64,000 nucleotides of DNA, taken from assembly GCF_030699305.1 (NCBI RefSeq), contig NZ_JAUYNB010000013.1, forward strand, positions 62,001 through 126,000, read 5' to 3'. Within the stretch, counting starts at the first letter, position 1. Each line of letters starts with the position of its first letter. The notes under the pieces were generated by a model that saw nothing but the letters and a program-made list of their open reading frames with translations, was not told the DNA's origin and made no database searches. The position numbers and the translations under genes were made by a program. This DNA is from Novosphingobium sp. (lineage in GTDB: Bacteria > Pseudomonadota > Alphaproteobacteria > Sphingomonadales > Sphingomonadaceae). Positions 1-64,000 of the stretch are shown here, piece by piece.

Positions 1-593
1 TGCAGGTCCAGCAGCAGCGCCGCCCCCCAGCGGTCGCGCAGGGCGGCCAGCGCCTCGTCCAGCGTGGTATGATAGGGACCGTGGATCCCGCCGATCCGGG
101 CCGCCAGATCAGCCTCGTCATGGCGGCGTTTCCACAGCTCGCCAAACCCCGGCAGGCGGCGCGGGATCAGCCCCAGCCCGCTGCGCGCACGCAGGCCCGG
201 CGTATAGCTGCCCACGCTGTCCGGCTTGCCGCGGGCAAACATGTCCCAGTCGATATCCTCGATCGCGCGGTTGAGGTCGATCATCGCGCGCGGCGCGTGG
301 GCCACCAGCAGTGTCGCCCCGGTCTGTGCCGCAACCCGCTCGGCCAGCCGGTCGACATACCGGTCTTCCAGCCGCAGCGCGGCAAAGCCGGGATTGCGCA
401 TCCGTTCCAGCAGGCTGCCCGGATATCTCCGCCCGGCATGGGGCACCGCAATCAGGATCGGCACCGCCGACGGTTGCGGCGCAGTCAGCGTGAAGGCGCA
501 GCCCCCCTGCCCGCCCGGAATCAGCCCGCCATCGATCCGCAGCGAATCGGTCTGCTTCGGCGAATCGCCTGGCGCACTGGTGGGATCATGCAT
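1..593 (-). CDS. N-formylglutamate amidohydrolase family protein (C-terminus beyond window)
   Basis: Reading leftward from the ATG at 593-591, about 197 codons stay open to the window edge, so the C-terminus is missing. The N-terminal part carries VPHAG around residues 50-54 and a following LEDRYVDRL segment, which are typical of the HutG-type N-formylglutamate deformylase family. That family releases formate and glutamate in histidine degradation or formyl-amino-acid turnover. It diverges from the cpdR-like gene at 741. An in-frame TTG further upstream (644) is a less likely start. Family assignment is good, but the exact substrate is inferred. Confidence 0.8.
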   Translation of the reverse strand, partial: MHDPTSAPGDSPKQTDSLRIDGGLIPGGQGGCAFTLTAPQPSAVPILIAVPHAGRRYPGSLLERMRNPGFAALRLEDRYVDRLAERVAAQTGATLLVAHAPRAMIDLNRAIEDIDWDMFARGKPDSVGSYTPGLRARSGLGLIPRRLPGFGELWKRRHDEADLAARIGGIHGPYHTTLDEALAALRDRWGAALLLDL

Positions 594-740
594 GTGGTCA
601 CGCTGGCGCGGGAATGCGCCTGTGTCAAAGTTGGTCGCCCCCAAATCCGTTCAGGATTATTAACTGCGTTCGTTGTATAAACTTTCCCCGGCTGGCGCGT
701 ACACAGTTGGCCTGACAACGATTCGACCAAAGGTCCACGA

Positions 741-1115
741 ATGATCCGCATCCTCCTTGCCGAAGACGAAGAAGCCATGCGCACCTATCTGGCCCGCGCG
801 CTGGAAAATGCCGGCTATTCGGTCGTCGCGGTCGATCGCGGAACCGCCGCTGTGCCGCTGCTGGAAGCCGAAGAATTCGATCTGCTGCTGTCGGACATCG
901 TCATGCCGGAAATGGACGGGATCGAACTGGCCCAGCTCTGCGCGGAAATCAGCCCGAAGACCAAAGTGATGTTCATTACCGGATTCGCGGCCGTCACGCT
1001 GAAGGCCAGCCGCGAAGCGCCGCAGGCCAAAGTGCTGTCAAAACCGTTCCACCTGAAAGACCTGGTGCTGGAAGTTGAGCGTGTTTTCGGGCTTCAGCAA
1101 CAAGCGTTGATCTAA
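741..1115 (+). CDS. cpdR: Single-domain response regulator, CpdR-like
   Basis: A 124-residue stand-alone receiver with no output domain. It has the acidic pair E8/D9, the phospho-acceptor Asp52 in SDIVMP, Thr80 in FITGFAA and Lys101 in SKPF. The SDIVMPEMDGIELA and VMFITGFAA stretches match alphaproteobacterial CpdR. In Caulobacter the unphosphorylated form recruits substrates to the ClpXP protease and so drives cell-cycle proteolysis; phosphate arrives through CckA-ChpT. The C-terminus is QQQALI and does not end in Ala-Ala. A TATAAA at 676-681 could be its -10 box, but no convincing -35 is visible. The role here is inferred from similarity. Confidence 0.85.
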   Translation: MIRILLAEDEEAMRTYLARALENAGYSVVAVDRGTAAVPLLEAEEFDLLLSDIVMPEMDGIELAQLCAEISPKTKVMFITGFAAVTLKASREAPQAKVLSKPFHLKDLVLEVERVFGLQQQALI

Positions 1116-1194
1116 CGGCTTGCCAAGCTGCGGGAGCCTCGCTAATGGCGCTCCCCTGCCCACCGGTAACGGTGCGGACACTCCGAATGGTGCC

Positions 1195-1269
1195 GGGCGT
1201 ATAGCTCAGTGGTAGAGCACTATGTTGACATCGTAGGGGTCGCAAGTTCAATCCTTGCTACGCCCACCA
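1195..1269 (+). tRNA. tRNA-Val (GAC)
   Basis: A 75-nt cloverleaf. Acceptor arm GGGCGTA pairs with TACGCCC, the anticodon stem CTATG/CGTAG encloses loop TTGACAT with anticodon GAC, the T-loop is GTTCAATCC, and an encoded ACCA end follows. It lies just after the cpdR-like gene and is followed at once by a strong terminator. Confidence 0.96.
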
Positions 1270-1282
1270 TTCGAAAACCCAA

Positions 1283-1313
1283 AAGGGGCGGCTCGCAAGA
1301 GCCGCCCCTTTTT
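1283..1313 (+). terminator. Rho-independent terminator of the tRNA-Val unit
   Basis: A perfect 12-bp stem AAGGGGCGGCTC / GAGCCGCCCCTT with a GCAA tetraloop ends in a run of five T. It lies 14 nt after the tRNA CCA end. Confidence 0.9.
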
Positions 1314-1388
1314 GCTTGTTCCTGCGCTCCCGCCTGCCGGAGAGCAGGGCCTGAAACCGCCCTGCCCCCGTAACAGGCCCTCCCCTAA

Positions 1389-1448
1389 CCCCTCCCGCAA
1401 GCGGGAGGGGGATTGGAAGAACGCCTCCCGCAAGCGGGGGGATTGGAG
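1389..1448. repeat. Two direct copies of a short palindromic repeat
   Basis: CCCCTCCCGC-AA-GCGGGAGGGG (10-bp arms, 1389-1410) is followed 13 nt later by a near copy CCTCCCGC-AA-GCGGGGGG (1424-1441). Each copy is trailed by GATTGGA. This looks like a REP-type intergenic element lying in the 3' region of the crotonase gene that ends at 1474. Confidence 0.7.
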
Positions 1449-1473
1449 GGGCACCTGCCGCGCGGTGTGGTGC

Positions 1474-2241
1474 TTATTTACCTTGCCAGTTCGGCTTGCG
1501 CTTTTCGGCAAAGGCTGCGGCGCCTTCGCGGGCGTCGGCGCTGGCGAACACCGGCATGACCATCGCGCCCTGCTTGGTCCACATTTCAGCCTCGGTCCAT
1601 TCGTGCGACTGGCGAATCACGGCCTTCGACGCGATCAGCGCGAGCGGGCCGTTCGCTGCCACGGCGCGGGCCAGTTCTTTGGCGCCTTCGATCGCCGGAC
1701 CTTCGACGATGCGGTTGATAAAGCCCAGCTCGTAAGCACGCCTGGCGTCGATGAAGTCACCGGTCAGCGCCAGTTCCATCGCGATCCGCGGCGGGATCTG
1801 GCGGGGCAGCTTGATCAGCCCGCCGGCCGCAGCGGCCAGGCCGCGCTTCGCTTCGGGAATGCCGAACTTCGCGCCGGAACTGGCGACGATCAGGTCGCAG
1901 CTCAGCGCCAGTTCCATGCCGCCTGCCAGCGCATAGCCGTCAATCGCGGCGATCACCGGCTTGGTCGGGGTCCACTCGGTCAGCCCGCCAAACCCGCGCC
2001 CTTCGATGCTGGGGCGTTCACCGCGCAGGAAGCCCTTGAGGTCCATGCCCGAACAGAACGTGCCGCCCGCGCCGGTCAGGATCGCGCAGCGCAGGTCGCT
2101 GTCTGCTTCCAGCCGGTCCATCGCCGCGCTGATTCCTTCGGCCTGGGCCTTGTTCATCGCGTTCTTGGCTTCGGGGCGGTTCATCGTGACGATCAGCACG
2201 CCGTCTTCAACCTGGGTCAGCACTTCGGGGGTTTCGCTCAT
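1474..2241 (-). CDS. Enoyl-CoA hydratase/isomerase family protein (crotonase)
   Basis: 255 residues, normal for a single-domain crotonase that hydrates or isomerises acyl-CoA thioesters in beta-oxidation-type pathways. The oxyanion-hole segments AILTGAGGTFCSGMD and AAIDGYALAGGMELALSCD are intact, and the second-acid region GIPEAKRGL is present, so activity is likely. The C-terminus ends in the family-typical FAEKRKPNW. The ATG at 2241 has AGGA upstream. A 20-bp palindromic operator (2265-2284) lies just upstream and resembles the one before the nitroreductase pair at 49.3 kb. The exact substrate cannot be told from sequence. Confidence 0.9.
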   Translation of the reverse strand: MSETPEVLTQVEDGVLIVTMNRPEAKNAMNKAQAEGISAAMDRLEADSDLRCAILTGAGGTFCSGMDLKGFLRGERPSIEGRGFGGLTEWTPTKPVIAAIDGYALAGGMELALSCDLIVASSGAKFGIPEAKRGLAAAAGGLIKLPRQIPPRIAMELALTGDFIDARRAYELGFINRIVEGPAIEGAKELARAVAANGPLALIASKAVIRQSHEWTEAEMWTKQGAMVMPVFASADAREGAAAFAEKRKPNWQGK

Positions 2242-2264
2242 GGATCGGATCCTCGCTTGGGATT

Positions 2265-2284
2265 GTTTAATCGGACGGTTAAAC
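2265..2284. promoter_or_regulatory. Palindromic operator upstream of crotonase
   Basis: GTTTAA-N8-TTAAAC, read on the minus strand as GTTTAACCGTCCGATTAAAC, lies 24-43 nt before the crotonase ATG. It matches 17 of 20 positions of the site at 49259-49278. The form suits a TetR-type dimeric repressor, which is inference. Confidence 0.6.
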
Positions 2285-2397
2285 AGCTAAGACGCAACCG
2301 GCACCTGAGTCCAGCCCGAACTTGCGCAACGCCCCGCCTCTGCTAAGGGAGCAACGCAAATTCTCCCCAGGACACTTAGGCGAAAGACAAAGACGCG

Positions 2398-3612
2398 ATG
2401 GCCAAGATCAAGGTGAAAAACCCCGTCGTCGAGATGGACGGCGATGAAATGACCCGCATCATCTGGCAATGGATCCGTGAACGGCTGATCCTGCCCTACC
2501 TCGACATCGATCTGAAGTACTACGATCTCTCCGTGGAAAAGCGTGACGAGACGAACGACCAGATCACCGTCGATGCCGCGAACGCGACCCAGCAGTATGG
2601 CGTGGCCGTGAAGTGCGCCACGATCACCCCGGACGAAGCCCGCGTTGAAGAGTTCAAGCTGAAGAAGATGTGGAAGTCGCCCAACGGCACGATCCGCAAC
2701 ATCCTGGGCGGCGTCGTGTTCCGCGAACCGATCGTGATCCAGAACGTCCCCCGCCTGATCCCCGGCTGGACCGACCCGATCGTGGTTGGCCGTCACGCAT
2801 TTGGTGACCAGTACAAGGCCACCGACACCCTGATCCCCGGCCCCGGCACGCTGCGTCTGGTGTTCGACGGCGACAACGGCGAATCGCTCGATCTCGAAGT
2901 GTTCAAGTTCCCCAGCGCCGGCGTTGCGATGGCGATGTACAACCTCGACGATTCGATCCGCGATTTTGCCCGCGCCAGCCTGAACTATGGCCTCAACCTG
3001 GGCTGGCCGGTCTACCTGTCGACCAAGAACACCATCCTCAAGGCCTATGACGGGCGTTTCAAGGATCTGTTCCAGGAAGTCTATGAAACAGAAGGCTTCA
3101 AGGAAAAGTTCGCCGCCGCGGGGATCGTATACGAACACCGCCTGATCGACGACATGGTCGCTTCCGCGCTGAAGTGGTCGGGCAAGTTTGTGTGGGCCTG
3201 CAAGAACTATGACGGCGATGTGCAGTCGGATCAGGTTGCCCAGGGGTTCGGGTCGCTTGGCCTGATGACCTCGGTGCTGATGACGCCCGATGGCAACACG
3301 GTCGAAGCCGAAGCCGCGCACGGCACGGTCACCCGCCACTACCGCCAGCACCAGCAGGGCAAGGCGACCAGCACCAACCCCATCGCATCGATCTTCGCCT
3401 GGACGCGCGGCCTGATGTATCGCGGCAAGTTCGACAACACGCCCGAAGTGGTGGCGTTCGCCGAAACGCTGGAACGCGTCTGCATCGAAACCGTGGAAAG
3501 CGGCAAGATGACCAAGGATCTGGCGATCCTGATCGGTCCGGAACAGCCCTGGTTGACCACCGAAGGCTTCTTCGAAGCGATCGTGGACAACCTGGAAGCC
3601 GCAATGGCCTGA
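2398..3612 (+). CDS. icd: NADP-dependent isocitrate dehydrogenase (eukaryote-like type)
   Basis: 404 residues, the length of the homodimeric type II NADP-IDH shared with mitochondria and many alphaproteobacteria, not the E. coli type. It oxidatively decarboxylates isocitrate to 2-oxoglutarate in the TCA cycle. The N-terminus has [10 protein letters not shown], the isocitrate-binding SPNGTIRN lies at residues 94-101, and [11 protein letters not shown] follows. The distal part has the [11 protein letters not shown] nucleotide-binding segment. ATG at 2398 gives the family's usual N-terminus. A hairpin terminator follows, so the gene is probably monocistronic. Confidence 0.96.
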
Positions 3613-3642
3613 TGCGCCTGCGCGCAGCGGCCTGACGGCCGG

Positions 3643-3680
3643 AAAAAGGGGCGGTTCCGCAATGCGGGGCCGCCCTTTTT
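3643..3680 (+). terminator. Terminator of icd
   Basis: AAAAAGGGGCGG pairs with CCGCCCTTTTT (one-base bulge) around an inner CCGC/GCGG stem, ending in five T. It starts about 30 nt past the icd stop. Confidence 0.85.
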
Positions 3681-3729
3681 CGTATGCGCGGGCCGTGACA
3701 TTCGCGCGCTTCCTGCCTACTCCGTGCGC

Positions 3730-5511
3730 ATGGCCGGAGCGATCGCATTTTCACCCACCTCCCCGCTCAGCGATGCGCTGGTAATCCTTGGGGCGGCGGG
3801 AATCGTGATCCCGCTGTTCGCGCGGCTCCGGATCAGCCCGGTGATCGGGTTCATTCTGGTCGGGCTGCTGGTCGGCCCCTATGGCCTCGGCCGGCTGGTG
3901 TTCGATCACCCCTGGCTGCAATATGTCACCATTACCGATCCGGAACGGCTGAAACCCTTCGCGGAGTTCGGGATCATCCTGCTGCTGTTCGAAATCGGTC
4001 TGGAACTGTCGTTCAACCGCCTGTGGGGCTTGCGCCGACAGGTGTTCGGCGGCGGATCGATGGAGCTGCTGATTGCCGGGTCGCTGATCGCATTTGCGCT
4101 GACCCTGATGGGGCAGACCCTGATCGGGGCGCTGGCGCTGGGAATCGCGCTGGCGATGTCATCCACGGCGCTGGTCCTGCCGATGACCGGCACCACCAGC
4201 CCGGTCGGGAAGGCCGCGCTGTCGACGCTGCTGTTCGAAGACATCGCGCTCGTCCCGATCATCTTCCTGCTGGGCGCGCTGGCCCCGCACGCCGCAAACG
4301 ATGCCAGCGGCAGCCTGGTCGAAACACTGACCTATGGGGCGTTGACGATCATTGCCCTGATGGGCCTTGGCCGGTTCCTGCTGCCGCACCTGTTCGCCCA
4401 GGCCGCGCGCACGAAAAGCCCGGAACTTTTCCTTGCTGCCAGCCTGCTGGTGGTGATCGTCGCCTCGCTCGCGACCGGGGCGGTCGGCCTGTCGCCGATC
4501 ATGGGCGCGCTGCTGGCGGGCCTGCTGATTGCCGAAACCGAATACCACGGAGAGGTTGAAGCGTTCACCCGTCCGTTCAAGGGGCTGGCACTGGGGGTGT
4601 TCCTGCTGACCGTGGGGATGAGCATCGACTTGCGCGTCGTCGCCGAAAACCTGACCCTGATCCTGCTCGCCACGCTGGGCGTGCTGGTGGTCAAGGCGAT
4701 TGTCACCACCGCAGCCTTGCGCGTGCTCGGCCTGCGCGCGGGCACCGCTACGGAGGCCGGCATTCTGCTCGCCAGTCCATCGGAAACCACCCTGATCGTG
4801 CTGGCCGCAGCCACCAGCGCAGCGCTGATCCAGCCGGAAACCGCCCAGTTCTGGCAGATCGTCACGGCGCTGGGGCTGACGGTGACCCCGCTGCTGGCGT
4901 GGCTGGGACGCCGCGTCGGCCGCGAAGTTGACCACGGCACCCAGATGCGCAAGGAGGATGACGATAACTCCACGCCGCGCGCGATCATCGTCGGCTGCGG
5001 GCGGGTCGGGCGGTTGGTGGCGGAGATGCTGGAAACCCACGGCAAGCCCTATCTGGCGATCGATGCGGACGCCGATCAGGTCCGGATCGCCCAGAAGCGC
5101 GGGCTGCACGCCCACTTTGCCGACGCCGCCCGGACCGGCACGCTCAGCCGGTTGGGGGCGGAACAAGCGACCGCAGTGATCCTGACGATGGATGAACCCG
5201 TCAGCGCGCAGCGGATCGTGCGCAAGCTGCGCGGGCTGTATCCAGACCTGCCGATCATCGCCCGCGCCCGCGATGTCAGCCATGCGGCGGAACTCTACCG
5301 CGCCGGGGCCAGCCATGCCGTGCCGGAAACGCTGGAATCCTCGCTGCAACTGTCGGAAGCCGTGCTGGTTGACCTGGGCGTGCCGATGGGCCCGGTCATC
5401 GCCAGCATTCACGAAAAGCGCGACGAATTCCGCGCCCGCCTGATGAAAGAGGGCGAACTGGACGAACTGCCCCAGCTCAAAAGCTCCAGCCTGCGCGACC
5501 GGACGAGTTAG
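3730..5511 (+). CDS. CPA2 family monovalent cation:proton antiporter with TrkA-N domain (KefB/KefC-like)
   Basis: About 593 residues. The first ~390 form a run of roughly a dozen hydrophobic helices, including GFILVGLLVGPYGLG, LLFEIGLELSF and MSSTALVLPM, the Na+/H+ exchanger fold of KefB/KefC. From residue ~417 a Rossmann TrkA-N domain begins with IIVGCGRVGR, which gates transport by binding nucleotide. It should act in the inner membrane in K+/H+ exchange. Start could be GTG 3724 or ATG 3730; neither has a clear ribosome site, and ATG is preferred. It converges on alaS with only 4 nt between the stops. Confidence 0.88.
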   Translation: MAGAIAFSPTSPLSDALVILGAAGIVIPLFARLRISPVIGFILVGLLVGPYGLGRLVFDHPWLQYVTITDPERLKPFAEFGIILLLFEIGLELSFNRLWGLRRQVFGGGSMELLIAGSLIAFALTLMGQTLIGALALGIALAMSSTALVLPMTGTTSPVGKAALSTLLFEDIALVPIIFLLGALAPHAANDASGSLVETLTYGALTIIALMGLGRFLLPHLFAQAARTKSPELFLAASLLVVIVASLATGAVGLSPIMGALLAGLLIAETEYHGEVEAFTRPFKGLALGVFLLTVGMSIDLRVVAENLTLILLATLGVLVVKAIVTTAALRVLGLRAGTATEAGILLASPSETTLIVLAAATSAALIQPETAQFWQIVTALGLTVTPLLAWLGRRVGREVDHGTQMRKEDDDNSTPRAIIVGCGRVGRLVAEMLETHGKPYLAIDADADQVRIAQKRGLHAHFADAARTGTLSRLGAEQATAVILTMDEPVSAQRIVRKLRGLYPDLPIIARARDVSHAAELYRAGASHAVPETLESSLQLSEAVLVDLGVPMGPVIASIHEKRDEFRARLMKEGELDELPQLKSSSLRDRTS

Positions 5512-5515
5512 CCGT

Positions 5516-8164
5516 TCAGCCGGCCAGAACCGCTTTCACCGCCGCAATCGCATCCGCTGCCTTCGTCCCGTCCGGACCGCCACCTTGCGCCATGTCGGCG
5601 CGGCCGCCGCCGCCCTTGCCGCCCAGCGCCTCGACGCCCGCGCGCACCAGATCGACCGCGCTGACCGTGCCGGTCAGGTCATCGGTCACGGCTGCCGCGA
5701 TGCTGGCCTTGCCGTCGTTGACCGCGACGATCACCGCCACGCCCGAACCCATCCGCTGCTTGGCCGCATCGAGCAGCCCGCGCAGTTCCTTGGCGTCCAG
5801 CCCGTCGATCACCTGGCCAGAGAATTTCACCCCGCCCACGTCCTCGTCCGCCGCTTCGGCCTTGGCCCCGCCGCTGCCGCCCAGCGCGAGCGCCTTCTTT
5901 GCTTCGGCCAGTTCACGTTCCAGCTTCTTGCGCTCATCGAGCAGCGCCGCGACGCGGGTTTCGACGTCGTCCGGGGTCGTGCGCAGCAGGCTGGCCGCAC
6001 CCTTGAGCGCGTCCTCACGCGCGACGAGCCACTGGCGCGCGCCTTCGCCGGTCAGCGCCTCGATCCGGCGCACGCCTGATGAAACCGCGCTTTCCGACAC
6101 GATCCGCAGCACGCCGATGTCGCCCAGCGCGCGCACGTGGGTGCCGCCGCACAGTTCGACCGAGTAGGCCTTGTCGGCGACCCGGCCCATGCTCAGCACG
6201 CGCACTTCATCGCCGTACTTTTCACCGAACAGCGCCATCGCGCCCGCTTCGATCGCGTCGTCGGGGCTCATCAGACGGGTCACGACCGGATCGTTGGCGC
6301 GGATTTCCGCGTTCACCTCCGCTTCGATCGCCGCAATGTCTTCAGCCGTCAGCGCGGTCGGCTGCGAGAAGTCGAACCGCAACCGCTCGGCCGCCACCAG
6401 CGAGCCCTTTTGCGTGACGTGCGCACCCAGCCGGTTGCGCAGCGCGGCATGCAGCAGGTGCGTGGCCGAGTGGTTGGCGCGGATCGCATCGCGGCGCGCG
6501 ACGTCGATATCCAGCTTCACCACGTCACCGACCTTCACGACACCGCTAGTTACTTCCCCCTGATGTGCATGAAGGCGCCCAAGAGGCTTGGCCGTATCAA
6601 GCACTCCAATCATCAGTCCGTCGTTGTTGAAAATTCGTCCAATATCGCCCTGCTGACCGCCACTCTCAGCGTAAAACGGGGTCTGGTTAGTAATGATGGT
6701 TGCCGAATGGCCAGCGCCAACTTCACTTACTTCCCGGCCATCTCGCACCAGCGCGACGACTTGCGCCTCGCCCGTGACGGCCGTGTAGCCGGTAAATTCG
6801 GTCGCGCCGACGCGTTCGGCGATGTCAAACCACACTTCGCTGTCAGCCGCCTGCCCGCTGCCCTTCCAGGCGGCGCGGGCGGCAGCCTTTTGCTGGGCCA
6901 TCGCCGCGTCAAAGCCGTCCTTGTCCACCCCGATCCCGCGCGCGCGCAGCGCGTCCTCGGTCAGGTCATAGGGGAAGCCGAAGGTGTCATAGAGCCGGAA
7001 CGCGGTTTCGCCCGGCAGGTTGTCGCCCTCGCCCAGCGTGCCGGTCGCCTCGTCCAGCAGCTTCAGGCCATTGGCCAGCGTCTGGCGGAACTTGGTTTCC
7101 TCGCGCTCCAGCACTTCCTGGATCAGCGGCTGCGCGCGGCCCAGTTCCGGATAGGCGGCGCCCATTTCGGTCACCAGCGCGGGCACCAGCCGGTGCATCA
7201 GCGGGTGCTTCGCGCCCAGCAGGTGCGCGTGGCGCATCGCCCGGCGCATGATCCGGCGCAGCACATAACCGCGTCCTTCGTTCGACGGCAGCACCCCGTC
7301 GGCCAGCAGGAAGCTGACCGAGCGCAAGTGATCCGCGATCACGCGGTGGCTGGCCTGCGTCTCACCTTCGGCGCGCACGCCGGTCAGGCTTTCGGACGCG
7401 GCGATCAGCGCGCGGAACGTGTCGGTATCGTAATTGTCGTGCTGGCCCTGCATCACGGCGGCGATGCGTTCCAGCCCCATGCCGGTGTCGATGCTGGGCT
7501 TGGGCAGGTTGCCGGTGATTTCCCCGGCGGTCTGCTCGAACTGCATGAACACCAGGTTCCAGATTTCGATGAACCGGTCGCCGTCTTCCTCCGCCGATCC
7601 CGGCGGGCCGCCCCAGATGTGATCGCCGTGGTCAAAGAAGATTTCGCTGCACGGACCGCACGGGCCATCATCGCCCATCGCCCAGAAGTTGTCCTTGGTG
7701 GCGATGCGGATGATCCGGTCATCCGACAGTCCGGCGATCTTCTTCCACAGCTCCGCCGCTTCATCATCGGTGTGATAAACGGTGGCGAGCAGCTTGTCCT
7801 TGGGCAGGCCCCATTCGCGCGTCAGCAGGGTCCAGGCGTGCGTGATCGCCTGGTCCTTGAAATAGTCGCCAAAGCTGAAATTGCCCAGCATTTCAAAGAA
7901 CGTATGGTGCCGCGCGGTATAGCCAACGTTGTCCAGATCGTTGTGCTTGCCCCCGGCGCGCACGCACTTCTGCGATGACGTCGCGCGCGGATTGGCACGG
8001 GTTTCAAGGCCGGTGAACACGTTCTTGAACGGCACCATCCCGGCGTTGGTGAACATCAGCGTCGGATCGTTATACGGAACCAGCGGCGCAGACTGCACCA
8101 CATCGTGCCCGTTCGAGCCGAAGTAACCGAGGAAAGAGCGGCGGATTTCGTTCGTCGATGTCAT
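5516..8164 (-). CDS. alaS: Alanyl-tRNA synthetase
   Basis: 882 residues, full length. It charges tRNA-Ala. The class II catalytic core starts with [15 protein letters not shown] and contains [13 protein letters not shown] and [13 protein letters not shown]. The editing-domain zinc site is intact: HSATH near residue 562 and CGGTH near residue 671. A C-terminal helical region and glycine-rich C-Ala domain follow. An internal stretch, about residues 481-541 (6541-6720), has markedly lower GC and different codon choice from its flanks, although the reading frame and the conserved [11 protein letters not shown] motif are kept (see findings). Confidence 0.97.
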
Positions 8165-8245
8165 AGCGAACCGCCACTAAGGCAGGTCCGCCGCACCGGC
8201 AAGCGCGAAGGCGCGATTCCAGTAATCGCCCGTTCAGCTTACCCG

Positions 8246-9064
8246 CTAATCATGGCAGGCGGTCACGATCCAGGCCGCCGCGCCGAACGCGATCAGGTTG
8301 CCGCTGCGATGTTCGTCCAGCCAACCGGCCAACCGCGCCTCGGCATCGGCCCGTGCCGCGCCTTCCAGCGCGCGCAGCACCGGCGCGGCCGGGCCGATCC
8401 GGCGGAAAAAGGCCAGCGCATCGGCCACCGGGTCCTCGCCCACGCCCGCGACATAGGCAAAATCGACCGGTTCAAACGCGATTCCCTGCCACCCGGCGGC
8501 GGACAGGATGTTTTCCACGTGCTGCGGATCGGCAAAGGCAAACGGCCCCGGCGCGGTCGATCCGCCCGCCGGTTCCAGCCCCAGCACTTTGGCCATGCCC
8601 ACCGCCCAGGGATTTTCCGACGCGTTGCGAAAACAGCTGAACACCAGTTCCGCGTCCATGTTGGCCTGATCGTGCAGGTTGGTGAACGCGGCGACCGGAT
8701 CATCGAAGAACATCACCCCGTGGCGCGACACCAGCAGGTCTGGTGAAAAGCCCGGCTCGCGCCAGTTGGCCGCATCCGCCAGCACGAACCCGGCATTGCC
8801 CAGCTGATCGCCCCGCCGCCGCGCGGCTTCGATCAGGTCGCTGGAAACATCGACGCCAATTACCCGCGCGGTCATCCGGGTGCGCGCAATGGCCAGCGCC
8901 AGCTCGCCCGCGCCGCAGCCGATATCCAGCACCGCATCGCCGACCCGTTCGGTGATCCGTTCCAGCAAGCGCTGGGTCAGCCCCGCGAACGACCGGTCGG
9001 TCAGCAGATAGTTATCCGCCCAGGTGCGCCCGACTTGCGTCTGCCAATCCATGATGTTCGTCAT
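8246..9064 (-). CDS. Class I SAM-dependent methyltransferase
   Basis: 272 residues from ATG 9064; a GTG at 9070 is possible. Motif I VLDIGCGAGELAL at about residues 45-57 binds S-adenosylmethionine, followed by VIGVDVSSDLIEAAR (motif post-I) and FVLADAANW (motif II). A later LLVSRHGVMFFDDPVAAFTN segment matches the motif III-IV region of the UbiE/BioC-like Methyltransf_25 group. Substrate is not evident. It is transcribed in the same direction as alaS, about 80 nt upstream of it, and no partner gene is obvious. Confidence 0.82.
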   Translation of the reverse strand: MTNIMDWQTQVGRTWADNYLLTDRSFAGLTQRLLERITERVGDAVLDIGCGAGELALAIARTRMTARVIGVDVSSDLIEAARRRGDQLGNAGFVLADAANWREPGFSPDLLVSRHGVMFFDDPVAAFTNLHDQANMDAELVFSCFRNASENPWAVGMAKVLGLEPAGGSTAPGPFAFADPQHVENILSAAGWQGIAFEPVDFAYVAGVGEDPVADALAFFRRIGPAAPVLRALEGAARADAEARLAGWLDEHRSGNLIAFGAAAWIVTACHD

Positions 9065-9154
9065 TCCCACACGCTATGCCCCAGACGTGGCCTTGGCAAG
9101 CGGGTGCGAAATCAGTGGAACAAGTTCCTGATGCACTTGCGTTTTGATCCGGCG

Positions 9155-9184
9155 CTGACGGGGGACCGCCCCCTTCCCCGTCAG
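9155..9184. repeat. Hairpin at the 3' end of the arginase-family gene
   Basis: CTGACGGGG (9155-9163) and CCCCGTCAG (9176-9184) form a perfect 9-bp stem that includes the stop codon at 9181-9183. No T-run follows on the minus strand, so it is more an mRNA 3'-end structure than a classical terminator. Confidence 0.5.
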
Positions 9185-9987
9185 GCCCCGTTGCGGGCGA
9201 TCAGTGCCGCCAGTTCGCGTACCAGTTTGGCCGCGAGGATGGCGGTGCGGTCGTTGTGGTCGAACCGGGGGTTCAGTTCGACGATGTCGGCGCCGACCAC
9301 CGGCGCGCTCTGGCGGCGCAGGACGGCCAGCACTTCGCGCACCGTCAACCCGCCGGGTTCCGGGTGCGACACACCGGGGGCTTCTGACGGGTCAATCCCG
9401 TCGAGGTCGATGCTGATATAGAGCGGGCCTTCCAGCACCGGCACGGATGCGGGGGTGAAATCGGCCAGCGGCACGATCTCCACCCCGAACCGCGCCGCCT
9501 GTTCGCGGCAATGGCGATTGAGTGTGCGGATGCCGACCTGCACCAGCCGCCGGGCAAGACCACCTTCCATGATCCGCGCGAACGGCGAGGCGTGGCTGCG
9601 CGGATTGCCTGCGAAATCGGCGTAAAGGTCGGGGTGCGCATCGAAATGCAGGATGGTGAGCGGGCCATGTTTGGCATGAACCGCCTGCACCACCGGGTGG
9701 GTCATCGCGTGATCGCCGCCGAGCGCGAGCGGGACCGCACCCGCCCCCAGCGTTTCTGAAATTGCGGTGCGGATCAACGCATCGTCGTCCGCCGTTTCGC
9801 GCAGGGGCAGGTCACCGCGATCTGTCAGGTCGAAGTCCTGGCCGACCTCCATCCCGTTTTCACACGCCAGATTGCCCCGGTCGGACCACAGGGCGCTGCG
9901 AATCGCTGCCGGAGCCAGCGCCGGGCCGCGTTCGAACGAGGAATTGCTGTCGCTGGGCAGTCCGACCAGCTGGATCGTCGGCCGCAT
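9181..9987 (-). CDS. Arginase/agmatinase family ureohydrolase
   Basis: 268 residues from ATG 9987 (MRPTIQLVGL), the usual size. This start avoids overlap with the upstream glutathione transferase, whose stop is 4 nt away. A longer reading frame exists but lacks support. The binuclear manganese ligands are complete: GGDH (D92/H93), DAHPD (D116, H118, D120) and SIDLDGIDP near residue 202. Members hydrolyse arginine, agmatine or formiminoglutamate to urea or formamide. Substrate is uncertain. It probably shares an operon with the GST at 9992. Confidence 0.87.
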   Translation of the reverse strand: MRPTIQLVGLPSDSNSSFERGPALAPAAIRSALWSDRGNLACENGMEVGQDFDLTDRGDLPLRETADDDALIRTAISETLGAGAVPLALGGDHAMTHPVVQAVHAKHGPLTILHFDAHPDLYADFAGNPRSHASPFARIMEGGLARRLVQVGIRTLNRHCREQAARFGVEIVPLADFTPASVPVLEGPLYISIDLDGIDPSEAPGVSHPEPGGLTVREVLAVLRRQSAPVVGADIVELNPRFDHNDRTAILAAKLVRELAALIARNGA

Positions 9988-9991
9988 CCGC

Positions 9992-10612
9992 TCAATAGCC
10001 GTAATAGGCCCCGCCCTTTGCACGGGCGCGCTGCCAGGCGGGGCGGGCGTGGGCGGCGGCGACAAATGCGGCCAGCCCGGGATACTGCGCGCCCGCCCCC
10101 TGCATCACCGCAATTTCCGCCGGGAAGCTGAGCATCACGTCCGCCCCGGTCCAGTCATCGCCGACGAAGTGCCCGCTGGGGCGCAGTTCACCTTCCAGAT
10201 AGGCGAAGTGGCTGGCCAGCTGTTCGTTAATCCGCGGGGTCAGCGGCGCGGCAGCATCGCCGAGCCGCGAGGTGTAGAGTTGCAGCAGGATCGGGGTCAT
10301 CGCCGACCCTTCGGCAAAGTGCATGAACTGCGAATGGCGCAGCGCATCGGCGGCCGCAGGCTGGAACCGCCCGCCCCCGTGCGTGTCGATCAGATACTGC
10401 ACGATCGCGCCGGATTCCTGGATCACATCGCCCGCATCCTCCAGCAGCGGTGATTTGCCGAGCGGGTGAATCGCCTTCAGTTCCGGCGGAGCCAGATTGG
10501 TGACGGCGTCGCGCTGATACGGACGCAGCTCATACGGCAGTTCGAGTTCCTCCAGCAGCCAGAGGATCCGCTGCGAACGGCTGTTGTTGAGGTGGTGGAC
10601 GATCAGCGACAT
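9992..10612 (-). CDS. Glutathione S-transferase family protein
   Basis: 206 residues from the ATG at 10612, which has GGGAG about 8 nt upstream; the longer open frame upstream is not needed. The N-terminal thioredoxin-fold domain shows HHLNNSRSQRILWLLEELELPYEL and the glutathione-binding cis-Pro/Ser segment LGKSPLLED...IQESGAIVQYL. The C-terminal helical domain follows, with FVGDDWTGADVMLSFP matching the conserved N-capping box. It probably detoxifies electrophiles by conjugation. It is first in a two-gene unit with the arginase-family gene. Confidence 0.88.
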   Translation of the reverse strand: MSLIVHHLNNSRSQRILWLLEELELPYELRPYQRDAVTNLAPPELKAIHPLGKSPLLEDAGDVIQESGAIVQYLIDTHGGGRFQPAAADALRHSQFMHFAEGSAMTPILLQLYTSRLGDAAAPLTPRINEQLASHFAYLEGELRPSGHFVGDDWTGADVMLSFPAEIAVMQGAGAQYPGLAAFVAAAHARPAWQRARAKGGAYYGY

Positions 10613-10711
10613 CTGGATTCTCCCGGTATGATTTGCGGTCACGCTAAACGGCTTGCCACGACGCGGCCAGTGGCCTTTGGTCACGCGTGCACCGCAACCA
10701 GCCAGACAGAC

Positions 10712-10751
10712 GAAAAACCGGCGCAGTGCGGGTTGAGAGCACTGCGCCGGT
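10712..10751 (-). terminator. Terminator downstream of recA
   Basis: A perfect 13-bp inverted repeat, ACCGGCGCAGTGC / GCACTGCGCCGGT, with a 9-nt loop. Read on the minus strand it ends in TTTTT, about 108 nt past the recA stop. Confidence 0.85.
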
Positions 10752-10858
10752 CCTGTTTCGTGGAAGCACTCCCCCTTGGGTTTGGGGGACAGAAGGAGCC
10801 ACTTCCCTTCAACCCCGCAGCGGCAGCGGGCGGCTGCCGAGGCGGAATTCTTCGGGGA

Positions 10859-11926
10859 TCAGGTGTCGTCGTCCGCGTCCGGACCCGCCATCATCTCCAC
10901 GGCAAGACCTTCGGTCTGGCCGCGGATCGCAGCCTCCAGCCGGTCGCAAATTTCGCGGTTTTCCTTGAGGAACGTCTTTGAATTCTCACGGCCCTGGCCG
11001 ATCCGGATGCTGTCATAGCTGAACCACGCGCCCGACTTCTCGACGATCCCGGCCTTCACGCCCAGATCAAGGATTTCCCCGATCTTGGAGATGCCTTCGC
11101 CGTACATGATGTCGAATTCCACCTGCTTGAACGGCGGGGCGACCTTGTTCTTGACGACTTTCACGCGGGTCGCGTTGCCGACGATTTCGTCACGATCCTT
11201 GATCTGCCCGGTGCGGCGGATGTCGAGCCGGACCGAAGCGTAGAACTTCAGCGCGTTGCCGCCCGTCGTGGTTTCCGGGTTGCCATACATCACGCCGATT
11301 TTCATGCGCAGCTGGTTGATGAAGATCACCATGCAGCGCGAGCGGCTGATCGAACCGGTCAGCTTGCGCAGGCTCTGGCTCATCAGCCGGGCCTGAAGGC
11401 CGACGTGGCTGTCGCCCATTTCGCCTTCGATTTCAGCGCGGGGAACCAGTGCGGCAACCGAGTCCACCACCAGCACGTCGATCGCGTTGGAACGCACCAG
11501 CGTGTCGACGATTTCGAGCGCCTGCTCGCCCGTATCCGGCTGCGAGACGATCAGCTCGTCGATATTCACGCCCAGCTTCTTGGCATAGACCGGATCGAGC
11601 GCGTGTTCGGCGTCGATGAATGCGGCCGTACCGCCCGTCTTCTGCGCTTCGGCGATCACGTGCAGCGCCAGCGTGGTCTTGCCCGAGCTTTCCGGGCCGT
11701 AGATTTCGATCACGCGGCCGCGCGGCAGGCCGCCCACGCCCAGCGCGATATCCAGGCCCAGCGATCCGCTGGAAATCGCTTCCACCTGCATCGTTTCCTT
11801 CGAGCCGAGCTTCATCGCGCTGCCCTTGCCGAACGCGCGGTCGATCTGCGCCAGCGCTGCTTCGAGCGCCTTTTGACGATCCATGGTATCTTTGCCTTCC
11901 TGAATCAGCTTGAGCTGTGCAGCCAT
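10859..11926 (-). CDS. recA: Recombinase A
   Basis: 355 residues, full length. It forms the ATP-dependent filament for homologous recombination and stimulates LexA self-cleavage in the SOS response. Walker A GPESSGKT is at residues 77-84, followed by [10 protein letters not shown], the VVDSVAAL Walker B region, and the L2 loop with [16 protein letters not shown]. The C-terminus ends in the usual acidic tail DADDDT. Upstream is a perfect alphaproteobacterial SOS box overlapping the probable -35 box, so it should be damage-induced. A strong terminator follows, so it is probably monocistronic. Confidence 0.99.
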
Positions 11927-11974
11927 TGTCCGTCCCCTTGCCTAACTCGCTGACCAGGAAGGTCAACTGACGCG

Positions 11975-12012
11975 TTTGTATCGCGTTTGTTCCAGTGGAA
12001 CAAGAGGGGAAC
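11975..12012 (-). promoter_or_regulatory. recA promoter with LexA (SOS) box
   Basis: On the minus strand GTTC-CCCTCTT-GTTC (12012-11998) fits the alphaproteobacterial LexA operator GTTC-N7-GTTC exactly. Its second half overlaps a -35 TTGTTC (12003-11998), followed by a 17-nt spacer and -10 TACAAA (11980-11975). Bound LexA would block polymerase. Confidence 0.85.
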
Positions 12013-12031
12013 TAAAATTTTCCTGCACCGC

Positions 12032-13135
12032 TCAAGACACGGGGATTTCCTTGGGTTTGTCGAGCCTGCGGATCAGCGCACGGGCCAGATTGTTTGCGGG
12101 CGTTTCGATGAACCGCAGCGTGATTCGCCCGGCCCAGAACAGCACCAGCACATTGATCGCGAACAGTGGCAGCGCGATCAGCCATTCGGACAGCGGATCG
12201 CCTTCGAACCACCAGATCACCCACGCGGACGGCTGCCACACCAGCAGGAAATGGAGCACGTACAGGCTGAAGCTGACCTTGCCGATCGCGACCAGCCAGC
12301 CGCCCTGTGCGTTCTGCCCGCGCAGCCAGTTGGCGAGGAACACCGAGGCGATCCCGGCAAACGTCGGCAGGACGCCGTAAAGCGGCCGGACATCCGCCAC
12401 GATCACCCAACTGCACAGGCTGAAGCCAGCGATCGCAAGCAGCCCGTCACGCAGCCGGTGCGGCGCCAGCGCATCCCCGCGCCACGCCGCGAGGTAATAG
12501 ACGATGCCGATCATGAACACCGGGAACTGGGCTATGAACACGGTATAGGGGAACTGGTTGTTGGCGATCCAGCGGCCGGTTTCCAGCCGGTAGCCAAAGT
12601 GCCAGCCGAGTGCGACCAGCAGCGCAAACGCCATCCACCCCGCCAGCACGCGCGCGCCAAACCGCCGCCAGCTGCGCTCCACCGCCCAATAGAGCGCCGG
12701 GAAGATGAAGTAGAACAGCATTTCCGCCCCGATCGTCCACCCGCCCGGGACGATCGAATTGTTGGCGGACGGGATCACCCCGTGCACGAAGAACACGTTC
12801 GCCAGAATGTTGTCGGCGGTATAGTTCGCCCCCTTGCCCACCCCGATATAAAGCGCGGAGTAGGCCGCGATCCCCAGGTAATAGAGCGGCGCGATCCGGA
12901 AATAGCGGCGGATATAGAAGTTGCGCACCCCATGCGCCTCACCCGCGCGCTGGTCCGCCGAGAGGCACAGCGTGAAGGCAGAGGCGACGAAGAACAGCTG
13001 CACGCCGACCTGCCCCGTCGCGCCGATGATCTTCAGCGCCGGGCTGGCGAACATCTGCGCATAATGCACCGCGATCACCGCAAGGATCGCCAGACCGCGC
13101 ATGCGGTCCACAAAATCGAGCTTCTGGACAGGCAT
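12032..13135 (-). CDS. Acyltransferase family 3 (OafA/YrhL-like) membrane protein
   Basis: 367 residues with about ten hydrophobic segments. The N-terminus has FVDRMRGLAILAVIAVHYAQ, matching the LRGLAALxVxxxH signature whose His acts in acyl transfer, and the family's FFVASAFTL and RRYFRIAPLYY segments follow. These inner-membrane enzymes O-acylate sugars of polysaccharides, peptidoglycan or glycolipids. It sits upstream of recA in the same orientation but is probably separate, since recA has its own promoter. Target sugar unknown. Confidence 0.87.
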   Translation of the reverse strand: MPVQKLDFVDRMRGLAILAVIAVHYAQMFASPALKIIGATGQVGVQLFFVASAFTLCLSADQRAGEAHGVRNFYIRRYFRIAPLYYLGIAAYSALYIGVGKGANYTADNILANVFFVHGVIPSANNSIVPGGWTIGAEMLFYFIFPALYWAVERSWRRFGARVLAGWMAFALLVALGWHFGYRLETGRWIANNQFPYTVFIAQFPVFMIGIVYYLAAWRGDALAPHRLRDGLLAIAGFSLCSWVIVADVRPLYGVLPTFAGIASVFLANWLRGQNAQGGWLVAIGKVSFSLYVLHFLLVWQPSAWVIWWFEGDPLSEWLIALPLFAINVLVLFWAGRITLRFIETPANNLARALIRRLDKPKEIPVS

Positions 13136-13226
13136 GGCGGCGCTATGCCCAAGTCCGGCGCATAAGCAACCGGGGAACAGGGGCTATCGTCAGATTCCGT
13201 GCGCCCGGCCCGGCCATGCTAACGGA

Positions 13227-14000
13227 TCAGCGCCCGGTCCAGCGGGGCTGGCGCTTTTCGGCAAACGCCAGCGGGCCTTCACGCGCGTCCTCGCTGGTGC
13301 GCCAGGCCTGGAACGCGGCCCAGCCGGGCTGCGCTTTCATGGCGGCCTCGACATCGGCTTCGGCGAGGCCGCGCAAGGTGACTTCCTTGGATGTGCGCAC
13401 CGACATCGGCGAGGCTTTGAGGATATCGGCGCACCACCGCGCGGTGCAGTCAGCCAGGTCTGCGTCCGGCACGACTTCAGTAACGAAGCCCATCCGGAAG
13501 CCATCGGCCGCGCTGACTCGCCGCGCCGCCAGGATCATCCCCATCGCCTGCTTGAGCGGGGCCTGCCGCGCCAGCCGGTGCAGCCCGCCGCCCAGCGCAA
13601 TCGCGCCGACCAGCGGCTCGGGCAGGCCAAAGCTGGCGCTTTCCGCCGCGATCACGATATCGCAGGCCAGCGCCACTTCGAACCCGCCGCCCAGCGCGAG
13701 GCCATTGACGGCGGCGATGAACGGTTTGGGGCAATCGAACCGCTCGATCAGTCCGGCATAGCCGTGCGCGGGATAATCGCGGTGCCCTTCGAGCGCGGCG
13801 GCCTTGAGGTCGGACCCGGCGCAGAAGCCGCGCCCTTCGCCGGTGATGACGCAGATGTGTTCGTCCGGCGCGGCGGCATAGGCGTTGAAGGCCTGCTCCA
13901 GCTCATCGTGCATCGCCGGGTTGATCGCGTTGAGCACCTCGGGCCGCGCCAGCGTCACCGTCCGCACCCCGCCGGTCACCGTCACCTTGATATGCCGCAT
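13227..14000 (-). CDS. Enoyl-CoA hydratase/isomerase family protein (second crotonase)
   Basis: 257 residues from the ATG at 14000, preceded by a good GGAGGGG ribosome site; the open frame upstream of it is not supported. Oxyanion-hole segments CVITGEGRGFCAGSDL and AAVNGLALGGGFEVALACD are intact, with FGLPEPLVGAIALGGGLHRL containing the second acid. The C-terminus LAFAEKRQPRW is family-typical. It is a CoA-thioester hydratase or isomerase of uncertain substrate and a distant paralogue of the gene at 1474. Confidence 0.9.
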   Translation of the reverse strand: MRHIKVTVTGGVRTVTLARPEVLNAINPAMHDELEQAFNAYAAAPDEHICVITGEGRGFCAGSDLKAAALEGHRDYPAHGYAGLIERFDCPKPFIAAVNGLALGGGFEVALACDIVIAAESASFGLPEPLVGAIALGGGLHRLARQAPLKQAMGMILAARRVSAADGFRMGFVTEVVPDADLADCTARWCADILKASPMSVRTSKEVTLRGLAEADVEAAMKAQPGWAAFQAWRTSEDAREGPLAFAEKRQPRWTGR

Positions 14001-14140
14001 CCTCTGCCCCTCCTGTGTGCCGTTCTGCCCGGTTCTACCGTTCCACACTTCACCAGCCCGCGCCACCGCGCTGCGCGATTTTCCTACAAGTGCCAATTTG
14101 GTTACAAGGATGTGTTTCATCAACCAAATGGAGTAAAGGC

Positions 14141-14554
14141 ATGGCAATTCTTGAAACCCTGATCGGTCCGATCGCCGCGATCATCGACAAAATCATCCCC
14201 GACAAAGCCGCGCGCGACAAGGCCAAGCTGGAACTGTTGCAGTTGCAGGGATCGCAGGAACTGGCCGAAATCCAGTCGCGCCTGTCGGCCATCATCGCGG
14301 AAGCCAATTCCGCCGACCCGTGGACCAGCCGCGCGCGGCCCAGTTTCCTCTATGTCATCTATGCGCTGCTGCTGTGGGCGCTGCCGATGGGGTTGATCGC
14401 GGCGTTCCGGCCGGATTCGGCCCAAGCCATCGCGGCGGGGATGAATGCCTATCTGGCTGGCCTGCCAGAGCCGCTCTATGCCCTGTTCGGCACGGGCTAT
14501 CTCGGCTACACCGCAGCGCGGCAGTGGGGCAAGATTTCCGGCAGCGACAAATAG
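14141..14554 (+). CDS. Holin family protein, GTA-type 3TM holin
   Basis: 137 residues. An amphipathic N-terminus (MAILETLIGPIAAIIDKIIPD) precedes a charged helix rich in Lys, Asp, Glu and Gln. Two clear membrane helices follow (FLYVIYALLLWALPMGLIAAF and LYALFGTGYLGYTAA) after the DPWTSRARPSF motif. This is the pattern of the alphaproteobacterial gene-transfer-agent holin family. Holins let an endolysin cross the inner membrane. No endolysin, capsid or other phage gene lies nearby, so its present role is open. GGAG lies about 9 nt before the ATG. Confidence 0.75.
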   Translation: MAILETLIGPIAAIIDKIIPDKAARDKAKLELLQLQGSQELAEIQSRLSAIIAEANSADPWTSRARPSFLYVIYALLLWALPMGLIAAFRPDSAQAIAAGMNAYLAGLPEPLYALFGTGYLGYTAARQWGKISGSDK

Positions 14555-14627
14555 GCGAACCGGTGCGGTGCGGCGTGGTCAGCTTCGGGTAAGGTTTTGC
14601 CGCTATTGCCGCCGCGTGGAGTTGAAC

Positions 14628-14900
14628 ATGAATCACAACAAAAACCGCCGTCGCACCGCCCTGCCCCTGGTTCTGAGCGTGGCCGCTGCCCTGTTGCTGT
14701 CGGGCTGCTCCAACCGCGAGGAAAAGCTGACCGAGGCCATCGCCACGGCCAATGCCGCCGCCGACCGCGCCGAACAGGCCGCCAAGCGCGCCGAGTCAGC
14801 CGCAAAGAACGCCGCCAGCGAAGCCCCCACGGAAACCGTCATCAACGAAGTCGAACCGGACGATACCGCGCCGGAAGACGGCGGCCAGACCGGCGAATAG
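14628..14900 (+). CDS. Small alanine-rich lipoprotein
   Basis: 90 residues. A basic N-terminus and hydrophobic core (LPLVLSVAAALLLSGC) end in a lipobox with the acceptor Cys about residue 27. The mature part has Ala/Lys/Arg/Glu heptads (ATANAAADRAEQAAKRAES), an Lpp-like alanine zipper likely to form a coiled-coil oligomer, then an acidic tail. It probably sits in the outer membrane facing the periplasm. No SD is obvious close to the ATG, though the lipobox supports this start. Function unknown. Confidence 0.78.
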   Translation: MNHNKNRRRTALPLVLSVAAALLLSGCSNREEKLTEAIATANAAADRAEQAAKRAESAAKNAASEAPTETVINEVEPDDTAPEDGGQTGE

Positions 14901-15008
14901 CCAATCTGCCGGTCACCCTAACCGCTACCCCCTTGCCCCGGTGGCCCAGCGGGCTATTGATGCGGCAGGGCATGGCCCGGCGGCTGAATTACAGGGATTG
15001 GGGCATCG

Positions 15009-15446
15009 GTGGCGGACAAGACGATATTCGTGCTAAACGGGCCGAACCTGAACCTGCTCGGCACGCGTGAGCCAGAAGTTTACGGCCATGAGACGCTGGA
15101 TGATATCATGGCGCGTCTGTCCGCCGCTGCGGCCCCGCACGGCTTTGCCATCGACGCCCGGCAATCGAACCATGAAGGCACGCTGGTCGACTGGCTCCAC
15201 GCCGCACAGGCCGCAGGCGCACACTGCGTGCTGCTCAATGCGGGGGCCTATACCCACACCAGCGTCGCGCTGCATGACGCGATCCGCAGCATCACGGTGC
15301 CGGTGATCGAGGTGCACTTGTCGAACCCCCACCTGCGCGAGGAATTCCGCCACCAGAGCTTCGTCGGCATGGCCGCGAAGGGGACGGTTTGCGGATTCGG
15401 GGCTGACAGTTATCTGGTCGCGCTGGACGCTGCCGCGCGGCTGTAA
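15009..15446 (+). CDS. aroQ: 3-dehydroquinate dehydratase, type II
   Basis: 145 residues, the usual size for the dodecameric type II enzyme that makes 3-dehydroshikimate in the shikimate pathway. Visible are FVLNGPNLNLLGTREPEVYG with the catalytic Tyr, QSNHEGTLVDWLH, NAGAYTHTSVALHDA and EVHLSNPHLREEFRH with the catalytic His. The start is a GTG at 15009. It is followed within 100 nt by accB and accC, an arrangement often seen in alphaproteobacteria. Confidence 0.95.
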   Translation: MADKTIFVLNGPNLNLLGTREPEVYGHETLDDIMARLSAAAAPHGFAIDARQSNHEGTLVDWLHAAQAAGAHCVLLNAGAYTHTSVALHDAIRSITVPVIEVHLSNPHLREEFRHQSFVGMAAKGTVCGFGADSYLVALDAAARL

Positions 15447-15539
15447 AGCGGGCGCGGCGGGTAAAACCGCCACTTCGCCCCTTGCCTCTGCCCGCCGCCC
15501 CGCGCATAGGCGGGGTTGAGTAACAACCATGGGGATCGC

Positions 15540-16022
15540 ATGAGCGACGCAAAGGGCGCTGGCCGAAACGGCGGCATGAACATCGACAGCAAACTGGTTC
15601 GCGAACTGGCTGAACTGCTGGTCGAAACCGGTCTGAGCGAGATCGAGGTCGAGGACGGCGATCGCAAGATCAAGGTTGCGCGCCAGATCACTGCGGCACC
15701 GGTCGTTCACACGGTTGCCGCCCCGGCTGCGGCCGCACCGGCTCCGGTCGTGGCTGCCCCGGCTGCCCCCGCCGCCCCGGCGGTGGACGCCAACGCGGTC
15801 AAGTCCCCGATGGTCGGCACCGTCTATCTCTCGCCCGAACCGGGCGCGGCAGCGTTCATCACGGTTGGCCAGACGGTCAAGCCCGGTGACACCCTGGTCA
15901 TCATCGAAGCGATGAAGGTGATGAACACGATCACCGCAACGGCCGCTGGCACGGTCACGGCGATCCTGGTCGACAATGCGCAGCCGGTCGAATTCGACCA
16001 GCCGCTGGTTGTCGTCGCGTAA
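15540..16022 (+). CDS. accB: Biotin carboxyl carrier protein of acetyl-CoA carboxylase
   Basis: 160 residues from ATG 15540; a TTG at 15516 is possible. The N-terminal part is followed by a long Ala/Pro-rich flexible linker (about residues 55-85), then the biotinyl domain with the biotinylation site EAMKVMN, whose Lys is the acceptor. It carries CO2 between AccC and AccAD in malonyl-CoA synthesis. accC begins 13 nt after its stop, so the two are surely co-transcribed. Confidence 0.95.
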
Positions 16023-16035
16023 AGGCGCACATTCC

Positions 16036-17385
16036 ATGGCGATCACCCGGCTCCTTATCGCCAATCGCGGCGAGATTGCCCTGCGGATTCACCGTGCAGC
16101 GCGCGAAATGGGCATTGAAACGGTCGCGGTCCATTCGACCGCCGATGCCGATGCCATGCACGTCCGGCTGGCCGATCATGCGGTCTGCATCGGCCCCCCG
16201 GCGGCCAAGGACAGCTATCTGAACGTGGCGGCGATCATTTCGGCGGCGGAAATTGCCCATGCCGATGCGATCCACCCTGGCTATGGCTTCCTGTCCGAAA
16301 ACGCGCAGTTCGCCGAAATCGTCGAAGCCCACGGAATTACGTGGGTCGGCCCGAAGCCCGAACACATCCGCACCATGGGCGACAAGGTTGAGGCCAAGCG
16401 CACCGCAGGCGCGCTCGGCCTGCCGCTGGTCCCCGGCAGCGACGGCGCGATCAGCGATCCGGTCGAAGCGGCGAAGATCGCGGCTGAAATCGGCTATCCG
16501 GTGATCATCAAGGCGGCCTCTGGCGGCGGCGGGCGCGGCATGAAAGTGTGCACCGGCCCGGATGAGCTGGAAACGCTGATGCAGCAGGCCGGGAGCGAGG
16601 CGAAAGCCGCGTTCGGCGATGCCACCGTCTACCTCGAAAAATACCTCGGCAACCCGCGTCACATCGAGTTTCAGGTGTTCGGCGATGGCAACGGCAACGC
16701 GATCCATTTGGGTGAGCGCGACTGCTCGCTCCAGCGCCGCCACCAGAAAGTGCTGGAAGAAGCCCCTTCGCCCGTCATTTCGCCCGAAGAGCGGGACCGG
16801 ATGGGCGGGATCGTTTCGCAGGCGATGGCCGGAATGGGCTATCGCGGGGCCGGCACGATCGAGTTCCTGTGGGAAAATGGTGAGTTCTATTTCATCGAAA
16901 TGAACACCCGCCTGCAGGTCGAACACCCCGTCACCGAAGCGATCACCGGGGTCGATCTGGTCCGCGAACAGATCCGCATCGCCGATGGCAAGCCGCTGTC
17001 GGTCAAGCAGGAAGATATCGAATTCAACGGCCACGCGATCGAATGCCGCATCAACGCGGAAGATCCGTGGACTTTTGCCCCCTCACCCGGGCTGGTCAGC
17101 AACTATCACGCCGCTGGCGGGATGCACGTGCGGGTCGATTCCGGGCTCTATGCCGGATACAAGATCCCGCCGTATTACGATTCCATGATCGCCAAGCTAA
17201 TCGTCTATGGCCGCACCCGCGAAGGCTGCATCATGCGCCTCAAGCGGGCCTTGCAGGAAATGGTGATCGGCGGCGTCAAAACCTCGATCCCGCTACATCA
17301 GGCCCTGATGAACGAGCCGGACTTCATCCACGGCGATTACACGATCAAGTGGCTGGAGGAATGGCTGGCGGAACGTCAGGCCTAA
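16036..17385 (+). CDS. accC: Biotin carboxylase subunit of acetyl-CoA carboxylase
   Basis: 449 residues, full length. It carboxylates the biotin of AccB using ATP and bicarbonate. The N-terminus [13 protein letters not shown], the ATP-grasp glycine loop [34 protein letters not shown] and [14 protein letters not shown] are all intact. ATG 16036 gives the standard start [13 protein letters not shown]. It is the second gene of accBC. Confidence 0.97.
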
Positions 17386-17504
17386 TCCGCCAAAACTCCT
17401 CCCCGTTTTTGCCGCATGGCACAAATGGGGAGGTGGCATTCGAAAAGCGCATGACGCAGGCGGGCTGAGTCGGCTTGGCGGGGAGCAAAACCAGCCCACA
17501 CCCG

Positions 17505-17588
17505 CGTCACCCTGAACTTGGTTGGCGCTTATCCCCTTCGCCACCGTAAAGTCTAAACCGTCATGCTGAACTTGTTTCAGCATGACGG
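17505..17588. repeat. Paired palindromic repeat (BIME-like), copy 1
   Basis: A degenerate copy CGTCACCCTGAACTTGG (17505-17521) is followed at 17558-17588 by a perfect hairpin with 13-bp arms CCGTCATGCTGAA / TTCAGCATGACGG and loop CTTGT. The same elements recur in pairs at 46707-46797 and 51169-51302. It lies between the accC and AsnC-type gene stops and could serve both as a 3' structure. Confidence 0.75.
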
Positions 17589-17614
17589 AATTGGAAGCGG
17601 CGTGGCGGCCCCGG

Positions 17615-18079
17615 CTACTCCAGTGGCACACCCGGCAGCTGTTTCGCGGTGCGGATCGTCAGCGACGTTTTCACGCTGGCCACGTTCGGAGCCGGCGTCA
17701 GCTTGCTGGTCAGGAATTCCTGAAAGCTCTGCAGGTCCTTGCTGACGATCTTCAGGATAAAGTCGATCTCGCCGTTCAGCATGTGGCATTCGCGCACTTC
17801 GGGCAGGCCCTTCATGTGGTCCTCGAACTGGCGCAGCGATTCCTCGGCCTGACTTTTCAGGCTGACCATGGCGAACACGGTAATCGCGAAGCCCAGCTTC
17901 GAGGCATCGAGATCGGCATGATAGCCGCGGATCACGCCGGATTCCTCCAGCGCGCGGACGCGGCGCAGGCAGGGGGGCGCGGTGAGGCCGACGCGGTTCG
18001 CCAGCTCGACGTTGGTGACCCGCCCTTCGTCCTGAAGTTCGGCCAGCAGCCGCCGGTCGATTGAATCGAGATTTGCCAT
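17615..18079 (-). CDS. Lrp/AsnC family transcriptional regulator
   Basis: 154 residues from the ATG at 18079, the usual length. The N-terminal winged HTH has the family's LDSIDRRLLAELQDEGRVTNVELANRVGLTAPPCLRRVRALEESGVIRGY pattern. The C-terminal RAM domain (HMLNGEIDFILKIVSKDL) binds amino acids and oligomerises. It probably regulates amino-acid metabolism. The AT-rich interval 18080-18301 separates it from the divergent histidine kinase gene and is a plausible shared control region. Confidence 0.93.
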   Translation of the reverse strand: MANLDSIDRRLLAELQDEGRVTNVELANRVGLTAPPCLRRVRALEESGVIRGYHADLDASKLGFAITVFAMVSLKSQAEESLRQFEDHMKGLPEVRECHMLNGEIDFILKIVSKDLQSFQEFLTSKLTPAPNVASVKTSLTIRTAKQLPGVPLE

Positions 18080-18301
18080 CAGCCCCACTCTTTCGTGCCC
18101 AAACAGGCAGCACAATGCCTGTTACAGGCAATATTCACAGCTATCTATGCCAAGGCTAGATAATTTTATTGTTTCATATCGCAATTGTCCCGCTTTGCAA
18201 CGCATCACCTGCACACGCTTCCGCAATCCTGTCACTCTGGTATGCCCCGCATCTTCCCGTGGCGCGCCCTTGCGCCGGGCTGCTGACCAATCGGAGCCGC
18301 A

Positions 18302-20056
18302 ATGCATTTCGACGACCGCCTGGCCACCGTGTTGCGCAGCCGCGCTGACGGACCGGCGACGTCACGCATTCAGTTCCGGCAATTGCTCGACTTGCTCGGC
18401 ACCCTGCCCGCGGATGCCGCCGGACCGCAGATTGATGCCGCCTATGCCCGGCTCGCGGAACAGACCCGCGCCATCCCGGACGCCGACCGCGCGGCAATTG
18501 TGCGCGAAGCCGGGCTGCGGCTGCGCTCGCCCCGGCTGGTCGCCGCACTGGCGCAGGCCGATCCGGCGCAGGCCGCCAGCGCGCTGGCCCGCGCGCATCT
18601 GGCGGAGGAGCAATGGCTGGACCTGATCCCCGCCCTGCCGATCGCGGCGCGCGGTCATGTTCGCCAGCGCCGCGACCTTGGCCCGCGGGTTGAGGAACTG
18701 CTGGCACGGCTGGGTATTCGTGAACGCGGCCTCCCGCCAGCAACAGCACCAACCGCCCCCGCCGCAGATCCGGCGACGATTGCCGAGCCCGTCACCAATA
18801 CTGGCCCTCCGGCGGCCGCTGCGCCTGCCCCGGTCATCGCGATCCTGCCGCCCGAACCAGCCCCCGGCCCCGTCAACGAGCCGCTTAAAGGGATCGGCGC
18901 ACTGGTTCGCAAGATCGAAGCTTACCGGCTGGCCAAACAGGTCATCGACGTGCCCCCCCATGCAGATTCCCCGCGCCTGCCGCTGGGTGAGGACGGCAGC
19001 ATGACCCCGCCCGCCGAAGTGCAGGCGTTCGATTTTTCAACCGATGCGGCCGGACGGATCGTGTGGACCGATCCGGGCGTCGCGCCGATGACCGTCGGCT
19101 TGCAACTGGGCGGGCGCGGACCGGTCAGTTCCGGGGCGGACCTGAATTTGGCGATGCGCAGCCTGCAACCGCTGCGCGCGCTGCTGCTGCGCATCGATGG
19201 TGCTCCCGCCATTGCCGGGCAGTGGCAGGTTGATGCCGTCCCGGCGTTCGATCCGCTCAGCGGCCGGTTCGGCGGCTATCGCGGGCGAATGCGCCGCCCG
19301 GCCACCCTGCCCGCCAGCGCATTTGCCCCGGCGCGCGACACCGAGGCCGAGCGGCTGCGTCAGGCGCTGCATGAACTGCGCACGCCGGTGAACGCGATTC
19401 AGGGCTTTGCCGAGGTGATCCAGCAGCAGCTGTTCGGCCCCACCCCGCACGAATACCGCGCGCTGGCCGCCGGGATTGCGGGCGATGCAGCCCGGATGCT
19501 CGCTGCGTTCGAAGAACTGGAACGGCTCGCCCGGCTCGACAGCAAGGTGCTGGAACTGGAAGCCGGAGAAACCAGGCTGGATGAGATTGTTGCGGCAACG
19601 GTCGCGCAGCTTGGCGCGCATACCCGGTCCCGAGGCAGCGGGTTCGAAGCCCGCCAGGACGATGGCGAACTGATCCTGCCGCTGGCCCGGATCGAGGTGG
19701 AACGGATCGTGTGGCGTCTGCTGGCCACGCTGGCCGGAACAGCCGCACCGGGCGAGCAGTTGAAACTACGCCTGCGCCGCAAGGGCAGCAACATTCGCCT
19801 GTCCGTTGGTCTGCCCGCCGTGCTGGCCGCCAAAAATGACGCCGCGTTGTTTGCCGCCGCCACCGGCAGCGTGCCGCAAGTGATTGCCGCCGGTGTATTT
19901 GGCGTGGGCTTCGCGTTGCGGCTGGTCAAAGCGGAGGCCCACGCGGCTGGCGGCACACTCGACCGCCACAAGGACCGGCTCAGGCTGGAACTGCCGGGGT
20001 TGACCCCGGCGGCTGCGCGCCATAGCCATAGCGCCGCAGGACAGACCAACATCTGA
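18302..20056 (+). CDS. Cytosolic histidine kinase-like protein with degenerate ATPase domain
   Basis: 584 residues with no membrane segment. Residues 1-145 are helical repeats (AHLAEEQWLDLIPALP...RHRRDL-like), resembling DUF2336-type sensory regions. A Pro/Ala linker and a PAS-like segment (about 230-340) follow, then HisKA with the H-box HELRTPVNAIQGF near residue 360. The C-terminal HATPase region has no recognisable N-box Asn and no DxGxG; only GVFGVGFAL recalls the G2 box. It may be a phosphotransfer protein or pseudokinase. The next gene, a deacetylase, starts 32 nt downstream. Confidence 0.75.
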   Translation: MHFDDRLATVLRSRADGPATSRIQFRQLLDLLGTLPADAAGPQIDAAYARLAEQTRAIPDADRAAIVREAGLRLRSPRLVAALAQADPAQAASALARAHLAEEQWLDLIPALPIAARGHVRQRRDLGPRVEELLARLGIRERGLPPATAPTAPAADPATIAEPVTNTGPPAAAAPAPVIAILPPEPAPGPVNEPLKGIGALVRKIEAYRLAKQVIDVPPHADSPRLPLGEDGSMTPPAEVQAFDFSTDAAGRIVWTDPGVAPMTVGLQLGGRGPVSSGADLNLAMRSLQPLRALLLRIDGAPAIAGQWQVDAVPAFDPLSGRFGGYRGRMRRPATLPASAFAPARDTEAERLRQALHELRTPVNAIQGFAEVIQQQLFGPTPHEYRALAAGIAGDAARMLAAFEELERLARLDSKVLELEAGETRLDEIVAATVAQLGAHTRSRGSGFEARQDDGELILPLARIEVERIVWRLLATLAGTAAPGEQLKLRLRRKGSNIRLSVGLPAVLAAKNDAALFAAATGSVPQVIAAGVFGVGFALRLVKAEAHAAGGTLDRHKDRLRLELPGLTPAAARHSHSAAGQTNI

Positions 20057-20087
20057 ACCTGTAAAAAATACAGGGGCAGTAATAACC

Positions 20088-21110
20088 TTGACGCAGATCC
20101 GCATTCCGGAAGCGCCCGTAGCGGCGGACCTAGTGCGGTTTGCGCCGGGCGTCGGGCAACGGTTCATCCTGACCGTCGATACGGAGGAGGAGTTTGACTG
20201 GGACAAGCCAATCAGCAAGTCCGGCCACACCCTGCATTCCATCGCACGGCTCGCCAAGTTTCAGGAATTCTGCGAGGCGCAAAACATCTGTCCGATCTAT
20301 CTGGTCGATTATCCGATTGCCACATCGCCCACCGCAGCGGAAATCCTGCGTCCGGCCATCGCTGCAGGACGCGCCGAAGTAGGCGTGCAACTGCACCCCT
20401 GGGTCAGCCCGCCCCATGACGAGGAAGTGAACCAGTTCAACAGCTTCGCCGGCAATCTGCCGGTAGAACTTGAACGGGAAAAGTTCCACCGCCTGCACGC
20501 GGCAATCACCGCCAACTTTGGCGCAACCCCGCTGATCTACCGGGCCGGACGCTATGGCACCGGGCCGAATACCGCCGCGATCCTGTCGGAACACGGCATG
20601 GCGATCGATACTTCCGTGCGTGCGCGATTCGATTACAGCACGGCGGGCGGCCCCAACTATCGCGATCACCCGGTCACCCCGTACTGGCTTGATCGCAGCA
20701 ACGGGTTGATGGAACTGCCGCTGACCTCGGTCTACTGGGGGATGCTGCGCCAGCTCGGCCACTGGCTCTATCCCAAGCTGTGGCGCACCCCGCAACTGCG
20801 TGGCGCGCTCGCCCGGATCGGGCTGCTGGAACGCATTCCGCTGACCCCCGAAGGCGTCACGCTGGAGGAAGCGATTCGCGGGATCGACATCGCAATCGAT
20901 GAAGGCCTGCCAGTGCTGGTGTTCAGCTTCCACAGCCCCTCGCTCGCCCCCGGCTTTACACCCTACGTCAAGACCGAGGACGATCTCGACGCGCTGTATG
21001 ACTGGTGGCGCGGGGTCTTTGCCTATTTGCGGCAGCGCGGCGTCGCCCCCAGCAACGTTCAGGACATCATGCAATCGGTGGAGCTTGCCAGCAGCGCACA
21101 GCCAAGCTAA
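20088..21110 (+). CDS. WalW-like polysaccharide deacetylase
   Basis: 340 residues from a TTG start at 20088, with AGGGG 12 nt upstream and no nearby ATG. The NodB-type fold is visible: [11 protein letters not shown] holds the first Asp and acidic cluster, [14 protein letters not shown] gives metal ligands, and YRAGRYGTG and [12 protein letters not shown] follow in order. This matches the WalW subgroup of carbohydrate esterase family 4, proposed to deacetylate cell-surface polysaccharide. No signal peptide is evident. It is probably translated with the upstream kinase-like gene, suggesting a joint role in envelope polysaccharide control. Confidence 0.82.
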
Positions 21111-21134
21111 CGCGCCGCTTCTGGTGGCGGGTAT

Positions 21135-21210
21135 GGGCCTGTAGCTCAGCGGTTAGAGCTGGCCGCTCATAACGGCTAGGTCGCGGGTTCGAATCCTGCC
21201 GGGCCCACCA
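21135..21210 (+). tRNA. tRNA-Ile2 (CAU, lysidine-modified)
   Basis: A 76-nt cloverleaf. Acceptor GGGCCTG pairs with CGGGCCC, the anticodon loop CTCATAA carries CAT, the T-loop is GTTCGAATC, and ACCA is encoded. The body, with GACTCATAA-like loop context and GGTCGC variable region, matches tRNA-Ile2, whose C34 becomes lysidine, and not initiator or elongator tRNA-Met. Confidence 0.85.
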
Positions 21211-21253
21211 CCAAACACCCAGCCCGGCCCCGCGCCGGACCGGAAACCAGGGT

Positions 21254-21330
<77 letters not shown>

Positions 21331-21340
21331 AGTTTTCCGA

Positions 21341-22675
21341 TCAATTCCCGTTGATTGGCCCGGCTTCGTTGGCCACGATCTTCAGCACCGTCGCCCATGC
21401 CCGGACGTTCTGTTCAAGTTGCGCCGGATCAACCTTGTCCAGCGTATCGTCGGGCGTGTGGTGCAGATCGAAATAGCGGGTGCCGTCCTGGTCGAGGTCA
21501 ACCACGGCCAGCTTCTGTCTGGCGATGATTGCCCCGATGTCAGCGCCGCCAGACGCCTTGTCGCTGCCCCGGTGAATGCCGAGCGGCGCAAGGGCGGCGG
21601 CGATGCGGTCCGCTAACGGGGCGTTGGCGGGGGCGAAGTTGAACTGGGCGCGCCAGACGCGGTCCGCCCCGAAATCGCTTTCCATCGCCAGCGCGTGGGG
21701 TTCACCGGCATGGGCCTCGCCATACGCCGCACCGCCGAATACGCCGACTTCTTCCGCCCCGGCCCACAGCACGCGAATCGTGCGCAGCGGCTTGCCGCCG
21801 GCCTGAGCGCGCAGGGCTGCATCGGTGATGATCCCGCAGCCCGCCGCATCATCGAACGCGCCGGTGCCCAGATCCCAGCTGTCGAGGTGGCAGGCAACCA
21901 AGATCGGCGGCAGCGCCGGATCGCGCCCCGGCAGCTCCGCGATCACGTTGCCCGACGGCAGCGGGCCGACCGGCTTGCCTTCCAGCACCAGGTTCAGCTG
22001 CATCGGCTTGCCGGTGCGAGCAATGCGCGCAATCAGGTCTGCATCCGGGTTGGACACCGCGCCCGCCGGAACCGCCGTGACACCGGCGGTCCAGCCGGTG
22101 GCGCCAGTATGCGGATTGCGGTGGCGGTCGGTCCCGATCGAGCGAATCACCACCCCCGCCGCGCCCTTGCTGGCAGCGAGCGTGGGTCCGGCCCGGCGCA
22201 CTTGCCCATACGGGCCATAGGAAGAGCCATCCTGCGTCGGCAGCATCGCGTGGTCGATGAATGCAATTTTGCCCTTCAATGAACCGTCCGGCGCGGCGCG
22301 CAACGCATCCAGCGTGGCGAAATAGACCAGCGGCGCGGTCAGCCCGCCCGCAGGGGTTGGCGCGCTGTTGCCCAGCGCCGTGATCGCCAGCTGGTGCGGA
22401 TACGGCGCGGTCAGCCGCGCGGCCTCTGCGCCGCGCACCCAGCCGGGGATGGTAAATGCCTCGACCCGGACATTGGCCAGCCCCAGCGCTTTCAGTCGGG
22501 CCACAGCCCAGTCGCGCGCAGCCGCTTCGCGGTCCGTCCCGGCCAGCCGCGCGCCGATTTCGGTGGTCAGATCGGCGGTGATTGTCCAGGCGACGGATTC
22601 CGCAGGCGCGTCGGCCCGTGCAGTGGTGGCCAGCAGGGCGGCGGACAGGGCGAGCAGGGGTTTGAATGTGATCAT
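21341..22675 (-). CDS. M28 family metallopeptidase, exported
   Basis: 444 residues from the ATG at 22675. A signal peptide [21 protein letters not shown] is followed by a mature N-terminus. A PA-type insert domain ([18 protein letters not shown]...KGKIAFIDH) precedes the zinc aminopeptidase core. Metal ligands are in order: H and D in [19 protein letters not shown], the EE pair in [13 protein letters not shown] in MESDFGAD, and H in [12 protein letters not shown]. It probably removes N-terminal residues from peptides in the periplasm. The much longer open frame running upstream into the ettA antisense is not coding. Confidence 0.9.
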
Positions 22676-22819
22676 GCCCGGCTTGCTATCGCGGTGCCCG
22701 GCACTTGCCAATCCCGGCTGATGCTCCGTCCGGCAGTTCGCGCCGCGCTTGCCCCGCCCGCGCCTGCCCTGTAGAGGGCGCGGCAACTTATCTGATCGCG
22801 ACTTTTCCAGAGGAATCCG

Positions 22820-24499
22820 ATGGCCGCCCAATACGCCTACGTCATGAAGGGCATGACCAAGACTTTCCCCGGCGCCCCCAAGCCGGTGCTGAGCAACATC
22901 AGCCTGCAATTCTATCAGGGTGCCAAGATCGGTATCGTCGGCCCAAACGGTGTCGGCAAATCCACGCTGATCAAGATCATGGCCGGGCTCGACACCGATT
23001 TTACCGGTGAAGCCTGGGCCGGTGAGCACATCACGGTTGGCTATCTTGAGCAGGAGCCCCAGCTCGATACGACCAAGACCGTGCTGGAAAACGTCAAGGA
23101 AGGCGCGCGCGAAACCGCCGATCTGGTTGACCGGTTCAACGAGATTTCGAACATCATGGCCGAACCGCCGGAGGACGTCGATTTCGACGCGCTGATGGAC
23201 GAGATGGGCACGTTGCAGGAAAAGATCGACGCGGTTGACGGCTGGACGCTCGACAACCAGCTGGAAATCGCGATGGAAGCATTGCGTTGCCCGCCGGGCG
23301 ACTGGGCGGTGGACAACCTGTCGGGCGGCGAAAAACGCCGCATTGCGCTGACCCGGCTGCTGATTCAAAAGCCGGACATCCTGCTGCTCGACGAACCGAC
23401 CAACCACCTTGACGCCGAATCCGTCGAATGGCTGGAAAACCACCTGAAGGAATACGCCGGCGCGGTGCTGATGATCACCCACGATCGCTACTTCCTTGAC
23501 AACGTGGTGGGCTGGATTCTGGAACTCGATCGCGGGAAATACTTCCCCTACGAGGGCAACTATTCGACCTATCTGGAAAAGAAGGGCAAGCGCCTGGAGC
23601 AGGAGGACCGCGAGGAATCCGGCCGCCAGAAGGCGATCAAGGAAGAACTCGAATGGATCCGGCAGGGGCCGAAGGGCCGCCAGACCAAGTCCAAGGCGCG
23701 TATTTCAAAGTTCGAGCAACTGGTTGCCAGTCAGGAAAGCCGCAGCCCCGGCAAGGCCCAGATCGTCATCCAGGTGCCAGAACGGCTGGGCGGCAAGGTG
23801 ATCGAGGCCAAGAACATCAGCAAGGCCTACGGCGACAAGCTGTTGTTCGAAGACCTGTCATTTCTGCTGCCACCGGGCGGCATCGTTGGCGTGATCGGGC
23901 CGAACGGCGCGGGTAAATCGACGTTGTTCAAGCTGATCACCGGGCAGGAGCAACCCGATACCGGCACCATCGAAATCGGTTCGACGGTCCATCTGGGCTA
24001 TGTCGACCAGAGCCGCGATGCGCTGAACCCGGCCCACAACGTCTGGGAAGAAATCTCCGGCGGGCACGATTACATGAAGGTCAACGGGCACGACACCAGC
24101 ACCCGGGCCTATGTCGGCGCGTTCAACTTCAAGGGCCAGGACCAGCAGAAGAACGTCGGCAAACTGTCCGGCGGTGAACGCAACCGCGTCCACATGGCCA
24201 AGATGCTGAAACAGGGCGGCAACGTCCTGCTGCTCGACGAACCGACCAACGATCTTGACGTCGAAACGCTGGGTGCGCTGGAAGACGCGATCGAGAACTT
24301 CGCGGGCTGCGCCGTGGTTATTTCGCACGACCGCTTCTTCCTTGACCGTCTGGCCACGCACATTCTGGCCTTCGAAGGCAACAGCCACGTCGAATGGTTC
24401 GAAGGCAACTTCGCGATGTACGAAGAAGACAAGCGCCGCCGTCTGGGCGATGCGGCGGATCGTCCGACCCGCCTGGCCTATAAGAAACTGACGCGCTGA
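22820..24499 (+). CDS. ettA: Energy-dependent translational throttle protein EttA (ABC-F)
   Basis: 559 residues. Two ABC ATPase cassettes without membrane domains: Walker A GPNGVGKST and GPNGAGKST, signatures LSGGEKRRIAL and LSGGERNRVHM, and Walker B LLLDEPTNHLD and LLLDEPTNDLD. The arm after the first Walker A region and the P-site linker between the cassettes match EttA, which binds the ribosomal E site and gates the first elongation step by energy status. It starts MAAQYAYVMKGMTKTFPG. It is divergent from the M28 peptidase. Confidence 0.95.
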   Translation: MAAQYAYVMKGMTKTFPGAPKPVLSNISLQFYQGAKIGIVGPNGVGKSTLIKIMAGLDTDFTGEAWAGEHITVGYLEQEPQLDTTKTVLENVKEGARETADLVDRFNEISNIMAEPPEDVDFDALMDEMGTLQEKIDAVDGWTLDNQLEIAMEALRCPPGDWAVDNLSGGEKRRIALTRLLIQKPDILLLDEPTNHLDAESVEWLENHLKEYAGAVLMITHDRYFLDNVVGWILELDRGKYFPYEGNYSTYLEKKGKRLEQEDREESGRQKAIKEELEWIRQGPKGRQTKSKARISKFEQLVASQESRSPGKAQIVIQVPERLGGKVIEAKNISKAYGDKLLFEDLSFLLPPGGIVGVIGPNGAGKSTLFKLITGQEQPDTGTIEIGSTVHLGYVDQSRDALNPAHNVWEEISGGHDYMKVNGHDTSTRAYVGAFNFKGQDQQKNVGKLSGGERNRVHMAKMLKQGGNVLLLDEPTNDLDVETLGALEDAIENFAGCAVVISHDRFFLDRLATHILAFEGNSHVEWFEGNFAMYEEDKRRRLGDAADRPTRLAYKKLTR

Positions 24500-24717
24500 C
24501 CGGTCGGGGAACCACTCAGGTTCCCTGACACGGCTGCCGGGCATCACCGCTCGTGAACTGGACGCCGTGCAGACTGGCGTAAACTTCATTCATTTTCCCA
24601 CCCCTGAACCTGAACGGGAGGATCACCAAACCATTCACGCTGCGGACAGCGCGAATCGCGTATTTCAATCCCATGGTCGCCGCCGTTGGTGTGGCGCGCT
24701 GGGATGGAGAAACGGCT

Positions 24718-25758
24718 ATGGCCGTCAAGAAACTTGGTATGACTGGCCGGATTTCAACCCTGGCCCTCGCAATTGCCGCGCTGACCCTGCCCGGGCTGGC
24801 ATCGGCGCAGGAGGAAGGTCGCGGGCGACGCGGTGACAGCGAGGCGGCCGGAAATATCTCCGGCAGCTACCAGCCGCCGCAGCGTTCGGCACCGCGTGAA
24901 AACCGCGGCGATTCCGGTCGCGATTCCGGCAATGGCTGGACCCGTCCGGCGGCCCGTTCGGCCCCGGTTGCGGTTCCCGCCCCGGCTGCAGCACCGACCG
25001 CCAACATGAGTGATCGGCGCGGCGGTACGGACGGCGCACGTGGCAGCTGGCGCGGCCGTGAAAGCGGCGGCGCTCCGACGCCGGGCGTGACCCGCGAATG
25101 GCGCGGCAATGGCGCGGGTATGGCGACAGTGCCTGTACCGCAGCCCGCCCCGCGCGCGGCAACCGGCACCACCTGGACCGGTGCGGCAACCGCAAACGGC
25201 ACCGGCTATCGCAACGATGACCGGCGCGGCGTGCGGACCGAAACCCGCACCCGCACCGAAGATCGGCGCACCGATGGCTGGCGCGCTGAAGACCGGCGCA
25301 GCGAAGCGCGCGGTGCGGATGTCTGGCGCAATGATCGCAACCGCGATGATCGCCGCGATACCTATCGCAGCACCGACCGCCGCGATGACAGCCGTTACCG
25401 CAATGACAGCTGGAACCGCGATCGCGGCAGCTACAAGCAGGACTATCGCCGTTGGGACAACCGCTGGCGCGATAACCACCGCTACAACTGGTCGTCCTAT
25501 CGCCGGACCAATCCGTCGATCTACCGGATGGGCTCATATTACTCGCCCTACCGGAACTACTCCTATCGGCCGCTGAGCATCGGGTTCTTCATGGACAGCC
25601 TGTTCTTCAGCAGCAACTACTGGATCAACGATCCGTGGCAGTATCGTCTGCCCGATGTCTATGGTCCTTACCGCTGGGTCCGTTATTATGACGATGCCTT
25701 GCTGGTGAACGTCTATTCAGGCGAAGTTGTCGACGTGATCCGCAACTTCTTCTGGTAA
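24718..25758 (+). CDS. RcnB family periplasmic protein with long Arg/Asp-rich region
   Basis: 346 residues from ATG 24718, which has GGAGAAA upstream. A signal peptide ends near LPGLASAQ. A long disordered section follows, rich in Gly, Pro, Ala and then in Arg/Asp/Asn pairs (RNDDRR, RTEDRR, DDSRYRND), up to about residue 260. The C-terminus, with DPWQYRLPDVYGPYRWVRYYDDALLVNVYSGEVVDVI, is the RcnB domain (Ni/Co homeostasis in E. coli). E. coli RcnB is far shorter, so the repetitive middle is an expansion. Metal function here is not shown. A hairpin terminator follows. Confidence 0.8.
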   Translation: MAVKKLGMTGRISTLALAIAALTLPGLASAQEEGRGRRGDSEAAGNISGSYQPPQRSAPRENRGDSGRDSGNGWTRPAARSAPVAVPAPAAAPTANMSDRRGGTDGARGSWRGRESGGAPTPGVTREWRGNGAGMATVPVPQPAPRAATGTTWTGAATANGTGYRNDDRRGVRTETRTRTEDRRTDGWRAEDRRSEARGADVWRNDRNRDDRRDTYRSTDRRDDSRYRNDSWNRDRGSYKQDYRRWDNRWRDNHRYNWSSYRRTNPSIYRMGSYYSPYRNYSYRPLSIGFFMDSLFFSSNYWINDPWQYRLPDVYGPYRWVRYYDDALLVNVYSGEVVDVIRNFFW

Positions 25759-25770
25759 CTGCCACATCAA

Positions 25771-25803
25771 ACGGGGCCTGCATCATCATGGTGCAGGCCC
25801 CGT
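25771..25803 (+). terminator. Hairpin terminator after the RcnB-like gene
   Basis: A perfect 12-bp stem ACGGGGCCTGCA / TGCAGGCCCCGT with a 9-nt loop, 13 nt past the stop. The T-run is weak. Confidence 0.65.
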
Positions 25804-25871
25804 CCTTATGATCTGCACGGTCACCGGAACTTTTGCTTGCCCTGCGCGGGTAGCCGGATAGTGCTTTGCCG

Positions 25872-26552
25872 ATGGTCGCCTATCAGTATCCCCCCTGCCC
25901 CAACCCCGATAAACTGGCGCTGCTGAAAGTCGGCGCGCACGTCCGGCGGCGGCTGACAGCCGATCCGCTGGTGGAAAAGGTTCCGGTCGAATCGGCCGAG
26001 ATCTGGGCCATTCCCGAGTTTGCCAGTCCGGCCGAATGCGATCACCTGATCACGATGGTGGACCGCACCGCGCGCCCGTCGGACACGCTCGACCACGGCT
26101 ATGAAGGCGTGTGGCGGACCAGCTATTCCGGCGATGTTGACCGCAACGACAGCTTTGTGAAGATGATTGAGCGGCGGATCGACGATCTGCTGGGCTTGCC
26201 CCACGATAACGGCGAAACGATGCAGGGCCAGCGCTATGCGCCAGGGCAGGAATTCAAGCCGCACATGGACTGGTTCTGGACCAAGGCGCCCTACTGGAAG
26301 GTTGAGGCGAAGCGCGGCGGACAGCGCTGCATCACAGCGATGATCTACCTGAACGATGTCGAGGAAGGCGGGCAGACCGAGTTTCCCAACATCGGTGTGT
26401 CGATCCCGCCCCAGCGCGGCGCGCTGATCGTGTGGAACAATGCCGCCCCGGACGGTTCGTTCAATCAGGATACCATCCACGCCGGAACGCCGGTGGTCCG
26501 GGGCGTCAAATACATCATCACCAAGTGGTATCGCGTGCGCAAATGGGGCTGA
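25872..26552 (+). CDS. 2OG-Fe(II) oxygenase, prolyl 4-hydroxylase type
   Basis: 226 residues from ATG 25872; a TTG at 25866 is possible. The double-stranded beta-helix iron ligands are complete: H131 and D133 in FKPHMDW and H203 in TIHAGTPV, with K213 in GVKYI as the 2-oxoglutarate carboxylate ligand. The core YLNDVEEGGQTEFP matches the P4Hc domain. It probably hydroxylates a prolyl or similar residue in a protein. No signal peptide is seen, so it is cytosolic. Its last 10 nt overlap the DUF885 gene, so the two are translationally coupled. Confidence 0.9.
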   Translation: MVAYQYPPCPNPDKLALLKVGAHVRRRLTADPLVEKVPVESAEIWAIPEFASPAECDHLITMVDRTARPSDTLDHGYEGVWRTSYSGDVDRNDSFVKMIERRIDDLLGLPHDNGETMQGQRYAPGQEFKPHMDWFWTKAPYWKVEAKRGGQRCITAMIYLNDVEEGGQTEFPNIGVSIPPQRGALIVWNNAAPDGSFNQDTIHAGTPVVRGVKYIITKWYRVRKWG

Positions 26553-28363
26553 TCCGTGCAGCCCTTTACGCCGTTCTGCTGCCTGCAGTCCTGGCGCTTC
26601 AGCCGCAGGCCGCGTTCGCGCGCCTGCCGACGCAAAGCGCCGCACTGGCCAGTACCGAGGATTCGCGTCTGCTGGCGGTCATGCGCGATGACAGCCGCCG
26701 GACGATGGCGTCCGATCCACTGGGCGCGCTGTTCCACGGCGGCGCGGTCAGCGGCGATGAACTGGCGCAAGTCTTCACCGACGCACAGCTGCGCGCGGCG
26801 CGCAAATCCGGCAAGCTGACGCTGGAGGCATTGGGCCGGATTGACCGGACCGCGCTCAGCCCCGAACGCCAGATTTCCTATGACGCATTCCTTGCCGCCA
26901 AGCGCGAGGAGCAGGACTGGCTGCGCCCCGACCTGATTGCACTGACGGCGGTGCGTCCACTGGAACACTTTGGCGGGCTGCACATGGAGTTTCCGGCGCT
27001 GCTGGCGCGGGACGGGGCCGTTCCGTTCGAGACAGAGGCTGACTATCGCCGTAATCTTGAGCTGAGCCGCGCATTCGCGACGGTGCTGGACAATGCCGTG
27101 CTGCGGTTTCGCCAGGGGTTGGACAGCGGGGTCGTCGACACCCGGCTGACGGTCGGCAACATGATCGCGCAGATCGACACTCTGCTGGCCCACCCGCCCG
27201 AAGAATCGCCATTCTACGCCCCGGTTACCAGTTTTCCCGGCGCCGTTCCGGCCAGCCGCCGGGCCGCCTTGCGCAGCGCCTATGTTGCGACGATCCGGAC
27301 CGATCTCTTCCCCGCCTACCGCCGCCTGCGCAACTTCCTGAACGACGAATACCTCCCAGCCGCGCGTTCCAGCGCCGGGCTGGGCAGCATGAAAGGCGGC
27401 GCAGCGCTGTATCGCAAGCTGATCGAGCGCGAGACCACGCTGCGGCTGGAACCGGATGCGATCCACCAGCTGGGATTGGGCGAAGTGGCCCGCATCCAGC
27501 GCGAGATGGACACCGTACGGGCGCAGCTGGGCTATCCGGGCGAGCTCAAGGCCTTTTTCGAACACATCCGCACCGATCCGCGCTTTCACCCCACCACCGA
27601 GGAGGAACTGGCGCGCGGCTATGCCGAAATCGCGCGCAAGGTCGAAGCGCTGGCCCCGCGCTATTTCCACCGCCTGCCGCGTACCCCGCTGGTGATCCAG
27701 CCCTACCCCGCTTACCGCGCGCAGTATGAGGCCGGCGGCAGCTATACCCAGGGCAGCGCCGATGGGCGGCGACCGGGGATCTTCTGGTATAACACCCACG
27801 ATCTGCCCAGCCGCTTCCTGAGCGGAGTGACCACGCTGTATCTGCACGAAGGCGCACCGGGCCATCATTTCCAGATCAGCCGCGCGCAGGAGGATACCTC
27901 GTTGCCCGATATCCAGCGATTCGGCGGCAACGATGCCTATGTCGAAGGCTGGGCGCTCTATGCCGAAACGCTGGGCTTCGCGATGGGGCTGTATGACGAT
28001 CCGTTGCAGCACTGGGGCACGCTGGACGATGAAATGCTCCGCGCAATGCGGCTGGTGGTCGATACCGGCATTCACGCCAGAGGGTGGAGCCGCGATCAGG
28101 CGATCGAATATATGCTGGCCAATTCCGGCATGGGCCGGACCGATGCCACCGCCGAAGTGGAGCGCTATATCGCCTGGCCCGCGCAGGCACTGTCCTACAA
28201 GATCGGCGCGCTGACGATCCAGAGCCTGCGCAGCGAAGCCGAAACCGCACTGGGCGCGCGCTTCGACATCCGCGATTTTCACGAGCAGGTGCTCGGCAGC
28301 GGCGCCCTGCCGCTACCGATCCTCACCGCCAAAGTGCGCGGGTGGATCGACCGGCAGCGCTAG
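26543..28363 (+). CDS. DUF885 family metallopeptidase-like lipoprotein or exported protein
   Basis: 606 residues. A signal peptide MGLIRAALYAVLLPAVLALQPQAAFA is followed by a long helical body. The zinc-type motif HEGAPGHHFQ is near residues 435-444, with YVEGWALYAETLGFAMGLY downstream supplying the Glu ligand, the layout of the DUF885 (M32/neurolysin-like) fold. Action is probably periplasmic on peptides. It starts inside the prolyl hydroxylase gene (10-nt overlap). Its stop shares the four bases CTAG with the stop of the convergent COQ4-like gene. Confidence 0.88.
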   Translation: MGLIRAALYAVLLPAVLALQPQAAFARLPTQSAALASTEDSRLLAVMRDDSRRTMASDPLGALFHGGAVSGDELAQVFTDAQLRAARKSGKLTLEALGRIDRTALSPERQISYDAFLAAKREEQDWLRPDLIALTAVRPLEHFGGLHMEFPALLARDGAVPFETEADYRRNLELSRAFATVLDNAVLRFRQGLDSGVVDTRLTVGNMIAQIDTLLAHPPEESPFYAPVTSFPGAVPASRRAALRSAYVATIRTDLFPAYRRLRNFLNDEYLPAARSSAGLGSMKGGAALYRKLIERETTLRLEPDAIHQLGLGEVARIQREMDTVRAQLGYPGELKAFFEHIRTDPRFHPTTEEELARGYAEIARKVEALAPRYFHRLPRTPLVIQPYPAYRAQYEAGGSYTQGSADGRRPGIFWYNTHDLPSRFLSGVTTLYLHEGAPGHHFQISRAQEDTSLPDIQRFGGNDAYVEGWALYAETLGFAMGLYDDPLQHWGTLDDEMLRAMRLVVDTGIHARGWSRDQAIEYMLANSGMGRTDATAEVERYIAWPAQALSYKIGALTIQSLRSEAETALGARFDIRDFHEQVLGSGALPLPILTAKVRGWIDRQR

Positions 28364-29187
28364 CTGTACTCGGTCCAGGCGAGCGATTCCGCCGCGCTGT
28401 CCACCTCGGTCACGCCCCGGATGCCCAGCGCTTCGCGCGCTTCGGGAATCGGCAGGTGGAACACGTCCTCATACTTCGCCATGAAATAGGGGCCGGACTG
28501 TTCGCCCACGTCCATCCCCGCGCGCATCGCTTCCAGCACTTTGGGGAACGCCTGCTGGTAATGCAGCCCGGTCCGCGTCACCAGCCGCAGGGCGCCCAGC
28601 AATTGCCCGACGTTGATCAGCTGAACCAGTTCCGGATCGAGGAAGCGCGGCACGTTGCTCAGCCGTCCCCAATAGGGGACCAGTTCCCCGATGATATCGA
28701 ACCCGCCGCCGCAGGCGATATGTTCCAGATCGTGTGTCTGGCCGCTGCGCAGCGAGTAATACTGGAACTGGCTCTTCGGTTCGAACCGGGGGACGATGTC
28801 GATCTCGAACCCGTTGTCCTTCAGGTAGCGGCCAAAAGTATGACCCAGCGATCCCGGCGGATGATCGAGCAGCCCGGCAATCGTGAAATTGGAGGAAAAC
28901 CCTGCGCTGAACCACGCGTCGAGTTCCGGCCAGCGCTGGCGCTCCTGCGTGAACAGCTCCTCGATCCGGGCGAGCGGCAGGACTTCGAACAGGATCGGGT
29001 AGAGCGCATGGGTATCGGCAGACGTCGGGCGGTCCTTGCCGCTTCTGCGCAGAAACTGGGTTGCCACCCAGTCGCGCAGGCGCGGATCGTTGAGGTAGGG
29101 GGAGGAACTGACCAGCACCGAACTGGCCGTTTCCACATTGCGGATTCCCCGCGCCAGATAGGGCGTGCCTGCATCGGCCATCGTCAT
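28360..29187 (-). CDS. COQ4-like protein
   Basis: 275 residues. The diagnostic zinc motif H-D-x2-H-x11-E is intact: HDLEH at about residues 151-155 and Glu 12 residues later in CGGGFDIIGE. Other Coq4 features include PEGSLGHTF-like PPGSLGHTFGRYL and the terminal LGI region. Mitochondrial COQ4 acts at the ring C1 step and in assembly of coenzyme Q synthesis. Whether this homologue works on ubiquinone is inference. Its ATG overlaps the AtuA stop (ATGA), so it is coupled to a terpene-utilisation-type gene. MTM at 29187 or ATG 29181 could start it. Confidence 0.82.
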   Translation of the reverse strand: MTMADAGTPYLARGIRNVETASSVLVSSSPYLNDPRLRDWVATQFLRRSGKDRPTSADTHALYPILFEVLPLARIEELFTQERQRWPELDAWFSAGFSSNFTIAGLLDHPPGSLGHTFGRYLKDNGFEIDIVPRFEPKSQFQYYSLRSGQTHDLEHIACGGGFDIIGELVPYWGRLSNVPRFLDPELVQLINVGQLLGALRLVTRTGLHYQQAFPKVLEAMRAGMDVGEQSGPYFMAKYEDVFHLPIPEAREALGIRGVTEVDSAAESLAWTEYS

Positions 29188-31007
29188 TCTCCCACTTGTG
29201 CGGCCAGTGCGGCAGGCACCGGCACGGACATTTCCAGCAGCAACTGCGCCATCGATTTCGCCGCCGCATCAAGCCGCGGCGATACGTTGATCCCGCCGCC
29301 TTGGGCATCGTGCACCACGAAGTTCAACGCGTGGATGCCCGGTACATCGAACCGCTCCACCCGGCCGGTCGCGGGATCATCGAACAAGTGGCGATACCAG
29401 TCCGCCACAGCCTGTTCACTCAGCGCGGCGCGGAGATAGGGCAGATATTCCGCCGAACGCGCGATCACGGCGACATTGAACAAGCGCCCCTTGTCGCCGC
29501 TGCGCGCCCAGGCCAGCCGGATCAGCGGGACGGTGGCCGTGCCGGGTTCGGCCGGGCCAACCGGCGCGGGTGCGCGGACAATCGCGGCGGGGTCGAACCC
29601 GCCCTGCACCGGGTCGGCAAATGCCACTTCCACCCCGTCCAGCCGTACCGCCGCGTGTGCGCGGTCGCGCCCGATCAGGCAAAACGCCATGTCAGTCAGC
29701 GGAAAGGCGCGCGGCGCGGCGATGATCGGTGCAATCGAGGTGCCTTGCGCCATGTTCATGATCGCGGTGGTCTGTTCCCGCCCGAACTGCATGGCCGCGC
29801 CCATGTCTGGATGATCGACCACGATCTTGAGCAAGACCTCACGCGGGGCGAGGTGCTGGCGGCGCGGGCCATAGGCGGTTTCGGTGCCGATCAACTCGAC
29901 ATGGGTCAGCGTGTAGTCGGGCAGGTTCCGCTCCCGCAGCAACCGCGAACAACGCCGCAGCAGGGCCTCGGCCTGCCGCTCGGCCTTGGCGACGGCATCA
30001 ATGCCCGTCACCGGGATCAACGCGACCGAGCGCCAGCCCGCGTCAAACGTCGCGCAGGCTTTCAGGCTGTCGGTCGCCGGGTAGCCTTTTGCGCCTGACA
30101 CCCGCACCCGGTTAGGCCCGACCTGTTCCAGCGCGATCCCGCTGAAATCAACGACTACATCCGGGACGATATAGGCCTGCGGATCGCTGACTTCGTAAAG
30201 CAATTGCTCCGACACCGTGCCAACCGAAACCAGCCCGCCCGTCCCGTCCGGCACGGTGATGACTACCGTGCCATCGGCATGGCATTCACCCACCGGAAAC
30301 CCGATTTCGGCCCAGTCGGGCACGTCCTGCCAGTCGGTAAACGTGCCGCCCGACACTTGCGCGCCGCATTCCAGCAAGTGGCCCGCGACCGTCCCGCCGG
30401 CCAGCAGGTCGTAATCATCCGGCCCCCAGCCGAATTCGTGGATCAGCGGCCCCAGGATCATTGAACTGTCCGCCACCCGCCCGGTAATGACGATGTCCGC
30501 CCCGGCACCCAGCGCCGCCGCAATCGGGAATGCCCCCAGATAGGCATGGAAACTGCCGGGCCGCGCTGGCAGCTGCGCGCCGTTGAACATGTCGCGCACG
30601 CCCTCGGCGCGCAGCGCTTCGGTCAGCGGCAGGATGTCATCGCCGGAAACGGTCGCCACTTTCAGCGCCAGCCCCTGCTCTGCCCCCCGCGCACGGATCA
30701 GCGCTGCGAGACCTTCCGGGTTGAGCCCGCCCGCATTGGCGACCACCCGGATGCCGCGCGCCTTCAGTTCCGCCAGATAGGGGCCAATGTGCAAATCGAC
30801 GAAATCGGGCAGGAAGCCGGACGCGGGGTCCATCTGCTTGAGCCGGGCAAAAATGCCCATCGCCCCTTCGCCCAGGTAATCGAACGCCAGATAATTGAGG
30901 TCCGGCACGCGCAGCAGTTGCGGCACCGCGATCACGCTGTCATTCAGCGCGCCGCTGGCTCCGCCGATCCGCACCACCCTGCCGGACCCTGTAACGCCGG
31001 ATGTCAT
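29184..31007 (-). CDS. AtuA family protein (acyclic terpene utilisation) with fused C-terminal AtuA-like domain
   Basis: 607 residues from ATG 31007, preceded by GAGAGGA; the frame extends further without support. Residues 1-440 form the AtuA domain (VRIGGASGALNDS, DYLGEGAMGIFARL, VANAGGLNP, GADIVITGRVADSSM). A linker leads to a C-terminal ~100-residue domain beginning with IRLAWARSGDKGRLFNVAVI. In Pseudomonas, atu genes degrade citronellol and related isoprenoids, but AtuA's own activity is unknown. Partner genes for the rest of that pathway (geranyl-CoA carboxylase) are not in the window. Confidence 0.87.
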   Translation of the reverse strand: MTSGVTGSGRVVRIGGASGALNDSVIAVPQLLRVPDLNYLAFDYLGEGAMGIFARLKQMDPASGFLPDFVDLHIGPYLAELKARGIRVVANAGGLNPEGLAALIRARGAEQGLALKVATVSGDDILPLTEALRAEGVRDMFNGAQLPARPGSFHAYLGAFPIAAALGAGADIVITGRVADSSMILGPLIHEFGWGPDDYDLLAGGTVAGHLLECGAQVSGGTFTDWQDVPDWAEIGFPVGECHADGTVVITVPDGTGGLVSVGTVSEQLLYEVSDPQAYIVPDVVVDFSGIALEQVGPNRVRVSGAKGYPATDSLKACATFDAGWRSVALIPVTGIDAVAKAERQAEALLRRCSRLLRERNLPDYTLTHVELIGTETAYGPRRQHLAPREVLLKIVVDHPDMGAAMQFGREQTTAIMNMAQGTSIAPIIAAPRAFPLTDMAFCLIGRDRAHAAVRLDGVEVAFADPVQGGFDPAAIVRAPAPVGPAEPGTATVPLIRLAWARSGDKGRLFNVAVIARSAEYLPYLRAALSEQAVADWYRHLFDDPATGRVERFDVPGIHALNFVVHDAQGGGINVSPRLDAAAKSMAQLLLEMSVPVPAALAAQVGE

Positions 31008-31093
31008 TTGTTGTCCTCTCGCCCGGTCCTGATCCGGCACACGGTTGGTCCGTGGCCACAGGCCGATGCGCGAGGGTAGCGGTCAGCCCGCGA

Positions 31094-32719
31094 TCAGGCG
31101 AGAGCCTCGGCAATTAGATGGCGCGTATTGTTCAGGCCATAGAGCGCGATGAAGCTGCCCATGCGCGGCCCCTGGCTGGAACCCAGCAGGGTTTCATACA
31201 GGCACTTGAACCAGTCGCGCAGCTGCTCGAACCCGTAATGCGGGTCCTTGCCGATTTCATAGATGATGTTCTGAAGCTCTTGCGCCGTGACATCGTCCGA
31301 CGTCGCGGCCAGTTCCTCGTCCAGCGCGGTCAGCGCCAGTGCCTCGTTCGGTTCGGGCTTGCGGCGCTTCAGCGTGGGGGCAATGAAATCACGGTTATAG
31401 GCCAGCGCGCAACCGACCAGCGTATCGAGCGCCGGATGCGCCGCCGGATCGGCATTCTCGACATAGTTGCCAAGGTACGACCAGACCTGCGCATGGGTCG
31501 CGTGCGGCCCCAGCACGCCCACCAGATTGAGCAGCAGGCCATAGGTCACCGGCAGCTTTTCATCCGCGTCCTCGATCTGCTCCCCCGCGAAGGCGGGGGC
31601 TCCGGTCACGCGATTGGCGCGCAGCAGGTGCCAGACCGGGTTGCCCAGTTGCTGTTCGACCGGCTGACTCGCCAGCTTTTCGCGGAACTGCCAGTATTCG
31701 TCGACCGCGCGCGGGACGACGCCAACGTGGAGCTGCTTCGCGCTCTTGGGTTCGCGGAACAGGTAGAAGCCCAGGCTTTCCTCGCTGCCATAGGTCAGCC
31801 ACTGTTCGATGGTCAGGCCATTGCCCTTGGACTTGGAAATCTTTTCGCCGTTCTCATCGAGGAACAGTTCGTAGATCAGCCCTTCGGGGCGGCGGCCGCC
31901 CAGCACTTGCGCGATCTTGCCGCTTTGCGTGACGCTGTCGGTCAGATCCTTGCCGCACATTTCATAATCGACGCCCAGCGCAACCCAGCGCATCGCCCAG
32001 TCGACCTTCCATTGCAGCTTGGACCGGCCACCCAGAATCGATTGCTCAACCTCAGTGCCGTCGCTGTCGGTGAAGCGCACGATCCCGGCGTCGGCATCGA
32101 CCACTTCGACCGGAACCTGCAGCACCGCGCCGGTCGCCGGGCTGACTGGCAGGACCGGCGAATACGTCTTGCGGCGTTCTTCGCGCAAGGTTGGCAGCAT
32201 GACGCTCATGATCGCGTCGAAATGGCGCAAAACGTTCCGCAGCGCATCGTCGAACGCGCCCGAATTGTACCGGTCCGAAGCCGAGACGAATTCATAATCG
32301 AACCCGAACTGGTCCAGGAATTCGCGCAGCTTCGCGTTGTTGTGGTGGGCAAAGCTTTCGTGCGTGCCGAACGGATCGGGAATGCGGGTCAGCGGCTTGC
32401 CCAGGTTGGCTTGCAGCACCGCCTTGTTCTCGATGTTGTCGGGCACCTTGCGCAGCCCGTCCATGTCATCTGAAAACGCCACCAGCCGGGTCGGCTTGCC
32501 GCCGCTCAACACTTCATAGGCGCGGCGCACCAGCGTGGTCCGCAGCACTTCCTGGAAGGTGCCGATGTGCGGCAGGCCCGACGGGCCATAGCCGGTTTCG
32601 AACAGCATCGGGCTGCCATCGGGTTTGCCGTCCGGATACCGCTTCAGCAACTTGCGAGCTTCCTCGAACGGCCAAGCCTTCGAAACCTGTGCGGCGGTAT
32701 GAATATCGGTATCGGTCAT
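31094..32719 (-). CDS. lysS: Lysyl-tRNA synthetase, class I
   Basis: 541 residues from the ATG at 32719. It is the archaeal-type class I LysRS found in alphaproteobacteria, not the class II enzyme of most bacteria. The HIGH-like motif is in GPSGLPHIGTFQE and the KMSKS loop in EKISKSKGNG. SDDMDGLRKVPDN is typical. The C-terminal anticodon-binding helical part ends LNNTRHLIAEALA. Between the KMSKS loop and that domain, about residues 373-380 (APAFAGE) are encoded by a GC-rich palindrome at 31580-31600 that looks like an inserted repeat (see findings). Confidence 0.96.
   Translation of the reverse strand: MTDTDIHTAAQVSKAWPFEEARKLLKRYPDGKPDGSPMLFETGYGPSGLPHIGTFQEVLRTTLVRRAYEVLSGGKPTRLVAFSDDMDGLRKVPDNIENKAVLQANLGKPLTRIPDPFGTHESFAHHNNAKLREFLDQFGFDYEFVSASDRYNSGAFDDALRNVLRHFDAIMSVMLPTLREERRKTYSPVLPVSPATGAVLQVPVEVVDADAGIVRFTDSDGTEVEQSILGGRSKLQWKVDWAMRWVALGVDYEMCGKDLTDSVTQSGKIAQVLGGRRPEGLIYELFLDENGEKISKSKGNGLTIEQWLTYGSEESLGFYLFREPKSAKQLHVGVVPRAVDEYWQFREKLASQPVEQQLGNPVWHLLRANRVTGAPAFAGEQIEDADEKLPVTYGLLLNLVGVLGPHATHAQVWSYLGNYVENADPAAHPALDTLVGCALAYNRDFIAPTLKRRKPEPNEALALTALDEELAATSDDVTAQELQNIIYEIGKDPHYGFEQLRDWFKCLYETLLGSSQGPRMGSFIALYGLNNTRHLIAEALA
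31580..31600. repeat. Palindromic repeat inside lysS
   Basis: CCCCCGC-GAAG-GCGGGGG is read in frame as PAFAGE within lysS, in a variable loop. It is of the REP type common in sphingomonad intergenic DNA. This assignment is from general knowledge, and only one copy is in this window. Confidence 0.5.
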
Positions 32720-32764
32720 GCCCCGGCCTTTTGCGGAGATGCGCCGGTTTCGCAAGCGAAAGCA

Positions 32765-32800
32765 CACCTGCCGCCCTGCCAGCAGGCAGGACGGCAGGTG
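32765..32800. repeat. Hairpin between lysS and the amidohydrolase
   Basis: Two 16-nt arms, CACCTGCCGCCCTGCC and GGCAGGACGGCAGGTG, pair at 15 of 16 positions around loop AGCA. It lies upstream of lysS in a 197-nt divergent interval. No T-run follows. It could be a REP element or a leader structure. Confidence 0.55.
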
Positions 32801-32915
32801 CGGCGGAAAATTAGTCCCCCACAGCGCAGCACCATTGATGGTCCGATTATTCCGCTAGGCAATGGTCGCGCTCGCCCCCTATCGTCGGCAAAAATTGACG
32901 AGAGGAACGGGATTG

Positions 32916-34625
32916 ATGCGAGGGACGATCATCACTGCCAGCGCAGCGCTATTAGCGCTGGTCAGCGGCGGCATGGCCGCAGCCAGCGAACCTGCCAACC
33001 CTGCCAGCCTGTGGTTCAACGGCACGATCATCACCATGGACGGCCCTGCCCCGCGCACGGTCGATGCGGTGGTGGCCCGCGATGGCCGCATTGTCTTCGC
33101 CGGGCCGGAGCGCAAGGCCCGCGCGATCGCAGGCAAAGGCGCAGCGGCGCACGACCTGAAGCGCGCGACGATGCTGCCGGGCTTCATCGATGCCCATTCG
33201 CACTTTGCCGTGGCGCTGCAATCGGCGGGCGGGATCGACCTGTCTGACCCCGCCCTGCCCGCTGTGACCGATGCCGCCAGCCTGATTGCCGCCGTCCGCG
33301 CCGAGGCTGACCGCCGCCAGATCCCGGCCGGCGAATGGGTCGTGGTCTGGCAATACAACGAGGAGCAGCTGGCGGAGCGCCGCCACGTGACCCGCGCCGA
33401 ACTCGATGCCGCCTTTCCGGACCGCAAGGTGATCCTGCTGCACGTCTCGCTGCACGGACTGGTTGCGAACAGTGCCGCGCTGGCGGCGGTTGGTGTCGCT
33501 GAGGACACCCCGGTTCCGACTGGCGGGATCATGCCCAGGGGGCCGGACGGCAAGCTCTCTGGCCTGATGTTCGAAGCGGCGCTGTTCCTGATCCTGCCCA
33601 AGCTGCCCCAGCCGACCGAGGCGCAAAAGCTGGCCGCACTGGACGCCGCACAGACCCGCTATGCCCGCGAAGGCTTCACCCACGCGCAGGAAGGCGGCAC
33701 CCAGCTGCCCGATCTGCAATTCCTGATGAGTGCGGCGGTGAGGGACCGGCTGAAGATCGACCTGGCGGCACTGCCATTTTATTCCACGCTCGATTGGGTG
33801 CTGGCCCAGCCGGATCTGAAATTCGGCCAGTATCAGGGGCGGTTCAAGCTCCAGGGCATCAAGTTCGTGCTGGATGGTTCCCCGCAGGCCCGCACCGCCT
33901 ATTTCACCCGCGATTACGCGCGCGGATCGCCCGGTGAAGGCAAGCATCCGTGGCACGGCGAACCGGTCATGTCCGAAGCTGATTTTCAGGCGATGGCCCG
34001 CAAGGTTCATGCGCGCGGCTGGCAGATTTTTGCCCATGCCAACGGGGATGCGGCAATCGACATGGCGCTGCGCGGGTTTGACGCGCTGGAAATCAAGGCT
34101 GCCGACAACCGCCGCCCGGTGGTGATCCATTCACAGTTCCAGCGCCGCGATCACCTGCCCGCCTATGCCCGGATCGGCGTCGGCCCGGCCTATTTCAGCA
34201 ATCACACGCTCTATTTCGCCGATACCCACCGCACCAATTTCCCGGCCGAGGTGGTGGACTTCATCAGCCCGCTCAAAGCCGCCAGTGCGGCCGGGCTGCA
34301 CCCATCGAACCATAGCGATTTTCCGGTGACCCGGCTTGATCCGTTCACCCAATTGTGGAGTTCGATGGCGCGCACGTCCACCACGGGCGTGGTCAGCGGC
34401 GCGGATCAGCGATTGAGCGCCTATGCGGGCCTGCAAGCCCTCACCACCGGCCCGGCGTGGCAAGTGTTCGAGGACCACCGCAAGGGCCGGATCAAACCCG
34501 GCCTGCTGGCCGATTTCGTGGTGCTGGACCGCAATCCGCTGACGGTTCCGGTGGATCAAGTGCGGTCGATCAAAGTCCTGAAAACGGTCAAGGAAGGCCG
34601 TACAATCTGGAAACGGGGGGAATAA
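32916..34625 (+). CDS. Exported amidohydrolase, YtcJ-like
   Basis: 569 residues from ATG 32916 with GAGAGGAAC upstream. A signal peptide (MRGTIITASAALLALVSGGMAAA) is followed by the composite amidohydrolase fold. The metal site starts with GFIDAHSHF, with later HANGDAAID, VIHSQFQ and HPSNHSDFPV segments, as in YtcJ/Nfd-type enzymes. The C-terminal beta part is GLLADFVVLDRNPL. It should hydrolyse an N-acyl or amide bond in the periplasm. Substrate unknown. Confidence 0.87.
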   Translation: MRGTIITASAALLALVSGGMAAASEPANPASLWFNGTIITMDGPAPRTVDAVVARDGRIVFAGPERKARAIAGKGAAAHDLKRATMLPGFIDAHSHFAVALQSAGGIDLSDPALPAVTDAASLIAAVRAEADRRQIPAGEWVVVWQYNEEQLAERRHVTRAELDAAFPDRKVILLHVSLHGLVANSAALAAVGVAEDTPVPTGGIMPRGPDGKLSGLMFEAALFLILPKLPQPTEAQKLAALDAAQTRYAREGFTHAQEGGTQLPDLQFLMSAAVRDRLKIDLAALPFYSTLDWVLAQPDLKFGQYQGRFKLQGIKFVLDGSPQARTAYFTRDYARGSPGEGKHPWHGEPVMSEADFQAMARKVHARGWQIFAHANGDAAIDMALRGFDALEIKAADNRRPVVIHSQFQRRDHLPAYARIGVGPAYFSNHTLYFADTHRTNFPAEVVDFISPLKAASAAGLHPSNHSDFPVTRLDPFTQLWSSMARTSTTGVVSGADQRLSAYAGLQALTTGPAWQVFEDHRKGRIKPGLLADFVVLDRNPLTVPVDQVRSIKVLKTVKEGRTIWKRGE

Positions 34626-34648
34626 CACCGCGCGGCGGCTTGCCCTGC

Positions 34649-34663
34649 GTTCCAGTTCCGTTC
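34649..34663 (+). promoter_or_regulatory. LexA (SOS) box of the dinG-like gene
   Basis: GTTC-CAGTTCC-GTTC matches the alphaproteobacterial LexA operator GTTC-N7-GTTC exactly and ends 12 nt before the helicase ATG. The same form occurs upstream of recA in this window. Confidence 0.8.
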
Positions 34664-34675
34664 TAACGCTGGCAC

Positions 34676-37408
34676 ATGGACGACGCCCCGCCCAGCCCAA
34701 TTCCGGCACTGCCCCTGCCCGCGATCCACGCCAGCCATGGCGGCTGCTGGCTGCGGAGCGGAGCGGGCCAGACGCGCGGTGTGGGCAAGGGCGATGCGAT
34801 TGTCGCGGCGGCCGATACCCCGCTGCTGATGCTCAACGCGCCGCTGGTCGCCACCCGGCTGGGCTATCCCGATCTGTCCGGGCTGGATCTGCTGGAACTG
34901 TTCGCCTTCATCCACCCGGCCCGGTTCGTGGTACCGACCGCAAAGGGGCTGGCCCACGCGCTCGATTTGCCCGAACCCGGCGGCGACGATGCGATTCCGC
35001 TGCTGCTGCAACAAGCCGCCGAGGCGCTGCTGGCGACGTGTGAGCGAAGCGACTGGCAGGAACGCGAAGGCGCGTGGAGCGCGCTGCAATCGCTGATCCG
35101 GCTGCGCTGGGCATGGGCACCGCTGCTTACCGCCCGGATTGCCGCCCCGCAGCGGGCGGAGCGCTGGCTGTTTTCCCGCCTGCCCGAATGGGAGGACGCG
35201 CCCGAACGGCCGCAGCCGGGCCAGGTCGTGCTCGATCCTGCGGCTGTCACCGCCCGGCTGGCGCAGTTGACCGGCAGCGGGGCAGAAGCCCGGCCCACCC
35301 AGCAGGCCTATGCGGGCGAAGCTGCGCACCTGTTCAGCCCGCGCCGCCGCGAAGGCTTGCCGCATCTGTTGCTGGCGCAGGCCGGGACCGGGATCGGCAA
35401 GACCCTGGGCTATCTCGCCCCTGCCTCGCTCTGGGCGCAGGAATCGGGCGGCACGGTCTGGGTGTCGACATATACCAAGGCCCTGCAACGCCAGTTGCGG
35501 CGTGAGAGCCGCCGCGCCTGGCCCAGCACCCGCGCCGATGGCACGCAGCCGGTGGTGGTGCGCAAGGGCCGCGAAAACTACCTCTGCCTGCTCAATCTGG
35601 AAGATGCGCTGCAAGGCGGGTTCACCGGGCGGGCGGCGGTTCTGGCGCAGCTGGTCGCGCGCTGGGCCGGTTACAGCCAGGACGGCGACATGATCGGCGG
35701 CGATCTGCCCGGTTGGCTCGGCACGCTGTTCCGCCAGCGCGGGATCGCCGCGCTGACCGACCGGCGCGGCGAATGCGTCTATGCCGGGTGCCCGCACTAC
35801 CGCAAATGCTTCATCGAACGGTCCGCCCGCGCCAGCGCGCAAGCCGATCTGGTGATCGCCAACCACGCGCTGGTCATGGTCAACGCCGCGCGCAGCCGCG
35901 AGGCCGCCCAGCGCCCGACCCGGATCGTGTTCGACGAAGGACACCACGTGTTCGAAGCGGCGGATTCGACCTTCGCTGCCGCATTGACCGGGGCCGAAAC
36001 GATCGAGCTGCGCCGCTGGGTGATCGGGCCGGAACGCGGCTCGAAAGGACGCCGCCGGGGCCTCGCCGCGCGGCTGGCGGATTTGGCCAGTTATGACGAA
36101 GCCGGGGCCAAGGCGATCTCCGCCGCGCGCCACGCGGCCGAGGCGCTGCCGGGTGACGGCTGGCTGCAACGCCTGGCCGAAGGCGCGCCGTTCGGACCGC
36201 TGGAAGAACTGCTCGCGGCCGTGCGCGCCACCGTTTACGCCCGCGATGAAAGCGGCGGACAGGAAGCGGGCTATGGGCTGGAGACCGAGGCCGCACAGCT
36301 GGACGGTGCGTTCATCGAACGCGCCGGGGCCGCGCAGGCCGCACTCGCCGCGCTGCGCCAGCCGCTGATCCGGCTCGGGGGGCGGCTCGAAGCCTTGCTG
36401 GCCGAACCGCCTGACTGGCTCGACGGTCCGGGCCGCGCGCGGATCGAAGGCGCGCGCCATTCGCTGACCTGGCGGATCGACCTGCTGACCGCGTGGGAGG
36501 CCCTGCTCGACCGGCTGGGCGGCCCGGCCGACCCCGAATATGTCGATTGGCTGGCGGTCGAACGCGGCGACGCGCGCGAATTCGACATTGGCATTCACCG
36601 CCGCTGGCTCGATCCGATGAAGCCGTTTGCCAGCGTCGTGCTGGAACCGGCGCACGGGGTGATGATCACATCTGCAACCCTGCGTGATGGGAATGACTGG
36701 GACGCGGCGATTGCCAAGTCCGGGGCCAAAGCGCTGGCCCTCGCCCCGCGCCTGTCCAGTTTCGACAGCCCGTTCGATTACGCCGCCCAGGCCGAAGTGC
36801 TGATCGTCACCGATGTGCCCAAAGGTGACGTAGCGGCACTTGCCGGGGCTTACGGCCGGTTGATCGAGGCATCGGGCGGCGGTGCGCTGGGGCTGTTCAC
36901 CGCGATCCGCCGCCTGCGCGCGGTGCATGGCCGGATTGCCGACCGGCTCGCCCGGGCGGGCCTCCCGCTTTATGCCCAGCACGTCGATCCGATCGACACC
37001 GGTACGCTGGTCGACATCTTCCGCGATGATCCGCGCGCGTCGCTGCTCGGCACCGATGCGCTGCGCGACGGGGTCGATGTGCCCGGCCATTCGCTGCGGC
37101 TGGTGGTGATGGAACAAGTGCCCTGGCCCAAGCCGTCGATCCTGCACCGCGCGCGGCGGCTGGCGGGGGGCGGATCGGCGTATGATGACCGGATCATCCG
37201 CGCGCGGCTGGCGCAGGCGTTTGGCCGCCTGATCCGCAGCCGTGACGATCGCGGGCATTTCGTGGTGCTGTCGTCCGCCTTTCCCAGCCGGTTGCTCAGC
37301 GCATTCCCGGCCGGAACTCCTGTCACACGCCTGACGCTGGACGAGGCTTTACAACGGCTGACCAGTGGTGCTTTTGGGAAGTCCGTTCAAACAGAGAGCA
37401 ACCCGTGA
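34676..37408 (+). CDS. DinG-like ATP-dependent DNA helicase (XPD family, iron-sulfur)
   Basis: 910 residues. Walker A QAGTGIGKT is near residue 236-243. Four cysteines suited to a 4Fe-4S cluster lie at about residue 303 (ENYLC) and residues 365-379 (CVYAGCPHYRKC). Motif II is VFDEGHH near 420, and later superfamily 2 motifs are SATL and the C-terminal QAFGRLIRSRDDRG. It should unwind 5'-3' substrates such as R-loops or forks after damage. A perfect SOS box lies 12 nt upstream of the ATG. The last 4 nt overlap the sixA-like gene. It is longer than E. coli DinG, with an N-terminal extension of about 200 residues. Confidence 0.92.
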   Translation: MDDAPPSPIPALPLPAIHASHGGCWLRSGAGQTRGVGKGDAIVAAADTPLLMLNAPLVATRLGYPDLSGLDLLELFAFIHPARFVVPTAKGLAHALDLPEPGGDDAIPLLLQQAAEALLATCERSDWQEREGAWSALQSLIRLRWAWAPLLTARIAAPQRAERWLFSRLPEWEDAPERPQPGQVVLDPAAVTARLAQLTGSGAEARPTQQAYAGEAAHLFSPRRREGLPHLLLAQAGTGIGKTLGYLAPASLWAQESGGTVWVSTYTKALQRQLRRESRRAWPSTRADGTQPVVVRKGRENYLCLLNLEDALQGGFTGRAAVLAQLVARWAGYSQDGDMIGGDLPGWLGTLFRQRGIAALTDRRGECVYAGCPHYRKCFIERSARASAQADLVIANHALVMVNAARSREAAQRPTRIVFDEGHHVFEAADSTFAAALTGAETIELRRWVIGPERGSKGRRRGLAARLADLASYDEAGAKAISAARHAAEALPGDGWLQRLAEGAPFGPLEELLAAVRATVYARDESGGQEAGYGLETEAAQLDGAFIERAGAAQAALAALRQPLIRLGGRLEALLAEPPDWLDGPGRARIEGARHSLTWRIDLLTAWEALLDRLGGPADPEYVDWLAVERGDAREFDIGIHRRWLDPMKPFASVVLEPAHGVMITSATLRDGNDWDAAIAKSGAKALALAPRLSSFDSPFDYAAQAEVLIVTDVPKGDVAALAGAYGRLIEASGGGALGLFTAIRRLRAVHGRIADRLARAGLPLYAQHVDPIDTGTLVDIFRDDPRASLLGTDALRDGVDVPGHSLRLVVMEQVPWPKPSILHRARRLAGGGSAYDDRIIRARLAQAFGRLIRSRDDRGHFVVLSSAFPSRLLSAFPAGTPVTRLTLDEALQRLTSGAFGKSVQTESNP

Positions 37409-37947
37409 AACTTCTCGGCCTGTTCCGCCATGCCAAATCTGACTGGCACGACCCGCGCGCCCGTGATTTCGACCGCCCGCTGAACCGGCGCGGCCGCACC
37501 GGTGCGGCAGTGATGGGCCGACATATCCGCGATTCCGGTTATGCCTGGCACCGGGTGATTGCCTCCCCGGCGATCCGCTGCGCGGAAACGATCGAGATTG
37601 CCTGTCAGGCAGCCCAGCGCCCGATCGCGATCAACTGGGACCGCCGCATTTACCTCGCCAGCAGCGCCACGCTGGCCGATCTGCTGCGCGAACAGGACGG
37701 CGATCCGCAGGGCATCCTGATGGTTGGTCACAATCCGGGACTGGAAGACCTGATCTTCGATCTGGTGCCCGATGATGGCTCCAGCCCGCTGCGCGATGTG
37801 GTCGAGGCCAAGTTTCCCACGGCCGCCTATGCCGTGCTGGAACTCGACATCGACCGCTGGAGCGACCTCAAGGACGGTTGCGGGCGGCTGGTCAGCCTTA
37901 CTCGTCCGCGCGATCTGGACCCGGAACTGGGGCCGCAGCGCGGCTAA
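37405..37947 (+). CDS. SixA-like phosphohistidine phosphatase (histidine phosphatase family)
   Basis: 180 residues. The catalytic LFRHAKSDW (RHG motif) is at the N-terminus, with the arginine of VIASPAIRCAET and the second His in MVGHNPGLEDL. In E. coli, SixA removes phosphate from histidine phosphotransfer domains and the nitrogen PTS protein NPr. Its ATG overlaps the dinG stop (ATGA), so it would be co-induced with the SOS-boxed helicase. Target unknown. Confidence 0.9.
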   Translation: MKLLGLFRHAKSDWHDPRARDFDRPLNRRGRTGAAVMGRHIRDSGYAWHRVIASPAIRCAETIEIACQAAQRPIAINWDRRIYLASSATLADLLREQDGDPQGILMVGHNPGLEDLIFDLVPDDGSSPLRDVVEAKFPTAAYAVLELDIDRWSDLKDGCGRLVSLTRPRDLDPELGPQRG

Positions 37948-37956
37948 GCCAGCCGG

Positions 37957-39390
37957 TCAGGCCGTGTGAATGGCCTTGGTCACCAGATAGCTGTCCAGCC
38001 CCTCGATCCCGCCTTCGCTGCCAAACCCGGAATCCTTCACGCCGCCAAACGGCGCATCGGCCGTGCTGATCGCGAACGTGTTGATCCCCACCATCCCGCT
38101 TTCGATGGCATCGCCCAGCAGATTGGCCTGCCGCATGTTTTCGGTGAAGGCGAACGCCGCGAGGCCAAACGGCAGGCGATTGGCTTTCTGGATGGCATCT
38201 TCCAGCGTGCTGAACGGCGCGGCCACAGCAACCGGTCCGAACGGTTCACTGCCCATGATATCGGCGTCATCCGAAACATCGGCCAGCAGCGTCGGCTGGA
38301 AGAAGAACCCTTCATTCCCGCGCTTGCCACCCGCCAGTACCCGCGCACCCTTGGCCTGTGCATCCTCGACCAGCGCGGCAATTGCCTGCGGGCGGCGGAC
38401 ATTGGCCAGCGGCCCCATTTTGGTGTCGGCATCAAGCCCATGCCCGGTCTTCACGTGCGCGGTGCGCGCGGCAAACCCGGCCAGGAACCGTTCGTAGATG
38501 CCTTCCTGCACATAGAACCGCGTCGGGCTGACGCAGACCTGCCCGGCATTGCGGAACTTCTGCGGCACCACCATGTCGAGCGTCTTGTCGAGATCGCAAT
38601 CTTCGAACACCAGCACCGGGGCATGACCGCCCAGTTCCATCGTGGTGCGCTTCAGCCCGTCCGCCGCCAGGCGCAGCAAATGCCGCCCGACCGGAACCGA
38701 GCCGGTGAAGCTGATCTTGCGGATGACCGGCGATGCCAGCAAGTGGCGGCTGACCGCATCGGGCACGCCGTGGACCAGCTGCACCACGCCGTCGGGCAGT
38801 CCGGCATCGACCAGTGCGCGCACCAGCATGCCGGTGCAGCCCGGCGTTTCCTCAGGCGGCTTGGCGATCACAGAACAACCGACCGCCAGCGCCGAAGCCA
38901 GCTTCTTCGCCATCAGGTACACCGGGAAGTTCCACGGGCTGAACGCCGCGACCGGGCCAACCGGCTGCTTGAACACCAGCGAACGCTGCCCGGTGGGGCG
39001 AACCAGCACGCGGCCATAGATCCGGGTGGCTTCTTCGGCGCACCAGTCGAAGAAGCTGGCGCTGCTGATCACTTCGGCGCGCGCTTCGGCCAGCGGCTTG
39101 CCCTGTTCCAGCGTGAGGATGCGGGCAATTGCATCAGCGCGTTCGCGCAGCAGCGCCGCCGCCTTTTTCATCACTGCCGCGCGGACTTCGGGTGCGGTGC
39201 CGCGCCAGGTCGCAAAGGCCTTGTCAGCCACGACCAGCGCCTCATCCAGATCGGCGGCCGTGGCCAGCGGAACCTCGGCGATCGTCTCGCCGCGCGCCGG
39301 ATCGACCACCGGGAACAAGTCACGGCCTTCGCCAACTTTCCAGCTGCCGCCGATGAACAGCGACAGATCGGCATCGTAAGTCTGGGTCAT
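37957..39390 (-). CDS. NAD(P)-dependent aldehyde dehydrogenase, succinate-semialdehyde type
   Basis: 477 residues. The Rossmann segment holds FSPWNFPVYL and ISFTGSVPVGRHL. Catalytic Glu is in TMELGGHAP near residue 250 and the catalytic Cys in NAGQVCVSPTRF near 285. Overall it resembles GabD/YneI-like succinate-semialdehyde dehydrogenases, oxidising an aldehyde to its acid. The region VFEDCDLDKTLDMVVPQKFRN is typical. It converges on the sixA-like gene with 9 nt between stops. The exact aldehyde is not determined. Confidence 0.88.
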   Translation of the reverse strand: MTQTYDADLSLFIGGSWKVGEGRDLFPVVDPARGETIAEVPLATAADLDEALVVADKAFATWRGTAPEVRAAVMKKAAALLRERADAIARILTLEQGKPLAEARAEVISSASFFDWCAEEATRIYGRVLVRPTGQRSLVFKQPVGPVAAFSPWNFPVYLMAKKLASALAVGCSVIAKPPEETPGCTGMLVRALVDAGLPDGVVQLVHGVPDAVSRHLLASPVIRKISFTGSVPVGRHLLRLAADGLKRTTMELGGHAPVLVFEDCDLDKTLDMVVPQKFRNAGQVCVSPTRFYVQEGIYERFLAGFAARTAHVKTGHGLDADTKMGPLANVRRPQAIAALVEDAQAKGARVLAGGKRGNEGFFFQPTLLADVSDDADIMGSEPFGPVAVAAPFSTLEDAIQKANRLPFGLAAFAFTENMRQANLLGDAIESGMVGINTFAISTADAPFGGVKDSGFGSEGGIEGLDSYLVTKAIHTA

Positions 39391-39454
39391 GGGAAAATCC
39401 TCACTCCTGCTGCGGAGCGGGATAGAATGTTACGCGGCCCTTGGCGAGCGTTGC

Positions 39455-39856
39455 TCAACCCTCATGCAGCGCATTGACCAGAGTTGTCCGCAGAGCGATT
39501 AACCGTGCCCGGAATGCAAAGGACGGCGGTGTTGGTGCGGCGGGCGGCACACTGACAACCGCCATGGGCACAGAAGCGGAGTCATCCCCTTCGCGCAAGG
39601 CCTTGAGCGCACCCTTCAGGGTATACCCCTGATGATGCACCAGCCGGTCGATCGTTTCGACCAGCTGGACATCCTCAGGCCGGTAATACCGCCGCCCACC
39701 GCTGCGCTTGAGCGGCTGGAGCATCGGGAACTGCTCTTCCCAATATCGCAGCACGTGCTGGCGAATGCCCAGGGCATGGGCCACTTCCCCGATCGTGCGC
39801 AGTGCCCCCGCATCCTTGCCATCGGCGAAGGCAGTGGCTGGTGCGGACTGGCTCAT
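39455..39856 (-). CDS. MerR family transcriptional regulator
   Basis: 133 residues. The N-terminal winged HTH has TIGEVAHALGIRQHVLRYWEEQFPMLQPLKRSGGRRYYRPEDV, with no metal-binding cysteines in the C-terminal part. It follows ihfA in the block rpmF-plsX-fabH-ihfA-merR, a conserved alphaproteobacterial order, so it probably belongs to this transcript. Effector and targets unknown. Confidence 0.93.
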   Translation of the reverse strand: MSQSAPATAFADGKDAGALRTIGEVAHALGIRQHVLRYWEEQFPMLQPLKRSGGRRYYRPEDVQLVETIDRLVHHQGYTLKGALKALREGDDSASVPMAVVSVPPAAPTPPSFAFRARLIALRTTLVNALHEG

Positions 39857-39886
39857 CAGATCGTCAACCTCGCTCAGTTTGGCGCG

Positions 39887-40183
39887 TTACGCCTTGGCAA
39901 TGCGCTCTTTCAGCATCTGGCTGGCGCGGAACGTCAGGACGCGGCGCGGCGTGATCGGCACTTCGACGCCGGTCTTGGGATTGCGGCCAATCCGCTCACC
40001 CTTGTCGCGCAGCAGAAAGGTGCCGAATCCGGAAATCTTCACGTTCTCTCCGCCTTCCAGCGCATCAGACATGTGGTTGAGGATCGATTCGACCATTCCA
40101 AGCGAATCCGACCGGGACAGCCCGACTTTGCGATTGATCGCTTCAGCCAGATCGGCGCGGGTCAGTGTGTTCATCGAGCGCAT
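39887..40183 (-). CDS. ihfA: Integration host factor subunit alpha
   Basis: 98 residues from the ATG at 40183 ([16 protein letters not shown]), chosen because GGGAGAG lies 8 nt upstream; ATG 40174 or GTG 40192 are alternatives. The DNA-binding arm contains [23 protein letters not shown]. With IhfB it bends DNA at specific sites. It follows fabH in the conserved cluster. Confidence 0.95.
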
Positions 40184-40293
40184 TTTGCGCACTCTCCCAT
40201 CTTCAGTGGTGCGACCACTGAGTCGGGACGATAGTCATCTGACACCAGAATGCAACGGAACTGCCACAATAACCGGCAGTTAGGAGCGGTTAT

Positions 40294-41262
40294 TCAAACC
40301 CGCAGCAAGCTCGCGCCCCAGGTAAAGCCGCCGCCCATTGCTTCCAGAATGACCAGATCACCGGGCTTGATCCGTCCGTCGCGCACCGCCGTATCCAGCG
40401 CCAGCGGTACCGATGCGGCTGACGTGTTGGCGTGCTGGTCTACCGTGACCACCACCTTTTCGGGTGCCAGGCCCAGCTTCCGGGCGGTAGCATCAAGAAT
40501 CCGCTGGTTGGCCTGATGCGGCACGACCCAGTCCACATCCGCGGACGTCAGCCCCACTTCGGCCAGCGCTTCGGTCAGCACATCAGCCAGATTCACCACG
40601 GCATGGCGAAATACTTCACGGCCCTTCATGCGAATCTTGCCGGCGGTCCCGGTGGTCGAGGGGCCGCCATCGACATAGAGCAGCTGATTGTGCGCGCCAT
40701 CGGCGTGCAGCTTGGTCGCCAACAGACCTGGACCATCTTCAGCGACATCGCGCGCTTCCAGCACAACCGCACCCGCACCGTCGCCAAACAGCACGCAGGT
40801 CGTGCGATCTTCCCAGTCAAGAATGCGGCTCATCGTTTCCGCGCCGATCACCAGCGCGCGGCTGGCCATGCCGGTGCGCAGCATCGAATCCGCCACACCA
40901 ACAGCGTAGAGGAACCCGGAACACACCGCCGCGACATCGAACGCGATGCAGCCATTGGCGCCAATCGCATCCTGCACAATCGTGGCACTGGCCGGAAACG
41001 TCTGGTCGGGCGTGCAAGTCGCCAGGATGATCAGGTCAATCGATTCGCCCGGCACGCCTGCGGCTGCCAGCGCCGCCCGGGCAGCTGCCGTGGCCAGCGT
41101 GGCGGTCGTCTCTCCCTCGCCCGCAATATGGCGGTTGCGGATACCGGTGCGCTCGACAATCCAATCGTCGCTGGTGTCGACCAGTCGCGCCATTTCCGCG
41201 TTGGACACGGCACGTGACGGCAGGGCAGACCCTGTGCCAATCAAGACGGAACGGCGAATCAT
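40294..41262 (-). CDS. fabH: Beta-ketoacyl-ACP synthase III
   Basis: 322 residues. It starts fatty-acid synthesis by condensing acetyl-CoA with malonyl-ACP. The catalytic triad is present: Cys in [11 protein letters not shown], His in [11 protein letters not shown] and Asn in [11 protein letters not shown]. The N-terminus begins [15 protein letters not shown]. Its ATG overlaps the plsX stop by 4 nt (ATGA), so the genes are co-translated. Confidence 0.97.
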
Positions 41263-42314
41263 TCAGCAGCCTTCGCGCTCTTGCGGAGATTTTCCGCACC
41301 AAGCCGGGCAAGGTCCGCCATGATGCGTTCGGTCAGGTTTTCTTCCAGCAGCCGCGCGGTAACCGCCACCGCATTCGCCACGCCAACCGCGTTGGCCGAA
41401 CCGTGGCTTTTCACCACCACGCCATTGAGGCCCAGGAATACCGCGCCGTTGTGGTTGTTGGGATCAAGATGATGCTTGAGCAGTTCGGTCGCAGGACGCG
41501 AGATCAGGAACCCGAACTTTGATCGCAGCGAACTGGCAAAGCTGCGGCGCAGCAGGTCGGCCACGAACCGTGCCGTGCCCTCGACCGCCTTGAGCGCGAT
41601 GTTGCCGGAAAAGCCATCGGTCACCACCACATCGACATCGCCCCGGCCCAGCTTGTCAGCTTCGGTAAAGCCGTCGAAGGCAATCGAAAGGTCATCGGCG
41701 GCCTGACGCAGCATGGCGGCAGCGGCCTGAATTCCCTCGGTGCCCTTGGTTTCCTCGGTGCCGATATTCAACAGCCGCACGCGCGGGCGATCGCGGCCGG
41801 TGACAATCCGCGAATAAGCCGCGCCCATCACGGCGAACTGCACCAGGTTGCGGGTGTCGCATTCGGTGTTGGCGCCCAGATCGAGCATGACAAGATCGGT
41901 ATCGCCCAGCGTGGGCAGCAGTGCCGACAGGGCCGGCCGATCGATCCCCGGCATGGTCCGGAGCGCCAGCTTGGCCATCGCCATCAGTGCGCCGGTGTTA
42001 CCGCCACTTACGGCGGCTCCGGCATCGCCCTGCTTGACGGCGTTGATGGCCATGCCCATCGATGTGGTCTTGGCACGGCGCAGCGCCTGCGTTGGCCGTT
42101 CCTCGCCACTCACGACATCGTCGGAATGAAGAATCTCGGACGCAGAACGCAAGTTCGGGTGCGCTTCAAGGGCGGATTTGATCCGCTCCTCATCGCCAAC
42201 CAGCAGGAACTTGAAACGGTCATGGCGGCGGCGGGCAAGCGCCGCCCCCTCGATCATCACGCGCACGCCTTCATCGCCGCCCATCGCATCAATCGCGATA
42301 CGCGGCAGGCTCAT
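41259..42314 (-). CDS. plsX: Phosphate acyltransferase
   Basis: 351 residues. It converts acyl-ACP to acyl-phosphate for PlsY in phospholipid synthesis. The N-terminus [11 protein letters not shown], then [13 protein letters not shown] and [13 protein letters not shown], identify PlsX. It sits between rpmF (27 nt upstream) and fabH (overlap), the standard arrangement. Confidence 0.97.
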
Positions 42315-42341
42315 GCGCTTCGATCTCCCGTCGGTTTGGGC

Positions 42342-42521
42342 TTAGAGCCCGACCGCAACGATCTCACGACCGTTGTAGTGACCGCAAGCCTGACACAGGT
42401 TGTGCGGACGCTTCAGTTCGCCACAGTTCGGGCATTCATGGAATGCGGCCGGCGTCAGCGAATCGTGGCTGCGGCGCATGCCCCGGCGTGAAGGGCTTGT
42501 TTTTCTTTTGGGGACAGCCAT
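42342..42521 (-). CDS. rpmF: Ribosomal protein L32
   Basis: 59 residues from [17 protein letters not shown], the canonical start. The four cysteines CPNC and CQAC form the zinc-ribbon version of L32. It heads the rpmF-plsX-fabH-ihfA-merR unit. A promoter TTGCAA-N16-TATAGG lies at 42628-42601. The much longer open frame upstream of this start is not coding. Confidence 0.96.
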
Positions 42522-42600
42522 GTCGGCACCTGTTCCTGAAAATTCCTGGCGTCTATGAAGTCCGCACTGACCCCGAAGGGCCTGCGGAAGCGAAGGCGCG

Positions 42601-42628
42601 CCTATAACGAATTTGGCGCGCGTTGCAA
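42601..42628 (-). promoter_or_regulatory. Probable promoter of rpmF-plsX-fabH operon
   Basis: On the minus strand TTGCAA (-35), a 16-nt spacer and TATAGG (-10), about 80 nt before the rpmF ATG. Confidence 0.5.
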
Positions 42629-42678
42629 GCACCGACCGGCACCAGGGGTGAACAGTACTGAACCGGGGGAGACCACCA

Positions 42679-43071
42679 ATGTTGCTGACCACTACCTTAT
42701 CACTCGCCGCTGCGGCCGCGATCATCAATTTCTGGCTGGCGCTGCGCTGCGGCCAGGTCCGGTCCAAGGCCAAGATTTCAATCGGCACCGGCGGCAACGA
42801 CATGCTGGAACGGCGGATGCGCGCGCAGCTCAACTTTGTCGAGAATACCCCGTGGGTGCTGCTGCTGATCGCCGGGATCGAGCTGGCGGCCAGGGGCGGC
42901 GCATGGCTGGCCCCGGTCGGCGCGGTGTTCATGCTGGGCCGCGTTGCCCATGGGCTGGGCATGGATGGCGGCAGCTTTGCCGTGGGTCGCTCCATCGGCA
43001 CTGCGATCACGATGCTGACCCAGCTGGGCCTTGCGATTGCCGCCGTGCTGATCGTGCTCGGCTATATGTAA
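42679..43071 (+). CDS. MAPEG family membrane protein
   Basis: 130 residues with about four hydrophobic helices. The loop after the first helix contains [31 protein letters not shown], the MAPEG signature with the conserved RAQLNxxEN. These are glutathione-linked or membrane-associated proteins, often of unknown bacterial role. ATG 42679 is preceded by GGGGGAG. It is divergent from rpmF and convergent with the hydrolase at 43111. Confidence 0.88.
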
Positions 43072-43080
43072 TGTAAACCC

Positions 43081-43113
43081 TGATCCCTTCCCGCACGGCG
43101 CGGGAGGGGATCA
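43081..43113. terminator. Bidirectional hairpin between convergent genes
   Basis: TGATCCCTTCCCGC (43081-43094) pairs with GCGGGAGGGGATCA (43100-43113), one mismatch (T-G). The right arm includes the stop codon of the hydrolase gene. It can serve both the MAPEG and hydrolase transcripts. Confidence 0.7.
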
Positions 43114-43782
43114 GGCCAGCATGTAGTCGCTGACGAACGAATTGGTCTGCCGTTCCCGCCCGAACGTGCTGGTCGGGCCGTGACCGGGCAGGAACGTGAC
43201 GTCGTTGCCCAGCGGCCACAGCTTGTGCGTGATCGAATCGATCAGCTGCTGGTGATTGCCCATCGGAAAGTCGGTCCGTCCGATCGATCCTGCGAAGATC
43301 ACATCGCCCACCACCGCAAAGTGCGACAGCGGGTGATGGAACACGACATGACCCGGCGTGTGTCCGGGACAGTGGATAACATCCAGCACCAGCTCGCCAA
43401 CCGTCACCGTATCGCCATCCTTCAGCCAGCGATCCGGCACGAAGTTTTCCGCCGGCATCTGGTATTGCCGCCCCGATTCTTCCAGCCGGTCGAGCCAGAA
43501 GCGGTCATCCTCGTGCGGGCCTTCGATCTTCACGCCCAGCTCGCGGGCATAGGCTGCCGTCGCGCCGCAATGGTCCATATGACCGTGCGTCACGAGCAGC
43601 TTCTCGATCGTCACACCGACCTTGGCGACCGCAGCGCGCACCTTGTCGAGATCGCCGCCGACATCGATCAGCGCGCCCTGCATCGTTTTCGTGCACCAGA
43701 TCAGCGAGCAGTTCTGCTCCAGCGGGGTCACGGGGATGATGCCCACACGCATCGGCGGTTCGATCTGGTTCGGTTCGGTCAT
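43111..43782 (-). CDS. Metallo-beta-lactamase fold hydrolase (glyoxalase II-like)
   Basis: 223 residues from ATG 43782; ATG 43752 is possible. The metal motif THGHMDHCGA (HxHxDH) is followed by CPGHTPGHVVF, VGDVIFAGSIGRTDFPMG and PGHGPTST, the complete set of binuclear ligands. It resembles YcbL-type glyoxalase II, hydrolysing thioesters such as lactoylglutathione. Function is inferred. Confidence 0.92.
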   Translation of the reverse strand: MTEPNQIEPPMRVGIIPVTPLEQNCSLIWCTKTMQGALIDVGGDLDKVRAAVAKVGVTIEKLLVTHGHMDHCGATAAYARELGVKIEGPHEDDRFWLDRLEESGRQYQMPAENFVPDRWLKDGDTVTVGELVLDVIHCPGHTPGHVVFHHPLSHFAVVGDVIFAGSIGRTDFPMGNHQQLIDSITHKLWPLGNDVTFLPGHGPTSTFGRERQTNSFVSDYMLA

Positions 43783-43831
43783 GTCCGGGAAATGGCGCGC
43801 GGAGGCTGACAAATCAATCCCGCGCAGCATT

Positions 43832-44482
43832 TCACAGCCGCCCGCTTTTCCAGACGACCCGCCCGATCACTTCCACTTCATCGGGCGACAGCTCGATCCG
43901 GCCATAAGCGGGATTGTCGCTGACCAGCGCGATCAGGCCGGGTCGCCCCACGTCCAGTCGCTTGACCAGCAGCGCATCGCCGGTGCGGACCACATGAATG
44001 CCGTCGCGCAGCGGCCGGGGCGTGCGATCGACCAAAATCTCGTCCCCGTCACGCAAGGTCGCCTCCATCGAATCGCCTTCGACCCGAATCGCCGAGAGCA
44101 TTCCGGGTGGCAGGCCTTGTTCACGCAGCCACCGCGACGAGAAGCGGAACGCGCCAATCGGCTGCTCCTCCAGCGCCAGCGCCCCCGGTCCGGCCGAAGC
44201 GCCCAGCGGCAGGCGCGGCACATCGCACCATTCGCTGCGCAGCGGCTTTCCGGCCGAACCCAAGGATTTTTCCTCTGGCGCACCCAGTTCCGATTCGCCC
44301 ACGCCAAAGAACCGGGCCAGCGTTCGCCGATCCGTCTCCTCCAGCTTGCGCGGGCTGCCCTTGCGAATAAACTGCTGCAAATACGTCGAGTTGCGCCCGA
44401 TCAATTCGGACAAACCCGACAAGCTGGTGCCGCGTTCGCTGGCCAGTTCCAGCAAGCGCACCCTGGGATCAGAAGTAACCAT
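43832..44482 (-). CDS. HTH-type repressor with S24 (LexA/CI-like) peptidase domain
   Basis: 216 residues from ATG 44482; a TTG at 44485 is also open. The N-terminal XRE-like HTH has SLSGLSELIGRNSTYLQQFIRKGSPRKL. A linker with ASAGPG may contain the Ala-Gly cleavage site. The C-terminal S24 domain has the catalytic Ser in EGDSMEATLRDGD and the Lys in ALLVKRLDV, so both residues of the dyad are kept. This is the build of phage CI-type repressors. It diverges from a 62-residue HTH-like gene, and the ATG may be the transcript's first base (see findings). Confidence 0.9.
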   Translation of the reverse strand: MVTSDPRVRLLELASERGTSLSGLSELIGRNSTYLQQFIRKGSPRKLEETDRRTLARFFGVGESELGAPEEKSLGSAGKPLRSEWCDVPRLPLGASAGPGALALEEQPIGAFRFSSRWLREQGLPPGMLSAIRVEGDSMEATLRDGDEILVDRTPRPLRDGIHVVRTGDALLVKRLDVGRPGLIALVSDNPAYGRIELSPDEVEVIGRVVWKSGRL

Positions 44483-44554
44483 CAATTGATGATAGCTGAT
44501 GTATTTTTCCTAGACAAGTAGGATTTCTCCCTGAATTAATGGGGCAATTCCTAC
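44483..44554. promoter_or_regulatory. Overlapping divergent promoters and palindromes of the S24 switch
   Basis: Minus strand: -35 TTGTCT (44517-44512), 17-nt spacer, -10 TATCAT (44494-44489), then CAATTG directly before the ATG. Plus strand: -35 TAGACA (44511-44516), 18 nt, -10 ATTAAT (44535-44540). The two -35 boxes overlap. Palindrome CATCAATTGATG (44480-44491) covers the repressor start, and GTAGGA/TCCTAC arms at 44518-44523 and 44549-44554 flank the plus -10. All are candidate operators. Confidence 0.55.
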
Positions 44555-44600
44555 GGCGATTCGCACATCGCTCCATTCAGACGACACAGGAGGTGCCCAT

Positions 44601-44789
44601 ATGCTGATACGCCGGATCGAACGATTCCTGCGCGAAACCGGGATGCCCTGGACCAAGTTCGGGCGCCTCGCCGCGCATGATCCGCGCTTTGTCCAGGACT
44701 TGCGCAATGGCCGCGTACCGCGCGCCGCGACCACCTCACGCGTGGAACATTTCATGAACATTTATAGCGAGGAAGCCTGTGCAAATTGA
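44601..44789 (+). CDS. 62-residue HTH-like protein divergent from S24 repressor
   Basis: ATG 44601 follows a strong ribosome site AGGAGGTG at 7-8 nt spacing. The protein is MLIRRIERFLRETGMP then WTKFGRLAAHDPRFVQDLRNGR, which reads as a minimal helix-turn-helix (helix, tight turn, recognition helix), and ends with a short helix VEHFMNIY. It resembles a lone Cro-type or CopG/XRE mini DNA-binding protein. No domain beyond this is visible. It is divergent from the S24 repressor and overlaps the next gene by 11 nt. Confidence 0.72.
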   Translation: MLIRRIERFLRETGMPWTKFGRLAAHDPRFVQDLRNGRVPRAATTSRVEHFMNIYSEEACAN

Positions 44790-45138
44790 TCCTGCCGCCG
44801 CCCGTTCGATGCAATCCGCCGCCCGCCGCAGCCCGTGGCTGTTGCTATTGTCCACGCTGCTCGAACTGGGGCACGGCAAAGCCGAACTGGTCCGCCACGC
44901 CGAACGCAGCTGGGCCAGTGCCACCTTTTCCGGCACCCGTCACACGGTGGTGCTGTCCTTCACCGGGCTGGACGCGGTGGCTGCCGGGGAAGCCCTGATT
45001 GCCGCGCTGCCCGACCACGAATTCGTGATCCCCGGTCAACTGGTGGCCGATGCCAATGTGATCGCGGTAGACCACACCGCCCTGCCCCAGCCGCACCTGC
45101 AACTGGAAGTGGAACTGCTGCTGTTGGAGGATTGCTGA
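44779..45138 (+). CDS. Hypothetical 119-residue protein
   Basis: Starts at GTG 44779 inside the end of the 62-residue gene, with GAGGAAG just upstream; ATG 44809 is an alternative. The N-terminal third is helical (PWLLLLSTLLELG), followed by an alpha/beta part, TVVLSFTGLDAVAAGEALIAALPDHEFVIPG, ending in a Leu/Glu strand. I do not recognise the family. Coupling to the HTH-like gene suggests a joint unit. Codon use is like the rest of the window. Confidence 0.65.
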   Translation: MQIDPAAARSMQSAARRSPWLLLLSTLLELGHGKAELVRHAERSWASATFSGTRHTVVLSFTGLDAVAAGEALIAALPDHEFVIPGQLVADANVIAVDHTALPQPHLQLEVELLLLEDC

Positions 45139-45263
45139 ACCGGGCCGGGCTGGCCTGTGCTGAGCGCGCGAGCAGCGCGGCATGGGCCGGGCCGGTCTAC
45201 AACAGGGACAGCGACCGGGTGCTGACCGCGGTCTATCACTTCCACCGCGAGCAATTGCCCCGT

Positions 45264-46202
45264 TCAATACCCCAGCGCCGGGTCAAAGCAGTATTCCAGC
45301 GGCAGGCCTGCGTGCCAGTGGGTCAGATTGTGCAGGAACCGCTCTGCCCCGCGCGCCATCATCCGGTCTTGCGAGCGGCCCGACAGGTGCATCGTGATCT
45401 CGACATTGTCGAAGCCCCACAGCGGGTGATCGGCGGGCAGCGGTTCGGGCGTGGTCACATCCAGGAACGCCCCGCCCAGATGCCCGGCGCGCAGCGCATC
45501 GACCAGCGCATCCTGATCGACCACCGCTCCGCGCGCCACGTTGACCAGTTCCGCCCCCGGCTTCATCACCGCCAGTTCCGCCGCGCCGATCATGCCATCG
45601 GTTTCCGCCGTGGCCGGCACCGCAAGGATCACCCAGTCAAACTCGTGCAGCCGGGCGCGCCAGTCATCCGGTCCCAGCGTGTCCGGTCCGGCATTGCGGC
45701 GCACTTTGGTCACCGCCACCCCGAACGCGGTCAGCCGCGCATCGACCAGTTGCCCGATTGCGCCATAGCCCAGGATCAGCGCCTTGGTTCCCGCCAGCTC
45801 GCGCTTGCCGGGGGCTTCGCGCAGCCACTCGCGCCGGTCCTGCGCGCGCACGACTTCGCGGTAACCCTTGGCGCGCGAGAGCATCCCCATCACCACGTAC
45901 TCGGCAATCGTCAGGGCATTGATCCCGGCCCCGTTGGTCACCGTCACCCCGCGCTCGATCAGCAGGTCGGCGGGCAGGAAATCCAGCCCGGCGATGATCG
46001 AATTGAGCCATTTCAGCCGCGTCGCCGCCGTGACCGCAGCGACCATGTCTTCCTTGGCGTGCATGTCGAACCAGCCGATTTCCGCCAACGGCGCCAGCTC
46101 CAGCGCCTCGGCCTTGCTGGAGTACCAGCGCACGTCCAGCCAATCGGGCAGGCGCTCACCCAGCAAGGGTATGAGCATGGCGTTGAGCACGGCTACGGTC
46201 AT
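45264..46202 (-). CDS. D-isomer-specific 2-hydroxyacid dehydrogenase family protein
   Basis: 312 residues from ATG 46202 with GGGAGAGAAG upstream. A Rossmann fold with ALILGYGAIGQLVDARL, the Arg in VNVARGAVVDQDAL, a Glu in DVTTPEPLPADHPLW, and a His in EITMHLSGRSQD gives the family catalytic set. It reduces a 2-oxoacid to the D-hydroxyacid with NAD(P)H, or the reverse. The substrate is not identifiable. It lies downstream of cysS and is separated from it by a large inverted repeat. Confidence 0.9.
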   Translation of the reverse strand: MTVAVLNAMLIPLLGERLPDWLDVRWYSSKAEALELAPLAEIGWFDMHAKEDMVAAVTAATRLKWLNSIIAGLDFLPADLLIERGVTVTNGAGINALTIAEYVVMGMLSRAKGYREVVRAQDRREWLREAPGKRELAGTKALILGYGAIGQLVDARLTAFGVAVTKVRRNAGPDTLGPDDWRARLHEFDWVILAVPATAETDGMIGAAELAVMKPGAELVNVARGAVVDQDALVDALRAGHLGGAFLDVTTPEPLPADHPLWGFDNVEITMHLSGRSQDRMMARGAERFLHNLTHWHAGLPLEYCFDPALGY

Positions 46203-46236
46203 CGGCTTCTCTCCCAAAAACGCTCAAAACCGCTAT

Positions 46237-46306
46237 GCCCGTTCGTGTCGAGCGAAGTCGAGACACGCGGCGCGCAGTGTCTCGACTTCGCTCGACACGA
46301 ACGGGC
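46237..46306. repeat. Perfect 30-bp inverted repeat between cysS and hydroxyacid dehydrogenase
   Basis: The arms run 46237-46266 and 46277-46306 around a 10-nt loop GCGGCGCGCA. The core CGTGTCGAGCGAAGTCGAGA recurs in part after priA at 55025-55041. It would form a very strong hairpin and could terminate cysS. No T-run follows. Confidence 0.85.
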
Positions 46307-46322
46307 GTGGGTGCCGCTTCGT

Positions 46323-47849
46323 TCAGCTACCCAGCTTCCATTCCCAGCCAAGCGGATCGCCGTCCATCGCGTCAACGCCTTGCGCCGCCAGTTCATCGCG
46401 CAGCGCATCCGAACGGGCAAAGTCCTTGGCCGCGCGGGCGTCCTTGCGGGCGGTCAGCGTCGCTTCGATTGCGGCTTCGTCGATCACGGCACCCTTGGGC
46501 CGGATGCGCAAAGCTGCACGGTCCAGCGTCAGCAGGTTCAGCCCCAGCACAGCGTCCATCGCCGCGATGACGCCAAGCTTTGCCGCAGGATCGACCTTTT
46601 TCAGGGCCACGACCTCGTCCAGCACGGTCAGGGCCACGGACGTATTCAGATCATCGGCAATCGCCGCGTCAAACCGTTCGATCAGCCCCGCAAACCGCAC
46701 ATATTCGTCACCCTGAACTTGTTTCAGGGTCCAGTCCTCGCCCTGCACCGCCGCATCCGTCGGCGCGCTGGATGTTGAACCAAGTTCAGCATGACGGGCT
46801 TTGAGCTGCTGGACCGCCATCAACAACCGCTTCAGCCGCACCAGCGCCGCCGCCAGCCCGTCCCACGAAAACTCCAGCTCACTGCGGTAATGCGCCTGCA
46901 GGCACAGCATCCGGTACGCCAGCGGGTGATAGCCCTTGTCGATCAGCAGTTGCAGCCGCAGGAACTCGCCGCTCGACTTAGACATCTTGCCGCTGCGTTC
47001 GACCAGGAAGTTGTTGTGCATCCACACCCGCGCGCCGCTGTTCGCCGGATCGGACAAGCCGCCCGCGCAGCAGAACGCCTGATTCTGCGCGATTTCGTTG
47101 GGGTGGTGGATTTCGCGGTGATCGATCCCGCCGGTGTGGATATCGAACGGAAAGCCCAGCAGCTGCCCCGACATGACCGAGCATTCCAGATGCCAGCCCG
47201 GCGCGCCCCGGCCCCACGGGCTGTCCCATTCCATCTGGCGCTTCTCGCCCGGCGGGGTCTTGCGCCAGATCGCGAAGTCGGCAGCGTGGCGCTTGCCGTC
47301 CACCGCCTCGATCCGGCCTTCGCCCTCTTCAGTCTGGGCGCGGGCGAGCCGTCCGTAATCCTGCACCGATCCGGTATCGAAATAGAGGCCGCTCTCCAGC
47401 TCGTAGCAGTGCTTGTCCGCGATGCTCTTTGCGAATTCGATCATCTGCGGGACGTAGTCGGTGGCGATGGACCAGTGCGCGGGCTGGCGGATGTTCAGCG
47501 CCTTGATGTCAGCCCAGTAGGCTTCGGTATAGTGCCGCGCGATGTCCCAGATCGACTGCGCGTTTTGCGCCGCCATCTTTTCCATCTTGTCCTCGCCCGC
47601 GTCGGCATCGTCGGTCAGGTGGCCGACATCGGTGATGTTGATCACGTGGGTCAGCCTGTAGCCCTTGAACGACAGCGTCCGGCCCAGAATGTCGGCAAAG
47701 ACATAGGCGCGCATGTTGCCGATGTGCGGGTAGTTATAAACCGTCGGCCCACAGGTATAGACCCGCGCTTCGCCGGGGTGGACGGGCTGGAATGGCTCCA
47801 GCTGTCGGGTCAGGCTGTTGAACAGTTTCAAAGGCGCAGCGTCAGTCAT
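46323..47849 (-). CDS. cysS: Cysteinyl-tRNA synthetase with in-frame repeat insertion
   Basis: 508 residues, longer than the usual ~460. The HIGH motif is in YPHIGNMRAYVFAD and the KMSKS loop in GKMSKSSGE. Zinc ligands include Cys28-type CGPTVY and the later HLECS and HH/E segments. Residues about 351-381, encoded by 46707-46797, are two copies of an intergenic palindrome translated as ELGSTSSAP and TLKQVQGDE. They sit between the catalytic and C-terminal anticodon domains and account for most of the extra length. The frame stays open and motifs are intact, so the enzyme is probably active. Confidence 0.95.
   Translation of the reverse strand: MTDAAPLKLFNSLTRQLEPFQPVHPGEARVYTCGPTVYNYPHIGNMRAYVFADILGRTLSFKGYRLTHVINITDVGHLTDDADAGEDKMEKMAAQNAQSIWDIARHYTEAYWADIKALNIRQPAHWSIATDYVPQMIEFAKSIADKHCYELESGLYFDTGSVQDYGRLARAQTEEGEGRIEAVDGKRHAADFAIWRKTPPGEKRQMEWDSPWGRGAPGWHLECSVMSGQLLGFPFDIHTGGIDHREIHHPNEIAQNQAFCCAGGLSDPANSGARVWMHNNFLVERSGKMSKSSGEFLRLQLLIDKGYHPLAYRMLCLQAHYRSELEFSWDGLAAALVRLKRLLMAVQQLKARHAELGSTSSAPTDAAVQGEDWTLKQVQGDEYVRFAGLIERFDAAIADDLNTSVALTVLDEVVALKKVDPAAKLGVIAAMDAVLGLNLLTLDRAALRIRPKGAVIDEAAIEATLTARKDARAAKDFARSDALRDELAAQGVDAMDGDPLGWEWKLGS
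46707..46797. repeat. Paired palindromic repeat (BIME-like) inside cysS, copy 2
   Basis: GTCACCCTGAACTTGTTTCA (from 46707) and an inverted relative TTGAACCAAGTTCAGCATGA (from 46774) flank about 36 nt. They are translated in frame. Compare copy 1 (17505-17588) and copy 3 (51169-51302). Confidence 0.8.
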
Positions 47850-47894
47850 AGGGCGAGGCCATAAGTCGGCCCCGCGCCTTCGACAAGCGTCCGC

Positions 47895-48566
47895 TTAGAA
47901 CCCTTCCCAGCGCACAACGTCATCCAGCGCCGCGCGCGGCACGGGGAACTGGTTGACCGGCAGGCTGCGATTCCCATGCCCGATGGCCAGCCCGCAGAAG
48001 AAAACGTGGTCATCCGAAATATCCACGCATTCGCGGATCTGTTTGGAATAGACCGCCCAGGCTTCCTGCGCGCAGGAGTCCAGCCCTTCTTCGCGCAGCA
48101 GCAGCATCACGGTTTGCAGCCACATCCCCATATCCGACCACTGCGGCGGCCCCATGTAGCGGGGGGTGTGGACCAGCAGCAGCACCGGCGCACCGAACGC
48201 CTGGAAATTGCGGGCGAACCATTTGAGCCGGCTCGGCTTGTCCTCCCGCGGAATATCGAGCGCGGCATACATCGCCTCGGCCACGCCGAACCGGCGCTGC
48301 TGATAGGCACCTTCCAGTTCGGGCGGATAGATCTTGTATTCCGGCGAGTGGGCCGCCAGCCCCTGCGGGATGACGGCCGCCACGGTGGCCAGCAGCCTGG
48401 CCAGCGGATCGCCGGTCAGCACAATCGCGTTCCACGGCTGGGTATTGCCGCCAGAGGGGGCGCGCTGCGCGGTTTCCAGCACGCGGCGCAGGACGTCCCG
48501 GTCAACCGGCTGATCCAGAAACGCGCGCACGGAGCGGCGGCTGGTGACGGCTTCCGAAACGTTCAT
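47895..48566 (-). CDS. Nitroreductase family protein (downstream copy)
   Basis: 223 residues. The FMN-binding N-terminus RRSVRAFLDQPVDRDVLRRVLETAQRAPSGGNTQPW is typical, followed by the C-terminal GLAIGHGNRSLPVNQF-type loop. It reduces nitro compounds, quinones or flavin with NAD(P)H. It begins 10 nt after the stop of the second nitroreductase and is about one-third identical to it by eye, so the two are co-transcribed paralogues. Confidence 0.9.
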   Translation of the reverse strand: MNVSEAVTSRRSVRAFLDQPVDRDVLRRVLETAQRAPSGGNTQPWNAIVLTGDPLARLLATVAAVIPQGLAAHSPEYKIYPPELEGAYQQRRFGVAEAMYAALDIPREDKPSRLKWFARNFQAFGAPVLLLVHTPRYMGPPQWSDMGMWLQTVMLLLREEGLDSCAQEAWAVYSKQIRECVDISDDHVFFCGLAIGHGNRSLPVNQFPVPRAALDDVVRWEGF

Positions 48567-48576
48567 GCCCGCGATC

Positions 48577-49254
48577 CTATTCGAACCCGAGGAACTGGAC
48601 CTTGCCAGCCAGCGGTTCGCGCTTGCGGTCGAACCCGTTCACCGGGTCTTCCTCATCCTGATAGCCGATGGCGATCCCGCAGAAGAAGATGTGGGTTTCA
48701 TCAGAAACGCCCAGGAAATCCTTGATAACCTTGGAATAGATCGAAAGGAATTCCTGCGGGCAGGAATCGAGGCCCTGTTCGCGCAGCAGCAGCATGATGG
48801 TCTGCAACCACATGCCCACGTCCGACCACTGCGGCGTGCCCATCACGCGCGGGAAATAGACCATCAGCACGGCCGGGGCATCGAACGAGACAAGGTTGCG
48901 GGCCATGAAATCGGCGCGGCCTTCCTTGTCGGCGCGTTCGACGTTCAGCGCGGAATACATGTCCGCTCCCAACTGGTGCAGGCGCGCAACGCATTCGGGC
49001 AGGACTTCGGGGTCGCTCCACGAATATTCCTTGGGATCCTGCGGCGGGGTGCCCTTCATCTTTTCCTGCAACTGGCGCAGCGGCTCGCCGGTCAGGATCG
49101 CGCCTTCCCACGGCTGGAAGTTGCAACCGGACGGGGTCCAACGCGCGGTTTCCATGACCTGCTGCAGGATTTCGAAGGGAACGGGCTTGTCGCTGAATGC
49201 CCGGATCGAGCGGCGGGACATGACGGCGTCGGTGACGGTGGTGCTGTTGTTCAT
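48577..49254 (-). CDS. Nitroreductase family protein (first gene of pair)
   Basis: 225 residues. RRSIRAFSDKPVPFEILQQVMETARWTPSGCNFQPWE gives the FMN site, and GIAIGYQDEEDPVNGFDRKREP forms the C-terminal loop. Both copies share MGxPQWSDVGMWLQTIMLLLREQGLDSCPQE, an unusual extended segment, so they are paralogues. A GTTTAA-N8-TTAAAC operator lies in its promoter, and the ATG probably lies very near the transcription start. Confidence 0.9.
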   Translation of the reverse strand: MNNSTTVTDAVMSRRSIRAFSDKPVPFEILQQVMETARWTPSGCNFQPWEGAILTGEPLRQLQEKMKGTPPQDPKEYSWSDPEVLPECVARLHQLGADMYSALNVERADKEGRADFMARNLVSFDAPAVLMVYFPRVMGTPQWSDVGMWLQTIMLLLREQGLDSCPQEFLSIYSKVIKDFLGVSDETHIFFCGIAIGYQDEEDPVNGFDRKREPLAGKVQFLGFE

Positions 49255-49255
49255 C

Positions 49256-49289
49256 CGCGTTTAATTGTTCGGTTAAACGCGGCGGTCAA
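49256..49289 (-). promoter_or_regulatory. Promoter with internal palindromic operator, nitroreductase pair
   Basis: Minus strand: TTGACC (49289-49284), 17-nt spacer, AATTAA (49266-49261), then ACGCGG and ATG. Operator GTTTAACCGAACAATTAAAC covers 49278-49259, placed between the -35 and -10. It matches 17 of 20 positions of the operator at 2265-2284. The -10 is weak (3 of 6). Confidence 0.55.
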
Positions 49290-49291
49290 GC

Positions 49292-51106
49292 CTATTCGTC
49301 CTCAAACAGGCCTGCCAATTGCTCAATCATCGTGCCCGCCAGCTGCTCCACATCCATGATTGTCACGGCGCGGCGGTAATAGCGGGTCACATCGTGGCCA
49401 ATGCCGATGGCGACCAGCTGCACGGGCGACTGCTTTTCGATCCAGTCAATCACCCGGCGCAAGTGCAGTTCCAGATAGCCCGCGCTGTTGACGCTGAGGG
49501 TCGAATCGTCGACCGGCGCGCCGTCCGAGATGACCATCAGTATCCGGCGGTCTTCGGGGCGGGCGAGCAGGCGGGTATGCGCCCACAGCAGCGCCTCGCC
49601 GTCGATGTTTTCCTTCAGCAAGCCTTCGCGCATCATCAGGCCCAGATTCTTGCGCGCCCGGCGATAGGGTTCATCAGCCTTTTTATAGACGATGTGGCGC
49701 AGATCGTTCAGGCGGCCCGGATGCGCGGGTTTGCCGCTGGCGAGCCAGGCTTCACGGCTTTGCCCGCCCTTCCAGGCGCGGGTGGTAAAGCCCAGAATCT
49801 CGGTCTTCACGCCGCAGCGCTCCAGCGTGCGCGCCATCACATCGGCGCTGATCGCGGCGATGGAAATCGGCCGTCCGCGCATCGAGCCGGAATTGTCGAG
49901 CAGCAAGGTCACGACCGTGTCCTTGAATTCAACGTCGCGTTCCACCTTGTAGGACAACGACTGTCCGGGCGAGATCACCACACGCGCCAGCCGCGCGGCG
50001 TCGAGCAGGCCTTCTTCCTGATCGAAATCCCAGCTGCGGTTCTGCTGCGCCATCAACCGGCGCTGGAGCCGGTTCGCCAGCTTGGTGACGACGCCCTGAA
50101 GCCCCTTCAGCTGCGCATCCAGATAGGCCCGCAGGCGGTTCAGTTCATCCTCGTCGCACAAGTCATTGGCGGCGACGACTTCGTCGAAGCTTTCGGTGAA
50201 GGCCTTGTAATCGAAGTGGGCAGGAATGTCGGTCCACGGCCGGTTCGGGCGGACCGGCATCATGCCTTCCTCGCCCTCGTCCCCGGCTTCGCCCTCGGCC
50301 GAATCGTCCTCCATCTGGGTTTCGGCTTCGCCCTCGCCGTCGTCCTCACCCTCGGTGGGTTCGGCGGCGACTTCGCTGGGGGACTGTTCCTCGCCCGCTT
50401 CGCCTTCTTCCGGCTGGTCGTCGGACTGGTCTTCGCCGTCCTGTTCCTCGCCTTCCTCGGTGCCCGGCTCCATTGGCTCGGCCTTGGTCAGCTCCAGATG
50501 CTGGAGCATGCTCAACGTCAGGTTCTGGAAGGCCTTCTGATCGTCGATGGAAGCGGCCAGAGCATCGAAATCGCCGCCCGCGCGCTCATCAATCCAGCCG
50601 CGCAGGAGATCGACCCCGGCGCGTGCCATTTCCGGCACTGGCTGGCCGGTCAGCTTTTCGCGCAGCAACAAGGACAACGCGGCAGACATCGGCACTTCAT
50701 CGGCCCGCGCCGCGCGGGTGATCGGATCGCCGCCGACCCGCACCATCAGCGCGGCATCCAGATTGTCGCGCATCCCCTGATAGGCATTGGCCCCGATCGC
50801 TTCATAGCGGACCGATTCCACCGCGTCGTAACAGGCCCGCGCAGTCGGTTCGGCCGGCGCGTTCCTGGCGTGCAGCTTTTCGTTGTGGTGCTTCACCTTC
50901 AGCGCGAAACTGTCGGCAAAGCCGCGCGCTTCCATCGCCTGTTCGCGTGGCACCATGCGGCCGGGCATCGGGATGCGGAAGTTCTTGCCGTTCTGCACCG
51001 GCGTGTCAGCCGTCCACGCTACTTCGATCTCGGCATCGTGCGATACCGCGCGGGCCGTGCCTGCCAGCACGGATTTGAAGCGATCGAGGGGGGATTCGTC
51101 TGACAT
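49292..51106 (-). CDS. cobT: Cobaltochelatase CobT subunit
   Basis: 604 residues. The N-terminal CobT domain is followed by a very acidic Glu/Asp/Gly linker (about residues 210-285), then a C-terminal von Willebrand A domain with [15 protein letters not shown] near residue 402 and [11 protein letters not shown]. In aerobic B12 synthesis CobN, CobS and CobT insert cobalt into hydrogenobyrinate diamide; CobS/CobT form the AAA-VWA chaperone. No cobS or other cob gene is in the window. Confidence 0.93.
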
Positions 51107-51168
51107 GAACTTCGTGGAACCTAGCTTTGGCCTAACCCTGCACCGTAACCTGTATCGTAACCTGAACC

Positions 51169-51302
51169 GTCATCCTGAACTTGTTTCAGGATCCATTTCT
51201 CCGCCGCGACCTCAGGCCAGACCTGTTGCCCTGACTTTGCGCATGAGCCGCAAATCACTGCGTTAACGGCCAGTTGGATGCTAAACCAAGTTCAGCATGA
51301 CG
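51169..51302. repeat. Paired palindromic repeat (BIME-like), copy 3
   Basis: GTCATCCTGAACTTGTTTCA (from 51169) and the inverted TAAACCAAGTTCAGCATGAC (from 51282) flank about 78 nt of unrelated sequence. It lies in the 216-nt gap between cobT and the aldolase gene. Confidence 0.8.
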
Positions 51303-51321
51303 ACGCGGCAAAGTCACCCCG

Positions 51322-51972
51322 TTACAAAGATTGCCCGGTCTTGGCCCAGTCGGCCATGAAGCCTTCGATGCCCTTGTCGGTCAGGATGTGCTTGAACAGG
51401 CCCTTGATGACGGAAGGCGGCGCGGTCATCACGTCGGCGCCGATCTTGGCCGCTTCCAGCACGTGGATGCCGTGGCGCACGCTGGCGACAAGGATTTCGG
51501 TGCCGTAGTTATAGTTGTCGAAGATCAGGCGGATATCGCTGATCAGCGCCATCCCATCGAAGCCGTTGTCATCGTGACGGCCGACGAACGGCGAAACGAA
51601 CGTCGCCCCGGCCTTGGCCGCGAGCAGCGCCTGATTGGCCGAGAAGCACAGCGTGACATTGACCATCGTACCGTCGCTGGTCAGCGCCTTGCAGGTTTTC
51701 AGGCCGTCAATCGTCAGCGGCACCTTGATGCAGACGTTATCGGCGATCTTGCGCAGGATTTCCGCCTCGCGCATCATCCCTTCGTGGTCGAGCGCGACGA
51801 CTTCGGCGCTGACCGGTCCATCGGTGATCCCGCAGATTTCCTTGGTCACCTCGATGAAATCGCGGCCCGACTTCATGATCAGCGACGGGTTGGTGGTGAC
51901 GCCGTCCAGCAGGCCGGTGGCAGCCAGTTCCTTGATTTCGGCGATTTCGGCGGTGTCGGCAAAAAACTTCAC
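51322..51972 (-). CDS. fsa: Transaldolase-like fructose-6-phosphate aldolase
   Basis: 216 residues, the small transaldolase/FSA size. [30 protein letters not shown], the Schiff-base Lys in [12 protein letters not shown] and [11 protein letters not shown] are all conserved. It cleaves or forms a ketose bond using a Lys imine, probably in pentose phosphate metabolism. Whether it acts as transaldolase or FSA cannot be decided by sequence alone. Confidence 0.9.
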
Positions 51973-52040
51973 GGGCGCAGGCTCCTGATGGCGAGTCAGG
52001 AGCCGCTATAGGCAAGGCCTGCGCGCCAGCCTATCCCTTA

Positions 52041-52724
52041 TTAAAGCACCTTCAGCGCCGCGATCAGCATCGGATCGTTCGTCGATTCCGGATTGGCGCG
52101 GATCGCGGCTTCTTCAAGGCCGATCTGATACCAGATCGAATTGTCCGCGCCGATCGCCAGCGCCTGCGCCACGCCGCCCACGTCCACACCGGTCAAGGTC
52201 GCAATGGCCTGCCCGACAATCGGGTCCGAGCTGACCCGGATCGCATCGGCCAGCCCCGGAATCATCGCGTTGATCAGGCCCGGTCCCATCTGGCTGCGCA
52301 GATAACTGGTCGAAGCGGTCGGCCCGCCTCGGATCAGGGCAACCGCATCCTGAATGGAAATCGTGCGAATCACTTCCGCCACCACCGGCGCGGCGCGTTC
52401 GGCCCCGCGCTCGGCCAGATGGTTGAGTTCACGGTGCAGCCGGTCGCGGAACAACACCGACGTCAGCACGCCTTGCAGCACCCCGCCCCGGCTGCCGAAC
52501 AGATCGGGCAAGGCAATCCGCGCGACCTGGCTGTCCCAGAAGCCGCCCGGCGCGGTCAGCTTGTCCAGCGCGTTGTCAGCCGCCAGCAGCAGCATGCGCC
52601 GCACCACTTCGACCAGGCTGTAACGCGGCCCGGTTTGACAGCCGGACAGCACCAGCAGGCCGGTGGCGGCACTGCCCGTCAGAAACAGGCGGCGGGGAAT
52701 CAGACTTTCAACAGCGCTGTGCAT
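52041..52724 (-). CDS. DUF4197 domain-containing lipoprotein
   Basis: 227 residues. The N-terminus has RRLFLTGSAATGLLVLSGCQ: a twin-arginine-like start and a lipobox with Cys about residue 29. The rest is helical and matches DUF4197 (VLQGVLTSVLFRDRLHRELNHL, AVALIRGGPTASTSYLR, VGGVAQALAIGADNSIWYQIGLEEAAIR). The function is unknown. Three tandem repeats lie just upstream (52741-52796), so regulation by a dedicated repressor is possible. Confidence 0.85.
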   Translation of the reverse strand: MHSAVESLIPRRLFLTGSAATGLLVLSGCQTGPRYSLVEVVRRMLLLAADNALDKLTAPGGFWDSQVARIALPDLFGSRGGVLQGVLTSVLFRDRLHRELNHLAERGAERAAPVVAEVIRTISIQDAVALIRGGPTASTSYLRSQMGPGLINAMIPGLADAIRVSSDPIVGQAIATLTGVDVGGVAQALAIGADNSIWYQIGLEEAAIRANPESTNDPMLIAALKVL

Positions 52725-52740
52725 CGGCTGGCTCCTTTAA

Positions 52741-52796
52741 GTGAAACGAGACTGTTTTACTGTGAACGAGACTGTTTACAGTGAACGAGACTGGCG
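52741..52796. promoter_or_regulatory. Three tandem operator-like repeats between DUF4197 gene and priA
   Basis: GTGAAACGAGACTGTTTT, GTGAACGAGACTGTTTACA and GTGAACGAGACTGG lie head to tail at about 19-21 nt spacing. The junction forms a palindrome ACTGTTTACAGT. On the minus strand each unit reads CAGTCTCGTT(T)CAC. This resembles cooperative repressor sites. Confidence 0.6.
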
Positions 52797-52830
52797 CGCC
52801 CCGGCGTCAGTCCCCATATAGGCGGCGCAG

Positions 52831-54996
52831 ATGAACCGCGTCCGAATCCTTGTCTTCAACCCCGTCCTCAACGTGCTGGACTACCGCGTTCCGGAAGGAA
52901 TGACGACGCAATTCGGCGCGTTGGTCGTCGCCCCGCTCGGACCGCGTCAGGTGCTGGGGATTGTGTGGGAACCGGATCGGCTGGAGGGCGAAGCCGTGGC
53001 TGACAGCCGGTTGCGCCCCATCCTCGAAGTGCTGCCCGTCCCGCCCGTGCCCGCGCCCTTGCGGCGGCTGATCGAATGGACGGCGGATTACTATTGCGCG
53101 CCGCTGAATTCGGTTGCGCGGATGATGCTGGGGCCGATGGCGGCACTGCGCGGCGGCGGCACGGCCACCGAATACCGCCTGACCGGGGTGAAGCCCGCCC
53201 GCCTGACCCCGCAGCGCGCCGCCGCAATGGATGCCTTGCAGGGCGAGCAGGCCTCGATCCGGGAACTGGCGGAACTCGCCAGCGTATCGGACGGCGTGCT
53301 GCGTGGGATGGTCAGCGCGGGGCTGCTGGAAGCGGTCACGGTCGATCTGGACCGCCCCTACCCCCGCGCCAATCCCAAACACGCCGCGCCGGACCTGAGC
53401 GCGGAGCAGGCAGCGGCGGCGGACATCTTCGTCGCGGCGGTGCGGGATGGCGGCTTTCAGCCCTTCCTGCTCGACGGGGTGACCGGATCGGGCAAGACCG
53501 AATGCTATTTCGAAGCCGTAGCCGAGGCACTGAATACCGGCAAACAGGTGCTGGTGCTGCTGCCCGAAATCGCGCTGACCGAAAACTTCCTGCGGCGGTT
53601 CGAGGCCCGGTTCGGCGCGGCGCCGGTGCTGTGGCATTCGGGCCTGAAACAAAGTGAGCGGCGGCGGGCATGGCGGGCGATCGTGGCGGGGCAAGCGCAA
53701 GTCGTGGTCGGCGCGCGCTCGGCGCTGTTCCTGCCTTATGCCCGACTGGGGCTGGTGGTGGTCGACGAAGCGCACGAGGTGTCGTTCAAGCAGGATGACG
53801 GCGTGCGCTACAACGCCCGCGACGTCGCCGTGATCCGCGCCCGGTTCGAAGGCATCCCGGTGATTCTGGCGAGCGCGACCCCGGCGCTCGAATCGCTGCA
53901 ACTGGCCGAAAGCGGGGTCTACAAGAAGATCGACCTGCCCAACCGGTTCGGCGGGGCGCAGCTGCCCGACATCCAGATCGTCGATTTGCGGACCGAAGCG
54001 CCGGAGCGCGGCCGCTGGCTGTCGCCCCGGCTGGTCAAGGAACTGAAGCTGCGGCTGGAACGGGGCGAGCAATCGCTGCTGTTTCTCAACCGGCGCGGCT
54101 ATGCCCCGCTGACGCTCTGCCGCCACTGCGGCTATCGCTTTCAATGCCCCAACTGCACCGCCTGGCTGGTGGAACACCGGCTGTCGCGGCGGCTGGCCTG
54201 CCACCACTGCGGCCACGAAGTGCCGGTGCCGGATGCCTGCCCCGAATGCCACGCCCCCGATTGCCTGGTCGCTTGTGGCCCCGGCGTGGAGCGGATTGCC
54301 GATGAAGTGGCCGAAATCATGCCCGAAGCGCGGGTCGCCATCGTTACCTCGGACACACTCAACACGCCCGAAAAGATCGGGGAATTCGTCGCAGCGGCAG
54401 AGGAAAAGCTGATCGACGTGATTGTCGGCACGCAGCTGGTGACCAAGGGCTATCACTTTCCGGAGTTGACGCTGGTCGGCGTGGTCGATGCCGATCTGGG
54501 CCTTGAAGGCGGCGATCTGCGCGCCGCCGAACGCACCTATCAGCAGGTCGCGCAAGTCGCCGGACGCGCCGGGCGCGGCGAAAAGCCGGGCGAAGTCCTG
54601 ATCCAGACCCGTCACCCGCAAGCCGCCGTGATCGTCGCGCTCGCCGCCGGGGACCGCGATGCGTTCTATGCCGCCGAAGCCGAATCGCGCCGCGATGCCG
54701 GGGCGCCGCCGTTCGGCCGCTGGGCCGCGATCATCGTGTCGTCAGAGGATGAAGCCGAAGCCCGCGACGCCGCCCGCGCCATCGGCGGCACGCGCCCCAA
54801 TCTGCCCGACGTGATGATCCTTGGCCCCGCGCCCGCGCCGCTATCGCTGCTGCGCGGCCGCTATCGCTACCGCCTGCTGATCAACGCACGCCGCAGCGCG
54901 CAGTTGCAGGACATCATCCGGCAGTGGCTGGGCGGCCTGAAGTTCCCGCAAGGCGTGCGGGTGGGCGTGGATATCGATCCGTATAGCTTTGTTTAG
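52831..54996 (+). CDS. priA: Primosomal protein N' (replication restart helicase)
   Basis: 721 residues. The N-terminal 3'-DNA-binding domain is followed by helicase motif I GVTGSGKTE, motif II VVDEAHEVSFK, and the zinc region with paired cysteines (CRHCGYRFQCPNC, CHHCGHEVPVPDACPEC). The C-terminal part has HPQAAVIVALAAGDRDAFYAAE. It reloads replicative helicase at stalled forks. ATG 52831 gives MNRVRILVFNPVLNVLDYRVP, typical of sphingomonad PriA. Confidence 0.96.
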   Translation: MNRVRILVFNPVLNVLDYRVPEGMTTQFGALVVAPLGPRQVLGIVWEPDRLEGEAVADSRLRPILEVLPVPPVPAPLRRLIEWTADYYCAPLNSVARMMLGPMAALRGGGTATEYRLTGVKPARLTPQRAAAMDALQGEQASIRELAELASVSDGVLRGMVSAGLLEAVTVDLDRPYPRANPKHAAPDLSAEQAAAADIFVAAVRDGGFQPFLLDGVTGSGKTECYFEAVAEALNTGKQVLVLLPEIALTENFLRRFEARFGAAPVLWHSGLKQSERRRAWRAIVAGQAQVVVGARSALFLPYARLGLVVVDEAHEVSFKQDDGVRYNARDVAVIRARFEGIPVILASATPALESLQLAESGVYKKIDLPNRFGGAQLPDIQIVDLRTEAPERGRWLSPRLVKELKLRLERGEQSLLFLNRRGYAPLTLCRHCGYRFQCPNCTAWLVEHRLSRRLACHHCGHEVPVPDACPECHAPDCLVACGPGVERIADEVAEIMPEARVAIVTSDTLNTPEKIGEFVAAAEEKLIDVIVGTQLVTKGYHFPELTLVGVVDADLGLEGGDLRAAERTYQQVAQVAGRAGRGEKPGEVLIQTRHPQAAVIVALAAGDRDAFYAAEAESRRDAGAPPFGRWAAIIVSSEDEAEARDAARAIGGTRPNLPDVMILGPAPAPLSLLRGRYRYRLLINARRSAQLQDIIRQWLGGLKFPQGVRVGVDIDPYSFV

Positions 54997-55024
54997 CGGG
55001 CCCGCTTTCCCCGCACTCCCCCAT

Positions 55025-55041
55025 CCGTTCGTGTCGAGCGA
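55025..55041. repeat. Partial copy of the CGTGTCGAGCGAA repeat
   Basis: CCGTTCGTGTCGAGCGA matches one arm of the 30-bp inverted repeat at 46237-46306. It lies 29 nt after the priA stop, in a 130-nt gap before the CPBP gene, and has no partner arm here. Confidence 0.55.
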
Positions 55042-55125
55042 ATGGGGAGTTGGCAGGACGCTAAGCCGGATCAAGTTCAGCGGCTTCCAGCAAGCGGTTG
55101 CCGTGGTCCGCTTCTTCCTTGCCGT

Positions 55126-55989
55126 TCAGCAGGAACCGCGCCGCCACATCGGCGCAACAAGCCCGCCACGCCGGACCACCCGCACCAGCATCAGCACCCC
55201 GGCCAGCGTCGCGATTCCCATCGCGATCACGCTGGCCTCCAGCCCGAAATCGCCGCCGGTCAGCCAGTCCGGCCCGGTGCGGCGGGTTATCAGCAGTCCC
55301 AGCGGCACATCGCCGCCCGACACGGGGACTGAAAACACCCAGCCTTGCGTGAAGTTCCACGCTGCATGAATGCCCACCGCCAACCACAGCCGCCGGGTCA
55401 GCAGATAGGCCGCGCCCAGCAGGATGCCGGCCTCCATCGCGATCGCGAACGCCGCGAACAGGCTGGCGTTGGGGTTGGTGATATGCGCCAGCCCAAACAG
55501 CGCCGAAGTGATCGCCAGCGCCGCCCACGATCCCAGCATGGTTTCGACATGGCGGAACAGTATTCCCCGGAACAGCGCCTCCTCGATCGTGCCGGAAACG
55601 ATGCCCATCGCCAGCATCGACCACAACTGGCCGGTCCCGCGCACGCCCTCGACCCGCAAGCCGCCCAGCAGCGCGACGATGCCCGCCATGCCGCTGAACA
55701 GCACGAACCCGGCCAGCAGGCCCAGCCCCAGTTCGCGGCCCGCACCGGGCAAGGCAAATTCGGCATCGGGCGTGCGTTCCAGAAAATATCGCAGCGCCTT
55801 GTAGACCGCGATCACCACCCCGGCGAAAATCAGCGCGCCCAGCACTTGCAGCGGGGTATCCCGCTCCGTCAGCCGCGCCACGGCCATCGACGCGGCAATC
55901 CCGGTCAGCACGATCAGCGCGAATTCAATTCCCAGCAGCGTCAGCGGAAAGGCGATGATGCGGCGCAGCAGTCCGGGCGCTTCAGTCAC
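55126..55989 (-). CDS. CPBP family intramembrane metalloprotease
   Basis: 287 residues with about eight hydrophobic segments. The glutamate motif GTIEEALFRGILF is near residues 131-143, a His lies in FGLAHITNP near 166, and another in AVGIHAAWNFTQG, matching the EExxxR/FxxxH/HxxxN set of the Rce1-like family. It probably cleaves within the membrane. Its ATG overlaps the ada stop by 4 nt, so it follows ada on the same transcript. Confidence 0.88.
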   Translation of the reverse strand: MTEAPGLLRRIIAFPLTLLGIEFALIVLTGIAASMAVARLTERDTPLQVLGALIFAGVVIAVYKALRYFLERTPDAEFALPGAGRELGLGLLAGFVLFSGMAGIVALLGGLRVEGVRGTGQLWSMLAMGIVSGTIEEALFRGILFRHVETMLGSWAALAITSALFGLAHITNPNASLFAAFAIAMEAGILLGAAYLLTRRLWLAVGIHAAWNFTQGWVFSVPVSGGDVPLGLLITRRTGPDWLTGGDFGLEASVIAMGIATLAGVLMLVRVVRRGGLVAPMWRRGSC

Positions 55990-57035
55990 AACAGGTCCTT
56001 CCCAATCGCGCCTTCCTGTTCCAGCAGCTTGCGCTTGATCTCCAGCCCATAGGCATAGCCGCCCAGACTGCCATCGCTGCGGATCACGCGGTGGCAGGGG
56101 ATCAGCACGGCGACATTGTTCGCGCCGTTGGCACTGCCTGCCGCGCGCATGGCTTTCGGATTGCCTGCGGCGGCGGCAAGCTGGGCATAGGAACGCGTCT
56201 CGCCCGCCGGGATGCGGCGCAGTTCACGCCAGACCGCCTCCTGAAAGGCGGTGCCTTTCACATCGAGCGGGATGTGCGCGAAATCGCCGGGAGTCTCGAC
56301 CGCCGCGATCACCAAATCGAGCAGCGCCGAAAACTCCGCCCCGCCCTCGATCAGTTCGGCGTGGGGAAAGCGCGCCTCCAGCGCCGCCCGGCCCTCGCCG
56401 AATGACAGGCGGCACACGCCCTTGGTGGTCGCGGCGACCAGCATCGCGCCCAGCGCCGTCTCCACCACGGCCCAGCGAATCGTCACATCGCGACCGCCGT
56501 TCGCCCAGGCCGATGGCACCATGCCCAGCCTCCCCGCGTTGGCGGCATAGAACCGCGACGGTCCGGAATAGCCCGCCGCATAGATCGCGCCGGTCACACT
56601 GCCTTCATCGGTCAGCGCCGCCGCCGCCCGCTCGGCCAGCAGCGCACGGGCATAGGCGGCGGGCGACAGCCCGGTATGGCGCGTAAACACCCGCTGAAAA
56701 TGGGTCGGCGAATACCCGGTTTCGGCTGCCAGCGCCGCCAGTGCCAACGGCTGCTCCGCCGCGCGAATCGCCGCGATCGCCCCCAGTACGGCGCGTTCAT
56801 CGCGCGACACATCATCGGGACAGCAGCGTTTGCACGGCCGCAGCCCCGCGCGCCGCGCGCCCGCGCCATCAGCAAAGAACGCCACGTTCTCGCGCCGGGG
56901 ATGCCGCGCCGCGCAGGATGGGCGGCAATAGATGCCCGTCGTCAGCACCCCGGTCACAAACCGCCCGTCAAACGCGCGGTCGCGCGCCAGCACGGCATGC
57001 CAGCAGTCGTCGGGTTCGATCATCAGCTCAGTCAT
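55986..57035 (-). CDS. ada: Bifunctional Ada: transcription regulator and O6-methylguanine-DNA methyltransferase
   Basis: 349 residues. The N-terminal methyl-phosphotriester acceptor domain has zinc Cys37 and C41 (IYCRPSC) with C and C in LRPCKRCCP. An AraC-type HTH follows (SPTHFQRVFTRHTGLSPAAY). The C-terminal methyltransferase has the active Cys in LIPCHRVIRSDGSLGGYAYG. It repairs alkylated DNA and activates the adaptive response. It is followed by an overlapping CPBP gene, an unusual partner. Confidence 0.96.
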   Translation of the reverse strand: MTELMIEPDDCWHAVLARDRAFDGRFVTGVLTTGIYCRPSCAARHPRRENVAFFADGAGARRAGLRPCKRCCPDDVSRDERAVLGAIAAIRAAEQPLALAALAAETGYSPTHFQRVFTRHTGLSPAAYARALLAERAAAALTDEGSVTGAIYAAGYSGPSRFYAANAGRLGMVPSAWANGGRDVTIRWAVVETALGAMLVAATTKGVCRLSFGEGRAALEARFPHAELIEGGAEFSALLDLVIAAVETPGDFAHIPLDVKGTAFQEAVWRELRRIPAGETRSYAQLAAAAGNPKAMRAAGSANGANNVAVLIPCHRVIRSDGSLGGYAYGLEIKRKLLEQEGAIGKDLL

Positions 57036-57113
57036 GGCAGGCCTCCTTGCGGATGCAAGCCATGCCGCATCGACCCTGGCTGCGCGTCCCGCGCCTTGCG
57101 GTCAAACCCGCGC

Positions 57114-57794
57114 CTACCCGCCCAGCGCACGAAACAGCATCAGCGTGCGTTCCTTGGCCAGTTCCGCAGATTCCGGGTGATAATCCTTGCGCCGATCCGA
57201 ATTGAACCCGTGACCCGCCTCATAGACGAAAATCTGTACGGTCGGGTGCTGCTTTTCGATCAGTTTCTCGACCGGCGCGAAATCGACCATCGGATCATAC
57301 CGGCCGAAATGGCAGATCGTGGCGCAGCGCGGTGCCTCGTCGGCAAATTTGGTGGCGACATAACCGCCGTAATAGCTGGATGCCCCATCCAGATCATCGC
57401 AGGTCTGCGCCATCCGCCAGGCAACGGAGCCGCCGAAGCAATAGCCGACAATGAATACCGGCCCGCCGCGCGCCTTCGCCCAGGCGATCACGCGGGCCGT
57501 GTCTGCCAGCCCGCGATCCCAGTCATGCTCCTCGCGCGCCAGCTTGACCGCGCGCTCCCAGTCGGGGCCGGCATAGCCCGCTGCGAATCCGGGCTCGACC
57601 CGCTCGAACAAACCGGGCGAAATCACTTCATATCCGTCGGCAGCATATTCATCGCACAATTCGCGGATATGGTCGGTTACGCCGAAGATTTCCTGCACCA
57701 GCACCACGGCCCCGCGCCGCTTACCCGTTGGAATCGCATGATAACATGGCATTTCAAAGCCATCGTCCATGGCAATGCGGATTGTCTCGCCCAT
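57114..57794 (-). CDS. Dienelactone hydrolase family protein
   Basis: 226 residues. The alpha/beta hydrolase nucleophile is a Cys in VGYCFGGSVAW, with Asp in YDPMVDFAPV and His in EAGHGFNSDRR, the C-D-H set of the family. It hydrolyses dienelactones in ring-cleavage pathways or other esters. The start MGETIRIAMDDGF is usual. No ring-cleavage genes lie nearby, so a broader esterase role is possible. Confidence 0.9.
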   Translation of the reverse strand: MGETIRIAMDDGFEMPCYHAIPTGKRRGAVVLVQEIFGVTDHIRELCDEYAADGYEVISPGLFERVEPGFAAGYAGPDWERAVKLAREEHDWDRGLADTARVIAWAKARGGPVFIVGYCFGGSVAWRMAQTCDDLDGASSYYGGYVATKFADEAPRCATICHFGRYDPMVDFAPVEKLIEKQHPTVQIFVYEAGHGFNSDRRKDYHPESAELAKERTLMLFRALGG

Positions 57795-57841
57795 CTCTGC
57801 ACCTTTCCGGCATTCGTGTTCGGGAATGTCCTAGCCCCAGC

Positions 57842-57870
57842 TTGCATCGCAGCACAATCGCCGCTATGCG
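57842..57870 (+). promoter_or_regulatory. Possible promoter of the atpHAGDC operon
   Basis: TTGCAT (57842-57847), 17-nt spacer, TATGCG (57865-57870), about 80 nt before the atpH start. No better pair was found. The -10 box is poor. Confidence 0.35.
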
Positions 57871-57950
57871 CGCCCCCGTCTGCGGGCCTGTTATGCATTA
57901 TTGTATGACGCGGTGTGCCCCAGCCCACCAGAGGTAAGGAATCGTCACGC

Positions 57951-60037
<2,087 letters not shown>

Positions 60038-60060
60038 TCCGATTGAAGGGGTAAGGCTTC

Positions 60061-60936
60061 ATGGCCTCGCTTAAGGAACTCAAAGGGCGGATCAACTCGG
60101 TCAAATCGACCCAGAAGATCACCAAGGCCAAGCAGATGGTCGCCGCCGCCAAGCTGCGCAAGGCCCAGGCTAACGCCGAAGCCGCGCGGCCCTATGCGGC
60201 GCGGCTGGCCGAAGTCATGGGCAGCCTGGCAGGTAAAGTGACGGTGAGCGAAAACTCACCGAAACTGCTCGCCGGAACGGGCAAGGACCAGGTCCACCTG
60301 CTGGTCGTCGCCAACTCCGACAAGGGGCTGTGCGGCGCGTTCAACGCCAACATCGTCAAGGCCGCCCGGCTGAAGGCACAGGAACTGGAAGCAGCCGGCA
60401 AGACCGTGCTGTTCTATCTGGTCGGCAAAAAGGGTCGCGCGGTGGTTCGCCGCGAATACCCCAAGGCCGTGCTCGCCATGTTCGATACCTCGGACGTGCG
60501 CGATCCCGGCTTTTCCGAAGCCCAGAAGGTCGCCCATGAACTGGTTGCGCTATATGAAGCGGGCAAGTTCGATGTGGCCCATCTGTTCTTTGCCAAGTTC
60601 CGCAGCGCACTGGTGCAGGAGCCAACAGAGCAGCAGATCATTCCGGTTCCCGCACCCAAGGTCGCTGTGACCGATACTGGTGCGGTCGTGGAATACGAAC
60701 CGGAAGAAGAAGCGATCCTCGCCGAACTGCTCCCGCGCTACCTGCGCACCCAGCTGTTCGGCGCACTGCTGGAAAACGCCGCGTCCGAACAGGGCGCGTC
60801 GATGACGGCGATGGACAACGCAACGCGCAACGCGGGTGAGCTGATCAACAAGCTGACCATCCAGTATAACCGCAGCCGTCAGGCCGCGATTACCACTGAA
60901 CTGATCGAAATCATCGCGGGCGCCGAAGCGCTCTAA
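60061..60936 (+). CDS. atpG: ATP synthase F1 subunit gamma
   Basis: 291 residues. The N-terminal helix [36 protein letters not shown] and the C-terminal [28 protein letters not shown] form the rotor coiled coil. [10 protein letters not shown] is conserved. It couples F0 rotation to catalysis. Confidence 0.98.
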
Positions 60937-62427
<1,491 letters not shown>

Positions 62428-62433
62428 GACATC

Positions 62434-62691
62434 ATGGCCCTCCACTTCGAACTCGTCACGCCTGCGCGCCTGGTCCGCTCGGACGACGTCCACATGGTCG
62501 TCGTGCCCGGTGCCGAGGGTGAGTTCGGCGTGTTGGAGGGCCACGCGCCCTTCATGTCGACCATCCGTGACGGTGCGCTGAAGGTCTACCGGACCGAAGG
62601 TGGCCAGCCGGAAGAAATCATGATCCAGGGTGGTTTCGCCGAAGTGAGCGCCACTGGCCTCACCGTGCTGGCGGAACACGTCGAGGGCTGA
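62434..62691 (+). CDS. atpC: ATP synthase F1 subunit epsilon, short form
   Basis: 85 residues, against about 130-140 in E. coli. The N-terminal beta-sandwich ([53 protein letters not shown]) is complete and then stops. The C-terminal helical hairpin, which in other bacteria can inhibit ATP hydrolysis, is absent. There is a clean stop, and a terminator follows within 30 nt. Confidence 0.95.
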
Positions 62692-62718
62692 TCCGCCTTC
62701 CACTTGTGTCTCATGAAC

Positions 62719-62746
62719 AAGGGCGGTCCTGCGGGGCCGCCCTTTT
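62719..62746 (+). terminator. Terminator of the atpHAGDC operon
   Basis: AAGGGCGG pairs with CCGCCCTT around a 10-nt loop with an inner CC/GG, followed by TTTT. Confidence 0.85.
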
Positions 62747-62778
62747 CGTTTGTCCGGGCGCAGTGTAAGCCCTGCCCC

Positions 62779-63117
62779 ATGGCAAAGATTGATCGACTGG
62801 AGCGGCTGGATACGCACCGTGCTGAACTGGAAGCGGAATATACCGCCGCGCTGATCGACGCCCTGCGGGTCACCGCCGCCGGGAAATGGGGCCTGTTCGA
62901 CCATCAGGCTGACCGTAATGCGCGCAAGGCGGTTGCCCCGGTGATCGAAAACCTGACCGAACTGGCCGAGACGATCGAACGGATGCGCGAACAGCTGATG
63001 ATGCCGCCGTTCGAGCTGCATCACGAATTCATGGCCGCGCGCGGGCCGGTCAGTTCGCAGGCTGTGGGTGAGCCGAAGCAGGCGCAGGCCTGGCTCGGTC
63101 GGCTGACTGCCAGCTAG
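62779..63117 (+). CDS. Hypothetical helical protein downstream of atp operon
   Basis: 112 residues from ATG 62779; the frame opens earlier but crosses the atpC terminator. The sequence is almost wholly alpha-helical, with coiled-coil-like LERLDTHRAELEAEY and VIENLTELAETIERMREQL. I do not recognise the family. It is not the zeta inhibitor of alphaproteobacterial ATP synthase, whose N-terminal inhibitory signature is missing. It has no signal peptide. Confidence 0.7.
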   Translation: MAKIDRLERLDTHRAELEAEYTAALIDALRVTAAGKWGLFDHQADRNARKAVAPVIENLTELAETIERMREQLMMPPFELHHEFMAARGPVSSQAVGEPKQAQAWLGRLTAS

Positions 63118-63120
63118 CCC

Positions 63121-64000
63121 TTATTTCGCGCGCAGGAACACCCACGGCACTTTGTCCCCGTCAAACCGCTCACGCGCCTTGCGCTGAAAAAATGGCGGCA
63201 TGTGATCGCCCACGATCAGGATGTCGGTTGGCGGCAATTTCGGGTCCATCGCCATCGCGGTGATCGCATTGGCCAACTGGTGGTGGATCACGAAAATCCG
63301 GCACAGCATCGGCGGCCCGTCAGCCAGCACAGCCCCGCCATGATCGCAATCGGTGGTGCCCAGCGAGGGATCGTCCAGCACGGGCAAGTGCGTGTTGAGC
63401 GTGACCCAGTAATGCAGTTGGGGCTGCTTCGCGTCCTTGATCCGTTGACCGATGATCCCGGCGATGTCGGTGTCACAGGCCCCCGGAAACACCCCGCCGC
63501 ACGGCTTGGCCCCGGCTTGCAGCGAACGCTCGGCAAAGTTGCGTTCCTGAAGGCCCAGCTTGGGCCACCACTGATGGCGGCTGAAGAACCAGCCCGGAAA
63601 GGCGTGCCAGCCGGTGGTCTTGTATCCGGCCGCCGCATAGCGTTTGGGCAGGCAGTTCGCAGCGGCAATGTCCAGCGTCAGGTAATCGGCCCATTGGCTG
63701 CACAACTCGCGCATTTCGGCTGAGGTGGTCGAGCCGTAATAGGGCGTGATTCCAGCGCTCACCGCATAGCGCGCGCGCCATTCGGGGCGGTTCCAGTCCG
63801 CCTCGAACAAGCGGCGCTCTTCTGCCCCCACGGGATTGCCCAGCGCCTCGACCAGCACGATCACCAGGTGACGGCGCTCCTGGCCGGGTTGTTCCACCCC
63901 GGCCTGACGCACGGCGGAGGTGAAGGGATTGCGCGGATCGGGCAGGCCCTGATAGCTGCCAGCCGTGCTGGCAGTGGCGCCGTTGTCGATCAACGTCACG
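63121..64000 (-). CDS. Sulfatase/phosphoethanolamine transferase-like protein (N-terminus beyond window)
   Basis: About 293 residues of the soluble catalytic part; the start is outside the window. HLVIVLVEALG matches the metal-binding N-terminus of the fold, SAGITPYYGSTTSAEMREL includes a Thr/Ser nucleophile region, and ILIVGDHMPPFF and TLNTHLPVL carry metal ligands. The fold is the alkaline-phosphatase superfamily seen in LTA synthase-like and EptA-like enzymes. An N-terminal membrane domain is expected beyond the edge. Substrate unknown. Confidence 0.78.
   Translation of the reverse strand, partial: VTLIDNGATASTAGSYQGLPDPRNPFTSAVRQAGVEQPGQERRHLVIVLVEALGNPVGAEERRLFEADWNRPEWRARYAVSAGITPYYGSTTSAEMRELCSQWADYLTLDIAAANCLPKRYAAAGYKTTGWHAFPGWFFSRHQWWPKLGLQERNFAERSLQAGAKPCGGVFPGACDTDIAGIIGQRIKDAKQPQLHYWVTLNTHLPVLDDPSLGTTDCDHGGAVLADGPPMLCRIFVIHHQLANAITAMAMDPKLPPTDILIVGDHMPPFFQRKARERFDGDKVPWVFLRAK

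Follow-up and report, generated by a model that had tools for sequence, protein, structure and literature searches.

Regulatory regions of temperate phages such as lambda, 434 and P22 are built from a divergently transcribed S24 repressor gene and small helix-turn-helix (HTH) gene that share an operator, and the cI mRNA that lambda transcribes from PRM is leaderless. Here we present a computational analysis of a locus of comparable design in Novosphingobium sp. (assembly GCF_030699305.1), located in a window of 64,000 nucleotides, by which we mean the whole stretch of DNA analysed (contig NZ_JAUYNB010000013.1, positions 62,001 to 126,000). The module consists of a gene for an S24 repressor, a divergent gene for a 62-residue, predicted Cro-like protein (p62) and, downstream of the latter, a gene for a 119-residue protein (p119; Table 1). 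Like the phage regions, it has divergent CI and Cro-like genes around a shared, putative operator, and a homologous gene pair occurs in phages. It differs from them in having one main operator instead of three, in carrying candidate LexA and GANTC sites, in being a chromosomal core locus, and in its surroundings, where host gene families are found rather than the lytic genes that phages carry in cis.

Among host systems, the closest parallel is FddR of Francisella, a phage-derived S24 repressor that recognises a palindromic site in the promoter of its own gene and controls a divergent gene (PMC13148647). Both are small core units, genus-wide in the case of FddR and family-wide here. Canonical LexA is described as absent or diverged in the FddR system, whereas LexA-type boxes are present at the locus studied here; the FddR site, GTG-N11-CAC, comes from EMSA, whereas ours, TCCTAC-N4-CTAGGA, is deduced from sequence conservation; and the divergent gene is here Cro-like and followed by p119. 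The locus would represent another stand-alone S24 unit beside FddR, one to which LexA and a methylation site apparently add further layers of control. Judged by titles or the opening of abstracts, none of the matches listed from the open-licence literature described this locus, and a DAP-seq paper (PMC12352068) lists XRE/HTH factors.

Our preferred reading, to which we assign a probability of about 0.68, is that the locus encodes a phage-type CI/Cro switch that belongs to the family core, is shared with phages, and would be wired to DNA damage and perhaps to the cell cycle. Its more surprising parts, as judged from sequence comparison, are an operator common to phage contigs and a LexA box that apparently lies within the codons of p62.

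Table 1. Features of the S24-p62-p119 locus, in window coordinates.
Feature	Position	Strand	Remarks
S24 (CI/LexA-type) repressor gene	43832..44482	-	216 aa; ATG at 44482
S24 start codon, predicted leaderless 5' end	44480..44482	-	from distance and absence of a Shine-Dalgarno sequence in relatives
Palindrome CATCAATTGATG of the initial annotation	44480..44491		judged incidental
-10 TATCAT of S24 promoter	44489..44494	-	17-nt spacer; 6 nt before ATG
Putative S24 operator O1, TCCTAC-TTGT-CTAGGA (minus)	44508..44523		16-bp inverted repeat holding both -35 boxes
Candidate -35 TAGACA of p62 promoter	44511..44516	+	in O1; tentative
-35 TTGTCT of S24 promoter	44512..44517	-	TTGTCT in 85/99 loci
Candidate -10 ATTAAT of p62 promoter	44535..44540	+	18-nt spacer; by eye, weak
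GANTC (CcrM-type), CGATTCG on p62 strand	44558..44562		conserved GANTC in relatives
p62 Shine-Dalgarno AGGAGGTG	44588..44595	+	from sequence
p62, predicted Cro/lambda-repressor-like HTH protein	44601..44789	+	62 aa
Putative LexA box GTTCATGAAATGTTC in p62 (codons E-H-F-M-N, 49-53)	44745..44759	-	exact GTTC-N7-GTTC
p119	44779..45138	+	119 aa; start overlaps p62 end

A three-gene module conserved in Sphingomonadaceae

The S24 protein matches the S24 domain (Pfam PF00717, E 1.8e-21, 76.4 bits against a cut-off of 23.3) and the CI-like transcriptional repressor family phrog_4 (E 2.9e-37). Its sequence contains both a peptidase domain with a Ser/Lys dyad and an Ala-Gly site, as in proteins of the S24/LexA type; Ser138, Lys174 and Ala97-Gly98 are invariant in 125 of 125 aligned S24 proteins, and we infer that Ala97-Gly98 is the site of self-cleavage. 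For p62, the AlphaFold model (pLDDT 88.5) comprises four helices, with SinR, CapH, 434 repressor/Cro and P22 c2 as the best Foldseek matches (probability up to 0.94, E 0.45) and VIA Z scores of at most 7.1, led by POU/CUT domains and followed by P22 c2 at 6.3. A Cro/434-repressor-type HTH fold is predicted on these weak statistics. No Pfam family scored above its cut-off for p62, scans of p62 family members gave nothing useful, and neither did PDB sequence searches with p62 and p119 profiles. The divergent switch of phage type proposed by the initial annotation is upheld by the CI-like S24 protein, the weakly scored Cro-type fold of p62 and the presence of such pairs in IMG/VR phage contigs.

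Of 199 genomes of the family, 182 have a match to S24 (E<=1e-20) and 170 have p119; among 385 genomes drawn from the class, p119 was present in five, all of the window's family. A collection of 111 S24 loci, which includes some genomes twice, from two collections, was examined by tblastn: p62 lay divergent from S24 in 105 loci and p119 was likewise present in 105, with two contig ends and one phage contig among the six p62 misses. By these sequence matches, a phage-style switch is present in most sphingomonads examined, and it is a core locus of Sphingomonadaceae. The closest locus found was that of Novosphingobium arvoryzae, whose S24 protein is 93% identical. Plasmid copies were also encountered: of 34 plasmid records with a match, four cover at least 80% of S24, all from Sphingomonas or Sphingobium and at 41-48% identity. 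The genes around the window locus belong to host families (HU/IHF-type, FabH, PlsX, MerR, MAPEG, MBL hydrolase, hydroxyacid dehydrogenase and CysS), in agreement with the earlier remark that no integrase or phage structural gene is nearby; no phage gene was present among the neighbours tested.

Comparisons of the intergenic region were based on 99 loci with distinct intergenic sequences, a set that leaves out loci lacking p62, L089, the paralogue L002 and duplicate intergenic sequences; L044, which is cut by a contig end, stays in this set and was left out of the ancestry-controlled test described below. A further set of 20 distant loci was chosen for S24 and p119 matches rather than at random, and it is within this selection that p62 and p119 were matched in 20 of 20.

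Several loci depart from the common arrangement. In a Parerythrobacter MAG (L089, and also L006) the gap between S24 and p62 is about 2.4 kb, against the usual 0.1-0.2 kb, and the operator remains beside S24. At L082 tblastn recovered p119 and no p62, and at L079 it recovered neither within the DNA covered. Several genomes carry a second S24/p62 pair (L356, L357, L358 and L359) that constitutes a separate, paralogous switch; it shows the palindrome TAGGAAG...TCCTA, has a box of the form GTTC-N7-GTTC and lacks TCCTACTTGTCTAGGA.

A putative shared operator and its promoters

Every promoter hexamer named in the initial annotation was found in the sequence where it had been placed, and the two -35 boxes fall within the inverted repeat O1, which we infer to be bound by the S24 repressor. 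O1 goes beyond that annotation, as do the third gene, the GANTC site, the LexA boxes and the conservation across the family. In the aligned intergenic regions TCC[TA]AC-N4-CTAGGA occurs in 91 of 99 relatives and CTAGGA in all 99. One group of relatives has changed the middle four bases of O1, and with them lost TTGTCT, while keeping the arms, which is the behaviour expected of an operator. Within the window O1 yields a single match at up to three mismatches, against 0.05 expected, and TCCTA-N6-TAGGA occurs at one place in the whole genome, against five per strand for a control pattern, so that any regulon acting through the full site would consist of this locus alone. A wider regulon was considered and rejected, as the 16-mer with up to three mismatches has four more places, compared with 25 and 27 for the control pattern. 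In 28 of 99 loci the interval from p62 to O1 also holds a second pair of half-sites, [GA]GGA-N4-TCC (shuffles: mean 0.63, maximum 4), and in no locus does this pair occur together with an upstream LexA box.

A different palindrome, CATCAATTGATG, had been noted over the repressor start. It is positioned as described but is weak by itself, with one match in the window at up to one mismatch (0.14 expected). It is present in one of the 99 homologous regions, that of the window itself, and was discarded as an operator.

The overlap of the two -35 boxes had also been taken to mean that polymerase at one promoter would exclude polymerase at the other. This idea is favoured by the position of both boxes inside conserved O1, but the distance from TAGACA to the p62 -10 is variable: relatives with LexA boxes have a CATAAT-type -10 that, by reading, lies about 17 to 22 nt from TAGACA, and TAGACA may therefore not serve as the p62 -35 everywhere. 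The initial annotation named no -10 for the plus-strand promoter, for which ATTAAT at 44535-44540 is the best candidate by eye, though a weak one. A Shine-Dalgarno sequence of GGAG/GAGG type precedes 64 of the 99 p62 genes.

A probably leaderless repressor transcript

The S24 promoter was the sole sigma-70-like match in a 4-kb scan, in which shuffled sequences gave a mean of 0.5 (sd 0.7). Such a match in a single sequence is not beyond chance, and the promoter is credible because it is conserved. Its -10 hexamer begins with TA in 66 of the 72 loci described below, and a T at position 6 is rare (18 of 99 loci). In Novosphingobium aromaticivorans, more than 80% of promoters are reported to lack a conserved T at -7, and the weak sixth base of the S24 -10 fits that pattern (PMC8407463).

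The 5' end of the message is predicted from the spacing between this promoter and the start codon and from the absence of a ribosome site. TTGTCT is present in 85 loci, and in 72 of them an in-frame start codon follows O1 at a distance of 24-26 nt, or 34-36 nt when counted from the T that opens the -35; the offset is exactly 25 in 62 of these (ATG or GTG, with ATG in 61), and the next-highest offset accounts for six. None of the 72 fixed-distance loci has a GGAG/GAGG Shine-Dalgarno sequence. The 14 loci without TTGTCT show the reverse, with a start at 24-26 nt in none and a GGAG/GAGG sequence in 11, and some Novosphingobium have the form with a Shine-Dalgarno sequence. Of the remaining 13 TTGTCT loci, where translation starts elsewhere, five have a Shine-Dalgarno sequence. 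Among distant host loci, 14 of the 15 that were scored keep the distance, although two of them do so only through a GTG, an ATG further on being preceded by a Shine-Dalgarno sequence; it is also kept in 7 of 12 scored phage copies; five of the 20 distant loci and four of the 16 phage copies are without TTGTCTAGG and were left unscored.

A leadered S24 mRNA would provide another explanation, in which the transcript begins at a point further upstream and the constant distance is due to the spacing of operator half-sites. We consider this unlikely. AGGA, a possible weak ribosome site, is present 5-16 nt before the start in 34 of the 72 fixed-distance loci, as that explanation would have it, but is absent from the other 38, the window among them. 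Also in its favour, 8 of the 14 loci that lack TTGTCT have a start that has barely shifted, lying at offset 23 or 27 and thus only 1-2 nt out of range; what differs in those loci is the -35 and the Shine-Dalgarno sequence. Against it, all 72 fixed-distance loci share TTGTCT, and 11 of the 14 loci without it carry a GGAG-type site. The comparison thereby bears out, for this clade, the earlier proposal of a leaderless repressor message: the S24 mRNA is probably leaderless, and the missing ribosome site before S24 would be explained as a conserved feature of such a start.

LexA boxes, a GANTC site and a model for the switch

GTTC-N7-GTTC is given as the alphaproteobacterial LexA motif in PMC3323433. 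At least one such box is present in 88 of the 99 loci, upstream of p62 in 19, inside p62 in 70, in both places in one and in neither in 11 (with L044 truncated). Like the LexA regulon of that publication, the locus shows exact matches to the motif, either at the promoter of p62 or within the gene, and a box also stands at recA of this genome; it differs in that the box is here embedded in coding sequence with frozen codons (PMC3323433). In the shuffling test, upstream boxes were counted in 18 of 99 loci, against 0.14 in shuffled sequence (maximum 2). For the internal box, the same 15 nt are found in 69 of 69 loci encoding EHFMN. His50 is CAT in 70 of 70 cases, while His26 is split between CAC (39) and CAT (35); Asn53 is AAC in 74 of 74, while Asn36 is split between AAC (45) and AAT (41). 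This frozen-codon test was performed first on a hand-made list of p62 sequences and then repeated on all 99, and when codons were resampled, the mean number of loci with an internal box was 25 of 99 and the maximum 35, against the 70 observed. A LexA box apparently is written into the codons of p62, and it looks like a regulatory site that dictates amino acids of the protein (VEHFMN).

In the 20 distant loci the same 15 nt occurred in five, a box elsewhere in p62 in one, an upstream box in seven, and neither in seven. Upstream and internal boxes seem to stand in for one another (uncorrected Fisher p 2e-11); with ancestry considered, five supported contrasts gave a median p of 0.5, which is not significant. 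No promoter was seen beside the internal box. Elsewhere in the window, an exact GAAC-N7-GAAC at 11998-12012 precedes recA, at about 70 nt from the first ATG in frame, the recA domain being located at 11087-11872 on the minus strand, and a LexA box also precedes an umuDC-like pair, named by eye, of the same genome.

Between the p62 start and O1, GANTC occurs in 97 of 99 loci, compared with a mean of 20.7 and a maximum of 31 in mononucleotide shuffles, and all four bases are used at its middle position. CGAMTCR fits 70 of the 99 loci and, on the p62 strand, fits YGAKTCK, which PMC7987155 gives as an extended GcrA-type motif; for Brevundimonas the same paper reports only a slight preference for C before GANTC and no preference for YGAKTCK. 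The genome encodes GcrA and a RAMA-domain (CcrM-like) gene. The locus thus resembles GcrA/CcrM promoters in its conserved GANTC and in the fit of CGATTCG on the p62 strand to YGAKTCK (PMC7987155, PMC4287350). It differs in the placement of the site, which in the window lies 3' of the likely p62 -10 (itself part of a weak promoter called by eye) rather than between -35 and -10. In Caulobacter, GANTC sites between and outside these elements are described as behaving differently (PMC4287350). Alternatively, CGANTCG could be an operator for p62 rather than a methylation site.

In the preferred reading, an S24 dimer would bind O1 and thereby silence the operon of p62 and p119 together with its own promoter, from which the leaderless message comes; both share the DNA of O1. 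Upon DNA damage, RecA filaments would induce S24 to cut itself at Ala97-Gly98 by means of the Ser138/Lys174 dyad, and LexA would leave its box. p62 and p119 would then be made, and p62, as a Cro-like protein, may keep the repressor off. In this clade, where the LexA box lies in the p62 frame about 20 nt before p119, LexA may either form a roadblock or control a start site within the gene, and the GANTC just upstream of p62 may offer an input from methylation (CcrM/GcrA) and hence from the cell cycle.

A plain autoregulated S24 unit without SOS input, with O1 serving the repressor and p62 and with GANTC and GAAC-N7-GAAC arising by chance or for structural reasons, appears improbable to us. Such a unit would sit well with an O1 confined to one place in the genome and with the commonness of GTTC-N7-GTTC genome-wide (110, against 61 for a control pattern), and VEHFMN could reflect constraint on the protein. 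Against it stand the 15 identical nucleotides, the codons that are frozen at His50 and Asn53 and split at His26 and Asn36, and the counts of upstream boxes and of GANTC, both of which far exceed their expectation by shuffling.

p119 and the kinship with phages

The AlphaFold model of p119 (pLDDT 91.5) has an (alpha-beta-beta)x2 topology that fits tail terminators and, only slightly less well, domains of PilO type: VIA Z scores were 9.9 each for Listeria antigen B and the monocin cap, 9.8 for RcGTA chain 4A and 9.4 for PilO. In sequence, the window's p119 had no match to PF11367 (Tail_completion_gp17), for which DUF3168 is an older name. Three of ten distant orthologues matched it below the cut-off (E 3.4e-5, 4.2e-5 and 0.0041) and seven did not match; the best of the three (G140, the same gene as L182) scored 24.6 bits in the genome search and 24.4 in the ten-orthologue scan, on either side of the cut-off of 24.5. 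HHalign of p119 against PF11367 proteins of the family gave P 0.0015 at a probability of only 16.7. The model fold and this weak sequence match, which p119 has in common with tail terminators of the PF11367 type, indicate a probable kinship with them, although p119 stands alone after p62 and outside any cluster of tail or neck genes.

A link between p119 and gene transfer agents was examined and rejected. GTA_TIM was found in 0 of 199 family genomes, and p119 does not track PF11367, because 14 of the 20 p119-negative genomes among those listed (29 negative in all) keep PF11367 and several p119-positive genomes are without it. The window's own genome contains a GTA-like cluster (L202, G000:C35:222000-241500, at about 9473-17879) with a PF11367 gene, a non-contractile tail sheath/DUF2460 gene and other tail-type genes recognised by eye.

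The exact O1 16-mer occurs in 28 IMG/VR stretches, with an S24 homologue at the site in 13, p62 in one (L256) and neither in 14. Relatives of p62 were found in 36 viral contigs and relatives of p119 in 17. The S24-p62 pair sits at the end of proviral contigs; in L310 it has a host cstA gene on one side and, on the other, phage genes that include an endolysin, and in L308 an endolysin adjoins it. On three phage contigs (L344, L353 and L339) a p119 homologue, 49-58% identical, precedes the gene for the large subunit of terminase by about 2 kb, with an HNH gene (L353) or a small-terminase gene (L344) confirmed in between. In isolate phage records S24 matches were partial, with 0 of 253 covering 80%.

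With one such switch in the core of a bacterial family and the same operator on phage contigs, cross-talk between host and phage through a shared repressor becomes directly testable. A bolder proposal would make the locus a host-encoded anti-phage switch. The core S24 repressor would recognise the operators of present-day phages with the same site and could thus keep phages of this immunity type silent as they enter; upon DNA damage, when prophages wake, LexA and S24 would release p62 and p119; p119, as a stand-alone tail-terminator-like protein, would cap or poison the tails of phages or GTAs; the LexA box in p62 would time p119 separately from p62; and phages would have captured switch and p119 repeatedly. 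We regard this as a long shot.

That p62 and p119 might instead form a toxin-antitoxin-like pair under S24 control, with p62 as HTH antitoxin and p119 as toxin, is very doubtful: a small HTH gene does overlap a second small gene, and the Foldseek matches of p62 include the antitoxins HigA/HipB, but members of the p119 family gave no toxin family in Pfam, and the model of p119 has a tail-terminator/PilO-type fold.

The history of exchange was approached with a quick tree of 68 sequences (L001, 28 random nearer hosts, 20 distant hosts, 14 phage copies and 5 paralogues). Repressors from phages and from hosts do not form separate groups in it, and the best tree requires six changes, of which at least two are forced by well-supported branches; the phage rows L328 and L330 lie on long branches. 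The 'domesticated' switch suggested by the initial annotation is compatible with these results, in which phage and host copies are intermingled and transfer may have gone in either direction. That the window copy is a prophage remnant or a recent phage capture, mere lysogen debris, is scarcely credible, as the same operator and S24-p62 pair at the ends of proviral contigs must be set against synteny across the family, which largely refutes it, open and conserved reading frames, and neighbours of which none tested was a phage gene. In one further proviral contig a D12-class adenine methyltransferase gene (L304:1357-2490) adjoins the S24-p62 pair.
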